This document shows positions 1 through 64,000 of a DNA stretch of 64,000 bases, piece after piece. Under the pieces are notes generated by a model, which saw nothing but the letters and a program-made list of their open reading frames with translations, was not told the origin of the DNA and made no database searches. Location: positions 1,550,001-1,614,000 of the forward strand of contig NZ_CP117811.1 of the NCBI RefSeq assembly GCF_028728065.1, in the 5' to 3' direction. This DNA is from Lentisphaera profundi. Lineage in GTDB: Bacteria > Verrucomicrobiota > Lentisphaeria > Lentisphaerales > Lentisphaeraceae. Made by a program: the position numbers and the translations under genes. The stretch's first letter is position 1. Each line of letters begins with the position of its first letter.

Positions 1-1591
1 AGAAGGCTTCTTCACTCACTTTTGTATCGAGATCTTTAAAGAGCTTGTGAATGATGAGGTAAGATGCCCAGGCTTTGCCAGCCAAATAAATATTGTTGCG
101 CGATTGACCGAGTGAATGATCTAGTGAATCATAGGTGCTTATTTCTCCGCCACCCTTAGTCATAGAACTTTCAAAAGACATCAGTCCATTGCGTTTTTCG
201 GGGTCGGGATTGTCGCGGTTGAGTAAGCTGGTTAAACAATCTTGGAAGATGCCTCGGTGACGAGTAAAGAAGTCCGCATCTTTGTTTTGGCCAAGGTAGA
301 CCCCAGCAGTCAATACCCAATTACAGAGTTGCTCATAAGTCATGAATGAAAAGCACTTGCGATCCAGTCCAGAAGTCTCGTAACTGGAGAATGGTTCAGG
401 ACTGAATTGATTGGCAACCCCCATGTCGTGGGCAAAAGAGACGCCGCCAGGATAGAGCTTTTCGGGGTTCTCAGGTGAAAAGACTTCATCGTAGTAACGG
501 TAGTGAGAAACAAAGTTTTCTAGAATGTTTTTAACCGTCCAAGGATTAAATTTAAGCTCAAAGAAAAGCATATCGATGGTTAGGTCAAAGGTGTTCATCA
601 TCAGATATTCACCTTCATTGACCACCCATAGAGGCTTGTCTGATTCAATGAGAAATTCTGTAGAGCCATAGTAGCTTCTAGTTGCGTGGGCGATGAGGAA
701 TTTTTGTTCATCGTTCAGGTCTGTACGCGAGCTCAGTTCTTCGTCGCGCTTTGCGGCTAGCGCAAAGTAACGATCTTGTTCCGACATGGCATAGTTGATG
801 ACATGTTTAATATCGGCAAAGAGCTTGGTGTAGTAGTATTTACTCGTACGATTAAAAGTGGCTTTGTTTTCTAAATAATAAGCTACGCACAGAACTAATT
901 CTTTTTGTGCTCCAGCTGGGACTGTGATTTCTAGACCACAGGTTTGACCCAATAAGAAATGAGAACGACTATGATCGCGGTCCAAGGCTGTATCGTGGGT
1001 GAAGTCCATGAAGGATTTTGCTTCTTGATTTGTGGTCGCCACAGCTAGTTGATCACGGCTCACACCGCCTATGATTTGTCGATTATTGTCATTATCTAAA
1101 GCAGTCCATCTCGTGTCTGGACTAAGGGCAAAGAAGCCTTGCCAGTCTTCTTGACTTTGATTGTTGAAAGTCAGTCGCACTAGGGTGGCAGGGCAGCTTG
1201 CAAAACGCATTTCATCATCACTTGCTTTTGCGGGGTCAGGGATGCTATCAAAGGGAGAGATGACCTCCATTTGCACGCCCGGCGCCGAGAATTTATCGGT
1301 GGCCCAGAGGTATTCGCGTTGCATATTCTCTTTTGAAAAAATCACATCGGGAAGAGGCTCGGCATTTTCGTCACTCACATAGCGTTCTTTTTCACTTTCG
1401 AGTTTATCAAAGAAAGGGAAATAATGGTATTGGCCAGATGCAGTGCGGTAGCCTACTAGAGTGGCGCCCTCTGCAACGGATCCTTTTTCTGATACGGCAC
1501 CACTATTGGCGTGGTGCATACCTAGGGTAAAAGAGCTGTGAGCTCCCATGGGGGAGTGTTGAGCATGAAAGTCGGGATTTTCAGGTATCAT
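1..1591 (-). CDS. GH52 beta-xylosidase, C-terminus cut by window edge
   Basis: Glycoside hydrolase family 52 enzyme, a retaining beta-D-xylosidase family that releases xylose from xylo-oligosaccharides. About 530 residues are visible of a family that is usually near 700, so the C-terminus lies beyond the left edge. The segment [16 protein letters not shown] places a glutamate at residue 328, and STYDSLDHS places an aspartate at residue 488. Their spacing of 160 equals that of the published nucleophile and acid/base pair (Glu335 and Asp495) of the Geobacillus enzyme. There is no signal peptide, so a cytoplasmic site is inferred. The ATG at 1591 overlaps the end of the upstream GH95 gene by 11 bp, which suggests translational coupling as the distal gene of the xylan operon. 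The reading frame was translated by hand from the minus strand and is open throughout. Confidence 0.9.
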
Positions 1592-3884
1592 AGTGATATG
1601 TTTCTTTGGCTTTTAGTTTGATGGTCTGTTTTTGGCCATTGAAAGTTACGATGACTTCTTGATCAAAGTCCGAAAGGAGTTGGAAGCTTGTTACTTTTTC
1701 ATCTTGCCACTCTATACAGACTTGGACTGACCCACGAGCCTTGAGGCCAGAGACTCGACCTGTGGCCCATTGCTTAGGTAGACAGGGCAGTAAATCGATG
1801 CGTCCTTGATGGGATTGTAGGAGCATTTCTGCTACCGCAGCAGTACCGCCAAAGTTGCCATCAATTTGGAAAGGTGGGTGATCGTCAAAGAGGTTGGGTA
1901 GGGTGGAATGACTTTGCAGGGCGTGGAAGTTTTCATAAGCCTTTTGCGCATTGCGCAAACGAGCAAAGAAATTGATGATCCAAGCGCGACTCCAGCCCGT
2001 ATGACCTCCACCATCGGCGAGTCGACGATCCAGGGTAACTTTTGCGGCCTGTGCAAATTCAGGTGTTTTTTCGATGTCGATTTCATTACCTGGGTGCAGA
2101 GCAAAGAGTTGTGAGATATGGCGATGACCTTGTTCAATTTCATCCCAGTCTTCACTCCATTCCATAATTTGGCCGTGCTTGCCGATTTCTAAAGGAGGAA
2201 GTTTGGCGAGGATGCTGTCGTAATCTTCATTCAAATCTTTACTTAGGATTTCAGAAGCTTCCTGGGTCGCGAGAATGATTTCGCGAATGATGCTGTTGTC
2301 CATGGTGGGGCCCGCACAAATGGTGCCGTATTCACCATTGGGAAGCAAGTAGGTATTTTCCGGTGAGACTGAAGGAGAAGTCACTAATTGGCCCTTGGGA
2401 TTCTCACAAAGGAAGTCCACAAAGAAGAGGGCTGCATCGTGGATGATGGAGTAAAACTGTGTTAAGAATTCACGATCTTGAGTGAATTTATAGTGCTCCC
2501 ACAAATGTAGCGCTAACCAGGCCCCGCCCATGGGCCAATAAGAGGCCGTTACATTGCGATCCGTTGGGTAGGTGTCGTAGGTATTATCAGTATTGTGATG
2601 ACAAACAAAACCACGACAATTATACATTTTTTTTGCGGTTTCCTGACCGTTGATATGGAGCTTTTGCAACATGTCGAAAAGGGGTTCATGGCATTCGCTT
2701 AAATTACAAACTTCAGCAGGCCAGTAATTCATCTGAATATTGATATTGATGGTGTATTTACTGCCCCAACTTGGAGAGAAACTATCGTTCCAAATGCCCT
2801 GTAAGTTTGCCGTCATGCTTCCCGGGCGTGAACAGGATATAAGCAGGTAGCGACCAAAGTTAAAATAGAGTTGATCCAGTACCACATCACTGGAATTATT
2901 TTGCGCTTTGCGCAAACGTTCATCGGTAGGGAGGTTTTGATTATCTTGATGAGCGATTTCAAGTTTTACACGACTATAGAGCTTTTGGTAATCTTCGGTG
3001 TGACGAAGAAGGGCTTCTTGCCAATCAAAGTTTTTCTCTAGGCTCTTTTTGAGTGAAGTCATGGGTGAATTCTGTCTCACTGAGGTGTGACCACAGATGG
3101 CGATGAGTACTTCGTCGGCATCTTTGATAATTAGGCTCTCGCCAATTTTTTTACAACTTCCACCTTGTACTTGAGTGCGTAGACCAGCGACAAAATCTAT
3201 ACCTTCAGAGGAACCTGTTCTGCCTTCGATAAATAAACTATTTTCTAGAGGACTACTCACTTTGTCGTAATGACGAGTGGAGTACATGCTGGCATCGCCG
3301 CGCTCAATACGCAGTTTAACATTGATGGATTGTTTTTCGGAAGCACTTAAACGCAAATATATGAGGTCATCGGGAAAGGAACTGATGAGTTCACGCTTAT
3401 ATTTAATTCCCGCTATCTCAAACTCAGTGGTGATGATGGACTTCTCTAGGTCGAGACTTTTGCGGTAATCGCTAAAAGCAGCTTGATAGATTTTTCCATA
3501 AGCTAAATCCATGGGATCAAAATTGTCGGGATCAACCTGCTTGTAAGCTTGCTTAGAATATTTTTGCGAGATCAGTAAATCAGCTAAGGGCTCATAATTG
3601 CGCATGATGGGGGGAAGGCCGGTGACCGCTTCTTGTGTGAGGGCTTCGGCCTCACTGAGTTTTCCATCAAAAATCAATTGACGGATTTTACTTAAATTAG
3701 CTAGAGCATCGGGGTTTGAGCGGTCGCGGGTACCACCATTATAGAGGGTGTCGTCATTGAGGGCGATGCGCTCTTCGTCGATATCGCCAAAGACCATGGC
3801 GCCTAAGCTCCCATTACCTGCAGGAAAGGCTCGGTTCCAATCAGCCCCGGCGGGCTGATGGTGGAAAATAGTTTGTGTTTGCAT
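1581..3884 (-). CDS. GH95 alpha-L-fucosidase / alpha-L-galactosidase
   Basis: Full-length (767 residues) family 95 glycosidase. The N-terminus shows the typical [18 protein letters not shown] and [10 protein letters not shown] segments. By family motif the catalytic apparatus is Asn380 and Asn382 (in [10 protein letters not shown]), Glu509 (in SPENTY) and Asp675 (in IDGNFGG), matching the Asn/Asn/Glu/Asp set known for bifidobacterial AfcA. GH95 enzymes act on alpha-1,2-L-fucose or on L-galactose. In this operon with a xylosidase and two acetylxylan esterases, trimming of L-galactose or fucose from decorated xylan or xyloglucan fragments is the likeliest role (inference). No signal peptide is visible, so it probably acts on imported oligosaccharides. 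It starts only 4 bp after the stop of the upstream permease and overlaps the GH52 start. Confidence 0.92.
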
Positions 3885-3888
3885 GGAT

Positions 3889-6066
3889 CTACTTCATGGA
3901 AGGGACAACAATACCCTTCAAGATAATTTTTTGTGTTGACAGGAAGACGATCATCGTGGGGATAGAGATGACCACAAAACCAGCACTTACGATCCATGGT
4001 GATTCTTTCCACCATTGTGAAGCTTGATACATCCAAACGGCAAGGGTCCACATGTCACTATCCTGACAGATGATCAGTGCCCATTCCCAGCCATTATAAG
4101 CGCTGATAAAAGCTGATATACAGTTGATGGCTAGGATGGGTTTAACCATGGGCATGGCAACCATTTTAAATATTTGCAATTCGCTTGCACCATCAATCGT
4201 AGCGGCCTCGTACAGTTCAGAAGGTAGAGAGTCAAAAAAACCTTTGAGAATAAAAATAGCCATGCCATTGGCCGCACCAGGAAGAATCAGGGCCGTAAAG
4301 CTATTGAGTAAATTCAAATCTCGCATTAAAAGGTAGGCAGGGATAGCAGAAACCATCGCAGGGAAGGCCATAGTTGCAAGCATAAATAAAATAACTTTAC
4401 TTTGCCCAGGAAGATTGAAGCGGCTTAGGGAATAGGCACAGATTGGATTGATAGTTAAAGTGGCTATAATGGTGAGTAGAATCAAGACGAATGTTACACC
4501 TAAAGCTTTACCATTGAAGATTAAAAAGTCGAGGATTAGGCGATAGTTTTTGAAGACCGGAGTTGTGGTCATTGCCCCTTCGTTCTTTAAAAAAGTCGAT
4601 GTGTAGGCAACTGCTAAGGGAGGAAAGGCCTCTTCGATAAATCGAAGATCCCAAGCATAGGCCTGATTAATATCCTCTAAGCTACCATATTTATCCATAA
4701 GAAACTTTTGGTAAGAGATTTCGGAAGAAGTTTTTTGGTGGTATTTTAAGTCCAAAGACTTCATGAAATTCATCCAAATATCACGTGTGTTTTGCTCTTC
4801 TTTAGTGAAGCCCGCAGGAGCGGAACCCGTAACTTTGAACTCTTCCCAGCTAGTATGATTAGTTCCGAGAAGTTCATTGGCAATGCGGATAACCTTAATT
4901 TCACTTTTCAAAAATTGAGTATAAAGCTTTTGAGTTTCTCTAGTGACTTTGAAAGAGCTCAAACGCAAAGGATATTTTGTTTGAATAAAGTAGACCCAAA
5001 GCTTCTGTATCTTGGGAGCAAAATTTTGAGGAATAGGGAAGGGCGTCGTATTGAGCTGAGTATAGTTAGTTCCCGCTATATCATTGTATTCCGTGATGGT
5101 GATTTTTTTTGAAAGGGGTAATTCGGCAATTTCCTGTGCCATTTCGTTGTCATTCAAGAAGCGGTACCATTCTGCACGTAACGCAAAGGGGATAACCATA
5201 GAGGCGGGGGCCTCTTTGGCTTTGAATTTTTGCCAAGCTTCAAAAGTTTTTTTGTCAGCATTCTCGCTGACTGGAAATTGGAAATCTAAGCCTTCTTGTG
5301 AGCAAAAATCTTCCCATTTATCTTCAATACCAGGTACAAACATCTGTTTGCGATAAGCATCTTTTATTTTAAGGTAATCAACATATTTAGGTTCCATTGC
5401 AGGTGGGTACCAAGATGGAAATTCCATGGGGTATTTACTCTCTGAAATGAACTTAATAGAGTAGTAAGTGGAATAAGGGGTTTGCCAAGTATCCGACAGA
5501 AGCTTAAGAGAAGCGGCACGCAACTCTTTATCGGATAGGTTCTTGTCCTGAGGATTTTGTTCCAAATACTTTTCAGTGTAGTAGTGACGGAGGAAGTCTA
5601 AGGCTTCGATTTGTTCGACTCTCACTTGGGTGTCTATCATGGGGTATGAATCCATGAATTGAGAGTAGTCCTGAGCCATCCGTTCATGAACATCGCTATT
5701 CGAATGAAATCTGTTTAAATGCTTGAGTGCAAACTGATCTGAGATTTCTGGATCTTCACCTATCTTCATCCAGGAAGACCAATTATCTGGAGCGTCAGGG
5801 TAATAGGCTCGGAACTGACGGTCCCATCCTCGGTAGTTATTAAAGTACTTAGTTAGTTCCTTAACATAACGATCTTCTTGTGAGTAGAGGAAGCGTGGTA
5901 CAGGGCTAAAACGGTGATAATCAAAATCATTGGAGGCACTCCCTCCAATGGTAATCAGGAAAGGGACTACCATGCTGATGCCCATGCATGAGAGTAAAAG
6001 GTAGAGGCTGATTACATAAAAACGATTTTTCCAATGCTTACGGCCTACGGTTGGTAAATGTGACAT
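3889..6066 (-). CDS. MalG-type sugar ABC permease with giant extracytoplasmic insert
   Basis: Inner-membrane permease of the CUT1 carbohydrate ABC family. The MalG-like core lies at the C-terminus (about residues 515-725), with a first helix after [16 protein letters not shown] and the cytoplasmic EAA loop [12 protein letters not shown] at about residue 619, which docks the ATPase. The N-terminal helix (about residues 15-40) is separated from this core by roughly 450 extracytoplasmic residues, whereas usual family members of about 280 residues have a short loop. The insert contains degenerate internal repeats (for example [16 protein letters not shown] and [13 protein letters not shown]). A strong Shine-Dalgarno, AGGAGG, lies just before the ATG. 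The gene follows the MalF-like partner by 11 bp. No ATPase gene is in the window, so a shared MsmK-like ATPase encoded elsewhere is inferred. Confidence 0.9.
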
Positions 6067-6077
6067 ATATGTTCCTC

Positions 6078-6947
6078 CTATTTGGCTTTTTTGTATTCTA
6101 TTTTACCGAGGAATTTGATCTGGAAGTATGTGAATCCGATCAAGAGAGAACCTAGCACCCAAGCCATGGCGGTAGCCATACTAAAGCGCAGATTATTGTA
6201 AGCTTCTATCCATATTTTTAATCCCACAACGGTTGTGGACTCGCCTGGTCCACCAAAAGTCATCAGGAAGATATTACCCATGTTTTGGAAGGTGCCGATG
6301 AAGGCACCGACAAAGTTGATGATGATGAGGGGTAAGATGCTTGGCAGAGTGATTTTTTTAAACTTCTCAAATATTGTGGCTCCATCAATCTCAGCAGCTT
6401 CATACATATCACGAGGGATAGATCCCAAGGCGGCGAGATAAATGAGTGAAGCCATGCCCATGGAAGCCCAAACAGTTGGAACTACTACACAGACCATGGC
6501 TAATTGCGGATCTTGTAGCCATTGCTGGTGGTCGATGTTGACGAATGGTAGGTGATTCATAAGCGTAATGATTTGGTTAAAGAAACCCTGAGGAGTAGGC
6601 TCGTACATAAGTTTCCACAGAAGGGCAATGACTAAGCCTGATGACATTTGAGGTAAGAAAAACATGGTGCGGAAAAATATTTTGCATTTGGGAATGTCGG
6701 TCAACATTACCGCTAAGAGGATGGGAGCGACAAAGGCCAAGGCCATATTAAGTCCCACAAAATAAAAGGTTCGACCAATTGAGTCCCAGAAACTCTTATC
6801 GAGGAAGAGAGCAATAAAATTGTCGAGCCCCACAAAAGGGGATTCCCCTGTGATTTTATAGTCCTGAAAGGCCATAATCATACCTTTGAAGAGGGGTAGT
6901 AGGACCAAAGAGCAATGAGGATGAGTGCGGGTGCGACCATACCCCAA
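6078..6947 (-). CDS. MalF-type sugar ABC permease portion, split from the upstream binding protein by a -1 frame change
   Basis: CUT1 permease of the MalF type. The EAA loop MYEAAEIDGATIFEKF is present, followed by further membrane helices. The ORF's first 18 residues (GYGRTRTHPHCS and on) are out-of-frame sequence and not permease-like. Homology-like sequence begins at PLFKGMIMAFQDYK. The missing first helix (YLAWGMVAPALILIALWSYYP) is found instead in the other frame at the very end of the upstream binding-protein ORF. A single -1 shift at the CCCC run (6893-6896 on the plus strand as gggg) joins them into YYPLFKGMIMAFQDYK. The coding unit is therefore either a fusion of about 877 residues or a gene recently broken by loss of one C. 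There is no good ribosome-binding site for an independent start. Confidence 0.8.
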   Translation of the reverse strand: MGYGRTRTHPHCSLVLLPLFKGMIMAFQDYKITGESPFVGLDNFIALFLDKSFWDSIGRTFYFVGLNMALAFVAPILLAVMLTDIPKCKIFFRTMFFLPQMSSGLVIALLWKLMYEPTPQGFFNQIITLMNHLPFVNIDHQQWLQDPQLAMVCVVVPTVWASMGMASLIYLAALGSIPRDMYEAAEIDGATIFEKFKKITLPSILPLIIINFVGAFIGTFQNMGNIFLMTFGGPGESTTVVGLKIWIEAYNNLRFSMATAMAWVLGSLLIGFTYFQIKFLGKIEYKKAK

Positions 6948-8710
6948 GCGAGGTATTTGTTATACACGTTACGAGAACCTGCTTTTTTAGCTAAATTCGA
7001 ATTATCTTTTTTCAGGCTATTTCTAACAATTTTGATCATTAAACAGATCATAATAATGACAATAATAGCAAAAACGATTCTCGCATTAGGGCGGTATTTG
7101 TTAAGCTCATCATCTGTCATAGCAAACATCATACCGCCATTGGCCTTTTTATTCACATGTTTTAAGGCTGTTTGATAATCGAAATTTTCACCTGTTTGTG
7201 CAATAATTAAACTTAGGACCTCGCGATTAAGCGCACCATCCACTGTTGACCAAAAACCCATGTAAGGCTCTGTCGCAGCAGCAATTTTTCCACTATCCAT
7301 TTTTGTGAAGTTATTTTTAATCGCTTGGGGAATCTCCGCCAAATACTCATCATAACCGAGACGTTTTAGGTCGCTGGGCTTAGCGAAACGTGCCATGCCG
7401 GAAAGGACTTTTTGTTTGACGGCATTATCGCGCACTTCTTTATCGGAAAGAGCCGTGGCCACTTCCCAAATTTTGTCTCTCTCAGCTTTAGATCTTCTGC
7501 TTACGCCCTCGTACATGACGATGTAGTGGTTTTGGATCTGTATAGCCTGAGTTGCATTGGGGCCTGGACCTTTGGGGAAAGGAAACCAAGAAAGGAGATC
7601 TGGACTTATATTAACTTTTTGTCCCATGCTGTTGAGGTCATCGGCGAACCAAGTGACCATAGCGGTACGACCATTGGCTAAATAATCGAAGGCGCTCTCA
7701 CCACGTTGACCTGTTTGGCCAATGGCCGTGCCTGTATAAAGCTCGGTTTGAGTAAATGAAATCTCTTTGCCGTCAACTTCAACAGACCCTTTGGTAAGGT
7801 CCTCCTTTGTCAAGTAAATACCTTTACCTGTATCAGGGTGCTTAATCCATTTTTGCCATATGAGGTCGTGATAGAGTTTTGCGGCTTGCGCAGCTTCTGG
7901 AGAGTCAAAGTTTGCCTGCCATTCAGAAGGTGCTGAACTCAAATCTTCACCACTGGGGCTTTTGAAACTTATTGCATCAGCTGGGAAAGCAATTTTTTCG
8001 CCACTTGTAGGGCTAGTTTTGTACTGTACAATTGGTGAACCACCAGCACTTTGGATCCATGGGAGGAAGGTGAAACCATAGGGTTGTAAACCAATGCCAC
8101 GTTGAGTGATCAAGCCCGTTTTATCTTTTTGAGTTAGGGCATCGCACCATTGGCGGAATTCGTCCCAGGTTTCAGGTGGATTATTGGGGTTTAAACCAGC
8201 AGCTTTAACTAGGTCAGTTCTGAAGATGACCCCCATGGTACTTTTTGTAGCTTGGGGAATACCGTAGATCTTGCCATCATGCATAGCAACTTTACGCCAG
8301 AGTGTGGGGACATCTTTCCAACCATCCCATTTAGCTTCGTGATCATCAATCATTCCGTTGCCATCTTCATCTTCCCCAATCCATTCATTGAGTGGGTAAA
8401 GAAAGCCATTGCGTACTTCGGAACCGATGACGTGGAACCAAGCTTCGCCAACATCGGGTGCAGTGTCACCGGCAATGGACATCATCAAACTAGCTTTGGC
8501 TCCACCACCAGGTAACTCAATTCCACCCCATTGCTGGATACTGATGGTCTTGTCTTTTCGCATTAAATCGATCAAACGTTTAGTCGTGGGGAGTTCTGGT
8601 TCGTTGGGTCGGTAAAAAACACTTACGGATACATCGAAAGGCTCAACTTGCGTCGATTGAGCACAAAGTGAACTTATGAGTAATAATGAAATTGTAATAA
8701 AATAACGCAT
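6878..8710 (-). CDS. Sugar solute-binding protein with C-terminal membrane anchor, fused N-terminal to MalF permease
   Basis: Extracellular solute-binding protein family 1 (sugar-binding, UgpB/MalE-like). A signal peptide (MRYFITISLLLISSLCA) is followed by binding-protein sequence with GGGAKASLMMSIAGDTAPDV and IPQATKSTMGVIFRTDL. An EF-hand-like DEDGNGMIDDHE stretch near residue 115 may bind calcium. The binding domain ends near residue 550. It is followed by a membrane helix (IVFAIIVIIMICLMI) and then by the first helix of a MalF permease before a TGA. This arrangement tethers the binding protein to the permease covalently. Shine-Dalgarno AGGAG lies 9 nt before the ATG, right behind the esterase stop codon. 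Whether the TGA at 6878 is passed by frameshifting is unknown. Confidence 0.85.
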   Translation of the reverse strand: MRYFITISLLLISSLCAQSTQVEPFDVSVSVFYRPNEPELPTTKRLIDLMRKDKTISIQQWGGIELPGGGAKASLMMSIAGDTAPDVGEAWFHVIGSEVRNGFLYPLNEWIGEDEDGNGMIDDHEAKWDGWKDVPTLWRKVAMHDGKIYGIPQATKSTMGVIFRTDLVKAAGLNPNNPPETWDEFRQWCDALTQKDKTGLITQRGIGLQPYGFTFLPWIQSAGGSPIVQYKTSPTSGEKIAFPADAISFKSPSGEDLSSAPSEWQANFDSPEAAQAAKLYHDLIWQKWIKHPDTGKGIYLTKEDLTKGSVEVDGKEISFTQTELYTGTAIGQTGQRGESAFDYLANGRTAMVTWFADDLNSMGQKVNISPDLLSWFPFPKGPGPNATQAIQIQNHYIVMYEGVSRRSKAERDKIWEVATALSDKEVRDNAVKQKVLSGMARFAKPSDLKRLGYDEYLAEIPQAIKNNFTKMDSGKIAAATEPYMGFWSTVDGALNREVLSLIIAQTGENFDYQTALKHVNKKANGGMMFAMTDDELNKYRPNARIVFAIIVIIMICLMIKIVRNSLKKDNSNLAKKAGSRNVYNKYLAWGMVAPALILIALWSYYPSSKV

Positions 8711-8711
8711 C

Positions 8712-10034
8712 TTATTTTTCTCCTAGGGTTTCTTTTAACCAAATCCAAGCGCGGCGATCAAATTCCGCACACCAATCGTGAGCTAGATTGGGGAGTGTAA
8801 TGATTTGTTTTTGGCAATTCAGGTTTTTATAAACGGCATAGACATGACTGGCCCATGAAACAGGATCAGTTATACCCATATTCATGAGCACTGGACATTC
8901 TATGTCAGCTGAAAAGTTCATCACGTCATAATAGGCAAGGCAAAGGTTTTCTTCACTTTTGTCGTAGTCAAATGTTTCACTATCCATGCCATGATTTTTT
9001 GCTTCATTGCTTTTCCACGCGTGAGTGAAATAAGGGTGATTGCCATTGTGGGTGATACAGGGAATGGTAGCGGCAACACGTTTATCTATACTGGCAGCGA
9101 CAGTGCTGAGTCGTCCACCTTGGGAACCGCCAACTACCACAATTTTACTACTGTCTACATCTGGGCGTTGATCCAGGTAATTTAAAGCCTGTAATACGCG
9201 TTGGTGAACCTTGTAGTAATAGAAATTTTTAGGGGCTGAAAAGTCTTCGTTTTTTCCGTAGCCATCGATTTGTGGGTAGTTATCAGTACAGCAGTCTTGA
9301 CCGTGAATTTGTATATCTAAACTTAAATAGCCATGGCGAGCATGTTCAAGGGGGCGAGGACGAGCAGCGATGCCAGCACCAGGCAGGATGAGCATAGCAG
9401 GGAAGGGGCCTTCGCCCTGTGGTTTGGCTAACCAGCCATAGACGCGTCCATTATCGGGCCCTGCAAAGCTTACTTTTTGAGAGTCAACTGTAGGGTGAGT
9501 AATGCCGTCAGGGTCGTAAGATTCAGGAAGTGCTGAGTGAGCGAGGTTGTATGTGTTGATGGCTTGTTCATCAAAGGTCTCGAGCTGAGATTCATAGCGC
9601 GCATCCAGATTAACTTGATCGATTTCTTCTTTGGCTTTTTGCCAAAACTCTTGAAAGTCCGCTGGTTTTGAATCGTAGAGAAACATCTCATCAGCTTTGT
9701 AAGCAAAAGTGGTTGAGCTTGTTTCAAATTTACCGTTACCTAAATCAACACTAATTTTTAAATCGTAAAAACCTGGAAAAAGCTCGCTGGTGTCAATTCT
9801 TGTGGAGTAGCGATTACTCAAATTGGCATCAGCCTTTCCTTCTTTAAAAGGAGTAGAGAAGCCATTTCTATGTAAAGTCCAAGTAGAACTTACTGATTTA
9901 AGGTTGGATTGCCAAAGGAGGTCAAAATCATTATCAAAATGAAAATCACTGCTATGTGGACTAAAAAATGAGATGACTGGATTCACCGGCGGAGAACATT
10001 TTGTTCCGTGGGGTGATGCTAGGTTCAGGTTCAA
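8712..10034 (-). CDS. CE7 acetylxylan esterase / cephalosporin-C deacetylase family (AXE1)
   Basis: Alpha/beta-hydrolase of carbohydrate esterase family 7, which removes acetyl groups from xylo-oligosaccharides. The nucleophile elbow GGSQGG places Ser304. Asp390 (in GITDPVSWASH) and His419 (in LAHDW) complete a triad. The N-terminal 110-120 residues form an additional beta-rich domain before the esterase fold. There is no signal peptide, which agrees with a cytoplasmic enzyme acting after import. It is the first gene of the minus-strand xylan operon and is followed after 1 bp by the binding-protein start. Two candidate direct-repeat operators (10064-10079 and 10172-10187) lie upstream of its ATG. 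Confidence 0.9.
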   Translation of the reverse strand: MNLNLASPHGTKCSPPVNPVISFFSPHSSDFHFDNDFDLLWQSNLKSVSSTWTLHRNGFSTPFKEGKADANLSNRYSTRIDTSELFPGFYDLKISVDLGNGKFETSSTTFAYKADEMFLYDSKPADFQEFWQKAKEEIDQVNLDARYESQLETFDEQAINTYNLAHSALPESYDPDGITHPTVDSQKVSFAGPDNGRVYGWLAKPQGEGPFPAMLILPGAGIAARPRPLEHARHGYLSLDIQIHGQDCCTDNYPQIDGYGKNEDFSAPKNFYYYKVHQRVLQALNYLDQRPDVDSSKIVVVGGSQGGRLSTVAASIDKRVAATIPCITHNGNHPYFTHAWKSNEAKNHGMDSETFDYDKSEENLCLAYYDVMNFSADIECPVLMNMGITDPVSWASHVYAVYKNLNCQKQIITLPNLAHDWCAEFDRRAWIWLKETLGEK

Positions 10035-10063
10035 GGCGTATTCCTTATTAGTAATATAACTTA

Positions 10064-10079
10064 TAACCTATAGTAACCT
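10064..10079 (+). promoter_or_regulatory. Candidate operator 1, TAACCT direct repeat
   Basis: TAACCT at 10064 and again at 10074, exactly one helical turn apart, 30-45 bp upstream of the CE7 esterase ATG. The same spacing recurs at three more sites beside the locus regulator, so a binding site for that regulator is inferred. Confidence 0.5.
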
Positions 10080-10171
10080 TTATAAGTAGCTATATCAAAT
10101 TCATTTCGCAGAAAAATAGCATAAAAAGTCAAACATAAAGAAACTTTAATTTTTGTTAATCGTCTATATAT

Positions 10172-10187
10172 TAACCTAATATAACTG
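10172..10187 (+). promoter_or_regulatory. Candidate operator 2, TAACCT/TAACTG direct repeat
   Basis: TAACCT at 10172 followed by TAACTG at 10182, the same 10-bp period as operator 1, about 140 bp upstream of the CE7 gene. Confidence 0.45.
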
Positions 10188-10384
10188 AAGTATCATAAGT
10201 GGAGGGTTGAGCTAGATTTACAGCAATCGGTCGTAGTTAAAGGCTTATTGCTATGCTTAGTAAGATCTTCTGTTTTCAAGACTTCTGGATATAAAACACT
10301 GAGCTTAGCAATAGCCTCACGGCGATCGGAGGTGAAATTCTATTTAACTTCCAGGACTAGCAATTGATAAACTTTCGTAGATGT

Positions 10385-11014
10385 TTAATTAAACGCCTTC
10401 AACCAGGCCTCTGCCATGATCTTGTGACCGGCGATAGAAGGGTGAACCCCATCGGGCGCCCAATAATTTGCAGGGGCCTTTTTCATAGCTTCATTAAAGA
10501 TTGTTTGAAAGGGGACGAAAACAGTTTGGTAATCTTCGGCAATTTGTTTGACGATAGCACGGCGTTGGTCCAATACTTCGAACCATTCGTCAGTAATGTG
10601 ACCGCAGGGGAGGGCAAAGGGTTCACAAAGAATAAATTTAATGTCTGGATTTTTTTCTTTAGTCCAATCCAATAACATGCGATAAAATTGATTAAAGCGT
10701 TTAGCATCTACGCCATTTTGATTACTAAATTCATGCCAAATATCGTTGATGCCAATAAGAAGGCTAAGTACATCGGGCTTTAAGTTTAGGCAATCGCGTT
10801 TCCAACGAGCGTAGAGATCTACAACACGATGGCCAGAAACACCGCGATTAAATATCTTATAATTGTTCTGTGGTTCATTTGCTAGAAGTTCCCCAGCTAA
10901 AAGATTGGCATAGCCCATGCCAAGTTGTTCGTTGTGAGCGGGATTTTCTTTATTGCGATGGCAATCCGTTATAGAGTCGCCTTGAAAGAGTATTATTGAA
11001 CCTTTTTTGGGCAT
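10385..11014 (-). CDS. SGNH-hydrolase acetylxylan esterase, Axe2-like
   Basis: SGNH (GDSL) hydrolase of 209 residues that closely follows the plan of Geobacillus Axe2, an acetylxylosidase that deacetylates xylo-oligosaccharides. Ser14 lies in GDSITD, the glycine block in NRGVSGH, the asparagine block in GINDIW, and the Asp188/His191 pair in APDGVHPS. These positions are nearly those of Axe2 (Ser15, Asp191, His194). No signal peptide is present, so it is cytoplasmic. A good Shine-Dalgarno (AAGGAAA) precedes the ATG. It is divergently arranged with the GntR-type regulator, and a candidate operator sits about 70 bp upstream. Together with the CE7 enzyme it gives the locus two unrelated deacetylases, possibly with different acetyl positions as targets (inference). 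Confidence 0.88.
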   Translation of the reverse strand: MPKKGSIILFQGDSITDCHRNKENPAHNEQLGMGYANLLAGELLANEPQNNYKIFNRGVSGHRVVDLYARWKRDCLNLKPDVLSLLIGINDIWHEFSNQNGVDAKRFNQFYRMLLDWTKEKNPDIKFILCEPFALPCGHITDEWFEVLDQRRAIVKQIAEDYQTVFVPFQTIFNEAMKKAPANYWAPDGVHPSIAGHKIMAEAWLKAFN

Positions 11015-11082
11015 AGTGTTTCCTTATTTGTTTAGTGTCACTAACTGCTGATAGTGCACTGGTTTTTAAAGTAAAATATTTA

Positions 11083-11098
11083 TAACCTAAATTAACCT
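11083..11098 (+). promoter_or_regulatory. Candidate operator 3, TAACCT direct repeat
   Basis: TAACCT at 11083 and 11093, exactly 10 bp apart, in the divergent gap between the Axe2-like gene (start 11014) and the regulator. It could act on either promoter. Confidence 0.5.
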
Positions 11099-11189
11099 AA
11101 GAAACCTTCCAATCAAGTGTTGTAAGTGTTAAAATCTCCTTAAATAGAGGCAGCTTCACTTGCTGAATATAAACTTCCCCTTATTTTAA

Positions 11190-11205
11190 TAACTGATTAT
11201 AACTA
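11190..11205 (+). promoter_or_regulatory. Candidate operator 4, TAACTG/TAACTA direct repeat
   Basis: TAACTG at 11190 and TAACTA at 11200, again with a 10-bp period, ending 18 bp before the preferred regulator ATG. Its position over the ribosome-binding region suggests autoregulation. Confidence 0.4.
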
Positions 11206-11223
11206 CCCATGAAAGGTATATCT

Positions 11224-12258
11224 ATGAAAATTACGACTTTGAAGAAGCAGGGCAATCAGCCCATGTACAAACAGGTGGTTGATTGGTTTGAAGACCAATT
11301 GCGTTGTGGCGGAGTTCTTCCCGGTGACAAACTCCCCTCTACTGATGAATTAGCCAAGAAAATGGGCGTAGGTCGAAAAGTTATCCAGCAAAGCTTTGAA
11401 GAACTATCAGCCCGTGGGTATTTGGATAGGGCGCCTGGAATGGGGACTTTTATTTCACCACATGTAAAGAGTAATACTATTTGTGTTGTCATGGATGAAG
11501 AGTTCCTGACTCAGAGAAACTTCGGCTACATGCGTTTAGTCTGTGCGGCAATGAACAAAATTGCGCAAAATTATGATGCAGAAGTTACCTATACGATTAT
11601 CAATAATCAGAATATCGAAAAAACGAAACGCGACATCGAAGCTCTAGCTGATAATGGTCGTATAAGAGCCGTTTTAAAATGGAATAATGGGCTGGATTTA
11701 AAGAAATCTATACCGACTTATACTTATAGTTTGTCGACTGATTTAGTGATGCAAGATACCATACCTTATCGAGGTCTTTCCTACCTAGTAGCACGCTCAT
11801 GTAAAAAAATCCTCGTCATTGAGAATAGTTCAGTAACTAAAGCTACTCAAGAATGTACAAAAGCTATTTTAGAAGATTTTTCATCGGATATTCAAATTGA
11901 CCTTGAAGCCGCAAGTAACGCCATTGGCCGTGAGTCTGAACTTCGTGATAAACTGCAGGCTAAGTTGCAGTCAGAAGACTACGATGCCATTTTATCTTTA
12001 GACGATAACTTGACGCGCAACATTATTTTGTTTCTTTATGAGATGGGGAAAAAATTCCCCAATGATCTCTACCTTTTGAGTCACGCTAATAAGAACAGTC
12101 CAATTGTAAGCCCTGTTGAATTGACCATGCTGGAAAATGACCCCTACGCCATAGCGGAAGAAAGTATCAAAAGAATTGTATCATCCTGGCGAGGCGAAGA
12201 TTACAAGACCCAAAATTACAAAGCCAAGCTCATCATCGGCAAGTCCTGCGGCGAATAA
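11224..12258 (+). CDS. GntR/LacI-hybrid transcriptional regulator of the xylan locus
   Basis: Regulator with an N-terminal GntR winged helix-turn-helix (MYKQVVDWFEDQL, LPSTDELAKKMGVGRKVIQQ, then a YLDRAPGMGTFI wing) in residues 1-80. It is followed by a LacI-type, periplasmic-binding-protein-like sensor domain (about residues 85-344) that would bind a sugar. This is the layout of Bacillus AraR-type regulators. Two in-frame ATGs exist. The one at 11224 is preferred because AAAGG sits 7 nt upstream, whereas the ATG at 11209 overlaps that ribosome-binding site. It is divergent from the Axe2-like gene and beside the xylan operon. The four TAAC direct repeats nearby are its inferred targets. A clear terminator follows. 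Confidence 0.85.
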   Translation: MKITTLKKQGNQPMYKQVVDWFEDQLRCGGVLPGDKLPSTDELAKKMGVGRKVIQQSFEELSARGYLDRAPGMGTFISPHVKSNTICVVMDEEFLTQRNFGYMRLVCAAMNKIAQNYDAEVTYTIINNQNIEKTKRDIEALADNGRIRAVLKWNNGLDLKKSIPTYTYSLSTDLVMQDTIPYRGLSYLVARSCKKILVIENSSVTKATQECTKAILEDFSSDIQIDLEAASNAIGRESELRDKLQAKLQSEDYDAILSLDDNLTRNIILFLYEMGKKFPNDLYLLSHANKNSPIVSPVELTMLENDPYAIAEESIKRIVSSWRGEDYKTQNYKAKLIIGKSCGE

Positions 12259-12320
12259 AATTTATAATGCTTTTATTAATGATCAGGCATCTTTATTGAG
12301 TTTTGAAACCTTTTAAGCAA

Positions 12321-12354
12321 AAAAAAGCACTTACATTTCTGTAAGTGCTTTTTA
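12321..12354. terminator. Rho-independent terminator, probably bidirectional
   Basis: Perfect stem AGCACTTAC / GTAAGTGCT with a 6-nt loop, preceded by an A run and followed by a T run. It lies between the regulator and the convergent tRNA-Pro gene and could serve both. Confidence 0.85.
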
Positions 12355-12359
12355 GTAAA

Positions 12360-12436
12360 TGGTCGGAACGACAGGATTTGAACCTGCGACATCATGTCCC
12401 CCAGACATGTGCGCTACCAGACTGCGCTACGTTCCG
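12360..12436 (-). tRNA. tRNA-Pro, anticodon GGG
   Basis: A 77-nt cloverleaf on the minus strand. The acceptor stem CGGAACG pairs with CGTTCCG, the discriminator is A, and the CCA end is encoded. The T arm reads CAGGTTCAAATCCTG. The anticodon stem CATGT/ACATG encloses the loop CTGGGGG, so the anticodon is GGG, which decodes CCC and CCU. It lies between two convergent or unrelated genes with the terminator directly at its 3' side. Confidence 0.95.
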
Positions 12437-12549
12437 TTTTGTGCTTAGAGAATAACGTCTTTTTAGCATGAGTCAATCAAAGGTTTAGAGTTTTTGGAGT
12501 AAAACTAATTTTCGAGAAATTGAATATGCTCATCTTCAAAAGGACTTCT

Positions 12550-13218
12550 TTGTACAAGCTCTTTGTTATGAGTACCTTGAATTCAATTGACTGTATTCTA
12601 TTGTGGTCGAAATTTAAACGAGACAGATATTTGTATACCCTGAAAGAAGCCTGTGAATTTAGCTTAGAAGTCAAAAAAAGCCGTTTTATTGCTCATGCAC
12701 TTCCGGTTCAAAGCATAAAGCAAGCAACGGATTTTTTCTCAAGTCAGAGTATTGCTTCCGCAAGACATAATTGTTGGGCTTTTAAAGTGGGTAATGATTA
12801 TCGCTTCAATGATGATGGCGAGCCTTCCGGCACTGCGGGCAAGCCCATTTTGGCGGCTATTGAGTATGCCGATTTGACTAATGTCGCGATTCTAGTCATA
12901 CGCTGGTTCGGAGGAATTAAGTTAGGTACTGGAGGACTTTGTCGAGCTTATGGTGGCAGTGCTTCTAGTTGCTTAAAAGCAGGTGAACTTATTGAGATTC
13001 GCCATTTTAAATCTTATGAATTCACAAGTGGCTTTGATTTGTCGGCACAGGTTCATCACCTCTTTAAAACTTACCCACCAGAAAGTATGGAAGAAACATA
13101 CCTAGCAAGTGGTATCAATTGGAGCTTCACTTTGGATAATCAATTGTTGGAATCTTTTCAAAATGAGCTCAAACAAATGACAAGAGGTCAAATCACTCTT
13201 AAGGAACTTCGCGCATGA
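12550..13218 (+). CDS. yigZ: YigZ/IMPACT family protein
   Basis: Member of the YigZ (UPF0029, IMPACT-like) family of roughly 200 residues. The N-terminal domain carries EVKKSRFIAHALPV, CWAFKVG, FNDDGEPSGTAGKPIL and VIRWFGGIKLGTGGL, all hallmarks. The C-terminal ferredoxin-like DUF1949 domain follows. The biochemical role is not settled, though a link to translation or nucleic acid binding is suggested for the family. The start is uncertain: an in-frame TTG at 12550 has AAAAGGA 5 nt upstream, the frame stays open to a TTG at 12520, and an ATG at 12568 lacks a good ribosome-binding site. The stop overlaps the next gene by 4 bp (ATGA). Confidence 0.88.
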   Translation: MYKLFVMSTLNSIDCILLWSKFKRDRYLYTLKEACEFSLEVKKSRFIAHALPVQSIKQATDFFSSQSIASARHNCWAFKVGNDYRFNDDGEPSGTAGKPILAAIEYADLTNVAILVIRWFGGIKLGTGGLCRAYGGSASSCLKAGELIEIRHFKSYEFTSGFDLSAQVHHLFKTYPPESMEETYLASGINWSFTLDNQLLESFQNELKQMTRGQITLKELRA

Positions 13219-13880
13219 GTCGATTAATTCGAGAATGTAAGAATGCATTGAAACAGAATATGAAGCCTGGCTTAGTCTTACAAGCCTTTGCTTTGATTTT
13301 AGTTTTCTCTTATTATAATTCTCTTAGTGTACAAGAGAGCTTAGTGAGTTTAACTGAGCTCAAAGAACAAAACCGCTATCTATTTTCAGGTCTCTCAACC
13401 ACTTTAGCAGCTGGCATCATTCCTTATCTCATTCTTAGCTTGAGCAAACGAGTGAAATTCAATTTTAATGTCTTGCTCTTTATGATGGTGTTTTGGTTTT
13501 GGAAAGGAACCGAAATTGAATATTTTTACTCGCTACAAGCGGAACTTTTTAATACCGGAAGCGATATCAGTATTATTATCAAAAAAGTCTTATTCGACCA
13601 ATTTGTCTTTAGTGCGCTCTACGCAGTTCCCTGTATCGTCATTGTCTATGTATGGAAAGATGCCAACTTTTCTTTTAGGCATTGGAAAGCAGGGCTCAAT
13701 AATGAACTCTTTAAAGTGAGGATCCCCACGGTACTCGTCTCTAATTGGCTTGTTTGGATTCCTGCATGCTCAGTTATTTATTCGATGCCGACACCCTTAC
13801 AAGTTCCCATATCCAATATCATTGCTTGCTTTTATGTCTTGATGATTGAAGTGCTGTGTAAGCCTAAAACGGAAGGCTAG
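13215..13880 (+). CDS. Small integral membrane protein, weakly Mpv17/PMP22-like
   Basis: A 221-residue protein with about four hydrophobic segments (near residues 20-32, 55-75, 85-95 and 130-150, plus a C-terminal pair). The C-terminal part, FDQFVFSALYAVP followed by NWLVWIPACSVIYSMPTPLQ and a closing helix, resembles the order of conserved points in the eukaryotic Mpv17/PMP22 family (DQ, W..W.P, P..L). This is a weak pattern match, not a confident assignment. It is translationally coupled to yigZ through an ATGA overlap and ends 4 bp inside the convergent transposase gene. Confidence 0.75.
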   Translation: MSRLIRECKNALKQNMKPGLVLQAFALILVFSYYNSLSVQESLVSLTELKEQNRYLFSGLSTTLAAGIIPYLILSLSKRVKFNFNVLLFMMVFWFWKGTEIEYFYSLQAELFNTGSDISIIIKKVLFDQFVFSALYAVPCIVIVYVWKDANFSFRHWKAGLNNELFKVRIPTVLVSNWLVWIPACSVIYSMPTPLQVPISNIIACFYVLMIEVLCKPKTEG

Positions 13881-14569
13881 TTTTTGTTGTGATTGATGTA
13901 AGTCCATAACCATTCTTTGCTATCTTTCACCAAGTTAGCTTTCACAGGGTTTTGCACAATGTAGCTGATCACTGAGCAGAAATGTCTTTCATCTCTAATG
14001 AACCGATCCCAGTAATCCTCCATCCATATTTTCTTGGGGAGTTCTAGTGACTTTCCAATACTAGTTTCAACTTTTTCATTCCCTGGGCTCGCGGGCGGCT
14101 CGCCCGCATTTCTATCCAAAAACTTTATGATCTTATGAGCGGTAAAACTCTTCCATGAATGTATTACATCTTTTAAAGTATAATTTGCATAAGTCTTAAT
14201 CAATAAGTGGACGTGATTCGGCATAATTACATAAGCAATTAAATCATAACGTTCACCATCGAAATGAAACCAGTTTTCTACAACTAACTGAGCCACTTCG
14301 GGTATCTCTAAATAGCAGGCTCCATAGCCTTGATCTAAATATTTTTCGACAAGTTTACGTTTTTTAATTTCGTCTATTGACGAAGAATCAGGAATAGGGC
14401 TAAGCTTATTTGCGGGCGAGCCGCCCGCGAACCCAGCTAAAACATCTTTTGGCAGAGAATCAGCTAAGCGATAAGTAATCATTTGATACTTATTAGCTTG
14501 GTCATAGTGAGGTAAATATCCACGATTATGCCAAGCTTCATCATTCTCAAATTCCATTCGTCGGTTCAT
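13877..14569 (-). CDS. REP-associated tyrosine transposase (RAYT) with two REP-like inserts in its ORF
   Basis: Y1-type HUH endonuclease of the IS200-like RAYT group, which process REP palindromes. The family start ITYRLADSLPKDVL, the metal-binding HUH motif MPNHVHLLI (about residues 116-124), HSWKSFTAHKI, and the tyrosine region DYWDRFIRDERHF with VQNPVKANLV are all present. The length is 230 residues against about 200 in the family. The extra length comes from two short inserts at loops, GFAGGSPAN (about residues 46-54) and NAGEPPASPG (about residues 154-163), each encoded by a GC-rich palindrome. The ORF remains open, so it may be functional. It does not look like a complete insertion sequence: no flanking terminal repeats were seen. 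Confidence 0.88.
   Translation of the reverse strand: MNRRMEFENDEAWHNRGYLPHYDQANKYQMITYRLADSLPKDVLAGFAGGSPANKLSPIPDSSSIDEIKKRKLVEKYLDQGYGACYLEIPEVAQLVVENWFHFDGERYDLIAYVIMPNHVHLLIKTYANYTLKDVIHSWKSFTAHKIIKFLDRNAGEPPASPGNEKVETSIGKSLELPKKIWMEDYWDRFIRDERHFCSVISYIVQNPVKANLVKDSKEWLWTYINHNKN
14083..14108. repeat. REP-like palindrome inside the RAYT gene, copy 1
   Basis: Core GCGGGCGGCTCGCCCGC (14091-14107) is a perfect 7-bp stem with a 3-nt loop, preceded by CTGGGCTC. The 26-nt unit is the reverse complement of the unit at 14411-14436 with one mismatch. The GC content is far above the surroundings. Confidence 0.85.
14411..14436. repeat. REP-like palindrome inside the RAYT gene, copy 2
   Basis: Core GCGGGCGAGCCGCCCGC (14412-14428), the inverted partner of the unit at 14083-14108. 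Both keep the coding frame open. Related cores occur in the tandem array at 25426-25675. Confidence 0.85.
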
Positions 14570-14698
14570 AAACCCTTTCTAATATTCTATATATTTACAA
14601 GACTCATATCTTTATAATCGTCCGTGTGACAACACCTATTCCTTGACCAGGCGAATTGAGTGCTGCGCACTTATGTTTAATACCTAAGACAGGCAACA

Positions 14699-16414
14699 CT
14701 AAATCATATACTCGAGGTTACGGCCGTTGATGCGTTCATGTAGTGCATGAATGGCTGAAGTCGTATCGGGATAGAAGTTTTCTTCTCCAATAAGTTGATC
14801 GAGTTGAGTCTTGTTCATCATTTCTTTAGCTTCCGCAGGCAGAGCAGCAAAGACTAATTCTACATTATGACTCTTGAGTTGATTCACTAAATTTCTTAGG
14901 CCCCATTCACCAGAGGCATCAATACGATTAATTGATTGAGCTTCAATCAGCATGAATTTGACATTCTTACTTTGAGCAAGACAAGTAATAATAGCCTCCT
15001 CAAAGGCTTCGACACTAGCGAAAAATATGGCGCAGCGAAAGCGTAGGGCTGCAATATGCAAGGAGCGTGTGCGTAAGTCTGATGGGCAGCTCTCACTCCA
15101 ATCATAGATATCGATACGTGGTTTCATTGTTCTATATAGATAGGCAGCAATAGAAATCCCCGCGCCCCACAAGAAGCCATCCATAATAGAAGGAGCAAAG
15201 CAAAGGGTGGCGACAAAAGTAAAGATTGCCACTAAGCCTTCACGACGCATCACTCGCCACGAGACTCTGATGGGTTCAAAATCAATGAGCCCAAACGTCG
15301 AACTGATAATAAGTGCCGCCAAAGTTGCCTTGGGTAAATAATAGAGTGCGGGAGTCAAAAAAAGGAGCACAAAGATAACTGAAAGTACGGCAAATATATT
15401 GCTCATGCCTGTTCTTGCACCACTCACTAAATTCAGTGCCGAGCGGGTAAAGGACGATCCCACGGGGTAAGCCTGAGCAAAAGCGCCAGCAATGGAACCA
15501 ATTCCTTGACCAATAAGTTCTTGATCTAAATTCATCGGCTGACGAGTTTTAAAACTAATGGCTTTTGAAATCGAGACCGTTTCGACAAAGCCAATCAAAG
15601 TAATCATAATGGAGGCAGGAATGAGCAAAATAATTGTATCTAACCATTCACCTTGGCTATTCTTAGGAAAGCTTAAGGAAGGAAAGGAATTGGGGATTTC
15701 ACCCACAATTAAAGCTTCATCTTGGATTCCGAATTTCCAAAAAACAAAACAGGAGCCGGCAACGATAATTAAAGGCCAGGGGACTTTTCGATAAATTTTC
15801 TTGAGGTAGACAAGCCCGAGTAAAGAAATGACACCCGTAATAGCACTGAGGGGATGTATCTGATCAAGGTTGTTTGCGAAGCTCGCTAAACTTTTGATTA
15901 AGCCCATGAACTCTTGTTGGATACTAATACCGCTAATACCAAGAAGCTTGGGAAGTTGAGATAGTGCAATGACAATGGCGGCGGCATTTGTGAAGCCCGC
16001 TATAACGGGGTGGGAAAGTAAGTTAACTAAACTCGAGAGTTTAAAAACCCCCATGAGCAAGCGACAGACCCCCACAGTAAGTGACAGTAATATGGCGAGT
16101 TCTATATAGCGAGCTTCGCGCAACTCGGGAGGAATATCTTGAACCAAGGGGAATAAAACAGAAGCAGTGATAATTCCCGTCATCGCCGTAGGGCCGCCTG
16201 AAATCTGTGCCATCTTTCCAAATAAAGCCATGAGTGCCACTGGAATAATAGCTGCATATAGACCATAGCGAACAGGTAGACCCGCAAGTTCGGCATAGGC
16301 CATCGATTGGGGAACAAGTAGTAAGGCTACCGTAATACCTGCCACAAGATCGTCTTTCAGATCTATAGTTTTTATGGGAAACCAGTCGAGAAATGGAAAT
16401 AGTTTTTTTAGCAT
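14699..16414 (-). CDS. SulP/SLC26 family anion transporter with STAS domain
   Basis: Inner-membrane transporter of 571 residues in the SulP family (sulfate, bicarbonate or other anions). The N-terminus shows the family signature DLVAGITVALLLVPQSMAYA and LAGLPVRYGLYAA, then about 10-12 hydrophobic segments, with QISGGPTAMTG typical of the substrate region. A C-terminal STAS domain begins near residue 440 and contains EAQSINRIDASGEWGL. The substrate cannot be read from the sequence. It is a single gene flanked by non-coding gaps of about 130-140 bp, and the neighbours give no functional clue. Confidence 0.92.
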   Translation of the reverse strand: MLKKLFPFLDWFPIKTIDLKDDLVAGITVALLLVPQSMAYAELAGLPVRYGLYAAIIPVALMALFGKMAQISGGPTAMTGIITASVLFPLVQDIPPELREARYIELAILLSLTVGVCRLLMGVFKLSSLVNLLSHPVIAGFTNAAAIVIALSQLPKLLGISGISIQQEFMGLIKSLASFANNLDQIHPLSAITGVISLLGLVYLKKIYRKVPWPLIIVAGSCFVFWKFGIQDEALIVGEIPNSFPSLSFPKNSQGEWLDTIILLIPASIMITLIGFVETVSISKAISFKTRQPMNLDQELIGQGIGSIAGAFAQAYPVGSSFTRSALNLVSGARTGMSNIFAVLSVIFVLLFLTPALYYLPKATLAALIISSTFGLIDFEPIRVSWRVMRREGLVAIFTFVATLCFAPSIMDGFLWGAGISIAAYLYRTMKPRIDIYDWSESCPSDLRTRSLHIAALRFRCAIFFASVEAFEEAIITCLAQSKNVKFMLIEAQSINRIDASGEWGLRNLVNQLKSHNVELVFAALPAEAKEMMNKTQLDQLIGEENFYPDTTSAIHALHERINGRNLEYMI

Positions 16415-16553
16415 AACATAAATTTGGATTAGACAGTTTAAATTATGATACTAGATAATTCTAATTTATAAGTTCAATAGTCAATAATTAAACTTTCTGC
16501 TAAAGTATAAGTGAAGAAGCTTTCGTCAAGTTTTATTGCATGCAATGATCGTG

Positions 16554-18257
16554 CTATTTTGAGACATTGAGTACAGTAGATTTAGTTTTCTCCATGGCAT
16601 CTTTTAACTGCAATTGTTTCTTTTGACTTTCCATGATCAAATCATTTATTTTTTTCGATTCTTTGAAAAATTGAGCATTTTTTGTATAGAGGCGATTTTT
16701 ACTTATGGGGTCCAGTTTCATTTTTACGGCTTCTTCAATTTCATCGAGCAAGTAGAGCTGTTCGAGTTTAAGCTGCTGAATATCTTCACTCAAATTAAAT
16801 TGTTTTAACATTTCTAAATGACGTTTCTTATTGAGCTGTTCGACCTCAATACTGATCGAGGCATGAGCTTTCTTTGTTTCTTTAAGTTTTTTTAGGTTTT
16901 GGGGCTGAATAGAAATGAACTCTATCTCTTTTTCATCATTTCTTTTAAGTAAGATATTGCCCTTGTAATTAGTCGCTAAAATATGCTCATCATTCATCAG
17001 TGCATTTAACAGAGGCGCACTCTTAGTAAAGACCTGTGACCTCACTTGTTTATAATTAGAGTCAAAAACACGCACGGTTTTATCATTTCCCGTACTACAG
17101 AGTTGGCCTTTTTGATCATAAAATAAACTGCTAACGCCATTTTTATGTGACTTAATACTTTTTAATTCATTGCCTTTTATTGGATCAAAAAACAATATAC
17201 TCGAATCCTCACTCGCACTCACAAAAACTTTTGAATCGGGACGCCAGGCAAGCGCATTGATCATGCCTTTGTGCTTGTACAGGGTATGGAGCATCGAGAG
17301 TTCCTTGCTATCCCAAACAATAATTTGCCCATTGCGATCTCCGCTAACAAGGAATTTTCCATCGGGGCTAAAACGCAAGGCAGATACCCATTCGGAATGA
17401 GCTTTTTCTTCTAGCAAGATTTGCTTATTTTGCATACTGAAAATCTTCACTTTTTTATCATTGGATCCCAAAGCAAGAAGTTTCATATCGGGACTCATGT
17501 GAGCCACGTGAATATCCATGTCCTTGTGCTCAAGTTGAAAAATTCTACGGCCTGTTTTGATATCCCAAATAACCGCCATTCCTTCATTGCCCACATGGCC
17601 ACCCGCAGCTAATAGGTAGCGACCATCCTCACTAAAACTCAAATCATTAATAGTTCCTTCGGGAAAATCTAGGTAGCCAATTAAAGTCAATGTCTCACTA
17701 TTATAAAGGGCTATTTGTTTATACATAGATAGAGCCATTAATGGTGAAAAAGGACTTTTAACTAAGTTCTTTATAGGACCTGCCTGCTTATAATAATGCC
17801 AAGGAAGCAGGCTCAGCTGCTCTGGTATAATCACTTCGCCTTTTTTAGTCTCAGCTTTAAAGGCATCATTTTTAACAAAGATTTTTTTCTTGCTGCTACT
17901 TCGGTTTTCCAATAAGCCACCCAAGATCCATTGCTTAATCATTTTAACATCTGCTTTACTCATGCGGGCGCCCTTGGGAGGCATGCGAATATCACTATCA
18001 TTGCTGGTGATACATTCAAAAAGAACGGAGTTATCTACGCTACTAGATTCGAGAATAGGGCCCGCGGAAGAACCTTCCATTGCCTGTGCATAAGTGCTTA
18101 GATTTAAGCCTCCTTTAGCCTTATTCGCGTTGTGGCATTCACTACAATCGGCTTTGAAAATGGATCTTACATGATCGTCGTAAGTGATTTTTTCCGCTAG
18201 CAAAGGCAAAGAACAAAAAAGCCAGATACCGATAATCAGCTGAGCTTTAGCGAACAA
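16554..18257 (-). CDS. Planctomycete-type cytochrome c domain plus WD40 propeller
   Basis: Exported protein. After a signal peptide (LIIGIWLFCSLPLLA) comes a planctomycete cytochrome domain (PSCyt1) with heme motif CSECH and MPPKGARMS. WD40 repeats follow at about residues 170-420 (for example FSPDGKFLVSGDRNGQIIVWD), then a C-terminal charged, coiled-coil-like tail. The open frame extends up to 18332, but the TTG at 18257 is preferred. It has AGGAG 7 nt upstream and directly precedes the signal peptide, and the longer start would overlap the upstream gene by 86 bp. It is the last gene of a four-gene minus-strand operon. The role is inferred as a periplasmic redox or scaffold protein. Confidence 0.85.
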   Translation of the reverse strand: MFAKAQLIIGIWLFCSLPLLAEKITYDDHVRSIFKADCSECHNANKAKGGLNLSTYAQAMEGSSAGPILESSSVDNSVLFECITSNDSDIRMPPKGARMSKADVKMIKQWILGGLLENRSSSKKKIFVKNDAFKAETKKGEVIIPEQLSLLPWHYYKQAGPIKNLVKSPFSPLMALSMYKQIALYNSETLTLIGYLDFPEGTINDLSFSEDGRYLLAAGGHVGNEGMAVIWDIKTGRRIFQLEHKDMDIHVAHMSPDMKLLALGSNDKKVKIFSMQNKQILLEEKAHSEWVSALRFSPDGKFLVSGDRNGQIIVWDSKELSMLHTLYKHKGMINALAWRPDSKVFVSASEDSSILFFDPIKGNELKSIKSHKNGVSSLFYDQKGQLCSTGNDKTVRVFDSNYKQVRSQVFTKSAPLLNALMNDEHILATNYKGNILLKRNDEKEIEFISIQPQNLKKLKETKKAHASISIEVEQLNKKRHLEMLKQFNLSEDIQQLKLEQLYLLDEIEEAVKMKLDPISKNRLYTKNAQFFKESKKINDLIMESQKKQLQLKDAMEKTKSTVLNVSK

Positions 18258-20691
18258 AGATGAACTCCTGTGAGTTGAGTATAGCCCAAAGGATATCTTG
18301 ATGAACTTCGCGAGGGTTCTCCGGGTTTTCATAAACAGACTTTAATTGCTTCATTTCCTGTTCATTAGCATCGCGACAAAGAGCTCTACGGTAAGTGGTA
18401 TTAATGTATTTTTCAGGGCTCCATTTTTCACTAATCGCTCGATTGATAAAGAGGCTCCCATTAATCTTTCCGTTAATCACATTGCCATTAAGTAATTCAA
18501 GTGATTGAGCTAAGTTGGGTTCCGTTATACTTTCACAAGAAATCGTCGGACTTTTGCGATTCACCCGACCAAAAGTACTCAGGAAAGTACTGCCCGAATT
18601 ATTCACCAATAATTGCGTTGCCTTGCTACTGAGGTGACTATTGGAAAAATAATCCTTAGTTTCAGTTATTTGGCTAATTGAATTAAGCAAGACTTCAGCA
18701 CGAATACGACGAATAGGGGCACGAGCAAAGTATTTCTCCAGATTGCCCTTAGAATCTAAACTCTCACTGGAAAGGCTATAAGTATTCGATTTACAGATGT
18801 CTTTTGCTAAACGGATCAAATCAAAGTCATAATCAATAAATTTCTGACTCAGAGCTTCGAGCAATTCGGGATTTGCCGCAGGATTACTCAGGCGGCGATC
18901 ATCAACGGGTTGAATGATCCCACGTGCAAAGAAATGCTCCCACATACGATTTGCCAAGGCAGAGGCAAAATAGGGGTTCTTTTTGTCCGTCAGCCATTGA
19001 GCTAAGAGTTCACGGCGATCTTCTTTGATTTCCTTAACTTGCTCCCCTCCTAAATATTTAGGTTCAAGACCCTTCTTATATACAGGGTGTTTTATATCAC
19101 CCGAATTCTTATCATAGATGATTTGGGCACGAGGATCTTCCGCGTTTTTACGGCCGACCTGGGCAAAGAAAGAAGCGTAAGAATAATAGTCGTCCATTGT
19201 CCAGCGATCAAAAGGATGGTTATGGCACTGCGAACACTGCAAACGTATACCCATGAAAACCTGGGCCACATTTTCACTGATTATTTTATTATCTTTCTGA
19301 ATCTGATAAAAATTAGCTGCGGGATTCGCAAAACTATCCCCTGAAGCAGTGAGTAATTGATAGATAATTTCATCATACTTTTTCCCTTGGTGAAACTGAT
19401 CACGAATCCACTGTGAATAGAGAATGACGTTTTTGAGATCATAATTATTATCTGTACGGATCTGCAATAACTCACTTAATTTCATGGCCCAAAGATCCAT
19501 GAATTCACTACTTATGGCCAATTTATCTACAAGTAAGTCACGCTTGTCTTTATTTTTATCCTTGATAAAGGAATCGAGTTCATCCTCTTGAGGAAGTCGT
19601 CCACAGAGATCTAAGTAAATGCGGCGAATGAAAACCTCGTCACTACATAATGTATTGGGCTGCATACGCAGACGTTTCCACTTCTGATTATTTAAACGAT
19701 CGACATAATTTTTTTCTTCTATGGGAACAAAGTCTTGTTTTTCTAAGGGAATGACGATACAGCTACTCAAGGCGTTGAGTGTTCCATAGCGAACCATGAG
19801 GTGAGCTTCGCCGGGTGTTTTCGTTTGTATATGGTCCTTATTTTTTACTTCGGCAGAATTAGAATCACTAGTAAAAAATGCACAGAGCGATGTGACGTCG
19901 CGGTCACTGCCATCTGAATACTTAACGCGCACCGAAATCTTTTGTTTATCACCACTGAATAAAACCGATTGTTTTGGAAATATTTCTAGAGTCACGGCTT
20001 TTTTTAGGTCTTTTTCATCTGCAGGAGCACCTGCACTTAACCAAGCTAAGATTGTTTTGTAATGAAAAGAATCCTGTTTAAATAATTCTCCTCCTGTATG
20101 AGGTACGGTTTTTACAGCTTTTTGTAAAAGTAAGCTATCTGCGGGGACGGCCAGGTTTAAACGCCTCCCAGATAAGTCATATTTTATACGTTTAAAATCC
20201 CCTTGAGGGTCATAACCAAAAAGAGATAGATGGAATTTCTCTTGTCCACGAGAGGCTCCGTGACAGCCTCCGCTATTACAACCGGCTCCCGTGAAAATAG
20301 GGATGATATCTAAGGCAAAACTCGTACTTTCTTTTACTTGATCATTTTTAACTTCAACGACGAGTTTCTCTTGTTTATCTTTAAAACTTACGAGAACTTC
20401 AGTCTTCCCCTTTTTTAGTCCTTTGAATTGTCCATTTTCAAAGCTACAAATCGCTTTATCACTAATCACGACTTCGATTTTTTTACTGAGATCTAGCGTG
20501 CTTAAATCACTGCGAATTCCCTGAGCAATAATATGTTGAAAATCATCTTGATGATCCAAAGATATTTTCAAGGGTAACACTCTGAATTCCGTGATCGAAT
20601 CGCTCACGCTGCTTCGACTTTGCTTAATTAAATCTTCGGCAAATAGATTAGAAACAAAAAATAAAATAGATATGATGAAAAAGTATCTCAT
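18247..20691 (-). CDS. DUF1549/DUF1553 planctomycete-type cytochrome protein with Ig-like N-terminus
   Basis: Exported protein of 814 residues. A signal peptide (MRYFFIISILFFVSNLFA) is followed by a bacterial Ig-like stretch. Then comes a cytochrome-like domain whose heme motif reads CNSGGCH (four residues between the cysteines), a second Ig-like segment, DUF1549 with VDRLNNQKWKRLRMQP and FIRRIYLDLCGRLP, a CSQCHNHPFDRW motif, and C-terminal DUF1553 with ALANRMWEHFFARG. These families are abundant in Planctomycetes and Lentisphaerae, usually beside DUF1501 proteins. Their biochemical role is not established. The ATG overlaps the upstream gene's stop by 4 bp (ATGA). Confidence 0.88.
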   Translation of the reverse strand: MRYFFIISILFFVSNLFAEDLIKQSRSSVSDSITEFRVLPLKISLDHQDDFQHIIAQGIRSDLSTLDLSKKIEVVISDKAICSFENGQFKGLKKGKTEVLVSFKDKQEKLVVEVKNDQVKESTSFALDIIPIFTGAGCNSGGCHGASRGQEKFHLSLFGYDPQGDFKRIKYDLSGRRLNLAVPADSLLLQKAVKTVPHTGGELFKQDSFHYKTILAWLSAGAPADEKDLKKAVTLEIFPKQSVLFSGDKQKISVRVKYSDGSDRDVTSLCAFFTSDSNSAEVKNKDHIQTKTPGEAHLMVRYGTLNALSSCIVIPLEKQDFVPIEEKNYVDRLNNQKWKRLRMQPNTLCSDEVFIRRIYLDLCGRLPQEDELDSFIKDKNKDKRDLLVDKLAISSEFMDLWAMKLSELLQIRTDNNYDLKNVILYSQWIRDQFHQGKKYDEIIYQLLTASGDSFANPAANFYQIQKDNKIISENVAQVFMGIRLQCSQCHNHPFDRWTMDDYYSYASFFAQVGRKNAEDPRAQIIYDKNSGDIKHPVYKKGLEPKYLGGEQVKEIKEDRRELLAQWLTDKKNPYFASALANRMWEHFFARGIIQPVDDRRLSNPAANPELLEALSQKFIDYDFDLIRLAKDICKSNTYSLSSESLDSKGNLEKYFARAPIRRIRAEVLLNSISQITETKDYFSNSHLSSKATQLLVNNSGSTFLSTFGRVNRKSPTISCESITEPNLAQSLELLNGNVINGKINGSLFINRAISEKWSPEKYINTTYRRALCRDANEQEMKQLKSVYENPENPREVHQDILWAILNSQEFIFVR

Positions 20692-22952
20692 GGTTTTTTC
20701 TTTTTGGGCTTGGGAACATAGATGGTTCCATTACAACGTATATTTTGATTGAGTTTATAGCCTTTATCTTGGAATTCGAAACGGACATAGGAATTACGAT
20801 GATAACCGAAGCTGGCACTATCTGTGGCCGCTATTTTGAATGTTATTTTTTCGTCGAGTTTATTTAGTTCGATGGGAGTAGAACTAATCCCACCGGGAAG
20901 ACCTAATAAACTTGCTTTAATAGGGAACTGTGGAGTTTTGAGAGTCTTGATATCAACAGTGATTTCACGTTCTTGACCACGATTTAATGTATACTGAAGC
21001 ATTTTTAAATCAAAGTAATGTTCTGTAATTTCAATTTCGTGTGGATCAGAACTTAGGGTGAAAACTTTACCATCAATACTTGTACTGGCATTAAAAATAA
21101 AGGGCCATTTACCTAGAGGGGTACTAGATGAAGCCTGTATACTGTAATCCATCTCATTTTTATCTGCAGGTATTTTGATTTGATCCTTCATTGATAAGCC
21201 GGGTAATACGGATTTAGCTTTAATCACAATTTCTTTTTTAAAGCCTTCATTGCGATGAACGCGAATTTTTGTTGTATGGCTACCAAAGCGAGGCATCGGT
21301 GCTGGATTTTTTACGAGCTCGATACGAAAGGGTGCAGGGATGGTAGTGGATAGGGCTAGTTGCTCACTTTTATAGTAACGGTATTCTTTGTTATTTGGTC
21401 CCATTAGCATGATCAGATTTTCGCTATAGTTGCCCAGTTTAGATTCTTCATTACTGAGTTTAGCTGAAATGCGATGAGCTCCAAGTTTGGTACCTTTTTC
21501 CAAAGTGAATAAAATGGGAATTTTATCACTTTTTTCGGGGTGATTTAAAACTTTATAAGTGAGTCCTTTCGGCAAGTTATTAAATTGGTAATCAATCGGG
21601 GAATCAGCACTTTCTCTTTTTAGATTAAAAGTAATCAATTGGTGACTAGCTGGAGATATATTGAGTAATTGGCCCTGGTGAGTCCGTTGTTTTGAGGGTG
21701 TTATACTCAATGAAAGTTGTGGCTTTTGATAATCAATGAGGATTCTATAAACTGAGCGCAGACTAGAGGCCTTGGTAAAATCGCGGATTTTCACAAAGTA
21801 AGTCGTATCTTTTTTAACTTTGGTCAATATTTTAGGATCGAGTGAGCCACTATCATCTTGGCGTTTAATCATTTTGCCTTTGCTATCATAAAGCTCCAGT
21901 AGAGCATCGATCGGTGAGCGTAATTCTCTGGCTAAGACTTGGATTTCTATCGAGCCATCTTTGGGGCTGATAAAACTAAACCAATCCATATCCTTTGCTT
22001 GGTCCAAGCGACCATTAAAGGCTAAGGGGATACTTTCACAGGCCGTTGCATCTTTCCGTTCATGGCCTTTCTCTTGATCGAAAAAATTCTTGTGTGCTGA
22101 ATAATGATAGGGAAGGGCATGTACTGATTGAGTATCAATAAAAATCTGGTTTATACCCTCGCGACCCGAAATAATAAGCTCTCGATTGTGACTTGTTTGA
22201 TCATCGTAAAAAATCTCTAGCTTTTGTTTGGCTAAGCCACCAGCAGGAAATATTTGTAAGGCATTCAGGCTATCAGCTACATGTAGGCGGTAGTTGCCAC
22301 CACTAAATCGGAAGTCATTAACACGTAAATAATAAGTTCCCGTGTAGGGCGCTGTATGATTGATTAGCGGGTCTTGCTTCAATAGTAGGGAATCGTCACT
22401 AAAAGCCAGGCGTTTTTTATCTTTATCTAAAAGTTCTAACTGACAATCGACAAAGCTCAAAGCTAAATCCATACAAGTTAATGATGCACAGAAGGCTTGA
22501 CCTTTTTTTAGATCCATTTGGTAATAATCAAATTGCCGTCCATTTAATTTGGCATTGACGGTACAAGGCACCGTGATTTTTTGGGCTTTTTCAAAGCTAA
22601 ATATATTAGCCGTTTTATTGACCTCGGGGAAAGCTGCCACATGGAAATAACGAAGGTTACTTAAGCCATCATCACCAATAATACGGAAAGGATGAGCTCC
22701 TCTTTCTGCATCAGCTGAAACTTTAAAACTCAAGAGTAATTTCTTTTTTTCTAGAGTCATTTTCTCTAGACTAATACCTTCTTTATAAAAAAGTATTTTG
22801 CGTGCCAGCCCTAAGTTACTTCCGTCCATAACTAGATCCACTTGTGAACCCTGTTGAGCACCTGCGGGGAAAAATGATTTAATTTCTACTAAAGCAAAAA
22901 GAGCCTGTTGAATCAATAGGACTAAAACTAGAAGATTACGCCAGGATATCAT
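20688..22952 (-). CDS. Exported pre-peptidase (PPC) domain protein of the DUF1501 operon
   Basis: Large exported protein, about 754 residues from the preferred start. It has a signal peptide (LLVLVLLIQQALFA), an Ig/TIG-like segment (FFPAGAQQGSQVDLVMDGSNLG), and pre-peptidase C-terminal type beta domains around residues 130-230 and 320-400 (TGTYYLRVNDFRFSGGNYRL, KDTTYFVKIRD). The rest is beta-rich. No catalytic motif was found, so it is probably a structural or carbohydrate-binding partner. The ORF is open to 22970, but the ATG at 22952 fits the signal peptide and has GGAGG upstream. It overlaps the DUF1501 stop by 17 bp. Confidence 0.8.
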   Translation of the reverse strand: MISWRNLLVLVLLIQQALFALVEIKSFFPAGAQQGSQVDLVMDGSNLGLARKILFYKEGISLEKMTLEKKKLLLSFKVSADAERGAHPFRIIGDDGLSNLRYFHVAAFPEVNKTANIFSFEKAQKITVPCTVNAKLNGRQFDYYQMDLKKGQAFCASLTCMDLALSFVDCQLELLDKDKKRLAFSDDSLLLKQDPLINHTAPYTGTYYLRVNDFRFSGGNYRLHVADSLNALQIFPAGGLAKQKLEIFYDDQTSHNRELIISGREGINQIFIDTQSVHALPYHYSAHKNFFDQEKGHERKDATACESIPLAFNGRLDQAKDMDWFSFISPKDGSIEIQVLARELRSPIDALLELYDSKGKMIKRQDDSGSLDPKILTKVKKDTTYFVKIRDFTKASSLRSVYRILIDYQKPQLSLSITPSKQRTHQGQLLNISPASHQLITFNLKRESADSPIDYQFNNLPKGLTYKVLNHPEKSDKIPILFTLEKGTKLGAHRISAKLSNEESKLGNYSENLIMLMGPNNKEYRYYKSEQLALSTTIPAPFRIELVKNPAPMPRFGSHTTKIRVHRNEGFKKEIVIKAKSVLPGLSMKDQIKIPADKNEMDYSIQASSSTPLGKWPFIFNASTSIDGKVFTLSSDPHEIEITEHYFDLKMLQYTLNRGQEREITVDIKTLKTPQFPIKASLLGLPGGISSTPIELNKLDEKITFKIAATDSASFGYHRNSYVRFEFQDKGYKLNQNIRCNGTIYVPKPKKKKP

Positions 22953-24192
22953 TGATGACTTGACCTCCATAAACGAGGCGTACAGGTCGATCTCCAGGGG
23001 ACATGATGGCTTTGTCGGGGTCTATGCCCATGAGGGTATAAACTGTTCTTGCGTAGTCCGCAACATGAACGGGCTTCTCTTCCACCATACTTGAAGTTGT
23101 ATCTGATTTTCCGTGAATGAGACCGCGCTTAATACCACCACCGGCCATTACCATACTAAAGACTTTCGGATAATGATCACGGCCGCCAGTTTTATTGATT
23201 TTTGGTGTACGACCAAACTCAGAATTTAAGATAACTAAAGTTGAATCGAGTAAGCCGCGTTGATCTAGATCTTTAATCAGTGCCGCAAAAGCCTGATCCA
23301 AGGGAGGTAAACTTTTACGAATACCATCACGAATGTTATCATGATGATCCCAGCCACCTGCAGTTAATGCAACATAACGTGATCCAGCTTCAACCAAACG
23401 ACGTGCTAAGAGCATGCGCTGTCCCGTTTGATTACGCCCATACCAGTCTTTGGTCTTATTATTTTCTTTACTCAAATCAAAGGCAGCAACCGCACTAGGA
23501 GAATTCATAAGATCATAGGACTCACCATTGAAAGCTTCCATGGCAGAAACTATAGCCGCTTCGTGATTAATACTCGAATGCTTATTCATATCGGCAAGAA
23601 TGGCTTTGCGACGGTCAAATCGCTCTTCACTCAGCTTCCCATGGCGTTGTAGGTTTTGAACTTTAAAATTGCTTTGAGAAGGGTCCCCACCAGTAGAGAA
23701 GGGGGAATAAGCGCTACTTAAAAAACCGCGCCCTGAAAATTCATTAAAGGCTTTGGGAATACAAATATAAGGAGGCAGGTTATTTCGTGAGCCTAATTGA
23801 TGAGCTGTAATCGAACCCAAACTCGGATAGATAACGGCCGGATTAGGCCTATAACCTGTTAACATATTATGAGTTCCGCGTTCATGAGCGGCTTCGCCAT
23901 GAGTCATACTGCGGATGACGCAAATTTTATCGGCAATCTGAGCCGTTTTTCTTAGGTTTTCGCTAAAGCGTTCGCCAGTCAACTTTGTCGATATAGTGGA
24001 GTAGGGGCCACGATACTCAGAAGGGTTGTAGGGCTTTGGGTCAAAACTTTCTTGTGCCGAAAGTCCACCAGGTAAATAGATATGAATAACTGATTTCGCC
24101 CGAGGTCCATTTTTTTCTGAACCAAACAAAGGTAGTGAAGCACCGCCGCCAATCACAGCACTGCTCTTGAGGAAATTCCTGCGATTTAACAT
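22936..24192 (-). CDS. DUF1501 family protein, Tat-exported
   Basis: DUF1501 protein (alkaline-phosphatase/sulfatase-like fold) of 418 residues. The N-terminus MLNRRNFLKSSAVIGGGASL is a Tat-type signal with a twin arginine. Typical segments follow: HIYLPGGLSAQESFDPKP, SMTHGEAAHERGTHNMLTGY, GWDHHDN, LNSEFGRTPKIN and GGRDHYPKVFSMVMAGGG. It is the promoter-proximal gene of the minus-strand four-gene set (DUF1501, PPC protein, DUF1549/1553, cytochrome-WD40). The set is consistent with a periplasmic complex. The substrate is unknown. Confidence 0.9.
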   Translation of the reverse strand: MLNRRNFLKSSAVIGGGASLPLFGSEKNGPRAKSVIHIYLPGGLSAQESFDPKPYNPSEYRGPYSTISTKLTGERFSENLRKTAQIADKICVIRSMTHGEAAHERGTHNMLTGYRPNPAVIYPSLGSITAHQLGSRNNLPPYICIPKAFNEFSGRGFLSSAYSPFSTGGDPSQSNFKVQNLQRHGKLSEERFDRRKAILADMNKHSSINHEAAIVSAMEAFNGESYDLMNSPSAVAAFDLSKENNKTKDWYGRNQTGQRMLLARRLVEAGSRYVALTAGGWDHHDNIRDGIRKSLPPLDQAFAALIKDLDQRGLLDSTLVILNSEFGRTPKINKTGGRDHYPKVFSMVMAGGGIKRGLIHGKSDTTSSMVEEKPVHVADYARTVYTLMGIDPDKAIMSPGDRPVRLVYGGQVINDILA

Positions 24193-24610
24193 AAGTTTTA
24201 CCTTGTTTACTTTATCAATTACTTAATATACGTAAATCTATTCGGCTTTCTTACACAATCATGAGGAAAATTGAATTTTTTTGAAGAATTTAAATGGTTT
24301 TGTTAATCAATAAGTCATGATTACGTTCAAAGTACCGTCCACAAAAGACTTATAGATAAATTCGAATCACATAGATCCCAAGCCTTGCTCTGACTTCAAG
24401 AACACCATGAAAACTGTTCACCTGGATATTAAAATCTTGACATATTTAGGATTTACTGAGTCAGCCGTAAACTCAGGCTTCAGCCGTAAAGTACCGACTT
24501 GTGAAATTTTAGAAAATCCTCCAAAACTCGAGTGGATTCATGGGCAGTTTTGCAAAGCTCAATTATATTAGACCTTTATTTTTAACTTTCATTTTAAGGC
24601 CGTTTCACTT
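24193..24610. other. Divergent intergenic region
   Basis: About 418 bp between the DUF1501 operon and a plus-strand unknown gene, probably holding both promoters. A short repeat (ACTCAGGCTTCAGCCGT near 24470) belongs to a family also seen near 25852 and 27015. No RNA gene was recognised. Confidence 0.5.
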
Positions 24611-25414
24611 ATGAGTCATGTTATTGTTCCTGAGGTCACAATCGACCCGACACCCCTGATGTTAGAGCTATGTTCAGATAATTTTGATTTAGAGTCACTT
24701 GAATTAAACTTAGAGGCTATCGAGTCAGCCGCAATGATGATTAGGGAGGCCTGCCATGCTTCCGCATCAGCAATCAACACATCAAAAACTAACTTACTTT
24801 TAGCCTATATGGCAGAGCCCAAATGTCGCCGTTGGGTAAAAACCGAGTTTCTGGATAGAGTTGACTGTGATAATGGTCTTTTGACGAAGGTCGCACGACT
24901 CTGTAAATTTCGTTTTTATACAGCTGAAAAATTAGTAATCGAAGATCTCGATAATAATGGTGAATTCACCCCTAATGAATCAGTGGCTGCACGTACTGGC
25001 GTCCCTGAAAAAACGGTTGTGAGAGTAAAGAAAAAAATAGAAAAGAAAAAGGTTGAGGCCGAAGAGAAGCGAGCTCAAGCACTCCAAGAATCTTTAGAAG
25101 CAGATAAAGTTGATTTACCGGACGTAGAAATGTCTGTCCTCAATGTGACTTTACCCGTTGATTCACCAAGCGAAAGCCTGCAAGATTCGGCTAATGATGA
25201 AAATGAATCACTTGTTTCTCAAGTGCAGATTGAGTCAGTCCAAGTCAATCAGCATGAGTCAGCCATTGCAGATGAGGCGTCGGTAAAGGAAATTGAGACT
25301 TCTTCTGAAGCTCTTAGCCCCCGTGAGTTGGCCTTTCGCAAAGAAATTGAGCAGCTTCAATTAATGCTTGCAGAGCGAGATGCGGAAATCGCAAATTTAA
25401 AAGCGCTCGTATAA
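24611..25414 (+). CDS. Unknown acidic protein with C-terminal coiled coil
   Basis: A 267-residue protein that I do not recognise. The N-terminal half is mixed helical with LLLAYMAEPKCRRWVKTEF and an EF-hand-like IEDLDNNGEFTPNES near residue 115. A lysine/glutamate-rich helix (VRVKKKIEKKKVEAEEKRA, residues 142-160) follows, then a low-complexity acidic region. It ends in a heptad-like helix (IEQLQLMLAERDAEIANLKALV). There is no signal peptide or membrane segment. A DNA- or RNA-associated role can be imagined from the charged helix, but nothing proves it. The gene sits in a repeat-rich stretch and is followed within 15 bp by a tandem array. Confidence 0.65.
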   Translation: MSHVIVPEVTIDPTPLMLELCSDNFDLESLELNLEAIESAAMMIREACHASASAINTSKTNLLLAYMAEPKCRRWVKTEFLDRVDCDNGLLTKVARLCKFRFYTAEKLVIEDLDNNGEFTPNESVAARTGVPEKTVVRVKKKIEKKKVEAEEKRAQALQESLEADKVDLPDVEMSVLNVTLPVDSPSESLQDSANDENESLVSQVQIESVQVNQHESAIADEASVKEIETSSEALSPRELAFRKEIEQLQLMLAERDAEIANLKALV

Positions 25415-25425
25415 AACCTGATACA

Positions 25426-25675
25426 GCAGGCGTCTCGCCTTGCTGAAAGATCGGCACAAAGTTCCTGCAGATAATCCTGGGAGCACGGGCGTCTCGCCTG
25501 CTTTTTAGACCGTTTTCTGGGCTCACTGAAAGATCGGCACAAAGTTCCTGCAGATAACCCTGGGAGCACGGGCGTCTCGCCTGCTTTTTAGACCGTTTTC
25601 TGGGCTCGCTGAAAGATCGGCACAAAGTTCCTGTAGATAACCCTGGGAGCGCGGGCGTCTCGCCTGCTTTTTGTC
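25426..25675. repeat. 83-bp tandem array carrying REP-like cores
   Basis: Units start at 25443, 25526 and 25609 (CTGAAAGATCGGCACAAAG), a period of 83 bp, nearly identical. REP cores (GGGCGTCTCGCCTGC or close) occur at 25428, 25487, 25570 and 25653. The last unit reads GGGAGCGCGGGCGTCTCGCC, which resembles the palindromes inside the RAYT gene. The array carries no RNA or protein gene: the short ORFs across it change with the repeat phase. Confidence 0.9.
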
Positions 25676-25957
25676 CTTCACTTAAAACCTGCCTTATCTT
25701 TATGACCTGTGCTTTAAGCTATTTCTTCTTTTAGCGCAGCGTTCTTTCAGTTTGCTTGCAAATGCTCTGCAGGGCTTTGCCCGATCTGCCAGTGAGCAGG
25801 GCGAACGATCTATCTGCGAATGAAATGAGCGATCTCAGCGCGAAGCGCGACAACTCAGGCGTCAGCCGTCAAGCGAGTAATGTCACATATTAAGGTTATA
25901 ATCACCAACGATACAAATACCCGCCAACTTTGAATTCTAAATTTCGGATATATTACC
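25676..25957. other. Intergenic, repeat-derived sequence upstream of rlmF
   Basis: About 280 bp with no gene seen. It contains short GC-rich inverted segments (for example AGCGCGAAGCGCG near 25838) and a copy of the ACTCAGGCGTCAGCCGT short repeat near 25854. Confidence 0.45.
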
Positions 25958-26944
25958 TTGAGCAAACCCCATCAAAGTAAAAAGAGCCCCACTAAAGCAA
26001 GTAGCAAAGGCCTACATCCTAGGAACCGACATGACCAATATTACGATTTTCCTGAGCTCATAAAAAGTTTTCCTCCATTAGAGTCACATGTAAAAACAAA
26101 TACTCACGGCAATCTTTCCATAGAATTTGCCGATCCATTGGCCGTAAAAGCACTCAATAGCTCGCTTTTGAAAAGCTTCTATGATATAAGCGATTGGGAT
26201 ATTCCAGAAGGAGCTCTTTGTCCGCCCATCCCAGGTAGAGCCGACTACATTCATTACGTTGCGGATTTACTGGGACTCGGTAAGTCAAATGCTAAAACAG
26301 CTAATAATCCCTCCAAAATCAGCTTGCTCGATATCGGAACGGGGGCAAATGGTATATACCCACTATTGGCATGTCAAATTTATGATTGGCAATGTGTTGG
26401 CAGTGATATTAATCTTCAGTCTCTTGAGAATGTGGCCTCAATTCTTGCGAAGAATCCCAAGCTAAAAGATCGCTTTACATTACGTAGACAAAAAGATAAG
26501 AATCATATTTTTGATGGTATTATTCAGCCCGGAGAATTATTTGATGTCAGTGTATGTAATCCCCCTTTTCATGCATCGCAAGAGGAAGCCAACAAAGCTA
26601 ATCAGCGCAAGCTCAATAACCTTGCTCGTAATCGCGGTGAGCAGATTACCGCTAAAAATGAAACCAAGCAAAAATCAGTACCTACATCTCCCAAGCTGAA
26701 TTTCGGTGGTCTTGATGCCGAACTTTGGTGCAAGGGTGGTGAATTAATGTTCCTGAAAAAATTAATCAAAGAAAGTCAAGTTTTTTCAAATCAATGCCGG
26801 TGGTTTACTACGCTCGTTTCGAAAGTGGATAACCTTAAGCCTGCAAAAAAATTGATCCGCAGACTTGGTGCCATTGATATACGAGAATTAGAAATGAAGC
26901 AGGGCAACAAAATCACCCGAATATTAGCGTGGATATTCAGCTAA
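25958..26944 (+). CDS. rlmF: 23S rRNA (adenine-1618-N6)-methyltransferase RlmF
   Basis: SAM-dependent methyltransferase that modifies A1618 of 23S rRNA. The family opening LHPRNRHDQYYDFPEL, the SAM-binding LLDIGTGANGIYPLL and the catalytic NPPF motif (about residue 200, in VCNPPFHASQEEA) are present. Its 328 residues are of normal family length. The start is a TTG (MSKPHQSKK) without a strong ribosome-binding site. The next ATG would cut into the conserved core, so TTG is kept. It is an isolated gene between repeat-rich intergenic DNA. Confidence 0.93.
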   Translation: MSKPHQSKKSPTKASSKGLHPRNRHDQYYDFPELIKSFPPLESHVKTNTHGNLSIEFADPLAVKALNSSLLKSFYDISDWDIPEGALCPPIPGRADYIHYVADLLGLGKSNAKTANNPSKISLLDIGTGANGIYPLLACQIYDWQCVGSDINLQSLENVASILAKNPKLKDRFTLRRQKDKNHIFDGIIQPGELFDVSVCNPPFHASQEEANKANQRKLNNLARNRGEQITAKNETKQKSVPTSPKLNFGGLDAELWCKGGELMFLKKLIKESQVFSNQCRWFTTLVSKVDNLKPAKKLIRRLGAIDIRELEMKQGNKITRILAWIFS

Positions 26945-27116
26945 CACTGCTTAATTCTCTATATAAATGCCTCCGCGGGCGGTTCAAAAAAAAATCCTCC
27001 GCTCGGCCCGAGCGTCAACTCAGTCATCAGCCGTCAACTCTGTATCGTAAACTCAGTGCAAAGCGCGCTATATATGTAAAAGTTATAAATGCCTTCGGTG
27101 AGTTGGCAGCCCCCGT
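26945..27116. other. Intergenic sequence downstream of rlmF
   Basis: No gene seen. It holds GC-rich short repeats, including ATGCCTCCGCGGGCGG near 26970 (a variant recurs at 38292 and 38670) and the CTCAGTCATCAGCCGT short repeat near 27015. Confidence 0.45.
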
Positions 27117-27333
27117 AATGGTAGGAAACTTAAGGATATTTGAGCTCGAAGATCTTAGGAATGTAGCCATGGACGTCAGTCCGTGGTATTTGAATACAGC
27201 ATCGTGCGTGCCGAAGGTACGCTGCAGAGAGTTTCCTTCCTACCTTCGGCATGAATATCATTTTTTTAACAATACCCACCGGATAAATCCGGTGGGTACC
27301 ATACTATATACCTTCGGCATGTTGCTTAAGTTC
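27117..27333 (+). repeat. Hairpin-rich dispersed element, copy A
   Basis: About 215 bp, closely matched in the same orientation at 38418-38650. It holds several hairpins: GCCGAAGGTA (27210) with TACCTTCGGC (27241), a perfect ACCCACCGGAT/ATCCGGTGGGT hairpin at 27274-27297, and a third TACCTTCGGCAT at 27309. A weak hairpin, CATGGACGTCAGTCCGTGG, lies on its left side. No coding function is apparent. Confidence 0.85.
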
Positions 27334-27396
27334 CCACTCATTATGAGAGCCCCCGCCGACGGATTGCACCCTTAGGCTCCTTAAGATAAGTCCTAT

Positions 27397-29100
27397 TTAC
27401 GATGAGCAGCTATAATGGGATATCCCGCCGCTATTGAAATACTCTTTAGGTCTTAAATGGTAAAACTTATCCTCCACCTCTTGTGATTGCTCTTCATAGG
27501 GATTGATGAGCACTTGTTGAAGCTCTTTGACGAGGGAGTAATCCCCCTGTGCAGCTTGTTCATAGGCTGGAACTACTAACCATTCACGCCAGGTGTATTT
27601 TGGGTTAGTTAGTTTCATTTTCTTGGTTAGGGTACTTAGGTCCTCACTAGAACTTACTAGCTTACGCCAAGTATTTAACCAAGTTTGCCATTGCTCATCA
27701 AGTTCTGGAGATGTTTTACTATAGAAGCTCTTTCGTAATGCTGAAACATCTTCGGGTATATGTGATAACTCACGGAAAAACAAGGTGTAATCCACGTTTG
27801 TATTAATCATGAGTACCACTAATTGATTAAATAATTCTGGTTCAATTTTAGTAAGCCCCAGTTTGTCTGCCCACATTTTCTCAATTTGTTTTTCCATTTC
27901 TGCTGGGAAGTCATGTCTTACTTGATCGAGCTCTTCTAGCGCTTTGGTATCTTCTTCCAGAAGAGGACGCAGGGCAGAACAAAACATATGGAAATTCTTT
28001 TCTGCTGCAGTGGGTTGATTAAAGAATTCAAAGTGATTTCCTCCACCAGTCCAAGGCTGGAACTCAGGATCAAATATTTCACAATAACCAAATGGCCCAT
28101 AGTCGAGTGTAAAGCCACCAGCGGAGCAGTTATCACTATTGAAATTGCCTTGGCAATAACCAACGCGAAGCCAATTGGACACCAATACGCTAAGACGCTT
28201 ACGAAATTGTTTGGCTAACTCAATGACTTGATCAGCAAAAACAAGTTTTTGATCGATGTCTTCTTTGTATTCTCTTGCAATCAAATGCGTAACAATCATA
28301 CGCAATTCTTCTAAGGCGTTTGGATGAGCATGACTGCGTGCACGGCGGGCAAATAATTCTAGTTGACCAACTCGTAAAAATGAGGGGGCCACACGGGTTG
28401 AAATAGCCACCGGATTCTCAACATGGATATCGGGATTAGCAGTGGCTGAATCCTGGGAATACCAAGGTCGGGTAACGGTTTCTGATTTTGATACGTATAA
28501 AGTCAACGATCGCGACGTGGGTACACCTAGGGCATGCATATATTCTTGAGCGAGAAATTCTCTAACACTTGAGCGCAGGACTGCACGACCATCAGCTCCA
28601 CGACAGTAAGGTGTAGGTCCACTACCTTTTAATTGCATTTCCCAGCGTTTATTATTTGCTACTATTTCAATTACAGAGATCGCTCGTCCATCACCATATC
28701 CATTACCTGTACGAAAAGGACATTGCTGGGTGTATTCTGTGCCGTAAATTGAGAGTGCATAGCCCGTTGCCCAGCCAAAGTTGCGCATAGGTGGACGCGC
28801 GGCCGACATATCACCGGAAAAAATCTGACTAAATTCTTTATTGAGGGCCATTTCATCGCTGAGTCCTAGCTCATTAAAGAGAGTACTGCTATGACTGACA
28901 TATTCTGGTGCTGGCAGAGGCGTGGGAGTGACGGGTACGAAATGACCAGAGAAAACTTGGCGTGGGTCGTGATTTTCACCATCTTGCTTAGCATCTGGGT
29001 CGGCATTTAAATTCTCCAGCAAAGAATAATCTACCAAGTTAATAAAATCATCGAAAGTACTTACGAGTGCTTGATTTGAGGACTTAGATGGAGCTGTCAT
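27397..29100 (-). CDS. selO: Protein adenylyltransferase SelO (YdiU)
   Basis: SelO pseudokinase, which transfers AMP to serine, threonine or tyrosine of target proteins and is linked to redox stress. Family blocks are present: [48 protein letters not shown]-like [15 protein letters not shown], and the active-site block [19 protein letters not shown] followed by DYGPFG (about residues 315-335). Its 567 residues are of normal length with a longer N-terminus. The C-terminus ends in CSS followed by TAA, the cysteine-type tail seen in many bacterial SelO proteins. It is a single gene on the minus strand. Confidence 0.95.
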
Positions 29101-29373
29101 ACGGGTTAAAACCTCTAGTTGATGGTGGAATTTAAATGCTATATTTATCGGCTAATTTTTATTTTGTGAACTTATATCTTCGCTCAACAAGTTCAATAAG
29201 TTTAGTCGCTACGTTCCCATTTTAATTATTGAGATAAGCTTATCTGAGATGCAATGAAAGAATACTTCGCTAGTAGCCCACGACACAATGCAGAAAAAAG
29301 GACGCTTAGCTGTCCAATCTTTGATTACTTATGTGTTATAGCTAATAATGAAAACAAAAATCGGGAAAATTTT

Positions 29374-30573
29374 ATGTATAAGTTCTTACTTCTTTGTAGC
29401 TTATTAATGACGCAAGGCATACTATCGGCAGAAGATTATATATTGTCTGGTAAGATTATGGATACGGATGATAATTGGCTAAATGAGGCAAAAGTCACTT
29501 TGTCGCCACTCAAGATTGAAACATATTCTAATGCCAATGGTGAGTTTACTCTTAAATTTAGTCTTGATAAACCACTCGCATCTAAGAAAAGAAATTTCAT
29601 TGCAAGTTTAAAAATAGAGCGGGCAGGGCATGTCGCCCAAAGTATTAGAATACGCTCAATGAGCTTCTTTGCTAAGCCACTTGAAGTAAAGCTATCACCT
29701 GAAGCCGTGGATAGTAGTTTACTCGGTTTCAGAACAGATATGGATCCTACAAATTCTATTATTGGAAAAAGAACGGGAAGAGAAGCCGACTTTTATATTT
29801 ATATTCCTGAATCGGTAAAGAAAATTCGAGCGGCACTCTATATTTCCATGCATGGCATGGGAGATATAAGCAAACCCATTTTGAAACAGTTTGCCGAAGA
29901 TGAGCAGCTGGCACTTGTGGGAATGAATGGTGATCCCATTAAGCGCGGGATCAATAATGTAGAACTCATTAATGAACATATTGAAAAATTAGCTGAATTA
30001 TCTGGACACCCCGAATTAACAACTGCACCAATCATGACTTTCGGTCATTCAAATGGAACAGGATTTGCGGCGAGTTTCCCCCGTGATTGGCATCAAAGAA
30101 CTATTGCATGGGTTGCATTTCATCCAGGTTATAGTGGTTACCTTCAGTTTCCCAATACCGAGAAAGTACCGTCTATGGTAATGTGTGGAACGATTGATAA
30201 ATACCTGCTAAATGCTCGCCAAGATGAGACCGTTGCACAGATGCGTAAAGAAAAAAATGCGGCGATGAATGTGATGATGGAAGGTGGCGTAGGGCATGGA
30301 CCTGCAGATCAAGATGCCACTTGGATTTTTATTAGAGATTTTCTTAAAGCTGCAATGGATTTTCGTTTAAACGAAGATGGCACGCTAAAACCTGTTGTTA
30401 TAGAGCAGGGCTGGCTCGGTGCAAGATACGATTTAGAGAAAGGCGGGCGTCAAGATTTGATCATTGCACCCTACGCTGACTTTAAAGGTGATAAATCGAC
30501 GGCTAACTGGTTTCCAAGTGAATCCTTTGCCAAAGCTTGGCAGACCTATGGTAAACGAGAAGTCAAGAAATAA
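29374..30573 (+). CDS. Secreted alpha/beta-hydrolase esterase with CarboxypepD-like domain
   Basis: Exported protein, 399 residues from the preferred start. A signal peptide (MYKFLLLCSLLMTQGILSA) is followed by a carboxypeptidase-regulatory-like beta domain (residues 22-110: LSGKIMDTDDNWLNEAKVTL). A hydrolase domain of the PHB-depolymerase/feruloyl-esterase type comes next, with an oxyanion segment LYISMHGMGD, the nucleophile elbow FGHSNGTGFA and a late GVGHGPADQD histidine. The frame is open upstream to an ATG at 29254, but the ATG at 29374 has GGGAAAA upstream and starts the signal peptide. The substrate is unknown; polysaccharide-bound esters are possible. Confidence 0.82.
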   Translation: MYKFLLLCSLLMTQGILSAEDYILSGKIMDTDDNWLNEAKVTLSPLKIETYSNANGEFTLKFSLDKPLASKKRNFIASLKIERAGHVAQSIRIRSMSFFAKPLEVKLSPEAVDSSLLGFRTDMDPTNSIIGKRTGREADFYIYIPESVKKIRAALYISMHGMGDISKPILKQFAEDEQLALVGMNGDPIKRGINNVELINEHIEKLAELSGHPELTTAPIMTFGHSNGTGFAASFPRDWHQRTIAWVAFHPGYSGYLQFPNTEKVPSMVMCGTIDKYLLNARQDETVAQMRKEKNAAMNVMMEGGVGHGPADQDATWIFIRDFLKAAMDFRLNEDGTLKPVVIEQGWLGARYDLEKGGRQDLIIAPYADFKGDKSTANWFPSESFAKAWQTYGKREVKK

Positions 30574-30582
30574 AGCTCATGC

Positions 30583-30632
30583 TTCGCTTGCTTGGATAAT
30601 TGACTAGGTCTTAAAGATCCTTAGCAAGCGAA
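30583..30632. terminator. Inverted repeat between convergent genes, probable terminator
   Basis: TTCGCTTGCT (30583) pairs perfectly with AGCAAGCGAA (30623) across a 30-nt loop, between the ends of two convergent genes. There is no strong T run. Confidence 0.45.
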
Positions 30633-30653
30633 CTATAAGAATACTTGGAGTCA

Positions 30654-31274
30654 TCACTTTGTTGCAAGTTGCTTCTTTTTTGAATGATAGAGGTAAGTTT
30701 TAGCAATGAATTTTTTTATTTCAGCCTCGGAAAGACTGTTATTTATCTGCTCGCGATAAGAAATGTAAGGTGAGTATTTAGAGTTTTTATTTAACTCATC
30801 AATTCTGAGTGTTTTGCATTTTATACCCATCTTGTGGAGTAAGTTCTTTAAACGATTAATGCGCAAGTCAGCAGGTTTTAACTTACATGCGGAACTGACA
30901 CAATTTTTAGAACTATTGGGAATAAGGTCTTCTTTGGTGTAGTGAAGCTCAAGTGTTAATCGGGGTTTTAACTTTTCATATAGCGAATTTTCAAAAGTAG
31001 AAGAAGTAAACTCTCCCATTTCAGATACTTTGAAATGAGAATCTCTTGATAATTGGTCCTTGGTCAGGACTAGGATTTTTTGATCTTTCTCGCTTTTTAT
31101 TTCAACAAGATTGCCATCTATAGAAGTGATTTCACCTTTAATATTTTCACCTGAATCCATTACTAAAGTCAATTTTTTGCTTGTCGGCTCGGTAGACTTG
31201 GCACGTTTACTAAATCCAGTTGTGACTTTATACATGGAAAAAAGAACAAATATAATTACAAAAAATCTAATCAT
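30654..31274 (-). CDS. Unknown exported or membrane-anchored protein
   Basis: A 206-residue protein that I do not recognise. It begins with a hydrophobic segment (FFVIIFVLFSMYKV) that could be a signal peptide or anchor. Residues 30-75 read like a small beta domain (LTLVMDSGENIKGEITSIDG, then VEIKSEKDQKILVLT), similar in rhythm to SHD1-like or other sheet domains. The C-terminal half is basic with two cysteines (NCVSSACK). The gene is preceded by a gap of about 140 bp and convergent to the esterase gene. No function is proposed. Confidence 0.65.
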   Translation of the reverse strand: MIRFFVIIFVLFSMYKVTTGFSKRAKSTEPTSKKLTLVMDSGENIKGEITSIDGNLVEIKSEKDQKILVLTKDQLSRDSHFKVSEMGEFTSSTFENSLYEKLKPRLTLELHYTKEDLIPNSSKNCVSSACKLKPADLRINRLKNLLHKMGIKCKTLRIDELNKNSKYSPYISYREQINNSLSEAEIKKFIAKTYLYHSKKKQLATK

Positions 31275-31417
31275 TTCTCATCTACTTTAATTTAAAATTA
31301 TCTACTCAGCAAATAGATATACTTTCGTCAATTAATTCAAGTCTCTATAAAATAGCGACTTGAAAATATGAGGTTTTTATTTAGGTCTACTATGAGTTCC
31401 TAATGGTGCTTAGTTAC

Positions 31418-31951
31418 TCATTGTTTTTGCATAAATAGAGTTAATTCGGCTACGGTGAAACCAAACTTTTTTAAATAGGAGCGATTGATTAAGACGCCAT
31501 CATTCATCAGAAACATCCAATCATCGAATTTGATTCTGTAAGTTGTATCACTGACTGGCAGATCCATTTCATAGACCCAGCGCATAGCATTACCTTCCAC
31601 AGTGGCTTCAGCATCCCCTAGTATATCGCTTGCACTTGCTAGATATTGTTTGTTGTCAATCTTAGTTATTGTCCAAGTACGTTGCTGAGTTTCGCCGTCA
31701 TAATAGATAAAGTCTTCTTTGAGCGTACCGACATTTCCTTGCCAAGAGCCGATCATACTTACATCAAAGCGCCGAATAACCTTCCCACTACGGTCCTGCA
31801 CTATACCCCAAGCTTTTATGGGTCCGGTAAAATATTCTTGTAAGTCTAGTTTGGGTTCAGAGTTTTTATAAGCCTGTAGTTTAGATGAACTGGAACAGCT
31901 TATCAATAAAATAGCTATAAGGATAATTAAGAATGATTTAACGAGTTTCAT
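31418..31951 (-). CDS. DUF3833 family lipoprotein
   Basis: Lipoprotein of 177 residues with a lipobox (ILLISCSSSS). The DUF3833 pattern is visible: LDLQEYFTGPIKAWGIVQDR, RRFDVSMIGSW, FIYYDGETQQRTWTI and GVLINRSYLKKFGF. DUF3833 genes are often found beside photolyase and ChrR/RpoE light-stress genes in marine bacteria. Here a photolyase gene lies just upstream on the same strand. The fold is lipocalin-like by family description, and the exact function is unknown. Confidence 0.88.
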   Translation of the reverse strand: MKLVKSFLIILIAILLISCSSSSKLQAYKNSEPKLDLQEYFTGPIKAWGIVQDRSGKVIRRFDVSMIGSWQGNVGTLKEDFIYYDGETQQRTWTITKIDNKQYLASASDILGDAEATVEGNAMRWVYEMDLPVSDTTYRIKFDDWMFLMNDGVLINRSYLKKFGFTVAELTLFMQKQ

Positions 31952-32063
31952 GTGTACTATCTCCTAAAGAATAAGTATTTGAATATTGAAATTTAATAAC
32001 GAGACTTTACCTCTAAATGAGCCTGAGACGGTGCTTAAGGATTGACTTGATTTTAACTGGATT

Positions 32064-33611
32064 CTAATACGACTTAGATTTCGGACCTGCGGAATTCTGC
32101 GCTATGAATTTTTCTGCATCTTCAATCAAGAGTTGTTTTTTCTCAGCAGACATTTTCTCAAGATTTCTGAGTGGCATAAAAAGACGGTGGTTATTTTTTA
32201 ATTTATCTTTATTTCTATCTAAAAAATACCAATATAAATAATTGAATGGACAAGCATCTTCACCACTCTTTTCTTTTACTTTATAGGAACAATTCTTGCA
32301 GAAATCGGACATTTTATTTATGTAGTTCCCACTTGCTGCATAGGGTTTAGTCGCTAATAAACCACCATCCGCATAGAGCGCCATACCATAAGTATTGGGG
32401 AGCTCCACCCACTCATAGGCATCATCGTATACGGCTAGGTACCATTCATGGACCTGTATGGGATTAATTCCCATAAGCAAGGCTAGGTTACCTGTGACCA
32501 TGAGTCGTTGTATATGATGAGAATAGGCTGTTTCCATTGTTTGTTTGACTACTTTACTGACGCAGTTCATTCGCGTTTTCCCACTCCAATAGAAGTCAGG
32601 TAAACTCCTATTGGCATTGAAGTGATTGCTTTCTAAATAATCGGGCATTTTGAGCCAATAAATACCGCGTATATACTCCCTCCAACCAATGACTTGCCTA
32701 ATGAAGCCTTCGATTGAGTAGAGGATTTCATTATTATCAATAGGGATTTTTAAAACTCGCTCACAAACTTCCCTTGAGGTGAGCAACCCACAATTTATGA
32801 GATGGGAAATCCTGCTATGAAAAAGCAGTTTTTCGCCATCAACCATAGCATCTTGGTAAGTTCCAAAATGCGGTATGAGTTCCACTGCAAAAAATTCCAA
32901 ACACTCTAAGGCTTGTTCACGATTGATACATTCTTGAAAATTATCAATCGAACCAAAACGATTGTCAAAATACTTTTCAAGTAATGTGATAACTTCCTTG
33001 GTAATTGCATCCGGAGGAAATAGAGGGCGCTGTGGAATAGCGTACTTACTGTCGTAGCGATTCCGGTTTTTAGAATCAAAATTCCATTTCCCACCTAGGG
33101 GCTTTCCTTGCTCCATGAGATAGGAGGTATTTTTTCTCATGAAGCGATAAAAATTCTCCATCAGTAGATTGTTTTTATCCTTGGCGTAATCGGCAAATTC
33201 ATCTTTACTCAAGTAAAAACGCTTATCGGAATAGATTTTCACTGGTATCTCGAGCTGCTCTTCCCAAGTTAAAATTTCTTGCTGAAGTCGGTATTCACCC
33301 AGTTCGGTAATATGCAGACAATCAAATTTTCCTTGATCAATTAAAAAACGTAAATTATCTTGAAAACTCTGCAGATTATCGCTATCATCTAACTTATAAT
33401 AACGCGTCTTGAAACCTTGTTTTTTTAGATCCTGTTCAAAATGGCGCATTGCCGAAAATAGAAAAAGAAGCTTTCTTTTATGATGGGGCAGGGCATCGGC
33501 CTCTTGTTTAACCTCCATCATAACAATGAGGTCATTTTCGTAGTTACAATTCTCTAGACTCGCCAAGCTTAAGCTCAGCTGATCTCCAAATATAAGTCTT
33601 ATTGATTTCAT
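32064..33611 (-). CDS. phrB: Iron-sulfur (6-4) photolyase, FeS-BCP/PhrB family
   Basis: Bacterial cryptochrome/photolyase with a 4Fe-4S cluster that repairs (6-4) photoproducts with light. Cys350, Cys438, Cys441 and Cys454 fall at exactly the positions reported for the cluster ligands of Agrobacterium PhrB. The antenna domain opens with IRLIFGDQLSLSL. The FAD-binding half holds FIRQVIGWREYIRGIYW, HHIQRLMVTGNLALLMG and DAYEWVELPNTYGM. Its 515 residues are of normal length. The gene is on the same strand as the fasciclin-SOUL gene upstream and the DUF3833 gene downstream, forming a probable light-stress group. Confidence 0.95.
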   Translation of the reverse strand: MKSIRLIFGDQLSLSLASLENCNYENDLIVMMEVKQEADALPHHKRKLLFLFSAMRHFEQDLKKQGFKTRYYKLDDSDNLQSFQDNLRFLIDQGKFDCLHITELGEYRLQQEILTWEEQLEIPVKIYSDKRFYLSKDEFADYAKDKNNLLMENFYRFMRKNTSYLMEQGKPLGGKWNFDSKNRNRYDSKYAIPQRPLFPPDAITKEVITLLEKYFDNRFGSIDNFQECINREQALECLEFFAVELIPHFGTYQDAMVDGEKLLFHSRISHLINCGLLTSREVCERVLKIPIDNNEILYSIEGFIRQVIGWREYIRGIYWLKMPDYLESNHFNANRSLPDFYWSGKTRMNCVSKVVKQTMETAYSHHIQRLMVTGNLALLMGINPIQVHEWYLAVYDDAYEWVELPNTYGMALYADGGLLATKPYAASGNYINKMSDFCKNCSYKVKEKSGEDACPFNYLYWYFLDRNKDKLKNNHRLFMPLRNLEKMSAEKKQLLIEDAEKFIAQNSAGPKSKSY

Positions 33612-33661
33612 TATTAAATGGACCCGTTCAGTACTGATAGAAATTTTCGGTCATCTGGAAA

Positions 33662-34978
33662 CTACTGTTTTTTAATGGGGAGCTGAACTTCCCAGAAACG
33701 TTTCGAAGCGGGGATCATAGGGCTATTATAAGCTAATAAGCGAACTTCACCAGCTGATGTATAGGATGGGTTCTCTAAGAGCCAAGCATCAATTTGAGCG
33801 ATAGCATCTTTAATCAGTTCACTTGATTCACGACCACTTAAACCAATGCTCACATAATCTTGGGCCACTTCATCTACTACCGCGACACCAGAATTTAGCA
33901 GACCTGCTGTACCGATATTTTTATCTCCATAAAGAAAAGCCATGCTCTGTCGCTGGCCAGTAGTTTTATCGATCTGCATTTCTACGGGTGCAGTCATTGA
34001 GATTTTATTATTCTTAATATGTCCAAAGAGCTTCATGAAGGATAAACTTTGACCCTTTGAACTCTGCAGTTTGGCTGATCGGTAAGCGGGATATTGCTTA
34101 ACTATGAGCTTGTTTAAAGGACCTGGAGCAGGGAATCCACGGGGTAGGTCTGCCTCTAGAATAACCTTGAATTCATATTGACTCTTTTTTATGGGCTTAG
34201 AACTCTGGTGAATAGGATTAGTTAATTCTGCATAAACTTTGTCTAAAGAACTGCGCAATAACCAAGCGTTTGATCTTGCATCATCACTACGGCTCACTTT
34301 TTCCAAAGTCTGAGTAAGTTCAGTTGCTAAATTTTTACTGATATCATCTGAATTAAAATGACTCAGGCTTTGGGCACAAAGTTCATAGATTGCTGCACAG
34401 GCTTGGAGTTCACCCTTGTTAAATAAGGGAACACCTTGAGCAATGGAGAATTCGATTAGTTGGCGCATTTTAAGCGAATTACTGAGTTCTACAGTAGGTA
34501 AAATAACTGTATCTAAAATATGGATCACACCATTACTTGCCTTTATATCAGTGGCAATGAGATTGACTCCAGAAATATTGAGTTGACCCTTATTAAATGT
34601 CACAGGCATGGATTGTCCTTGTAGATTAATGAGGCTCTGACTAGCGACCAATTGACGCGCATCTAATGATCCAGAGATGACATGAGCCTTTAAAATTGCA
34701 ATGAGCTTATCGCGGTTGTCTTCTTGCAATAAACTTTCCACTGTACCTAAAGGCAGTTTTCCAAAGGCTTCATCATTTGGTGCCAGAACCGTGAAGGGAC
34801 CTGGTTTGTTGAGTACCTCAGCTAAATCAGCTTGCTTGAGAGCTGCAATGAGAATTTTGAATTGTTTAGCGGATTGTGCAGTATCGACGATATTAGCTAG
34901 TTGACTTCCTCCCATTAATGAAGCACTCAATTGAGTCAATAGAATTAAACTAAGTATGAGAGTGAAGTATTTTTTCAT
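33662..34978 (-). CDS. Exported fasciclin-SOUL fusion protein
   Basis: Exported protein of 438 residues with an unusual domain pair. After a signal peptide (MKKYFTLILSLILLTQLSAS), residues 25-165 form a fasciclin (FAS1) domain: NIVDTAQSAKQFKILIAAL, GPFTVLAPNDEAFGKLP and GVIHILDTVILP. A helical linker follows, and residues 265-438 form a SOUL/HBP heme-binding domain: FKVILEADLPRGFPAPGP, MKLFGHIKNNKISMTAPVEM and GEVRLLAYNSPMIP. FAS1 domains mediate adhesion, and SOUL domains bind heme or porphyrin. Periplasmic porphyrin handling linked to light stress is an inference from the photolyase next door. A tandem AAAACGTTC pair lies about 60 bp upstream. Confidence 0.88.
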   Translation of the reverse strand: MKKYFTLILSLILLTQLSASLMGGSQLANIVDTAQSAKQFKILIAALKQADLAEVLNKPGPFTVLAPNDEAFGKLPLGTVESLLQEDNRDKLIAILKAHVISGSLDARQLVASQSLINLQGQSMPVTFNKGQLNISGVNLIATDIKASNGVIHILDTVILPTVELSNSLKMRQLIEFSIAQGVPLFNKGELQACAAIYELCAQSLSHFNSDDISKNLATELTQTLEKVSRSDDARSNAWLLRSSLDKVYAELTNPIHQSSKPIKKSQYEFKVILEADLPRGFPAPGPLNKLIVKQYPAYRSAKLQSSKGQSLSFMKLFGHIKNNKISMTAPVEMQIDKTTGQRQSMAFLYGDKNIGTAGLLNSGVAVVDEVAQDYVSIGLSGRESSELIKDAIAQIDAWLLENPSYTSAGEVRLLAYNSPMIPASKRFWEVQLPIKKQ

Positions 34979-35346
34979 GCGGCCATCCTTGTTTTGTAAA
35001 CAGGCTTTTTTGTTCAGTAGTTAAGACTTAAATACACAAAACGTTCAAAACGTTCATATTTGATCTTATACCACTTTTTTAGTTAAACCTAATACTTTTA
35101 CAATTTTAATGATAACAAAACTTCAGTTAAAGATAAATGATCGGCTATGTGCTGAAAGCAGCATTTACTAGTAGCTGAAATATTTAGAGCCATTATGAAA
35201 GAACCTTTATATGCAAATTTAAAAAAGTCTTAGAAACGAGAAGACAATAGTACAGATTACATAAGATCCGACATTAAGTTATACATAAGATATATTATGC
35301 GACATTATTAACCTTTAGATAAAAGTGCTCATGACTTAAGTTAGGC
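34979..35346. other. Intergenic, 368 bp, no gene seen
   Basis: AT-rich DNA upstream of the fasciclin-SOUL gene, holding its promoter region. Besides the AAAACGTTC tandem pair, ACATAAGAT followed by GACATTA occurs twice between 35258 and 35308 with different spacing. No ORF or RNA was recognised. Confidence 0.5.
35038..35055. promoter_or_regulatory. Tandem AAAACGTTC pair, candidate operator
   Basis: Two perfect 9-bp copies back to back (35038-35046, 35047-35055), each containing the palindrome AACGTT. They lie 60-77 bp upstream of the fasciclin-SOUL start, and the regulator is unknown. Confidence 0.35.
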
Positions 35347-36198
35347 TTAAGAAAAAATTATCGTTCTACCCTTGTAAACAATAATGCGATCAGCCGCGTG
35401 GGCTTTAACTGCATTGGTCAAAACTCGATTTTCCATATCGCGACCTTTGCGAACCATATCATCCGCCGAATAAGCATGGCTGACTCGAACGGTGACTTGA
35501 TCAATGATGGGTCCCATATCGAGTTCTTCATTGGCGTAATGACTGGTTGAACCAATGAGTTTAACACCTTTGGCGTAAGCTTGGTGATAAGGTTTAGCAC
35601 CCTTGAAAGCCGGTAAAAAACCATGATGAACATTAATGATTTTATTGGGATAAGCCTGAATCAGTATTGGCGTCAAAATTTGCATGTAACGTGCCATGGC
35701 AATGAAGTCAATCTTTTGCTCTTTGAATAAATCAACTGCGATTTGATCCGCTTGTTCACGATTATCTTTATTTCTAGGAATATGAAAATAAGGGACACCA
35801 AAGTGCTCGGCAGTCGCTTTTAAGTCGGGATGATTACTCACAATTAAAGCAATATCCACATCAAGCTCGCCATATTTGTGCTTGAGTAAGAGGTCGTACA
35901 GGCAGTGATCATACTTTGAAACCATAATCGCCAAGCGCTTTTTCTGATCTTTAAAACTCAAAGTCCAGTTAAAACCAATGAGTTCCGACTTTTCTTTTAA
36001 ACGATTTTCAAGAAGTTCACGTTCACAATTGAGCTCTGAACAATCGAATTTAACATACATAAAGAACTGGCTATCAAGATCTTCACGATGCTGTTGAGCA
36101 TCAATAATATTAGCGGAACAATCGGCTAATATTTGGCAAACTTCGGCGACAATTCCCTTGCGATCGGGACAGCTAATTTTGAGTACGGCACTAGACAT
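35347..36198 (-). CDS. purU: Formyltetrahydrofolate deformylase PurU
   Basis: Hydrolyses 10-formyl-tetrahydrofolate to formate and tetrahydrofolate, balancing one-carbon pools. The N-terminal ACT domain (residues 1-85) opens with LKISCPDRKGIVAEVCQIL. The C-terminal formyl-transferase-like domain carries AIMVSKYDHCLYDLL, NVHHGFLPAFKGAKPYHQAY with the catalytic histidine, and LDMGPIIDQ with the catalytic aspartate. Its 283 residues are of normal length. It is followed downstream on the same strand by non-coding DNA and preceded by the DUF423 gene, with which it may be co-transcribed (65 bp gap). Confidence 0.96.
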   Translation of the reverse strand: MSSAVLKISCPDRKGIVAEVCQILADCSANIIDAQQHREDLDSQFFMYVKFDCSELNCERELLENRLKEKSELIGFNWTLSFKDQKKRLAIMVSKYDHCLYDLLLKHKYGELDVDIALIVSNHPDLKATAEHFGVPYFHIPRNKDNREQADQIAVDLFKEQKIDFIAMARYMQILTPILIQAYPNKIINVHHGFLPAFKGAKPYHQAYAKGVKLIGSTSHYANEELDMGPIIDQVTVRVSHAYSADDMVRKGRDMENRVLTNAVKAHAADRIIVYKGRTIIFS

Positions 36199-36263
36199 GA
36201 GATTTCCTAAAATTTTAATTCTTAAACTTTAATCCTTAATCAGCAAGAGGCTAGTTAATCGCC

Positions 36264-36641
36264 CTATTCTTTTAGCTCATTTCCGTCTTTTGCTTGCCAG
36301 GCTTTAATAAATAGCAAAATATAGGAAAGCATCATTGCGAGTCCACCAAAGGGAACGATAGCACCTAAAAAACGTGGTGCACCTAGAGCCATGGCATAGA
36401 GTCCTCCAGAGAAAACGATAAAGCCAAATAAATTGAGATACATAATGCTTCTTTGCTTATATAAAGCGAGAAACAACATCAGGCCAGTAGTGAACATGTG
36501 ATAACGATTGGCTTTCTCAAACCAATCTAACTGAGGCTGTTCCAATTTTAATGCATGGGCGCCAAAAGCCCCAATCAGTATGCAAAGAAAGCCCATAATT
36601 GATGCAATCCTCAGCGCCAGTGGATCTTGTAGATTTTTCAT
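36264..36641 (-). CDS. DUF423 family membrane protein (YgdD-like)
   Basis: Small inner-membrane protein of 125 residues with four hydrophobic segments. Family features are visible: IGAFGAHALK, FEKANRYHMFTTGLML and FSGGLYAMALGAPRFLGAIVPFGGLAMM. The function of DUF423 is unknown. It is divergent from rimO and lies 65 bp upstream of purU on the same strand. Confidence 0.93.
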   Translation of the reverse strand: MKNLQDPLALRIASIMGFLCILIGAFGAHALKLEQPQLDWFEKANRYHMFTTGLMLFLALYKQRSIMYLNLFGFIVFSGGLYAMALGAPRFLGAIVPFGGLAMMLSYILLFIKAWQAKDGNELKE

Positions 36642-36736
36642 TTTGTCATCTCATTGGTTTTATTTCGTGTTTAAGAGCTTGTATTTTTCGATAAAATCAA
36701 TACTCTGTCAGCAAATTAATTTAAAGGAAATAACTT

Positions 36737-38146
36737 ATGCCTAAAACAGCAAAAATCTGCGTCAGCAGCCTAGGTTGTGCAAAGAATCTAGTTGATACCG
36801 AAGTTATGCTTGGTAGTATGGCCAAAAGTGGTGTGATGATCACAGGTGATTTGGATGATGCCGATATCTTCGTTGTCAATACTTGTAGTTTTATTGAAGG
36901 TGCTCGCCAAGAGTCTAATGCCGCTATTATGGATGCGATTACTTGGAAAAAGAAACGCAAAAGCCGCAAGGTTGTTGTTGCTGGATGCCTTCCCCAAAGA
37001 AGCCCTGAAGAAACCAAGAAGAATCACCCCGATGTAGATTTATTTCTCGGCCTTGATGATGTTGCCAGCATTGGTACAATGGTGAATAACCTCTTGCGCA
37101 AAATGCCGAGTATTAATACTATTCAGAAAGATGATTTACCGGTTTACCTCTACGATGAAAATACGCCACGCTTATTGGTAACACCCGCTCACTACGCCTA
37201 TATCAAGATTTCCGAAGGCTGTAATCATAAGTGTAGTTTCTGTGCGATCCCAACCTTCCGTGGTAAATTGCGTAGCCGTACAATTCAATCTATTGTTAAA
37301 GAAGCTCAAGCCCTACTCAATAGCGGTGTTCGCGAAATCATTCTCGTTTCACAAGATTCTACTGGTTATGGTTCTGATTTAAAAGATGAGTCCAATACTG
37401 CTGAGTTACTCAAAGCACTTGATAAGCTCGATTGTGATGAATACTGGGTGCGTTTACTCTACCTCTACCCAACAACTGTGACCGATGAGTTAATCGATAC
37501 TTTTGCTAAGTCTAAGCACATTGCTAAATACATTGATATGCCACTTCAGCATGGTGCTGACAAAGTACTCAAATCAATGCGTCGCGGTATCACTCGCAAG
37601 CGTACTGAAATCCTCCTAGATAAATTCCGTAAGGCGATGCCTGGTGTTGTGATGCGTACGACTTTACTCGTGGGTCATCCTGGTGAAGAAGAAGCTGAAT
37701 TCGATCAGCTCGTAGATTTCGTTAAGGAACAGCAATTTGATCGCTTAGGTGTTTTTACTTATTCACATGAAGAAAATACTCACGCTAAATCACTCGAAGA
37801 TTTTGCTGACCCAGAAACTTCTGCGGCCCGTAAAGATAAAATCATGGCCATTCAGCAAGACATTTCCTACGAGAAAAATCAGCGTTTCGCCGATCAAGAT
37901 TTGCGTGTCATTGTCGACGAAGCTTTCTTGAAAACTGATATCGATACAAGTGATGAACGCTTTGATGAAGCCGTCATGGAAGAAGAAGGTATTTATTACG
38001 TCTTATCACGCACCGAGGGCGATGCTCCTGATGTGGATAACCTCGTTCACTTCTCTGCAGATGAATCAATCCTGAAGCAGCAGTTCGTGACAGTGCATAT
38101 CGAAGAAGCCACAGATTACGATTTGTACGGCACACTCGTTAAGTAG
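36737..38146 (+). CDS. rimO: Ribosomal protein S12 methylthiotransferase RimO
   Basis: Radical-SAM enzyme that adds a methylthio group to the conserved aspartate of ribosomal protein S12. The N-terminal UPF0004 domain opens with SLGCAKNLVDTEVMLG. The radical SAM motif CNHKCSFC places the [4Fe-4S] cysteines at residues 162, 166 and 169. A TRAM domain follows near residues 395-465. Its 469 residues are of normal length. A Shine-Dalgarno-like AAAGGAA precedes the ATG, and a strong terminator follows. Confidence 0.97.
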   Translation: MPKTAKICVSSLGCAKNLVDTEVMLGSMAKSGVMITGDLDDADIFVVNTCSFIEGARQESNAAIMDAITWKKKRKSRKVVVAGCLPQRSPEETKKNHPDVDLFLGLDDVASIGTMVNNLLRKMPSINTIQKDDLPVYLYDENTPRLLVTPAHYAYIKISEGCNHKCSFCAIPTFRGKLRSRTIQSIVKEAQALLNSGVREIILVSQDSTGYGSDLKDESNTAELLKALDKLDCDEYWVRLLYLYPTTVTDELIDTFAKSKHIAKYIDMPLQHGADKVLKSMRRGITRKRTEILLDKFRKAMPGVVMRTTLLVGHPGEEEAEFDQLVDFVKEQQFDRLGVFTYSHEENTHAKSLEDFADPETSAARKDKIMAIQQDISYEKNQRFADQDLRVIVDEAFLKTDIDTSDERFDEAVMEEEGIYYVLSRTEGDAPDVDNLVHFSADESILKQQFVTVHIEEATDYDLYGTLVK

Positions 38147-38165
38147 TTCTACTAATCAAGTTTCC

Positions 38166-38199
38166 AAAAAGCCCCTTCTTCGGATGGGGCTTTTTTTTT
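38166..38199 (+). terminator. Rho-independent terminator of rimO
   Basis: AAAAAGCCCC stem pairing with GGGGCTTTTT, a 10-nt loop and a run of nine T. Confidence 0.9.
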
Positions 38200-38417
38200 G
38201 ATGAAGTAGCTAAGGATCTAGGGTGCTTTTACTGTCGTTTGGGAAAAATTTCCCGCAGGTCTAGCTGAGTTCCACAGAATAAAATCAATCAATGCCTCCG
38301 GCGGAAGGAGAGCCTCTAATGGATGGGGATTTAAGGGTGTTTACACGTGCTACTACCTTTTTCAGTATGGCCCCGAGGTCTGCTCGGCCACCGGAGGTAT
38401 TTATACTGGGACTTCGC
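38200..38417. other. Intergenic, repeat-derived sequence
   Basis: No gene seen. It includes GCCTCCGGCGGAAGGAGAGC at 38294, repeated again near 38672 immediately after copy B of the hairpin-rich element. Confidence 0.45.
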
Positions 38418-38650
38418 CTAATGGTAGGGAAATCAAGAGATACTGACAGATATTTGAGCTCGAAGAGCTTAGAAATGTAGTCATGGACGTAAGTCCGTGG
38501 TGTTTGAAAAAAGTAAGGTGTGTGCCGAAGGTACGCTGCAGAGGGTTTTCCTTCATACCTTCGGCATGACTATCATTTTTTCAACAATACCCACCGGATA
38601 AATCCGGTGGCTACCCTACTACATACCTTCGGCATGTGCTTAAGTTCCCT
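38418..38650 (+). repeat. Hairpin-rich dispersed element, copy B
   Basis: Second copy of the element at 27117-27333, same orientation. The same hairpins are present: GCCGAAGGTA (38524) with TACCTTCGGC (38556), the CCACCGGAT/ATCCGGTGG hairpin at 38589-38612, and TACCTTCGGCAT at 38624. The two copies differ mostly by scattered substitutions. Confidence 0.85.
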
Positions 38651-38794
38651 AGCATAGTAAAAATCTATAAATGCCTCCGGCGGAAGGAGAGCCTCAGCAG
38701 GCGGTTTAGCTTCGCAAAATTTTGTATGCCGAACTGGCAGTTTTTCTTGCTTGGTCTTAATTTAAAGAAATGAAATAATTAATGAGGTCAGAGA

Positions 38795-39442
38795 ATGAAT
38801 ATTGCAGTTGTTTTATCAGGCGCAGGAGTTTTTGATGGTTCGGAAATTCACGAGGCGACGCTAACTTTATTAGCCCTAGATCAAGCTGGAGTAAAGTATC
38901 AGTGCATGGCTCCAAATGTTGAGCAATATGCGAATGTGAATCACCTCAATAATGAGCCTTCACAAAATAAACGAAATGTACTCGAAGAATCTGCTAGAAT
39001 TGCTCGTGGGGAAATTTTGGATTTAGCCGAGGTGAAATCAGAGGATTATGATGCACTCATTCTACCTGGTGGTTTTGGTGCAGCTCTGAATCTCTGTGAC
39101 TTTGCTCTCAAGGGACCCGATTGTACTGTCAATCAAGAAGTAGAAAAACTGATACTGGAGTTCTTTCAGGATAGGAAAGTGATTGCGGCGATGTGTATTG
39201 CCCCTGCTCTACTCGCAAAAGTCTTAGGCAAAGAAGAAGTTTTACTGACAATTGGAAATGATGAAGGAACTGCGGATGCCATCGAGGCTTGCGGCGCTAT
39301 TCATCGAGATTGTACGGTGGGTGACATTGTAGTGGATGAAGCTAATAAACTCGTTACTACGCCTGCTTATATGTTAGCCAAAGGGCCTGCAGAAGCATGG
39401 TTAGGTATTGAAAAACTCGTCAAAAAAGTTATCAATTACTAA
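38795..39442 (+). CDS. elbB: ElbB-type glyoxalase (DJ-1/PfpI superfamily)
   Basis: A 215-residue member of the ElbB (isoprenoid biosynthesis protein with amidotransferase-like domain) group of the DJ-1/PfpI superfamily, reported to have glyoxalase activity. Family segments: VVLSGAGVFDGSEIHEA, ALILPGGFGAALNLCDF, AAMCIAPALLAKVL with the nucleophilic cysteine, and TTPAYMLAKGPAEAWLGIEK. It is cytoplasmic and probably monocistronic, between a repeat-rich gap and a weak terminator. Confidence 0.93.
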   Translation: MNIAVVLSGAGVFDGSEIHEATLTLLALDQAGVKYQCMAPNVEQYANVNHLNNEPSQNKRNVLEESARIARGEILDLAEVKSEDYDALILPGGFGAALNLCDFALKGPDCTVNQEVEKLILEFFQDRKVIAAMCIAPALLAKVLGKEEVLLTIGNDEGTADAIEACGAIHRDCTVGDIVVDEANKLVTTPAYMLAKGPAEAWLGIEKLVKKVINY

Positions 39443-39450
39443 ATAAAATC

Positions 39451-39481
39451 GAGCTATCCGTTAAAACTGGTAGCTCTTTTA
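39451..39481 (+). terminator. Probable terminator of elbB
   Basis: GAGCTA / TAGCTC stem with a 14-nt loop followed by TTTTATTT, shortly after the elbB stop and before the convergent GH5 gene. Confidence 0.5.
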
Positions 39482-39506
39482 TTTCAGAATTTTAATGAAC
39501 TAAAGT

Positions 39507-40595
39507 TTAGTTCTTTGCTCCAATCACGGGAATCTTCACATCATCAAAATTTGTAATGTTATTGCTCATGACATCTTTAAAGAACTGGCCCTGACCTTCT
39601 CTGGGTGAATAGTCACGCTCAATGAGTGAAGGTGTCCAAGACCAATGAAAACACCATACCGTCCAGTTTATATTATTTTTATTGAAGTAATTCACAAGGC
39701 GCTTGCCCCAGGCATCATCACCAATGCAGGGAATATGAGCTCCTTTATCATCTTCAGACATATAGCCAAATTCAGTAGCAATTAAAGGATACTTTTGGGC
39801 CATGAAGCCCCAAGTCTTGTCCCATTTTTCTTCCATGCTACTATTTTTATCATCTTTAGATTTTTGTGGGTAGGGATGAACTGAGTAAGCTAAATTATCT
39901 AAGAGGAAAGGCTTATTTTTGGCATCACGTAAATCATAGGCCCAATTGAGGCCACCAGCAATAATCACGGTGTCATCATCATTACTACGAATTGTTTGAC
40001 CAATGATTTGGACGATGGCACGCCATTCATCCCAAGTCATTTCTCCGAGCTTACCAAAAAAAGTTGTGGGTTCGTTGAAGATTTCATAAAACGCTACAGT
40101 CTCTTCATTTTTATAACGCTTAGACATCAAGTCCCAAAATTCGATAGTCTCTTCAAGTGTGGTGGTATAACCTGGACGTTGAAATTTTCTATCCTTCAAA
40201 TTACCAATGGAATGCCAATCAATCATAATGGAGATTCCACGAGTTTTTGACCAAGTTACGGCTTTATCAATGGCATCGAAATAAAATTCTTTGCCATGCT
40301 TTTGCCAATTACTTGGTGTTATGGGAATACGTACAACATTGGCACCCCATTTTTGAATGTGGTCAAAGTGAGCTTCGTTCCATTCTTTTTCTGCAGTCAG
40401 TACCGCAGGATCATTTAAGGCTAAACCTTTATAAATGACCTTATCTCCTTTGGCATCAACAAGTAGATTCCCTTGCACAGATACTTTTTGAATTTTAACG
40501 GATTCCGATTTTCCCTTATCTTCACGATGAGATTGACATGATCCTAATAAAAAAGCCGCTACTAAAAGGCTCGTGATAAATGAGAATTTTTTCAT
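39507..40595 (-). CDS. GH5 family glycanase, lipoprotein
   Basis: Cellulase-type glycoside hydrolase family 5 enzyme of 362 residues with a lipoprotein signal (LVAAFLLGSCQS). The acid/base Glu175 lies in EIFNEPT, and the nucleophile Glu275 lies in ATEFGY. MIDWHS and SVHPYP are also family-like. The lipid anchor places it on the outer side of a membrane. It is the last gene of the GH9-sulfatase-GH5 operon, 12 bp after the sulfatase. An endo-beta-glucanase or mannanase is possible: the subfamily was not determined. Confidence 0.9.
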   Translation of the reverse strand: MKKFSFITSLLVAAFLLGSCQSHREDKGKSESVKIQKVSVQGNLLVDAKGDKVIYKGLALNDPAVLTAEKEWNEAHFDHIQKWGANVVRIPITPSNWQKHGKEFYFDAIDKAVTWSKTRGISIMIDWHSIGNLKDRKFQRPGYTTTLEETIEFWDLMSKRYKNEETVAFYEIFNEPTTFFGKLGEMTWDEWRAIVQIIGQTIRSNDDDTVIIAGGLNWAYDLRDAKNKPFLLDNLAYSVHPYPQKSKDDKNSSMEEKWDKTWGFMAQKYPLIATEFGYMSEDDKGAHIPCIGDDAWGKRLVNYFNKNNINWTVWCFHWSWTPSLIERDYSPREGQGQFFKDVMSNNITNFDDVKIPVIGAKN

Positions 40596-40607
40596 TTGTT
40601 TATATCC

Positions 40608-42233
40608 TTAAAGATTAAAGTTGCCAGGAAGCTCAGTCGTGATTCCCTGTAAGATTTTTTGCATCTCTTTGAGTTTTTCTTGATACTCGGGATTACTGGC
40701 TAAGTTTTTTTGTTCTTTGGGATCTAAGTCTAAGTTATAGAGCTGATCTTTGTCAAAATAAGCGGGATAAGAACCAGTAGATTCTGATTCGGCATGTCCA
40801 CCACCAGGTAGAGCTGTGAGGTGACTAAAAGGAGCCTTCGGATCTTCGGTTACAATATTGATATGCTTGCGACGTCTCTCCGCATTCCATTCTTTCAGTG
40901 CTTTGCTACGTTCTTCATCAGTCATATTTTCATATTTTTGCGGATAGCGCACTGCTAAGTATTTCCAATTCCCGAGGCGAACTGCACGAGCATAGCCGAG
41001 TTCATGATAGAGAATGCGATCTTTATCAGCTTCTTTTTCTTTATTTAAGTAAGGTAAGATACTGATACCATCGAAATTTTTGTCAATGCTTTTACCACCA
41101 GCCATATCTACTATCGTGGGAGCGAAATCTACATTGGAGACAATCGCATCGAGTTTCTTACCCGTTTTAAAACCGCCCTTTTTCCAAATGATACTCGGAT
41201 TATGAACGCCACCTTGATAAAGTGTTCCCTTAGAATTTTGGCCATGGTCATTAAAGAAGAAAATGATTGTATTGTCGAGCTCCCCCTCTTCTTCTAAGGT
41301 TTTGATTAAAGCGCCAAGCGAGTCATCCAACCATAACATATTACAGGTGTCTCTATTGACTTTATAGCCATTTGCTTTGAGGCGAGCAGGAATCGTTGCA
41401 CGTGCAGGCTGTACTGTGAGTGGCTTATCCAAATAACCAATCGGCGTAATTAAAGGGTTGGCATTCCATGAACGTTTATCCGCATCTGGTGCATGTGGAA
41501 TTGTGGTGGCTAAATAAAGGAAGAAAGGGTTATCGCGCTTTTGCTTGAGGAAGTCCACAGAACTTTGTGTGATCCAATCCATGTTCTGAACTGCGACTTC
41601 ATGAAGCCCCAAGAAATCTGGGTTATTGTGATAAACATTGCCCACATGATCGAAACCAGCTTCGCGCATGGCCTGTTGAACATGGTCGTGATTTGCTTTG
41701 AGTATTGCCACATTTTTAGGATCTTTAGCACTGCCATCAAAATCCTTAGGACGTTTCAATCCATGAGCGTGTACAACATGATTTTTTCCACTCATAGAAG
41801 TTGTGTAACCCAAGTCTTTTAACAATTTTGGTAAGCTCTGATCTTGCTTAGTAATATGAGTATTGAATTCAACCACAGTCTGATTATCATTAGCTTTCGT
41901 TACTTGCTTAAAGAAAGCATTACTCGCTCGACTCGCATATTTACCCGTCAGGCAATTATAGCGGCTAGGAGTACATACAGGAGAGACGACGTGTTGTTCA
42001 TTGAGCACAATACCTTCTTGAGCCATACGATCTAAATTAGGCGTGTAGTTTTTACCTTTGCCTTCATCGAGACAATTGAAGTGACGAGGACGCATATCAT
42101 CGGCAATAAAGAAAATAATATTGGGTTGCTCAGCAGGTGGAGTTTGCTGATCATTGTTAGATACCGCAAAACTTGAATTCACCGCCAAAAGCAGACCTAG
42201 GGAGAAAAATAATTTTATTGGAGAAATAGTCAT
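40608..42233 (-). CDS. Exported type I sulfatase
   Basis: Formylglycine-dependent sulfatase (arylsulfatase A superfamily) of 541 residues. A signal peptide (FFSLGLLLAVNSSFA) is followed by NIIFFIADDMRPRHFN, a metal-binding block. The active-site motif CTPSR with Cys87, to be converted to formylglycine, lies in SPVCTPSRYNCLTGKYASR. FFFNDHGQNSKG supplies another metal-ligand pair. It probably desulfates a marine polysaccharide in the periplasm. A formylglycine-generating enzyme is not in the window. It sits in one operon with a GH9 (9 bp upstream) and a GH5. Confidence 0.93.
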   Translation of the reverse strand: MTISPIKLFFSLGLLLAVNSSFAVSNNDQQTPPAEQPNIIFFIADDMRPRHFNCLDEGKGKNYTPNLDRMAQEGIVLNEQHVVSPVCTPSRYNCLTGKYASRASNAFFKQVTKANDNQTVVEFNTHITKQDQSLPKLLKDLGYTTSMSGKNHVVHAHGLKRPKDFDGSAKDPKNVAILKANHDHVQQAMREAGFDHVGNVYHNNPDFLGLHEVAVQNMDWITQSSVDFLKQKRDNPFFLYLATTIPHAPDADKRSWNANPLITPIGYLDKPLTVQPARATIPARLKANGYKVNRDTCNMLWLDDSLGALIKTLEEEGELDNTIIFFFNDHGQNSKGTLYQGGVHNPSIIWKKGGFKTGKKLDAIVSNVDFAPTIVDMAGGKSIDKNFDGISILPYLNKEKEADKDRILYHELGYARAVRLGNWKYLAVRYPQKYENMTDEERSKALKEWNAERRRKHINIVTEDPKAPFSHLTALPGGGHAESESTGSYPAYFDKDQLYNLDLDPKEQKNLASNPEYQEKLKEMQKILQGITTELPGNFNL

Positions 42234-42242
42234 TATAAAACC

Positions 42243-44033
42243 TTATTTAGTACTTTTGTTGAGTTCGTAATTCAAATAAGCGCTGACGTAAACTAGAGCT
42301 GCATTCCAGTTAATAGCAGATTCATTTGTTGAAAAAGATTTATCTGAATCTAAATGCGATAAAGCAGGTAAAACAGAAGGGTATGCCTCGGGGCCTAAGT
42401 CCCAAATGATTTCCCAAGGATTAGGTCCACCCACAAGTATGCCTGGGATAGGATCTTTAATACCATCGGCCATACATAAGCGATTGTGTACGTTCATACT
42501 CTTCTTTTTACCGAAAGATGTTACAAAACAATGATTTAATGGATTCTTTCCCAGTAAATAATCCATGTGAGAAATAGCGAAATTCAGATATTTTTTATCT
42601 TTGTTTGTCTGATAACAAACTAAAGCTAGCATGGCTTGGTTGGCGACAAAGCCATTACTGCCCCATTCAAAACGTTTATTGCCCATACGATAAGCCACTC
42701 CAGTGGCTTCCATCGCATCAAAAATTAAGTAGTCGACAAATTCTCGTAGTCTTTGTTCTACCGCATCCATGTCAATCAAATCTTTAACTTTATCTTTGTT
42801 GTGAACTAAAGAAATATAGGGTAAGGCATGAACATGCGTCCATACGGGAGAATGTATATCTAAATAAGGAATAGCCGTTCCTTCTAAGTAGCTTTTATCA
42901 CCGCTAGTGATAAAGAGTTCCGTTTTTGCCCACGCAAGCTCATCGACAAAGCTATAGTTCTCATCTTCGTATTTACCCGTGGAACAGCCCTCTGGTTGAA
43001 CAAAACGATTCCAAGGATTTTTCTCAGCCCATTGCAAAGCCATTTTTGATTTCTTTAAAGCTCTCGCAGCGAAGCCAGGGTAATGAGATTCGTACTTACT
43101 GAAAATACGTGAAGCCATCGCCATTGTCGCCGCATAATTTAAAGTTGCCGAAGTCGTTTTTCCAATCATCCAACGTTTGGCTGTATGTTGGTGCGGAAGT
43201 TCATTAACTGGCGCAAAGCCCATAGTGCTGAGTTTATGATAAACGCCACCATCAGTAGGATCCTGCATCATCTCAAACCATTTAATATTCCACCAAGCTT
43301 GATCAAGTAAGTCGGGGACTCCATTGCCACTCTCTGGTATATCCAAAGATCCATCCGGGAAAGCTTGTGGCATAGCTTCATAAAGAGCGAGTAAACTGAA
43401 GGTGGAAATCCCTGCATTCACTGAGTATTTATTATAATCTCCGGCATCAAACCATCCGCCTGGTGCTGACATTTTGGTACCTGCTTTTTGTCCCGTGTAC
43501 GCCCCTGATTCATGAACGTAAACTTCTGTATCAGGCTTTCCTGAAGGTCGATGCCATTGGCCACCATTTTTTTCAGTGACTTCATCTGAGCAACGGAAAT
43601 AATAAAACATTTTCAATGCCGATTTAGAAACCTCATCATAAATGGAATTATTGATTTCGAAATCAAAGGAGCGTTCATCCCCTACTTTTAAGTAATACGT
43701 ACCCGCTTCTTTGACTTCACTAAAATCTGCGAGCCTCACTGCTTCCTTTGAAAAAGGATAATAATTAGCTTTTTGTAGTTTCGATGAATAAACAGTTTTT
43801 TCTGATTTTGGATTGATCTTCACAATCTCAAAACTGGCACCTTCGCCCCAGCGTTTTGATGATTTAAAGATACTAAGAGGGACTTGTATGGCAGCGGTTT
43901 TTTCCTCGCCAGCGAAATAGCCAACTTGATTGACACGTATTTTTTCACTTAATTTTGCGTCTTGCGCAAACAGATACGAACTTGTACAAGCTAGGCCAAA
44001 AAGTAATGCATTGAGTTTTTTTGATAAGATCAT
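42243..44033 (-). CDS. GH9 family glycanase with N-terminal Ig-like domain
   Basis: Exported glycoside hydrolase family 9 enzyme (cellulase group) of 596 residues. A signal peptide (LLFGLACTSSYLFA) is followed by the CelD-type N-terminal Ig domain (IRVNQVGYFAGEEKTA). The catalytic (alpha/alpha)6 barrel holds Asp196 and Asp199 in GGWFDAGDYNKY, His516 in NVHNR, and the acid Glu571 in STNESAINWNAAL. GH9 enzymes are inverting endo- or exo-beta-glucanases. It is the first gene of the minus-strand polysaccharide operon. Co-occurrence with a sulfatase suggests a sulfated or mixed glucan-like substrate (inference). Confidence 0.93.
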   Translation of the reverse strand: MILSKKLNALLFGLACTSSYLFAQDAKLSEKIRVNQVGYFAGEEKTAAIQVPLSIFKSSKRWGEGASFEIVKINPKSEKTVYSSKLQKANYYPFSKEAVRLADFSEVKEAGTYYLKVGDERSFDFEINNSIYDEVSKSALKMFYYFRCSDEVTEKNGGQWHRPSGKPDTEVYVHESGAYTGQKAGTKMSAPGGWFDAGDYNKYSVNAGISTFSLLALYEAMPQAFPDGSLDIPESGNGVPDLLDQAWWNIKWFEMMQDPTDGGVYHKLSTMGFAPVNELPHQHTAKRWMIGKTTSATLNYAATMAMASRIFSKYESHYPGFAARALKKSKMALQWAEKNPWNRFVQPEGCSTGKYEDENYSFVDELAWAKTELFITSGDKSYLEGTAIPYLDIHSPVWTHVHALPYISLVHNKDKVKDLIDMDAVEQRLREFVDYLIFDAMEATGVAYRMGNKRFEWGSNGFVANQAMLALVCYQTNKDKKYLNFAISHMDYLLGKNPLNHCFVTSFGKKKSMNVHNRLCMADGIKDPIPGILVGGPNPWEIIWDLGPEAYPSVLPALSHLDSDKSFSTNESAINWNAALVYVSAYLNYELNKSTK

Positions 44034-44347
44034 GTAATTATCATCCTAAGAAGTTTTGATTATATACACATCTTAATAACTGTCGAGCAGCATTAATTGA
44101 CAGTTCCTGCTTAAAAATATGATATTTATCGCAAGTCATTGTGATCAATACCGCTAATAGATTCAACTACCGTAAATAAAACATCTTTTTATTCAAATAA
44201 GATATAAATCATTCTTTATAGATAAAAAAGAATGGAAAAATAAGTAAGAACATAAAAGATGAAGGCAAGAGAAAAGATCGTTCTGCATTCGACTTGCTGA
44301 TGAAGACGTGTAAAGTTCGAAAATTAATTTAGAGTTCGGAGAAAAAT
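44034..44347. other. Divergent intergenic region, 314 bp
   Basis: AT-rich gap between the GH9 operon and the DnaJ-like gene, expected to hold both promoters. A short CATTCTTT/AAAGAATG inverted pair lies at 44210-44234. No gene or RNA was recognised. Confidence 0.45.
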
Positions 44348-45115
44348 ATGTCTTGGTTTGGCAAGATTACTGGTGGAACAATTGGTTTCATGATAGGTGG
44401 CCCTCTGGGTGCCATGGCGGGTGCGGCTCTCGGCCATACTTTAATTGATGCCGAGACTTCGACTAATCAGCCAAGAATCAGCTCACGTGAAGAACAAGAA
44501 ATGATCTTTTTTGTGACTATTTTCACTCTCGTGGGCAAGATGGCGAAAGCTGATGGGAAAATAACTAAAGAAGAAATCGATTTTATTGAGCACTTCATTA
44601 AGCATCAGTTAAAACTGGAGCCCAAGCAACGTGAATATGCCATTTCAATTGTGCGAGCTGCTAAAGATGATAATACCCCCATCCTCGATTACCTAAAGCA
44701 ATTTGTCCAAGTCTTTCCTCAGGCAGATATGCATTTCATGTTGTATGAAGTGCTCTTTACTGTAGCAATGGCGGATGGTCATATCCACCCTGACGAAGAA
44801 GCTATTTTAAGAAAGATCAGCCCTTACCTCAAGGTCCAGCGCAATGTTTTTGAAGCTATGGAAGCGCGCTTTCGCCAAGGGCGATCAGGCCAAAGTTCAG
44901 CAAGTGAATTGGCGAACCACTACCAAATACTTGAATGTACGCCGGAAATGACTGATATCGAAATCAAAAAAGTTTACCGCAAAAAATGTCGTGAGTTTCA
45001 TCCCGATACACTTGCAAGCAGAGGTCTTTCAGAGGAATTTATGGATTTTGCCAATAAAGAAATCGTAAAAATCAACGAAGCTTACGAGGCGATCAAAAAG
45101 TCTCGTGCCAAGTAA
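44348..45115 (+). CDS. djlA: DjlA-like TerB/DnaJ co-chaperone
   Basis: A 255-residue protein combining a glycine-rich hydrophobic N-terminus (IGFMIGGPLGAMAGAALGH, possible membrane anchor), a TerB-type helical domain (residues 45-175: GKMAKADGKITKEEIDFIE and VAMADGHIHPDEE), and a C-terminal J domain (NHYQILECTPEMTD, REFHPD). The HPD motif would stimulate DnaK ATPase. The layout is that of DjlA. It is monocistronic on the plus strand. Confidence 0.9.
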   Translation: MSWFGKITGGTIGFMIGGPLGAMAGAALGHTLIDAETSTNQPRISSREEQEMIFFVTIFTLVGKMAKADGKITKEEIDFIEHFIKHQLKLEPKQREYAISIVRAAKDDNTPILDYLKQFVQVFPQADMHFMLYEVLFTVAMADGHIHPDEEAILRKISPYLKVQRNVFEAMEARFRQGRSGQSSASELANHYQILECTPEMTDIEIKKVYRKKCREFHPDTLASRGLSEEFMDFANKEIVKINEAYEAIKKSRAK

Positions 45116-45340
45116 TTTCACTAATTAATTTAGCCCCATAGAAATGGAGCGCTTTTATTCTGAGTATGACTATTTTACTTAGTTAAAGCAAAGATGCTTT
45201 AAGCAAGCGTGAGCTCTACCAGAGATAAAAGAATGAAATCTGGGGATAAGTAGGGATTTCAAGTCTTACTCACTTTCAAAAAGCTTAGTGCCACTTAGAT
45301 TCTGTTATACGAAATATTAATTTTAAGTAAGAGATTTATT

Positions 45341-46063
45341 ATGGGAAGAACTTTCGAAAACCGTAAACATTCTATGGCAAAAACCGGTGCCATGAAAATC
45401 AAACTTTACACCAAGTTTGCTAAAGAAATTTATGTTTGTGCAAAAAACATGAGTGCCGACCCCGATCACAACCCCTTACTTCGTCGCGTAATTGACAAGG
45501 CAAAAAAGAGTTCTGTCCCCTCACACGTTATTGAAAATGCTCTTAAAAAAGCCAAGGGTGGCGGTGGTGAAGATTACCTCCCCGCTCGCTACGAGGGTTA
45601 TGGCCCCGGTGGCTGTATGGTTATTGTCGATTGCTTAACTGATAATAGTAACCGTACCATTTCAGAAGTCCGTAATTGTTTCACCAAATGTGACTGTAAA
45701 CTCGGCGGACCAGGTTCAGTCGCTCACATGTTCGAGCATCAAGCTATTTTTGCTTTTAAAGGGGATGACGATGAAGTCGTATTAGAGACACTGATGATGG
45801 CTGATATCGACGTTACTGATGTCACTGTAGAAGAAGGCATTGTCACGGTTTTTGCGCCTCATACTGAATTCTATAAAGTAAAAACTACTCTCACAGAAGA
45901 AAATGCTGACATTCATTTTGAAGTGGAAGAAATTACTTTTGAGCCGCAAGCAATGCATGCAGTCGGCAAAGAGGATGAAGCCCGCTTTGAAAAATTCATC
46001 AATATGCTCAATGATTGCGATGATGTTCAAGAGATCTATCACAACGCGGAACTCGAAGACTAA
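45341..46063 (+). CDS. yebC: YebC/PmpR family (TACO1-like) regulator
   Basis: A 240-residue YebC-family protein, reported as a transcription regulator or translation factor on polyproline-stalled ribosomes. Family blocks: [19 protein letters not shown] (a variant of the usual GRSFEVRK start), [51 protein letters not shown] and [18 protein letters not shown]. The length is normal. A strong terminator follows. Confidence 0.95.
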
Positions 46064-46084
46064 GTTCTAGAAATTTTCAAAATC

Positions 46085-46122
46085 AAAAAAGCCTTATGAA
46101 TTATTATTCATAAGGCTTTTTT
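46085..46122. terminator. Strong bidirectional terminator
   Basis: AAAAAAGCCTTATGAAT pairs with ATTCATAAGGCTTTTTT around a 4-nt loop, between the convergent ends of yebC and the epimerase gene. Confidence 0.93.
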
Positions 46123-46152
46123 GTGAACTCATAATATGTACTAGGATCAAAG

Positions 46153-47166
46153 CTATTTTAGATTATCCCAGTACCATTGAACGCAGTCTTTTATTCCTTG
46201 CTCAAAACCGATGATATCATCATACTTAAGTAGTGACTTAGCTTTGCTAATATCTGCCAAAGAGTCACGTATATCCCCTGCTCTCTCAGGTCCATAATTG
46301 ACTTCGACTTGTGCTATATCAGCATCAAATTTACTGAGCTCAGTTCTGAGAACATTAAAAAGTTCATTGAGGCTGGTGCTATCACCGCAAGCACAATTAA
46401 AGACCTGACCAAAAGAGGCTTCATCAGAACTGAGTGCCGCCAATTGATTGAGTTTTATAACATTATCTATATAGGTAAAATCTCGAGAAGTCCCTCCATC
46501 GCCATTAATTTGTGGTGACTGATGCTTAATCAAATGATCCACAAAGAGAGGTATCACTGCCGCATAAGCTCCATCAGGAGTTTGGCGACGACCATAGACA
46601 TTGAAGTAACGAAGACCCATAGTCTCTAAGCCATAGGTTTTATAATAGACATCGGCGTACAGTTCATTGACGTACTTTGTCACCGCATAAGGAGACAGTG
46701 GCTTGCCGATATTATCTTCTACTTTCGGTAAGTCTTTTGAATCTCCATAGGTCGATGAACTCGCTGCGTAAATAAAGCGTTTAATTTTGGCGTCCCTAGA
46801 TGCGGTGAGCATATTCAGGAAGCCCGTTATATTGACTGAATTCGTGAGAATGGGGTCATTGATGGAACGAGGAACTGAGCCTAAGGCTGCTTGATGAAAA
46901 ACGTAATCAATCCCTTCGCATGCAATTGCACAAACTTCTTGGTCGCGAATATCTCCACGAATGAGTTCGAAATTTTGATTGATGCTTTTTTGATCCGCAA
47001 AATTATAATGCTTTTCTAAATTACTTTCAAAACCGGTTGAGAAATCATCTAAAACACGAACAAGGTTGCCCTGCTCCAATAAGCTATCTACGAGGTTAGA
47101 ACCGATAAAACCAGCTCCACCCGTGATAAGTACCTTAGCATTATAAATGAGTCCGTACTTATTCAT
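46153..47166 (-). CDS. tviC: UDP-sugar 4-epimerase, TviC/WbpP type
   Basis: Extended short-chain dehydrogenase of 337 residues. The NAD-binding VLITGGAGFIGSNLVD and the catalytic SSSTYGDSK with SPYAVTKYVNELY (Tyr and Lys) are present. SSS...NxG-type residues and FFNVYG-like LRYFNVYGRRQ are typical of epimerases acting on N-acetylated UDP-sugars. Paired with the upstream dehydrogenase (their stop and start share one base), it should interconvert UDP-GlcNAc(A) and UDP-GalNAc(A). The product would be an acidic amino sugar for a surface polysaccharide. Confidence 0.9.
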   Translation of the reverse strand: MNKYGLIYNAKVLITGGAGFIGSNLVDSLLEQGNLVRVLDDFSTGFESNLEKHYNFADQKSINQNFELIRGDIRDQEVCAIACEGIDYVFHQAALGSVPRSINDPILTNSVNITGFLNMLTASRDAKIKRFIYAASSSTYGDSKDLPKVEDNIGKPLSPYAVTKYVNELYADVYYKTYGLETMGLRYFNVYGRRQTPDGAYAAVIPLFVDHLIKHQSPQINGDGGTSRDFTYIDNVIKLNQLAALSSDEASFGQVFNCACGDSTSLNELFNVLRTELSKFDADIAQVEVNYGPERAGDIRDSLADISKAKSLLKYDDIIGFEQGIKDCVQWYWDNLK

Positions 47167-48413
47167 TAAAGACGACCATCCACCTGTTTTTTATCTAGAG
47201 CATATTTTATGTCGTAAATCACACTGGTATCATGTGTTATTGTATTCAAGTCGAGTTCTTTAAACTCATCGTGACCAACAGTAAGTACCACCGCATCATA
47301 ATCGTTTTCTAATTGCTCAACTAAGTCAAAGCCATATTCATGCTTCACTTCATCTTTATTAGCCCATGGGTCGTAAACAACGACATTGCAGCCAAACTCC
47401 GCTAATTCATGGTACACTTGTACGGCACCAGAATTTCGCACATCAGGACAATTTTCCTTAAAGGTAATTCCTAAAACAAGTACTTTTGCATTGCATACGG
47501 CGTGAGCTTTTTTAATCATAAGTTTTACAACTTCTTGAGCCACAAAGTTTGCCATATTATCATTTAAACGGCGACCAGCTAAAATTATTTCTGGGTGATA
47601 GCCAAGTTCTTGGGCTTTATGCGTCAGGTAATAAGGGTCAACACTAATGCAGTGACCTCCGACTAAGCCTGGTCTAAAGGGTAAGAAATTCCATTTCGTT
47701 CCTGCCGCTTCTAAGACTTCTAGCGTATCAATCCCAATTCGGTTGAAAATTAAAGACAACTCATTCACTAAAGCAATATTGACATCTCTTTGGGTGTTCT
47801 CAATCACTTTTGCGGCTTCCGCAACTTTGATACTTGAGGCTTTATGGGTGCCCGCAACAATGATCATTTTATATAGATCATCAACTTTATCTGCAATTTC
47901 TGGCGTGGAGCCAGATGTGATTTTTAAAATATTAGGGAGACGATGTTTTTTATCACCTGGATTAATTCTCTCAGGTGAATAACCCGCAAAGAAATCCTTA
48001 TTAAATTTCAGTCCCGAAACGTCTTCTACAATGGGGATACAAACTTCTTCACTAGCACCAGGATAAACAGTTGATTCGTAAATAACCACTGCACCCTTTT
48101 CGATGACTTGACCGACAGTTTTTGAAGCACTCATCAAAGGTCCAAGATCAGGTTTTTTTGCTCTATCAATGGGTGTTGGCACGGTAACAATATAAAAGTC
48201 ACAACCCTTTAAATCATTAATTTCACTGGTGAAACTTACTTTTTCAGCTTCTTTGAACTCTTCATTCTCTACTTCAAAGGTACTATCATGACCTTTATTG
48301 AGTGCTGAAATACGTCCTTGATTTATATCAAAGCCAATAGTTTCTACTTTCTTACCAAATTCTACCGCCAGAGGAAGACCCACATAGCCCAGACCAATAA
48401 TCGCAATTTTCAT
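47166..48413 (-). CDS. tviB: UDP-N-acetylhexosamine 6-dehydrogenase, TviB/WbpO type
   Basis: Nucleotide-sugar dehydrogenase of 415 residues with the three family domains. The N-terminal NAD domain holds IAIIGLGYVGLPLAVEFG, the central domain FLPFRPGLVGGHCISVDPYY with the catalytic cysteine, and the C-terminal domain VLGITFKENCPDVRNSG. The sequence fits the UDP-GlcNAc/UDP-GalNAc dehydrogenase branch. The ORF also opens with a TTG at 48416, but the ATG at 48413 has AGGGA upstream. With the downstream epimerase it forms a two-gene UDP-GalNAcA module. No other polysaccharide genes are nearby. Confidence 0.93.
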   Translation of the reverse strand: MKIAIIGLGYVGLPLAVEFGKKVETIGFDINQGRISALNKGHDSTFEVENEEFKEAEKVSFTSEINDLKGCDFYIVTVPTPIDRAKKPDLGPLMSASKTVGQVIEKGAVVIYESTVYPGASEEVCIPIVEDVSGLKFNKDFFAGYSPERINPGDKKHRLPNILKITSGSTPEIADKVDDLYKMIIVAGTHKASSIKVAEAAKVIENTQRDVNIALVNELSLIFNRIGIDTLEVLEAAGTKWNFLPFRPGLVGGHCISVDPYYLTHKAQELGYHPEIILAGRRLNDNMANFVAQEVVKLMIKKAHAVCNAKVLVLGITFKENCPDVRNSGAVQVYHELAEFGCNVVVYDPWANKDEVKHEYGFDLVEQLENDYDAVVLTVGHDEFKELDLNTITHDTSVIYDIKYALDKKQVDGRL

Positions 48414-48544
48414 CAAAAATCCCTAGTTTTTACTCATTTCTCTTAATCTGACTCAAGCCTACAGATAATCAAAGTCATCACGTACAAAGCGAGGAGAGTT
48501 CCCACACTTTGTCGCAAATTAACTTTGTATTAAGTATAGCCAGA

Positions 48545-49348
48545 TCAACGCATGCAATCGTTAATCACATCTCGATCAAAATAATTGATGCTCATTCCGG
48601 CATCCACAACAATTGTTTGAGCATTAATTCCACTGGAACTAGGACTCAATAAAAACAAGGCTGTATTAGCGGCTTCTTTAGTAGTCAAAGCTTTTTTGCG
48701 CGGAATCACTTTTTCAGCAAATAAGTATGAATTAATATAATTTGGTATGCCTGCAGAAGCGGATGTTTTTAATAAAGAGGCGCCAATGGCATTAACGCGG
48801 ATATTCGTATCTGCACTCAATGATTTTGCCAAGAAAGCAACCGATGAATCAAGAGCGGCTTTCACCGGCCCCATGTAACCATAATTTTCCGACGCCATAC
48901 GCGTGGTGGAAATTGATACCGTCACAATAGCGGAATCTGGATTAAACTGCGGCTTCAAAGCTTTGGTCATTGCTATCAATGAGAAGCAAGAGATATCTAC
49001 GGCTTGCAGAAAATCTTTTCTTACTGTGGAATGAAAAGGCTGTAAGCCTTCTGAGTAATTCGCAAAGGCAATGGAATGTACAAAGCCATCTAGGCCATTG
49101 GGTGCTAGAGTTTTGATTGTTTCTGCAGCCGAATCAATTTGGTCTTGAAATTCAACATCACAAATAACGATTTGACGATCTTTTAAAAGACGTGCAGAGA
49201 GTTCTTCTTTACGTTTTTCAGAGCGAACAATATAAATAACTTGAGCTCCTTCGCTTTCCAAACCGGAGGCAATGCCCCATGCGACTGATTTTTTATTTGC
49301 TACGCCAAGTACGACAAAAGTTTTTTCTTCGAGATTTAAAAACGACAT
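48545..49348 (-). CDS. fabI: Enoyl-[acyl-carrier-protein] reductase FabI
   Basis: NADH-dependent enoyl-ACP reductase of fatty acid synthesis, 267 residues. [20 protein letters not shown] is the FabI-type nucleotide-binding start. The active-site tyrosine and lysine (Y-x6-K) lie in [16 protein letters not shown]. The C-terminal part holds [16 protein letters not shown] and [18 protein letters not shown]. It lies 1 bp after the tcdA stop, so the two are co-transcribed. Confidence 0.93.
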
Positions 49349-49349
49349 C

Positions 49350-50132
49350 CTAGCTACCCTTTACTTTATTTAAAATTCCTGCGACTGCACGTTCTGCCAT
49401 TATAAAACCAATAACTCCCGTCATAAAAGTTGCTGTTCCGTAGCCAGTACGACAATCTAAATTACGTGAATCGCCCTCTCCAACTTCACAGTTCTCAGGT
49501 AAAACGGGGACTTCCTGAGTATAGACAACTTCCACTTTAAACTTCTTGCCTTCATAGCGAGTAAAACCATAATCAGCTCGAAGCTTCTTTCTAACACGCG
49601 CAATTAAGGCATCATATTTAGTTCGAGATAGATCTTCCACCTCAATTCGAGAGGGATCTAAACGTCCTCCGGCAGAACCCGAAACGACCATGCCAATACC
49701 ACGATCTCTACATTCAGCTATTAAATGACATTTTGGTCCGAGACTATCGATCGCATCTACCACAAAATCGAAGTCATGAGTAAAAATCTCGTTCGCATTT
49801 TCTGCTGTATAAAAATCCCGCACTGCATGAACTTGGCATTCTGGATTAATGAGCGCAATGCGTTCTTTCAAAATCTCTACTTTGGCACGACCCGCCATGC
49901 CCGTCATTGCTTGAATTTGGCGATTCGAGTTAGAGAAGCAAACATCATCCCAATCAACTAAAGTTAATTGCCCTATGCCCGCGCGTGCTAAAGCTTCTAC
50001 TGCCCAGCAACCAACGCCGCCAACGCCAACAACTAAAATATGCGCCTTTCGCAAAACTTCAGCATTCGTTTTTCCGTATAAACGCTGAATACCGCTAAAA
50101 CGATGCTCAAATGAACCTATTTCAAGTTCCAT
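49350..50132 (-). CDS. tcdA: tRNA threonylcarbamoyladenosine dehydratase TcdA
   Basis: ThiF/E1-like ATP-dependent enzyme that forms cyclic t6A at position 37 of ANN-decoding tRNAs. Features: [11 protein letters not shown] start, ATP-binding [34 protein letters not shown], and [15 protein letters not shown]. Its 260 residues are of normal length. The frame opens with a TTG at 50144, but that codon overlaps the GGAAG that serves as the ribosome-binding site for the ATG at 50132, which is preferred. It is followed directly by fabI. Confidence 0.93.
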
Positions 50133-50231
50133 AAAGTCTTCCAATTAAATAATTTTTGTGCACTAATCGTACTGTGCAATAATGCCGACAAAATAAGCTC
50201 TATTCCAAAAGTTCCAAACTCATCTAGACAC

Positions 50232-50262
50232 AAAAAAAGTGCTCATTAAATGAGCACTTTTT
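50232..50262. terminator. Rho-independent terminator
   Basis: AAAAAGTGCTCATT / ATGAGCACTTTTT hairpin just after the thioredoxin gene on the minus strand. Confidence 0.88.
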
Positions 50263-50281
50263 GAAAAAATTCTTTATTTGA

Positions 50282-50668
50282 CTATTTCATGGCTGCTTCA
50301 ATATCTTTACCTATACTTTTAGCATCACGCCCTTCGACAACTTTCACAAGTTTGCCATCCTTGAAGAGCAGTACATGAGGGATGTATTGAATATTGTACT
50401 GCTTGGAAATTTTGGGTGCTTTATCTACATCAACTTTCACAATTTTAGCTTTGCCTTTATACGTTTCAGCGAGTTTATGAATTTCTGGACTTAGCTGTTT
50501 ACAAGGACCGCACCACGTAGCGTGGAAATCGACTAAAACTATTCCTTTCTGTTGGATTACATTTTCTTTGAAATCTTTATCAGTAAGATCGACAACGTTT
50601 TTATCGGCAGCACTTAAATTAAGTGTCATTAAAAGTACTGATGTGAGTAAAATTGCTTTGAGTTTCAT
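50282..50668 (-). CDS. Exported thioredoxin
   Basis: Thioredoxin-fold protein with an N-terminal signal peptide (LKAILLTSVLLMTLNLSAA) and the active site WCGPC in VDFHATWCGPCKQL. The cis-proline segment YIPHVLLFKDGK is present. Export would place it in the periplasm, where it may reduce proteins or support cytochrome maturation. This is plausible given the many exported heme-motif proteins in the window. The ORF opens at 50677, but the ATG at 50668 is better spaced from AGGG. It is monocistronic with a strong terminator. Confidence 0.93.
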   Translation of the reverse strand: MKLKAILLTSVLLMTLNLSAADKNVVDLTDKDFKENVIQQKGIVLVDFHATWCGPCKQLSPEIHKLAETYKGKAKIVKVDVDKAPKISKQYNIQYIPHVLLFKDGKLVKVVEGRDAKSIGKDIEAAMK

Positions 50669-50841
50669 CTTTATCATCCCTAGTTAAGTTTTTGTATGTC
50701 TTGCTATTACTAATTCTAAATTTTGATGGATTCATTACATACATTCACAAAAAAAAGTTTATTTATTTTATTGGGCTCATAACATTTTAATAAAACTAGT
50801 GCTTAAGTATGGCTCTTAATTCATTAAGCCTAGGATTTTTC

Positions 50842-51888
50842 ATGGACATTCGCATTGGCATCATTGGCGCTGGAGAAAATACTCGCCTGAAGCATATCCC
50901 CCTCTTACAAAAAATTGAGGGAGTACAAATTGTCGCCATTTCCAACCGCAGTATGGCATCGGCTCAAAAAGTCTGCGATCAATTTAATATTGCGAATGCT
51001 TATGACGATTGGCAGAAAATCATACATGATCCCACTATTGATGCTGTCCTTATTGGCACCTGGCCCAATATGCACAAGCTACTCACCTGCGAAGCATTAA
51101 AAGCCGGTAAGCATGTTCTTTGCGAAGCACGCATGGCAAGAGACTTGGCCGAAGCTCGTGAGATGCTTGATGAATCGCATTTGCGACCATCGCAAATAGC
51201 TCAAATTGTGCCTGCTCCTTTCACCCTCAAATATGATACTGAAATCATTAAACTCATTGGTAACAACTTCTTTGGAGATATTTTAGCCGTCAATGGGCGC
51301 TTTAATTTTAATACTTTCTTGGATGCAGATGCTCCCATGCATTGGCGAGAAAACCGCGATATCTCTGGAAACAATATTATGCTCATGGGCATACTTTACG
51401 AAAGTATGTCGCGCTGGCTAGGTCCCGCCAAATCTGTCATTGCTTCGGGTAAAATATTTAGTAGCTTAAAAGATTACAATGGCAAAGCTCGCCCCGTAGA
51501 TATTCCCGAACATCTTAATATTCTTGCCCAAGTCGACAATGGTGTGGAAGCTCATCTGCAGTTTTCTTCCGTCACTGCACTTGAGGACTGTCCTCAGTCG
51601 ATTTGGATTTTTGGATCAAATGGCACGGCTCATTTAGATTTGAAAAATGATCAATTACTCCTAGGCAAGAAAGGTGATACCGAACTTCAGCTACATAATT
51701 TTACTCCACCTGCCGATGCCATATGGCGTGTAGAAGAAGAATTCATCAATGCCATACGCGGTACAGAAAAAATTAATTTAACCGATTTCGATACCGCTTT
51801 TCAATACATGAAATTTACCGAAGCCGTGACTCTTAGTCTTCAAGAAGACAAACGCATTCACTTATCAAATTTAGGAACTCTATTATGA
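50842..51888 (+). CDS. Gfo/Idh/MocA family oxidoreductase
   Basis: NAD(P)-dependent sugar-type oxidoreductase of 348 residues. The Rossmann start IRIGIIGAGENTRLKHIPLL and the family block AGKHVLCEARMARDLAEAREM (a variant of the usual EKP) are present, followed by the alpha/beta domain. AGGA lies 7 nt before the ATG at 50842. An upstream in-frame ATG at 50809 has no such site. It is the first gene of a plus-strand trio: its stop overlaps the D-hydroxyacid dehydrogenase start (ATGA). The substrate is unknown. Confidence 0.88.
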   Translation: MDIRIGIIGAGENTRLKHIPLLQKIEGVQIVAISNRSMASAQKVCDQFNIANAYDDWQKIIHDPTIDAVLIGTWPNMHKLLTCEALKAGKHVLCEARMARDLAEAREMLDESHLRPSQIAQIVPAPFTLKYDTEIIKLIGNNFFGDILAVNGRFNFNTFLDADAPMHWRENRDISGNNIMLMGILYESMSRWLGPAKSVIASGKIFSSLKDYNGKARPVDIPEHLNILAQVDNGVEAHLQFSSVTALEDCPQSIWIFGSNGTAHLDLKNDQLLLGKKGDTELQLHNFTPPADAIWRVEEEFINAIRGTEKINLTDFDTAFQYMKFTEAVTLSLQEDKRIHLSNLGTLL

Positions 51889-52832
51889 AAACACTTATTC
51901 TCGACGCTTACACAGCCAACCCCGGCGATCTGAATTGGAACGCCATTGAAAAAATCACTGAGCTCCAAATTCATGCACGAACTACTCCTAGTGAGCTCAT
52001 AGCCAGAGCGAAAGATGCCGAAGCCTTGCTCACTAACAAAGTTATCATCTCTGCCGAAGACATGGCGCTTTTACCAAGTTTAAAATATATTGGTGTGCTT
52101 GCGACTGGTACCAATGTCGTCGATTTAAAAGCTGCCGCCGCACAAGGCATCACGGTAACAAATATCCCTGCTTACTCCACTCCCTTTGTCGCTCAGCATA
52201 CAATTGCCCTTATACTCAATATTTTTAATAAAGTCGCTGAGCATTCCGAATCCGCTAAAAGTGGCGCATGGGCAAACTGCCAAGATTTTTCATATACCCA
52301 CGGAAGCCTCCATGAGTTACAAGAAAAAACCCTCGGCATTATTGGCCTCGGTGCAATTGGACAAAAGGTTGCGAACATCGCAAAAGCATTGGGCATGAAT
52401 ATTGTCGCCCTCGAATCTGCGAGACCTGCAAAAGATTCGACCCCACGTTTAACGCATGATGATTTCTTTTCTCAAAGCGATATCATTAGCCTTCATTGTC
52501 CTTTAAGTCCTGAAAGCCAAGAGATTATCAATTCCAAATCCCTTAATCTCATGAAAACTACTGCCGTGATTATCAATACCGGTCGTGGACCACTCATCAA
52601 TGAAGCTGATTTAGCTGATGCACTCAACAAGGGTCAAATTGCCGCCGCTGGCTTAGATGTACTAAGTGCTGAACCCCCTGCAGCAGACAATCCCCTACTC
52701 TCAGCCAAAAACTGTGCTATTACCCCACATATTGCTTGGGCTGCACAAGAGTGTCGTGATAGGCTCATTCAAATTGCCGCAGATAACATCCAGGCTTTTA
52801 TTGATGGTACAGTTTATAACAAAGTAAATTAA
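51885..52832 (+). CDS. D-2-hydroxyacid dehydrogenase (glycerate dehydrogenase-like)
   Basis: NAD-dependent D-2-hydroxyacid dehydrogenase of 315 residues. NAD-binding LGIIGLGAIGQKVANIAKALGMN, the arginine-containing INTGRGPLINEADLADAL, and the acid/base pair near LDVLSAEPPAADNPLL and NCAITPHIAWAA (catalytic His) are present. It resembles glycerate dehydrogenase HprA. Translational coupling with the upstream oxidoreductase suggests a shared catabolic route for a sugar or sugar-acid, controlled by the IclR regulator downstream (inference). Confidence 0.93.
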   Translation: MKTLILDAYTANPGDLNWNAIEKITELQIHARTTPSELIARAKDAEALLTNKVIISAEDMALLPSLKYIGVLATGTNVVDLKAAAAQGITVTNIPAYSTPFVAQHTIALILNIFNKVAEHSESAKSGAWANCQDFSYTHGSLHELQEKTLGIIGLGAIGQKVANIAKALGMNIVALESARPAKDSTPRLTHDDFFSQSDIISLHCPLSPESQEIINSKSLNLMKTTAVIINTGRGPLINEADLADALNKGQIAAAGLDVLSAEPPAADNPLLSAKNCAITPHIAWAAQECRDRLIQIAADNIQAFIDGTVYNKVN

Positions 52833-52893
52833 ACTATTTCTATATATCAATCTCTGTGCTATATTTCAAACAATAGTCAATTAGGAATTATTT

Positions 52894-53673
52894 ATGTCAT
52901 CTGAAAAAGAAACTAAAAGCTCGTATATCATCCCCAACCTTGATCGAGCTTTGCGCGTCATGGAATTATTAGCTGACAATCCTAAGGGGCTGACCATGTC
53001 GGAAATTTCTGACGCCCTAAAAATCCCAAAAAACTCCGCCTTCCGCATCACTGCAACCATGGATCATCGTGGATTTTTAGAGCGTGACCCCTTGAGCAAA
53101 GCTTATATCCTGACCAATAAGATGACGAATATTTCACACTCAACCCTTGCTGAAAAAAGCTTAGTAGAAAATGCTTGGCCAAGTATGTTACAGCTTCGTG
53201 ACGAAACCTTAGAGACCATTCTTTTCGGGACTTTAGTTGATACAAAAGGTGTGGTACTTGAGCAAGCTCCTGCTCATCACGGTTTTAAGTTCACGGTTGA
53301 TATTGGAACTCAGTTTGGCCTCCATACTGCTGCACCGGGAAAAGCCATGCTAGCTCACATGAGTGAAAGAGAACAGGATCGCTTCATCCAAGCGATGTCT
53401 TTTGAAAAGTATACAAAGAATACGATCACAAATGCCGATGATTTTCGTACAGAATTAGCCAAAGCTAAAATCCAAGGCTATGGAGTGGACTGCGATGAAG
53501 AACGCGAGGGAATGCGCTGTGTGGCAGCCCCCGTTTTTAACTCCAAGCGTCAGCCGATTGCGGCAATATGGCTTACGGGTCCTTCGAGTAGGATTCCTAT
53601 AAAGAACTTCCCTAAACTCGGACAAGCCTGTATTGATGCTGCCACTGAGATATCTAAAAAACTCGGCGCTTAA
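52894..53673 (+). CDS. IclR family transcriptional regulator
   Basis: IclR-type regulator of 259 residues. The N-terminal winged helix (residues 15-75: RALRVMELLADNPKGLTMSE and ISDALKIPKNSAFRI) is followed by the effector domain with FKFTVDIGTQFGLHTAAPGKAM, YGVDCDEEREGMRCVAAPVF and an RQPIAAIWLTGPSSRI segment. It lies 61 bp downstream of the dehydrogenase on the same strand and probably regulates the two upstream genes and perhaps the facing Gfo/Idh/MocA gene. Confidence 0.94.
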   Translation: MSSEKETKSSYIIPNLDRALRVMELLADNPKGLTMSEISDALKIPKNSAFRITATMDHRGFLERDPLSKAYILTNKMTNISHSTLAEKSLVENAWPSMLQLRDETLETILFGTLVDTKGVVLEQAPAHHGFKFTVDIGTQFGLHTAAPGKAMLAHMSEREQDRFIQAMSFEKYTKNTITNADDFRTELAKAKIQGYGVDCDEEREGMRCVAAPVFNSKRQPIAAIWLTGPSSRIPIKNFPKLGQACIDAATEISKKLGA

Positions 53674-53678
53674 AGCAT

Positions 53679-54656
53679 TTACATCTTCGTCTTATAATCG
53701 ACGCCCATTTTTTCGCGAAGATCATCCATGACTTGCATCATCCCTTGCGTCCATTGAAAAGAATTTACTGAGCTCTCTTTAAGCCCATGTTCGATACATT
53801 GATTCACTTCTTCAATCTGTAAACGGTAATCACTGCCTTCATAGGGAGTATGAAAACTTGTCTCTTTACCATTTTTTAAAGTGATTGATTGTAGCGTCCA
53901 GCAATTCGCATGAATAATGATTTGTCCTTCTTCACCAGTAATGACCGCTTTGCTATCACCCTCTTGAACAATACTAGAAAACATTTCAGCCTTTACGCCA
54001 TTAACAAATTCTAAGTTATAATAACTCGTTGCGTCGACGCCTTTATCAGTTAAATCCGCTCTTGCAGAGGACTTAAGCGGAAAACCAAAAAAACTACAGG
54101 CTAAAGTCACTGGGTATATGCCCACATCTAGCAAAGCTCCACCACCTAAACTGGGCTCAAATAGACGTGGTTTTTGCTCTGGACTAGAACTAAAGCAAAA
54201 GTTTGCCGTAAAGGTTTTTATAGTACCGATAGCATTGCTTGCTAAAAGCTCTTTTACTTTCTTCATGCCTGGAAGAAAGCGACTCCACATGGCTTCCATC
54301 AGAAAGACATTATTTTTTTTCGCACAATTCATCATCTGACTTGCTTCATCAGCATCTAAAGCAAAAGGCTTTTCACACAAAACATGCTTACCATGCTTCA
54401 TGGCAATCATACTATGTTCACAGTGAAAACTATGTGGTGTAGCAATATAGATAATGTCGAGTTTATCATCGGCACAGAGTTCTTCGTAAGAATCATAAGA
54501 CTTACTTGCACCAAAACGTTTTGCGAAATCCGCAGCTTTATCTAAACTTCTTGAACCGATTGCATAAAGTTCTCCATTTTCACTTTGCAGGATTGCCTCA
54601 GCAACTTTCTCTGCAATTCGTCCGGGACCAAGAATCCCCCATTTTAATGTTTTCAT
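53679..54656 (-). CDS. Gfo/Idh/MocA family oxidoreductase, dihydrodiol-dehydrogenase-like
   Basis: NAD(P)-dependent oxidoreductase of 325 residues. LKWGILGPGRIAEKVAEAIL opens the Rossmann fold, HGKHVLCEKPFALDADEA carries the family EKP motif, and GALLDVGIYPVTLACSFFG carries the catalytic-region signature of the dimeric dihydrodiol dehydrogenase / glucose-fructose oxidoreductase-like branch. It is convergent with the IclR gene (6-bp gap) and divergent from the 1364-residue cytochrome protein. Confidence 0.92.
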   Translation of the reverse strand: MKTLKWGILGPGRIAEKVAEAILQSENGELYAIGSRSLDKAADFAKRFGASKSYDSYEELCADDKLDIIYIATPHSFHCEHSMIAMKHGKHVLCEKPFALDADEASQMMNCAKKNNVFLMEAMWSRFLPGMKKVKELLASNAIGTIKTFTANFCFSSSPEQKPRLFEPSLGGGALLDVGIYPVTLACSFFGFPLKSSARADLTDKGVDATSYYNLEFVNGVKAEMFSSIVQEGDSKAVITGEEGQIIIHANCWTLQSITLKNGKETSFHTPYEGSDYRLQIEEVNQCIEHGLKESSVNSFQWTQGMMQVMDDLREKMGVDYKTKM

Positions 54657-54786
54657 ATTTAAAACCTATATTTTGATATTTAAAACTTTATCTATATCTT
54701 AAAAAATAAGTTTGATTTTTCAAATTACTAGTACTATAATTATCTAACTTTTAATATTTGAACAAAATTTAAGGAGATGTCTAAGC

Positions 54787-57700
54787 ATGAAGTTGACTTC
54801 ACTACTCGCTTACACCACCATCACTAGCTCTCTCTTTGCCGTCGACTTTCACAAGGATATAAAACCTATTTTAGAAAGTCAATGCATAAAATGCCATGGA
54901 CCAAAAAAAGACAAAGGCTCACTAAGACTCGATACTCTGGAAGCTTCTCTAAAAGGTGGAGACGAAGGGGAAGCTATTGTTCCCGGCAAGATAGAAGATA
55001 GTATCTTAATAGAAAGAATTGGGTTGCCACACGATGATGACGACATCATGCCTCCCAAAGGTGAACCCCTCAATAAAACCCAAATTGAGGCGATGAAGCA
55101 ATGGATTAAGGCTGGCGCAAAATGGCCAAAAGCATTGACTTTAAAAGATAAGAGTACTGATGGCAAAAAAATCAGCTCGGAAAAGACTGCTCATATCATG
55201 CGTGGAATTGGTCACCGTATTCTTACTGCAGGAAATGGAAAAATTGCCATCCTTGATAAATACGGAAAAATTGAATGGCAGTATAAAATTGGTCCACATC
55301 ATGACCTCCATTATTTGGCTAATGGCAATATCCTGACACAACGCAACATGCAAGAAATTATCGAAATCCATCCAAAAAGCCATAAAATCATTTGGACTTA
55401 TAATGCCGGACTCATGAATGGCAACAAGGGAAAACGAGTTGAAATCCACGCTTTCCAAAGATTAGAAAACGGCCACACCATGATTGTCGAAAGTGGCACG
55501 GCACGAATCATAGAAGTCGATTCCAAAGGAAAAATCCACAAAGAGATCAAACTTAAAGTCAATCATCCTCATCCTCACAAAGATACACGCCTCGCACGAA
55601 AATTAGAGAACGGTCATTACCTCGTCTCCCATGAAGGCGATGGATTTATTCGCGAATATGATCCACAGGGAAAAGTCGTTTGGGAATATCAGATTCCACT
55701 CTTTGGCAAAGCTAAAAAAGGTGGGCATGGCCCTGACGCTTGGGGCAATAGTAGCTTCGCCTGCCTAAGATTAAAAAATGGTAATACTTTAATCGCCACT
55801 GGCAATGGCCATTCCGTTCTAGAAGTAAGTCCCGAAAAAGAAATTGTCTGGCACCTCAAGCAAAATGACATCCCAGGCGTCACTCTGGCTTGGGTCACCA
55901 CTCTACAAGTTCTCGAGAATGGTAATTATGTCATTGGTAATTGCCATGCAGGTCCTGAGAATCCGCAAATTATTGAAATAACGCGTGACAAAGAACTCAT
56001 TTGGCAATTCAAAGATTTCCCTGGATTTGGCAATAGCGTTTCCAACTCACTCATTATAAAAGATCAAAAAGCTGACGAGAAATTCTTCGCCGAGAAAGTT
56101 CATCCCATTCTCGAAAAGAACTGTTTCGAATGTCATGGCCATGATGAAAAACACATGAAATCTGATTTCTGGCTAGCTTCACGGGTGGATCTACTCAAAG
56201 GTGGAGATCTCGGTATGGCTGTTAATTTACAAAAACCTGCGCAATCACGTCTGCTTCACTTCATCAATCATCTCGATCCCGAAATGAAGATGCCTTTCAA
56301 AAAGAAAAAACTTATGGATTCCGAAATCGCTATTCTTACTGAATGGATTCAGCGTGGAGCTCCTTATCAGCAAGATTTAGAACACGTGCTCGTCAAAAAG
56401 AACGAAGTCAATGAACACACGAAAAAGTTTTGGGCCTATCAGCCTGAAAAAATGCCTGCTATTCCCAAAGTTAATAATGAACAATGGGCGAGTAATAATA
56501 TCGATAAGTTCATCTTAGCAAAGTTAGAGAACAAGGGACTTAGTCCGGCTGAAAAAGCCGATAAACAAACACTTATTCGTCGTGCTTATTACGACCTCAT
56601 TGGCTTAGCCCCTTCTCAAAAACAGATTGATGACTTCATTGCCGACAAATCACCCCAAGCTTTCGAGAAAGTTCTAGACCAACTGCTCGCCTCCAAACAC
56701 TACGGAGAAAAATGGGGCCGTCACTGGCTTGACCTCGTTCGTTATGCCGAAACTAATGGCTATGAACGCGATGGCAATAAACCCCAAGCATGGCAGTACC
56801 GTCAATGGGTTATTGATGCTTTTAATAAGGATAAGGGCTATGACCAAATGATCATGGAACAACTCGCTGGTGATGAACTTGATAATCCAACTCGCGAAAC
56901 TATCACCGCTACAGGCTATTACCGCTTGGGAGTTTTTGATGATGAACCCGCCGATAGATTGCAGTCCATTTACGATGGCTATGATGATGTATTAAAAACG
57001 ACTACAGAAGTTTTCATGGGCATGACCGTGGGCTGTGCTCGTTGTCACTCACACAAAATCGATCCTATCCCCATGGAAAATTATTACGGAATGCTGGCAT
57101 TTTTTCACAATATCAAACCCTATTCACGTAGTGGACATGAAAACAGTATATTAAGCAATGTCATTAGCCCAGAGCGTAAAAAACAAGTGGAAAGTCAAAA
57201 CGTCAAAATTAACACTAAGCGCCAAGTCGTCCTTAAAGAAGTTGCCCAAATCGAACAGCAATTAGCTCTAAAAAGCCAAGCTTCAAAGTCCGACATCCGC
57301 AAGCTGAAATTTCGTTTCTATCGCTCTACCTGGAGTAAACTTCCCGATTTTGACATGATTAAAGCTGAAGAAGAAGGTCTTGTTGAAAGTGGCTTTTTCG
57401 ATATTTCTCAAGCCTCACGTAAAACTGCTTTCGGCTACGTTTTTGAGGGCAAATTACAAGTTGCCAAAAAAGGTATTCACACCTTCTATTTAAATTCAGA
57501 TGATGGCGCACGCCTGACTATCAATGGTAAACAAATCATTGAGTTCGATGGTATTCATGGTTTTTCAAAAAAAGATCATGCAAACAACTTTTCACTCACG
57601 GCTGGTGAACACGATATAAAACTAGAATATTTCCAAAATATCGGAGGCTTAGGTCTCAAAGTTATGTGGAGTGGTCCTGGATTTAAAAATCGTCATCTCT

Positions 57701-58881
57701 CCCTACCCGAAAATAGTTTAAATGCCAAGAGCTTAGCGAAAGTAATCAAAGTACAAGGAAAACAAATCCTCGGTCAAGAGAGATTTGCCCACTACAATAA
57801 ACTCAAGCATCAACTCAACACGACGCTTAAGCTCATCACTGTCGCTGAATATGTGCTCGCGGTTAGAGAAAAAGGAAATAAAGCAGGAAAAACTCATCTA
57901 CTCATTCGGGGAAGTGCCCATGCTAAAGGTGCTGTTATAGAACCACATTTCCCAATAATCCTCACTGATACCCAAGCACAGATTAAGGCGACACCACATT
58001 CAAGTGGCCGCCGTCGTGCCTTAGCTGAATGGCTCGTCAATGAGAGTCCTATGACATCCAAAGTGATGGTCAATCGCATTTGGCAATATCACTTCGGGCG
58101 AGGAATTGTGCGTAGTGCTAATGACTTTGGTAACTTAGGTGACCGCCCTACTCACGAAAATCTCCTTCATTACCTCTCAGTTACCTTTAGGGAAAATGAT
58201 TGGAGCTGGAAAAAAATGCATAAACACATCATGCTCAGTTCCTCTTATCAAATGAGTTCTAAGGCCAATAAAAAAGCTCTTAAAATGGATCCTCGAAACA
58301 ATCTGTTTTGGCGCTTTAATATGCGTCGCCTTACTTCCGAAGAAGTTCGCGACTCGATCTTGGCGGCAACCGGTAAGCTCAATCTGAATTATGGTGGTTC
58401 TAGTGTCTATCCCAAAATTAGTGATGAAGTACTTGCTAGTCAATCTAAAATCACCTGGCCTACACGCTTAGACAAAGATCCTAATCATCAATACCGACGC
58501 TCAGTTTATACTTTCACCAAGCGCTCACTTATTCTTCCTGTTATAGAAAGTTTTGATGGTGCGACGACTGACTCTTCCTGCGCGGTTCGTTTTCAAACAA
58601 CCACGCCAACGCAATCATTGAGCATGATTAATTCTGATTTTATTAATCAAGCTGCAGATGATTTTCACCAAAGACTTAAAAAAGATGCCGGTGATTCTGA
58701 AATTAAGAAGATTCAACTCGCGTGGCAACTCATTACATCTTCCCAAGCGACGCCAGATGAAATCAAAATCGCCCAAGATTTTATTTCTACATTCACCAAG
58801 GATAATGGCAACAATGATAAGGCATGGCAACAATTCTGTCTAATCATGCTCAACCTCAATGAATTTATTTATCTAGATTAA
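54787..58881 (+). CDS. Multidomain exported cytochrome protein: PSCyt1, propeller, PSCyt1, DUF1549, PA14, DUF1553
   Basis: Very large exported protein of 1364 residues. After a signal peptide (MKLTSLLAYTTITSSLFA) the domains run: planctomycete cytochrome (CIKCHG, MPPKGEPLN; residues 20-115), a beta-propeller of repeated blocks like KIEWQYKIGPHHDLHYLANG (about 130-420), a second cytochrome domain (CFECHG; 430-530), DUF1549 (residues 545-770, with VFMGMTVGCARCHSHKIDP), a PA14 domain (about 840-970, HTFYLNSDDGARLTINGK) and DUF1553 (about 1070-1360, VNRIWQYHFGRGIVRSANDFG). PA14 usually binds carbohydrate. An exported oxidative or hydrolytic complex with the DUF1501 partner is inferred. AAGGAG lies upstream of the start. 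Confidence 0.93.
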   Translation: MKLTSLLAYTTITSSLFAVDFHKDIKPILESQCIKCHGPKKDKGSLRLDTLEASLKGGDEGEAIVPGKIEDSILIERIGLPHDDDDIMPPKGEPLNKTQIEAMKQWIKAGAKWPKALTLKDKSTDGKKISSEKTAHIMRGIGHRILTAGNGKIAILDKYGKIEWQYKIGPHHDLHYLANGNILTQRNMQEIIEIHPKSHKIIWTYNAGLMNGNKGKRVEIHAFQRLENGHTMIVESGTARIIEVDSKGKIHKEIKLKVNHPHPHKDTRLARKLENGHYLVSHEGDGFIREYDPQGKVVWEYQIPLFGKAKKGGHGPDAWGNSSFACLRLKNGNTLIATGNGHSVLEVSPEKEIVWHLKQNDIPGVTLAWVTTLQVLENGNYVIGNCHAGPENPQIIEITRDKELIWQFKDFPGFGNSVSNSLIIKDQKADEKFFAEKVHPILEKNCFECHGHDEKHMKSDFWLASRVDLLKGGDLGMAVNLQKPAQSRLLHFINHLDPEMKMPFKKKKLMDSEIAILTEWIQRGAPYQQDLEHVLVKKNEVNEHTKKFWAYQPEKMPAIPKVNNEQWASNNIDKFILAKLENKGLSPAEKADKQTLIRRAYYDLIGLAPSQKQIDDFIADKSPQAFEKVLDQLLASKHYGEKWGRHWLDLVRYAETNGYERDGNKPQAWQYRQWVIDAFNKDKGYDQMIMEQLAGDELDNPTRETITATGYYRLGVFDDEPADRLQSIYDGYDDVLKTTTEVFMGMTVGCARCHSHKIDPIPMENYYGMLAFFHNIKPYSRSGHENSILSNVISPERKKQVESQNVKINTKRQVVLKEVAQIEQQLALKSQASKSDIRKLKFRFYRSTWSKLPDFDMIKAEEEGLVESGFFDISQASRKTAFGYVFEGKLQVAKKGIHTFYLNSDDGARLTINGKQIIEFDGIHGFSKKDHANNFSLTAGEHDIKLEYFQNIGGLGLKVMWSGPGFKNRHLSLPENSLNAKSLAKVIKVQGKQILGQERFAHYNKLKHQLNTTLKLITVAEYVLAVREKGNKAGKTHLLIRGSAHAKGAVIEPHFPIILTDTQAQIKATPHSSGRRRALAEWLVNESPMTSKVMVNRIWQYHFGRGIVRSANDFGNLGDRPTHENLLHYLSVTFRENDWSWKKMHKHIMLSSSYQMSSKANKKALKMDPRNNLFWRFNMRRLTSEEVRDSILAATGKLNLNYGGSSVYPKISDEVLASQSKITWPTRLDKDPNHQYRRSVYTFTKRSLILPVIESFDGATTDSSCAVRFQTTTPTQSLSMINSDFINQAADDFHQRLKKDAGDSEIKKIQLAWQLITSSQATPDEIKIAQDFISTFTKDNGNNDKAWQQFCLIMLNLNEFIYLD

Positions 58882-58893
58882 GGAGCTCACATT

Positions 58894-60327
58894 ATGAATA
58901 GAAGAAATTTCCTCCGCGATATGGGTGCTGGTTTCACCTCATTAGCACTAGCCGACATGCTCACTAAAGATGGTTTTTTAAATTCGACTGCCCATGCTGC
59001 CGATGGTTCTGCTTGGCAAAATCCCCTCTTAGAAAAAGCTCCGATGTTTGCTCCGAAAGCCAAATCAGTAATCTTCCTATTTATGTATGGTGGTCCTTCA
59101 CAAGTCGATACCTTTGACTACAAACCCCTGCTCTATAAACTCGATGGTAAAGATATCCCGATTAAAACTCATGGTCGCGGTGGTCACAAAAACACCGGGC
59201 GTGTCGTTGGTCCTAAGTGGGACTTCAAACAACATGGCAAGAGTGGTCAATGGGTCTCCGATCTCTTTCCCCACTTGGCTAAACATGTCGACGATATTGC
59301 TTTCATTAAGTCCATGCAGGCCGATTCCCCAATTCACGGCTCTGCTATGCTTCAAATGAATTCAGGGCAAATCATTTCTGGTAATCCCACTATGGGCTCT
59401 TGGGTTAATTATGGTCTCGGTTCCGTTAACCAAAACCTGCCCGGTTATGTCGTTATGCTCGATTCTAAAGGTGGCCCTATTAGTGGTGCAAAAAACTGGA
59501 CTTCCGGTTATATGCCTGCCTCATATCAAGGTACTATGATGCGCTCCAAGGGTGCGCCAATTCTTGACCTAAATCCTCAAAAAGGAATGAGCCGCGATCA
59601 ACAACGCATCATGCTCGATAGTCTGAAAAAATATAACTCTCAACACCTCGCTGATCGCGTTGATAACTCAAATCTAGCGGCTCGAATATCCTCTTATGAA
59701 CTCGCCTTCAACATGCAAAAGCATGCTCCAGAAGCGGTTGATTGGCAGAGTGAAAGTAAAACAACTAAAGAAATGTACGGAATCAATGATTCATACACAG
59801 AAGAATTTGGTACCAAATGCCTTATGGCTCGTCGCATGGTTGAACGTGGTGTACGCTTTGTTCAACTCTATGCAGGTGGCGGCCACAATGATGATAACTG
59901 GGATGCCCATGGCGATCTCGTTAAAAATCATACGCATCATTGCCGCAGAACAGATCTTCCGATTGCTTCGCTTCTGCAAGATCTTAAACAACGTGGATTA
60001 CTGGATGAAACCCTCGTTGTTTGGGGTGGTGAATTCGGCCGTCAGCCAACTGCGGAATACGCAAAAGGTACCGGTCGCGATCACAATGCTAAGGGCTTCA
60101 CCATGTGGATGGCCGGAGGTGGTATCAAGGGCGGTGTCTCAGTGGGCGAGACGGATGAGCTCGGTAACGAAGCAGTAGTCGACCCCTTTCATGTCAATAA
60201 CATGCATGCAACCATTCTACAACTTATGGGTCTCGACCCCAACGCCCTTAATTATTTCTATGGTGGACTCGACCGCAAACTCGTTGGCGTCGAACATACC
60301 AAGCCCATTCATCAGATCATGGCATAG
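58894..60327 (+). CDS. DUF1501 family protein, Tat-exported
   Basis: DUF1501 protein of 477 residues with a twin-arginine signal (MNRRNFLRDMGAGFTSLALA). Family segments: SVIFLFMYGGPSQVDTFDYK, FIKSMQADSPIHGSAMLQMN, GGGHNDDNWDAHGDL, LVVWGGEFGRQPTAE and GRDHNAKGFTMWMAGGGIKG. It lies 12 bp after the multidomain cytochrome gene with a ribosome-binding site (AAGGAG), so the two form an operon typical of Planctomycetes and Lentisphaerae. It is longer than the other DUF1501 protein here (418 residues). Confidence 0.94.
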   Translation: MNRRNFLRDMGAGFTSLALADMLTKDGFLNSTAHAADGSAWQNPLLEKAPMFAPKAKSVIFLFMYGGPSQVDTFDYKPLLYKLDGKDIPIKTHGRGGHKNTGRVVGPKWDFKQHGKSGQWVSDLFPHLAKHVDDIAFIKSMQADSPIHGSAMLQMNSGQIISGNPTMGSWVNYGLGSVNQNLPGYVVMLDSKGGPISGAKNWTSGYMPASYQGTMMRSKGAPILDLNPQKGMSRDQQRIMLDSLKKYNSQHLADRVDNSNLAARISSYELAFNMQKHAPEAVDWQSESKTTKEMYGINDSYTEEFGTKCLMARRMVERGVRFVQLYAGGGHNDDNWDAHGDLVKNHTHHCRRTDLPIASLLQDLKQRGLLDETLVVWGGEFGRQPTAEYAKGTGRDHNAKGFTMWMAGGGIKGGVSVGETDELGNEAVVDPFHVNNMHATILQLMGLDPNALNYFYGGLDRKLVGVEHTKPIHQIMA

Positions 60328-60475
60328 AGTTCATCAAAACTGAAGCTCCTTAGGCAAGCCCTTTCGCTTAAACGAGTCTTCGTTTGGGAAAACCAGGTGC
60401 CTTTATACGGATTTGTAATTTACAATGCGGCGCAAGCATCGGGCTTTAAACCCTCTTAAAATTAAATAGGCTCTT

Positions 60476-60714
60476 ATGCAATTCATTTCTTTTCTCATGT
60501 TCACTCTCGGTGTACTCGCTGTCACCATGTACTTAACTCGTAAAGATGATCATAATTCTTCTGACGGTTATTTCCTAGGTGGTCGTAGTCTATCTGCTGG
60601 CGTCATTTGCGGTTCACTTCTTTTAACTAATCTTTCTACCGAGCAAATCATTGGTTTAACTGGTGCTGCTTATAGAGGTGGTTTAGTCGTAATGGCCTGG
60701 GAAGTCCTTTCTGG
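60476..60714 (+). pseudogene. Sodium:solute symporter remnant, N-terminal piece
   Basis: The first 80 residues of an SSS/SLC5 transporter: a first helix (FISFLMFTLGVLAVTMYLT), GYFLGGRSLSAGVICGSLLLTN and TEQIIGLTGAAYRGGLVVMAWEVLSG. Similarity stops at about 60714. The frame then runs through unrelated residues to a stop at 60760. It would follow the DUF1501 gene by about 150 bp. The full family length is about 500-600 residues, so the gene is broken. Confidence 0.85.
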
Positions 60715-60794
60715 GGGTGTTCGAGGGGAACAGAGCTCTCTTCGACAAATCTATATATGAGGGAAGGCGCCGCTCCTCCTCAAACTCTCCCTGC

Positions 60795-60812
60795 AAGGAG
60801 TCCCGACTCCTT
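60795..60812. repeat. Short perfect palindrome
   Basis: AAGGAGTC/GACTCCTT, an 8-bp stem with a 2-nt loop, just after the symporter break. It may be a REP-like unit. Confidence 0.5.
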
Positions 60813-60911
60813 ACCTGAGAATACCTTTTGTTCAACACCTGCCAAATTTTACTGCATTAAAATCATTAAGATTTGTAACGAAGAAGTTCAAAAGGAGTTT
60901 ATTTACTTAAT

Positions 60912-61070
60912 CCTGAAGCCGTGAGCTGGCTTTGGAATAATCTCGTCGGAATTTTATTTTCAGAACTTTACAACTTTTTGCAGAAATACCCGTAGGTCTT
61001 TTGAAAAAGTTGTAAGTCAATGAAGGTGAAAGACCAAGATGATTAACTTAATGTAGCTCACGGATTCAGG
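60912..61070. repeat. Fold-back element with nested inverted repeats
   Basis: Outer arms CCTGAAGCCGTGAGCT (60912-60927) and AGCTCACGGATTCAGG (61055-61070) match with one mismatch. Inner arms TTACAACTTTTT (60968-60979) and AAAAAGTTGTAA (61004-61015) match perfectly. No ORF lies inside it. It could be a small mobile element remnant or a structured RNA. Confidence 0.6.
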
Positions 61071-61087
61071 TTATTTTAATAAAAAAC

Positions 61088-61567
61088 ATGAGGACACAAG
61101 AAATGATAAAACCGGTAAATTTCATATTAGTAGTCAGCTTATTGATAAGTCTGATTAGCTGTAGCGAGCAAATTGGAGGCGGAGGTAGTAGCATAAATTC
61201 TAAAGTTTTTGCCTACGGAATCAAATCAGACAAAACTTTGGGTTTTATAATATGTAGTGATATTAGCTCAATTGGAACTAGAAATTCTGGTGGGACTGAA
61301 TGGAAAGGGTTCCGTGGGTCTGCATGGAAAGGGAAAATCAAGCCTCTTGAAGGTCCATCAATTGAATACTCTGCATCATCAGAAAGTTTGAATATAAATG
61401 GGAATAACTACGACTTTAATACAGGAAGAATTTTTATAATCACGACTGAAAATTCAAAAATTTCTATATCTCAAATGCCAAATGAAATAAAGGATGGTGA
61501 TTACAAAAAAGAAATCGATAGAATTTCATCCTTAAAAGAAGTTCAAAAAATTATTTTCAAAAAATAA
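61088..61567 (+). CDS. Small unknown lipoprotein within the broken symporter
   Basis: A 159-residue ORF with a lipoprotein-like start (FILVVSLLISLISCSEQIGG, lipobox cysteine near residue 18-20 after the second Met). The rest is beta-rich, with GTEWKGFRGSAWKGKI, and ends in a charged helix. I do not recognise the family. It lies inside the DNA that replaces the middle of the symporter gene, together with a fold-back element, so it was probably acquired. The start could be either ATG at 61088 or the one at 61103. Confidence 0.55.
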   Translation: MRTQEMIKPVNFILVVSLLISLISCSEQIGGGGSSINSKVFAYGIKSDKTLGFIICSDISSIGTRNSGGTEWKGFRGSAWKGKIKPLEGPSIEYSASSESLNINGNNYDFNTGRIFIITTENSKISISQMPNEIKDGDYKKEIDRISSLKEVQKIIFKK

Positions 61568-61639
61568 ACTCGCATCATGTTCGCCATAACATTGAACTGT
61601 AGGGATCCCTAAACAGACATTTGGCCCTTGATCTTTTCC

Positions 61640-61857
61640 TTCGAGGGCTAAACTCAGCAGGTACACTCTTTGCTCTCGATATTTACAAAGGAAAAATAAA
61701 CCCTAAGGCTAGCGAAGAAAAACAAGTGAAAGTCGGTAGGGAGTTCAGCTTAATCATGGCCATTATTGCTATGGCTTCAGCTCCACTATTAATGAACGCT
61801 GGCGGTATTTTTAACTATCTACAGATGGCTAATTCTATTTACATGGTTATTGGCCTA
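61640..61857 (+). pseudogene. Sodium:solute symporter remnant, internal piece
   Basis: About 70 residues matching the later helices of an SSS transporter: LNSAGTLFALDIYKGKINPK, then VKVGREFSLIMAIIAMASA and GGIFNYLQMANSIYMV, ending at a TGA. The segment between the N-terminal piece and this one (roughly 280 residues in family members) is missing. It is in a different frame from the first piece. Confidence 0.8.
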
Positions 61858-61932
61858 TGATCCTAACAATGGTAATGGGCCATAGGAAACGAGGAGTTTT
61901 ATAAATAGAGAAAGATACAATATCCTCTCTAT

Positions 61933-61981
61933 AAATTTCTTTTGGATATTACTAATTAAATTTCTTTTGGATATTACTAAT
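61933..61981. repeat. 25-bp tandem duplication
   Basis: AAATTTCTTTTGGATATTAC plus five bases, repeated at 61933 and 61958. It directly adjoins the 188-bp duplication. Confidence 0.9.
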
Positions 61982-61982
61982 C

Positions 61983-62358
61983 TAACGATTGGTATTTAAT
62001 AAAACGGGGAAAAATATGAATATAGCATCAAAAATCATCAGCACTTTAATTGTAACACAAGCGAGTCTTCTTGCTGGACAAGTAGCTGAATGGACTTTTA
62101 ACAACTCAAAAAATACTCTGGCCGATACTTCTATCAGCCAAGAACACCAAGCAACTATGGTCGGCAAGGCTAACGATTGGTATTTAATAAAACGGGGAAA
62201 AATATGAATATAGCATCAAAAATCATCAGCACTTTAATTGTAACACAAGCGAGTCTTCTTGCTGGACAAGTAGCTGAATGGACTTTTAACAACTCAAAAA
62301 ATACTCTGGCCGATACTTCTATCAGCCAAGAACACCAAGCAACTATGGTCGGCAAGGC
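61983..62358. repeat. Exact 188-bp tandem duplication
   Basis: Copy 1 is 61983-62170 and copy 2 is 62171-62358, starting TAACGATTGGTATTTAATAA and ending ATGGTCGGCAAGGC, identical as far as I can read. It covers the ribosome-binding region, the signal peptide and the first 51 residues of the LamG gene. Since 188 is not a multiple of 3, copy 1 gives only a short aborted ORF (62016-62207). Confidence 0.95.
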
Positions 62359-63181
62359 AGCCCGCTTTGGCTTTAAAGGCTACGATAAAAAAACTAAATA
62401 CGCTGCTAGATTTGAAGGCACTCTCGATAGCATGATTCTTGTCGACAAACACCAAGATTTCGAAAGTAAATCTTTCTCATGCCTAGTTTACACCAAATCC
62501 GCTGTGACGCGTGACGGTAAATACCGGTCTGTACTCTATGCGCGAGACCAAGAAGGATTTTGCCTATACCAAGGCCCCCGAGGCAATTGGCAAATATGGT
62601 CAAAAGGTTACGAGCCAAATTGGACTAAGCATATTATTGCACCAGTTATCGAAAAACAATGGGAACAATTCCTTATTTCATACAACGCTAAGGATGTCAA
62701 CCCTGACAATAAAAAGCAAGGGCGATTGCTTGTGTGGCTAAACGGTGATCTAAAAGTAGATACTTACAGCGATTATTTACCCTCTATGAGCAAGTTGAGC
62801 ATTGGCTCAAACACAGTGGGCACCGCTAACTACAAAGGCTTAATTGATCATATTGAACTTTGGAATGAATCTATCCTAACACTCAAGGAACAGCCGAAAC
62901 AACTCTCCCCTCTAATTACAGAAAAAGATATTAAACTTGCAAAAATACGATTATCCGAGCTCAATTTTGATAGTGAGGCTAAAATTTCTTTAACAGGAGA
63001 TGACGCGCAATTTTGTTTTATTAAGGATCAGAGCATCTTCTTACAAAAAGGCACTGACCTCCAAACCAAAACACAGCTTTCAATCAACGTGAACGTGAGC
63101 TCTGGTTTAATTGCTCAGACTTGTTCAATAGAGCTATATGTCCCTATCGCCAATAAAATGGTAAGTAGAATTCAAAAGTAA
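62204..63181 (+). CDS. Exported LamG/concanavalin-like domain protein
   Basis: A 325-residue exported protein. A signal peptide (MNIASKIISTLIVTQASLLA) is followed by a LamG-like jelly-roll domain (about residues 22-225: VAEWTFNNSKNTLADTSISQ, AARFEGTLDSMILVDKHQDF, LLVWLNGDLKVDTYS and GLIDHIELWNESIL). A second smaller beta region follows. Such domains bind carbohydrate or act as adhesion modules. The start in the second repeat copy is kept, since it gives the only intact frame. The coding region interrupts or replaces the tail of the symporter remnant. Confidence 0.82.
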   Translation: MNIASKIISTLIVTQASLLAGQVAEWTFNNSKNTLADTSISQEHQATMVGKAARFGFKGYDKKTKYAARFEGTLDSMILVDKHQDFESKSFSCLVYTKSAVTRDGKYRSVLYARDQEGFCLYQGPRGNWQIWSKGYEPNWTKHIIAPVIEKQWEQFLISYNAKDVNPDNKKQGRLLVWLNGDLKVDTYSDYLPSMSKLSIGSNTVGTANYKGLIDHIELWNESILTLKEQPKQLSPLITEKDIKLAKIRLSELNFDSEAKISLTGDDAQFCFIKDQSIFLQKGTDLQTKTQLSINVNVSSGLIAQTCSIELYVPIANKMVSRIQK

Positions 63182-63247
63182 GAAAAAAACTCGGTATTGC
63201 GACAATTGTTGTGATCATTCTGATTTATGTTTCATTCTGGAAATAGC
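63163..63247 (+). pseudogene. Possible symporter C-terminal remnant
   Basis: A frame overlapping the end of the LamG gene reads NSKVRKKLGIATIVVIILIY and then VSFWK before a TAG, bounded upstream by a TAG. A single basic-then-hydrophobic helix ending in FW is typical of the last helix of SSS transporters. With the two other pieces upstream in the same order and strand, it is a plausible third fragment, but too short to be sure. Confidence 0.4.
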
Positions 63248-63313
63248 TATATCGAACTTTGAGTATTGCTACCATTTATAATTGGATGTAATACATCATT
63301 AAACCACTATTTT

Positions 63314-64000
63314 TCAGTCATATAAGTGAGCTATATTATTTAATGAAAGAGCGCGATTATAAATGCGAATATCGCAAATACGCCCTTTTAAAAAATTTCT
63401 GGTCCATCGACCAATCTGAAGTTTTTCTTTCGAGTAGAGCTTACTGTGCTTGTTGGAACTCATTACTAAATCACCATCTACAAAAATGGATTGAGTATTG
63501 CGATCAAATCGAAAAGCTAAGTCATACCATTTCTTTTCTTGCATCACCACACTAGAAATGGAGTCATTTGCTAAATGAGCTAAGTAAGGATGAGCTCGTC
63601 TGATTAACAGCACTAAAGTTGAATTGCCCTCTACAGGAGCTTTAAACTCCGTACTAAAAATAGCATCATCATGTGTATTACTTCTCATTAATTCATTAAA
63701 GTAAATACGACAAGTCACCGTGTAGGAACCATTTAAACCTAGTTCATCAGCTCGAGTATGGACTAAATAATCTTTTGTATTTGATGAATTTAATTCCATC
63801 ACGGTGCCCATTTCATCATCCATCACAAATTGAGGTTCACCAAATACTTCAGCCTCTAAACCAGTACTTTTATCTAAAAAGTCTCCACTTAAGGGCAAGT
63901 CACAAGTCAAAGCTTCTTGAAGTTCTAAATCTGTCAAATCAGCTAAAGCTTCACTTGATGTATAAAAAAGATTTTCCATACTTAAACTCGCATAAGGATT
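63314..64000 (-). CDS. LamG-domain protein, N-terminus beyond the right edge
   Basis: The frame ends at 63314 and is open to the window edge, with no stop upstream of the ATG at 63979. The true start may therefore lie outside and the gene is treated as partial. A concanavalin/LamG-like domain is visible from about residue 40 of the visible ATG: FVMDDEMGTVMELNSSN, GLNGSYTVTCRIYF, KWYDLAFRFDRNTQSIFVDG and GRICDIRIYNRALS. Proteins of this kind in related bacteria often carry an N-terminal FecR-like region, which cannot be checked here. It is convergent with the first LamG gene. Confidence 0.75.
   Translation of the reverse strand, partial: NPYASLSMENLFYTSSEALADLTDLELQEALTCDLPLSGDFLDKSTGLEAEVFGEPQFVMDDEMGTVMELNSSNTKDYLVHTRADELGLNGSYTVTCRIYFNELMRSNTHDDAIFSTEFKAPVEGNSTLVLLIRRAHPYLAHLANDSISSVVMQEKKWYDLAFRFDRNTQSIFVDGDLVMSSNKHSKLYSKEKLQIGRWTRNFLKGRICDIRIYNRALSLNNIAHLYD

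Follow-up and report, generated by a model that had tools for sequence, protein, structure and literature searches.

The closest described systems are the RAYT/TnpAREP systems with their REPtrons (Nunvar 2010, PMC2817692; PMC6006769; PMC8266576), in which an HUH-Tyr enzyme occurs together with hairpins that have a short unpaired head and are present in many copies per genome. These features are shared by the locus analysed here. In a REPtron, however, the REPs lie beside the gene or run into its ends, whereas the RAYT of the window, by which we mean the whole stretch of 64,000 nucleotides from Lentisphaera profundi, holds them inside the gene and has no flanking copy of its REP. The head of the window REP family, CTGGGANC, likewise differs from the GT[AG]G head of the RAYT/TnpAREP systems. 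REPs inside genes are also on record: the main text of PMC3733652 (2013) describes GTAG/CGTC REPs that lie within ORFs, encode peptides and were proposed to be located in loops, together with different recB REPs at about the same site and REPs that overlap the ends of RAYT genes. The Rickettsia palindromic elements (RPEs), as cited there, share with the present units their palindromic repeats and in-frame peptides. REPINs (Bertels and Rainey 2011, PMC3116915) are forward-reverse pairs, an arrangement that was found here in several loops at the second of two sites (B) and in both sites, A and B, taken jointly. The features of the locus are as follows.

13877..14569, minus strand: RAYT (REP-associated tyrosine transposase) of the RGYLPH...YWDR subfamily, open ORF of 230 aa
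14411..14436, minus strand: internal REP unit at site A, CTGGGTTC head, forward on the coding strand, encoding AGFAGGSPA (codons 45-53)
14207..14215, minus strand: HUH motif His119-Val-His121, between both REP units, placed by alignment
14083..14108, plus strand: internal REP unit at site B, CTGGGCTC head, reverse on the coding strand (forward on the plus strand), encoding NAGEPPASPG (codons 154-163)
13961..13963, minus strand: Tyr203, presumed to be catalytic (YIVQNPVKA; DYIYINPVKHG at the aligned place in 4er8)
25443..25672, no strand assigned: closest further members of this REP family, a tandem array of 3 units with an 83-bp period, about 11 kb from the gene

The ORF matched Pfam Y1_Tnp in a profile search (E=7e-7) and the NCBIfam model REP_Tyr_transpos NF047646 with E=2.8e-22 and 79.2 bits, just below the curated cut-off of 80. 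An AlphaFold2 model (mean pLDDT 82.7) gave as its best PDB fold match 4er8, TnpAREP bound to a REP hairpin (Foldseek, E=2.6e-7). The RAYT signature, an HUH motif and a downstream Tyr with Asn, is present as H119-V-H121 and Y203-I-V-Q-N207 in the alignment with RAYTs and 4er8, with the HUH and Tyr residues intact. The identification of the gene as a RAYT, made in an earlier note, is thus confirmed by domain, family and fold matches.

The two internal units form the sole inverted repeat found in the gene region, 26 nt long and complementary at 25 of 26 positions. Each consists of a 7-bp stem and a 3-nt loop, GCGGGCG-GCT-CGCCCGC on the forward strand of the unit, and the hairpin computed for single-stranded DNA has a folding energy of about -10 kcal/mol. 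A search of the 5.46-Mb genome (two contigs of 2.8 and 2.6 Mb) with the 17-nt core, allowing ≤2 mismatches, returned 52 matches and none with the reversed pattern as control; a search of the window gave 7 hits, where 0.02 were expected. The typical genomic unit reads CTGGGANC-GCGGGCG-TCT-CGCCCGC, and the internal copies differ from it by a less common loop, GCT, and by slight changes in the head. As is characteristic of REPs (palindromes of 20-40 nt, many copies, mostly extragenic), nearly all of the 52 copies lie outside convincing genes. The GT[AG]G tetranucleotide was absent from the hairpin foot, and the recurrent head of the genomic copies places them in a GGGA-headed class. Internal units aside, the copy nearest to the window RAYT (≤3 mismatches) is about 11 kb away, in the array listed above. 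This array comprises 2.8 copies with 97% match and one REP unit per period, and it lies just downstream of an ORF end. The same REP was also seen in tandem near the start of contig C1 (C1:1897-2282, 32-bp period) and at C1:1848415-1848647 (54-bp period) beside a RAYT pseudogene. The earlier note had proposed a genome search for other in-frame copies; among 53 copies examined, this yielded, besides the 2 in the window RAYT, 2 in the RAYT pseudogene at C1:1847820 and 1 in a 2003-aa ORF, and the remaining genic-looking copies, in short ORFs that span REP arrays, are apparently spurious. Judged from sequence, both units are genuine copies of the host genome's REP, in frame within its own RAYT gene, and the claim of two in-frame REP palindromes therefore stands. 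So does the placement of the inserts in loops. In the model the site A unit lies in low-confidence coil after helix 41-47 and the site B unit in low-confidence coil between the long helix 132-154 and strand 182-190; both loops are variable in length in other RAYTs generally.

Two RAYT paralogues of the same genome have the same design with different palindromes. One (L064) encodes LGAPHSNAD twice at site A and SALECGAPS at site B; the other (L059) encodes AGSADLQS at A, with a frame break, and RADCKSELPA at B. In the pseudogene (L065, C1:1847820-1848315), the internal REPs are of the same family as in the window gene. It lies inside a REP array, keeps both internal units and has apparently lost the stretch from unit A to the end of the HUH region. 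Two further paralogues, at C1:184998 and C2:575871, carry no REP in loops A or B; they lie amid other repeat families, and their open frames read YAKHQLGKSPAP.. and GTPSTCLAFANTLQN...

For the wider survey, RAYTs were collected from 80 loci of a genome-contig search, from five relatives of the same family and from a phylum-wide search, which gave 191 non-identical RAYT ORFs, 146 of them complete, from at least five phyla. The searches started from the window gene and its paralogues, and the percentages hold for the sample so obtained. Site A was taken as the interval between DSLP and G.G.C, site B as that between SWKS.T and W..EYWD, and a unit was counted if a second copy occurred in the locus or an inverted match inside the gene. 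Copy-supported units at these sites were present in 43 of the 146 complete RAYTs, about a third. Site B was occupied in 42 and site A in 10 (one spurious match removed); 9 RAYTs were occupied at both and 103 at neither. Expressed as density, there were 42 matches in 9.1 kb at B and 11, including the spurious one, in 15.4 kb at A, while the catalytic core was almost free of units, with matches in 0 (core0), 4 (core1) and 2 (core2) genes over 57 kb. Of these six, two (L105, L119) are paralogue matches, two (L111, L251) are forward units in a third loop and the rest look like chance. In L111 and L251 the RAYT domain is part of an ORF of >1000 codons, with the forward unit placed after the HUH strand and before the helix that follows it (PGTAGVSPASFS). 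Hosts in the survey include, by record title, Lentisphaerota, Kiritimatiellota, Opitutaceae, Chlorobiota, Gammaproteobacteria, Desulfogranum and Chloroflexota. The stems vary by lineage, with about 12 or more types at B, and reading frames 0, 1 and 2 are all used there; most RAYTs occupied at both sites have one stem in common to A and B, and five or six B loops hold forward-reverse, REPIN-like pairs. No internal REP of this kind was seen in those of 26 further RAYTs inspected that are of the short FFDH-like type, although two had AT-rich hairpin matches near the end, and no convincing one in neighbour genes of at least 200 aa (30 loci, 104 kb). Convincing genic copies are nearly all within RAYT genes. 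In four loci (L087, L096, L104, L160) the RAYT ORF continues, with no intervening stop codon, as a long further protein sequence that includes motifs like DPPYNT or DPPYYDN; REP-encoded peptides lie near the junction, and these may be REP-linked gene fusions. One RAYT, from a relative in the same genus (L164), is identical to that of Lentisphaera marina (L099) over the stretch shown.

When the units were oriented by their GGGA head, site B units were reverse on the coding strand by 41 to 7, and in 40 of 41 genes the unit nearest to the YWDR strand had this orientation. Forward units at B are mostly members of forward-reverse pairs. Site A units were forward by 7 to 1. REPs in the flanks (≤600 bp on either side) were unbiased, with 150 forward and 125 reverse (Fisher p=2e-7 for B against flanks, a value that is indicative only, as the counts include related sequences). 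The same orientation was found at B for about a dozen distinct stems in all frames. Orientation as a by-product of the flanks is ruled out by their lack of bias, and an effect of stop codons by the consensus unit of the host genome, none of whose six frames contains a stop. The fixed orientation is not accounted for by the coding frame and probably reflects a constraint at the DNA level, for example a strand-specific choice of target or a REPIN-like arrangement with the heads outward. TnpAREP acts on the REP strand and leaves the complement alone (PMC8266576); with such a preference, the active strand would coincide with the coding strand at site A and with the template strand at site B. Together, A and B form a REPIN-type arrangement with the HUH-coding stretch in between.

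The internal DNA also varies with the surrounding REPs. In 18 of 20 cases from the GCNGAG family, the flanks of the gene contained exactly its internal variant (expectation from shuffling 7.7; none of 5000 shuffles reached this number). L157 and L150 show a compensated change in the two arms of the stem (GCGGAG...CTCCGC), which turns the usual Gly into Arg. Clade I RAYTs were then classified only by the presence of the cognate REP in the flanks. Where it was present, codons were identical at 82% of same-residue positions of the unit, as against 41% of those of the core; where it was absent, the values were 32% and 39%, and the excess was gone. In one loop of L150, a cognate unit stands apart from a degenerate one (AAT GTT GAG TTG GGG TTG GGG ATT CCT; NVELGLGIP). 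The median length of loop B is 21 residues where a unit is present and 14 where there is none; clade I RAYTs that lack the palindrome stay at about 20-22. The median of loop A is 33 residues in either case, so at this site the unit replaces sequence rather than merely adding to it. As for an empty-site orthologue, none was found: two congeners had no match to the window RAYT beside the SulP gene in the fetched flanks. In the sequences compared, the DNA, beyond the peptide alone, varies with the REP family present at the locus, and loci without that family have a degenerate palindrome.

We attribute these patterns, with a probability of roughly 60%, to REPs that enter their own RAYT gene again and again at two loops that tolerate them, stay homogenised while the family is active and then decay to ordinary peptide. 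REP insertion, RAYT-mediated or linked to replication, would often hit the RAYT gene because the enzyme gene and its substrates are neighbours, and the insertions that survive selection would be those in frame in loops A and B, rarely in the third loop after the HUH strand. In an active family the units would be refreshed by re-insertion or by conversion from genomic REPs; once the family is dead they would degenerate into a plain protein loop. The clade I unit, at an identical nucleotide position in several phyla, looks like ancient inheritance with homogenisation and less like repeated fresh insertion. The opposite course, in which some REP families were born from RAYT coding sequence, the clade I B-loop motif N..LGL.IP having drifted into a perfect hairpin, later copied by the enzyme, appears improbable. 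The motif does occur throughout clade I, also without a palindrome, but loop B has 20-21 aa in this clade against 14 in most others, as expected after insertion of one unit; moreover, unrelated stems in other frames occupy the same place in other lineages, and in L150 a degenerate and a cognate unit lie side by side. An ordinary protein loop with an accidental palindrome would fit the low-confidence coil and the generally variable lengths of A and B, yet it is hardly credible in view of about 52 copies of the same DNA, which refute it for the host genome, the synonymous conservation, and the combination of one kind of head with stems that vary among lineages. The earlier note had taken distant orthologues that share the peptide but have no palindromic DNA as the mark of such a loop; this was seen in one clade only, in which lineages that lack the REP in their flanks have a degenerate palindrome.

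Recurrent insertion as preferred here has the weakness that purely neutral insertion does not predict a fixed orientation. That the internal REPs are instead selected in cis, the RAYT binding hairpins of its own gene or transcript (autoregulation) or specificity and seed repeat travelling together, would accommodate the near-fixed orientation across all frames beside unbiased flanks, the shared stem of A and B, and the DNA-level conservation with tracking of the cognate REP. It would also suit the window, where the internal units are the sole copies of the family within about 11 kb. However, about 70% of the subfamily sampled has no detectable internal units, nor do the other RAYT groups sampled, and we regard selection in cis as rather unlikely. 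Its broadest form may be put forward tentatively: the whole RAYT subfamily could keep cognate REPs as a functional element that flanks the HUH-coding core on both sides with a fixed orientation, for self-recognition, autoregulation or as a seed that links specificity on transfer, renewed when the REP family changes. The earlier proposal of an enzyme invaded by REPs and tolerant of them accordingly holds for REP units in loops, but a single accident does not describe 43 occupied genes of 146 with near-fixed orientation and local REP tracking, and tolerated invasion is only part of the story.

It has long been asked how REPs and RAYTs co-evolve and whether REPs are really mobilised by RAYTs. The internal units are a physical record, in the enzyme gene, of the REP with which it is paired, with apparent fossils of earlier pairings in L150 and clade I, so that sequence could reveal which REP and RAYT are partners; the orientation rule lends itself to a direct test. 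Compared with REPINs (PMC3116915), the spacer between A and B is about 300 nt of coding sequence. The likeness to the Rickettsia elements drawn in the earlier note extends to the in-frame palindromic peptides but not to the targets, since RPEs, as cited in PMC3733652, are spread over many genes with no tie to their own transposase, whereas nearly all convincing units here are in RAYTs. The intragenic REPs of PMC3733652 lie in unrelated genes, with stress on DNA repair genes, and its main text does not describe a RAYT with an internal unit, a fixed orientation or tracking. Nor did we find the pattern in the main texts of the open-access papers searched, and a prior mention elsewhere is possible. 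Intragenic REPs as such are thus already known, and the new part, as far as the open literature shows, is their RAYT-specific, orientation-fixed pattern.
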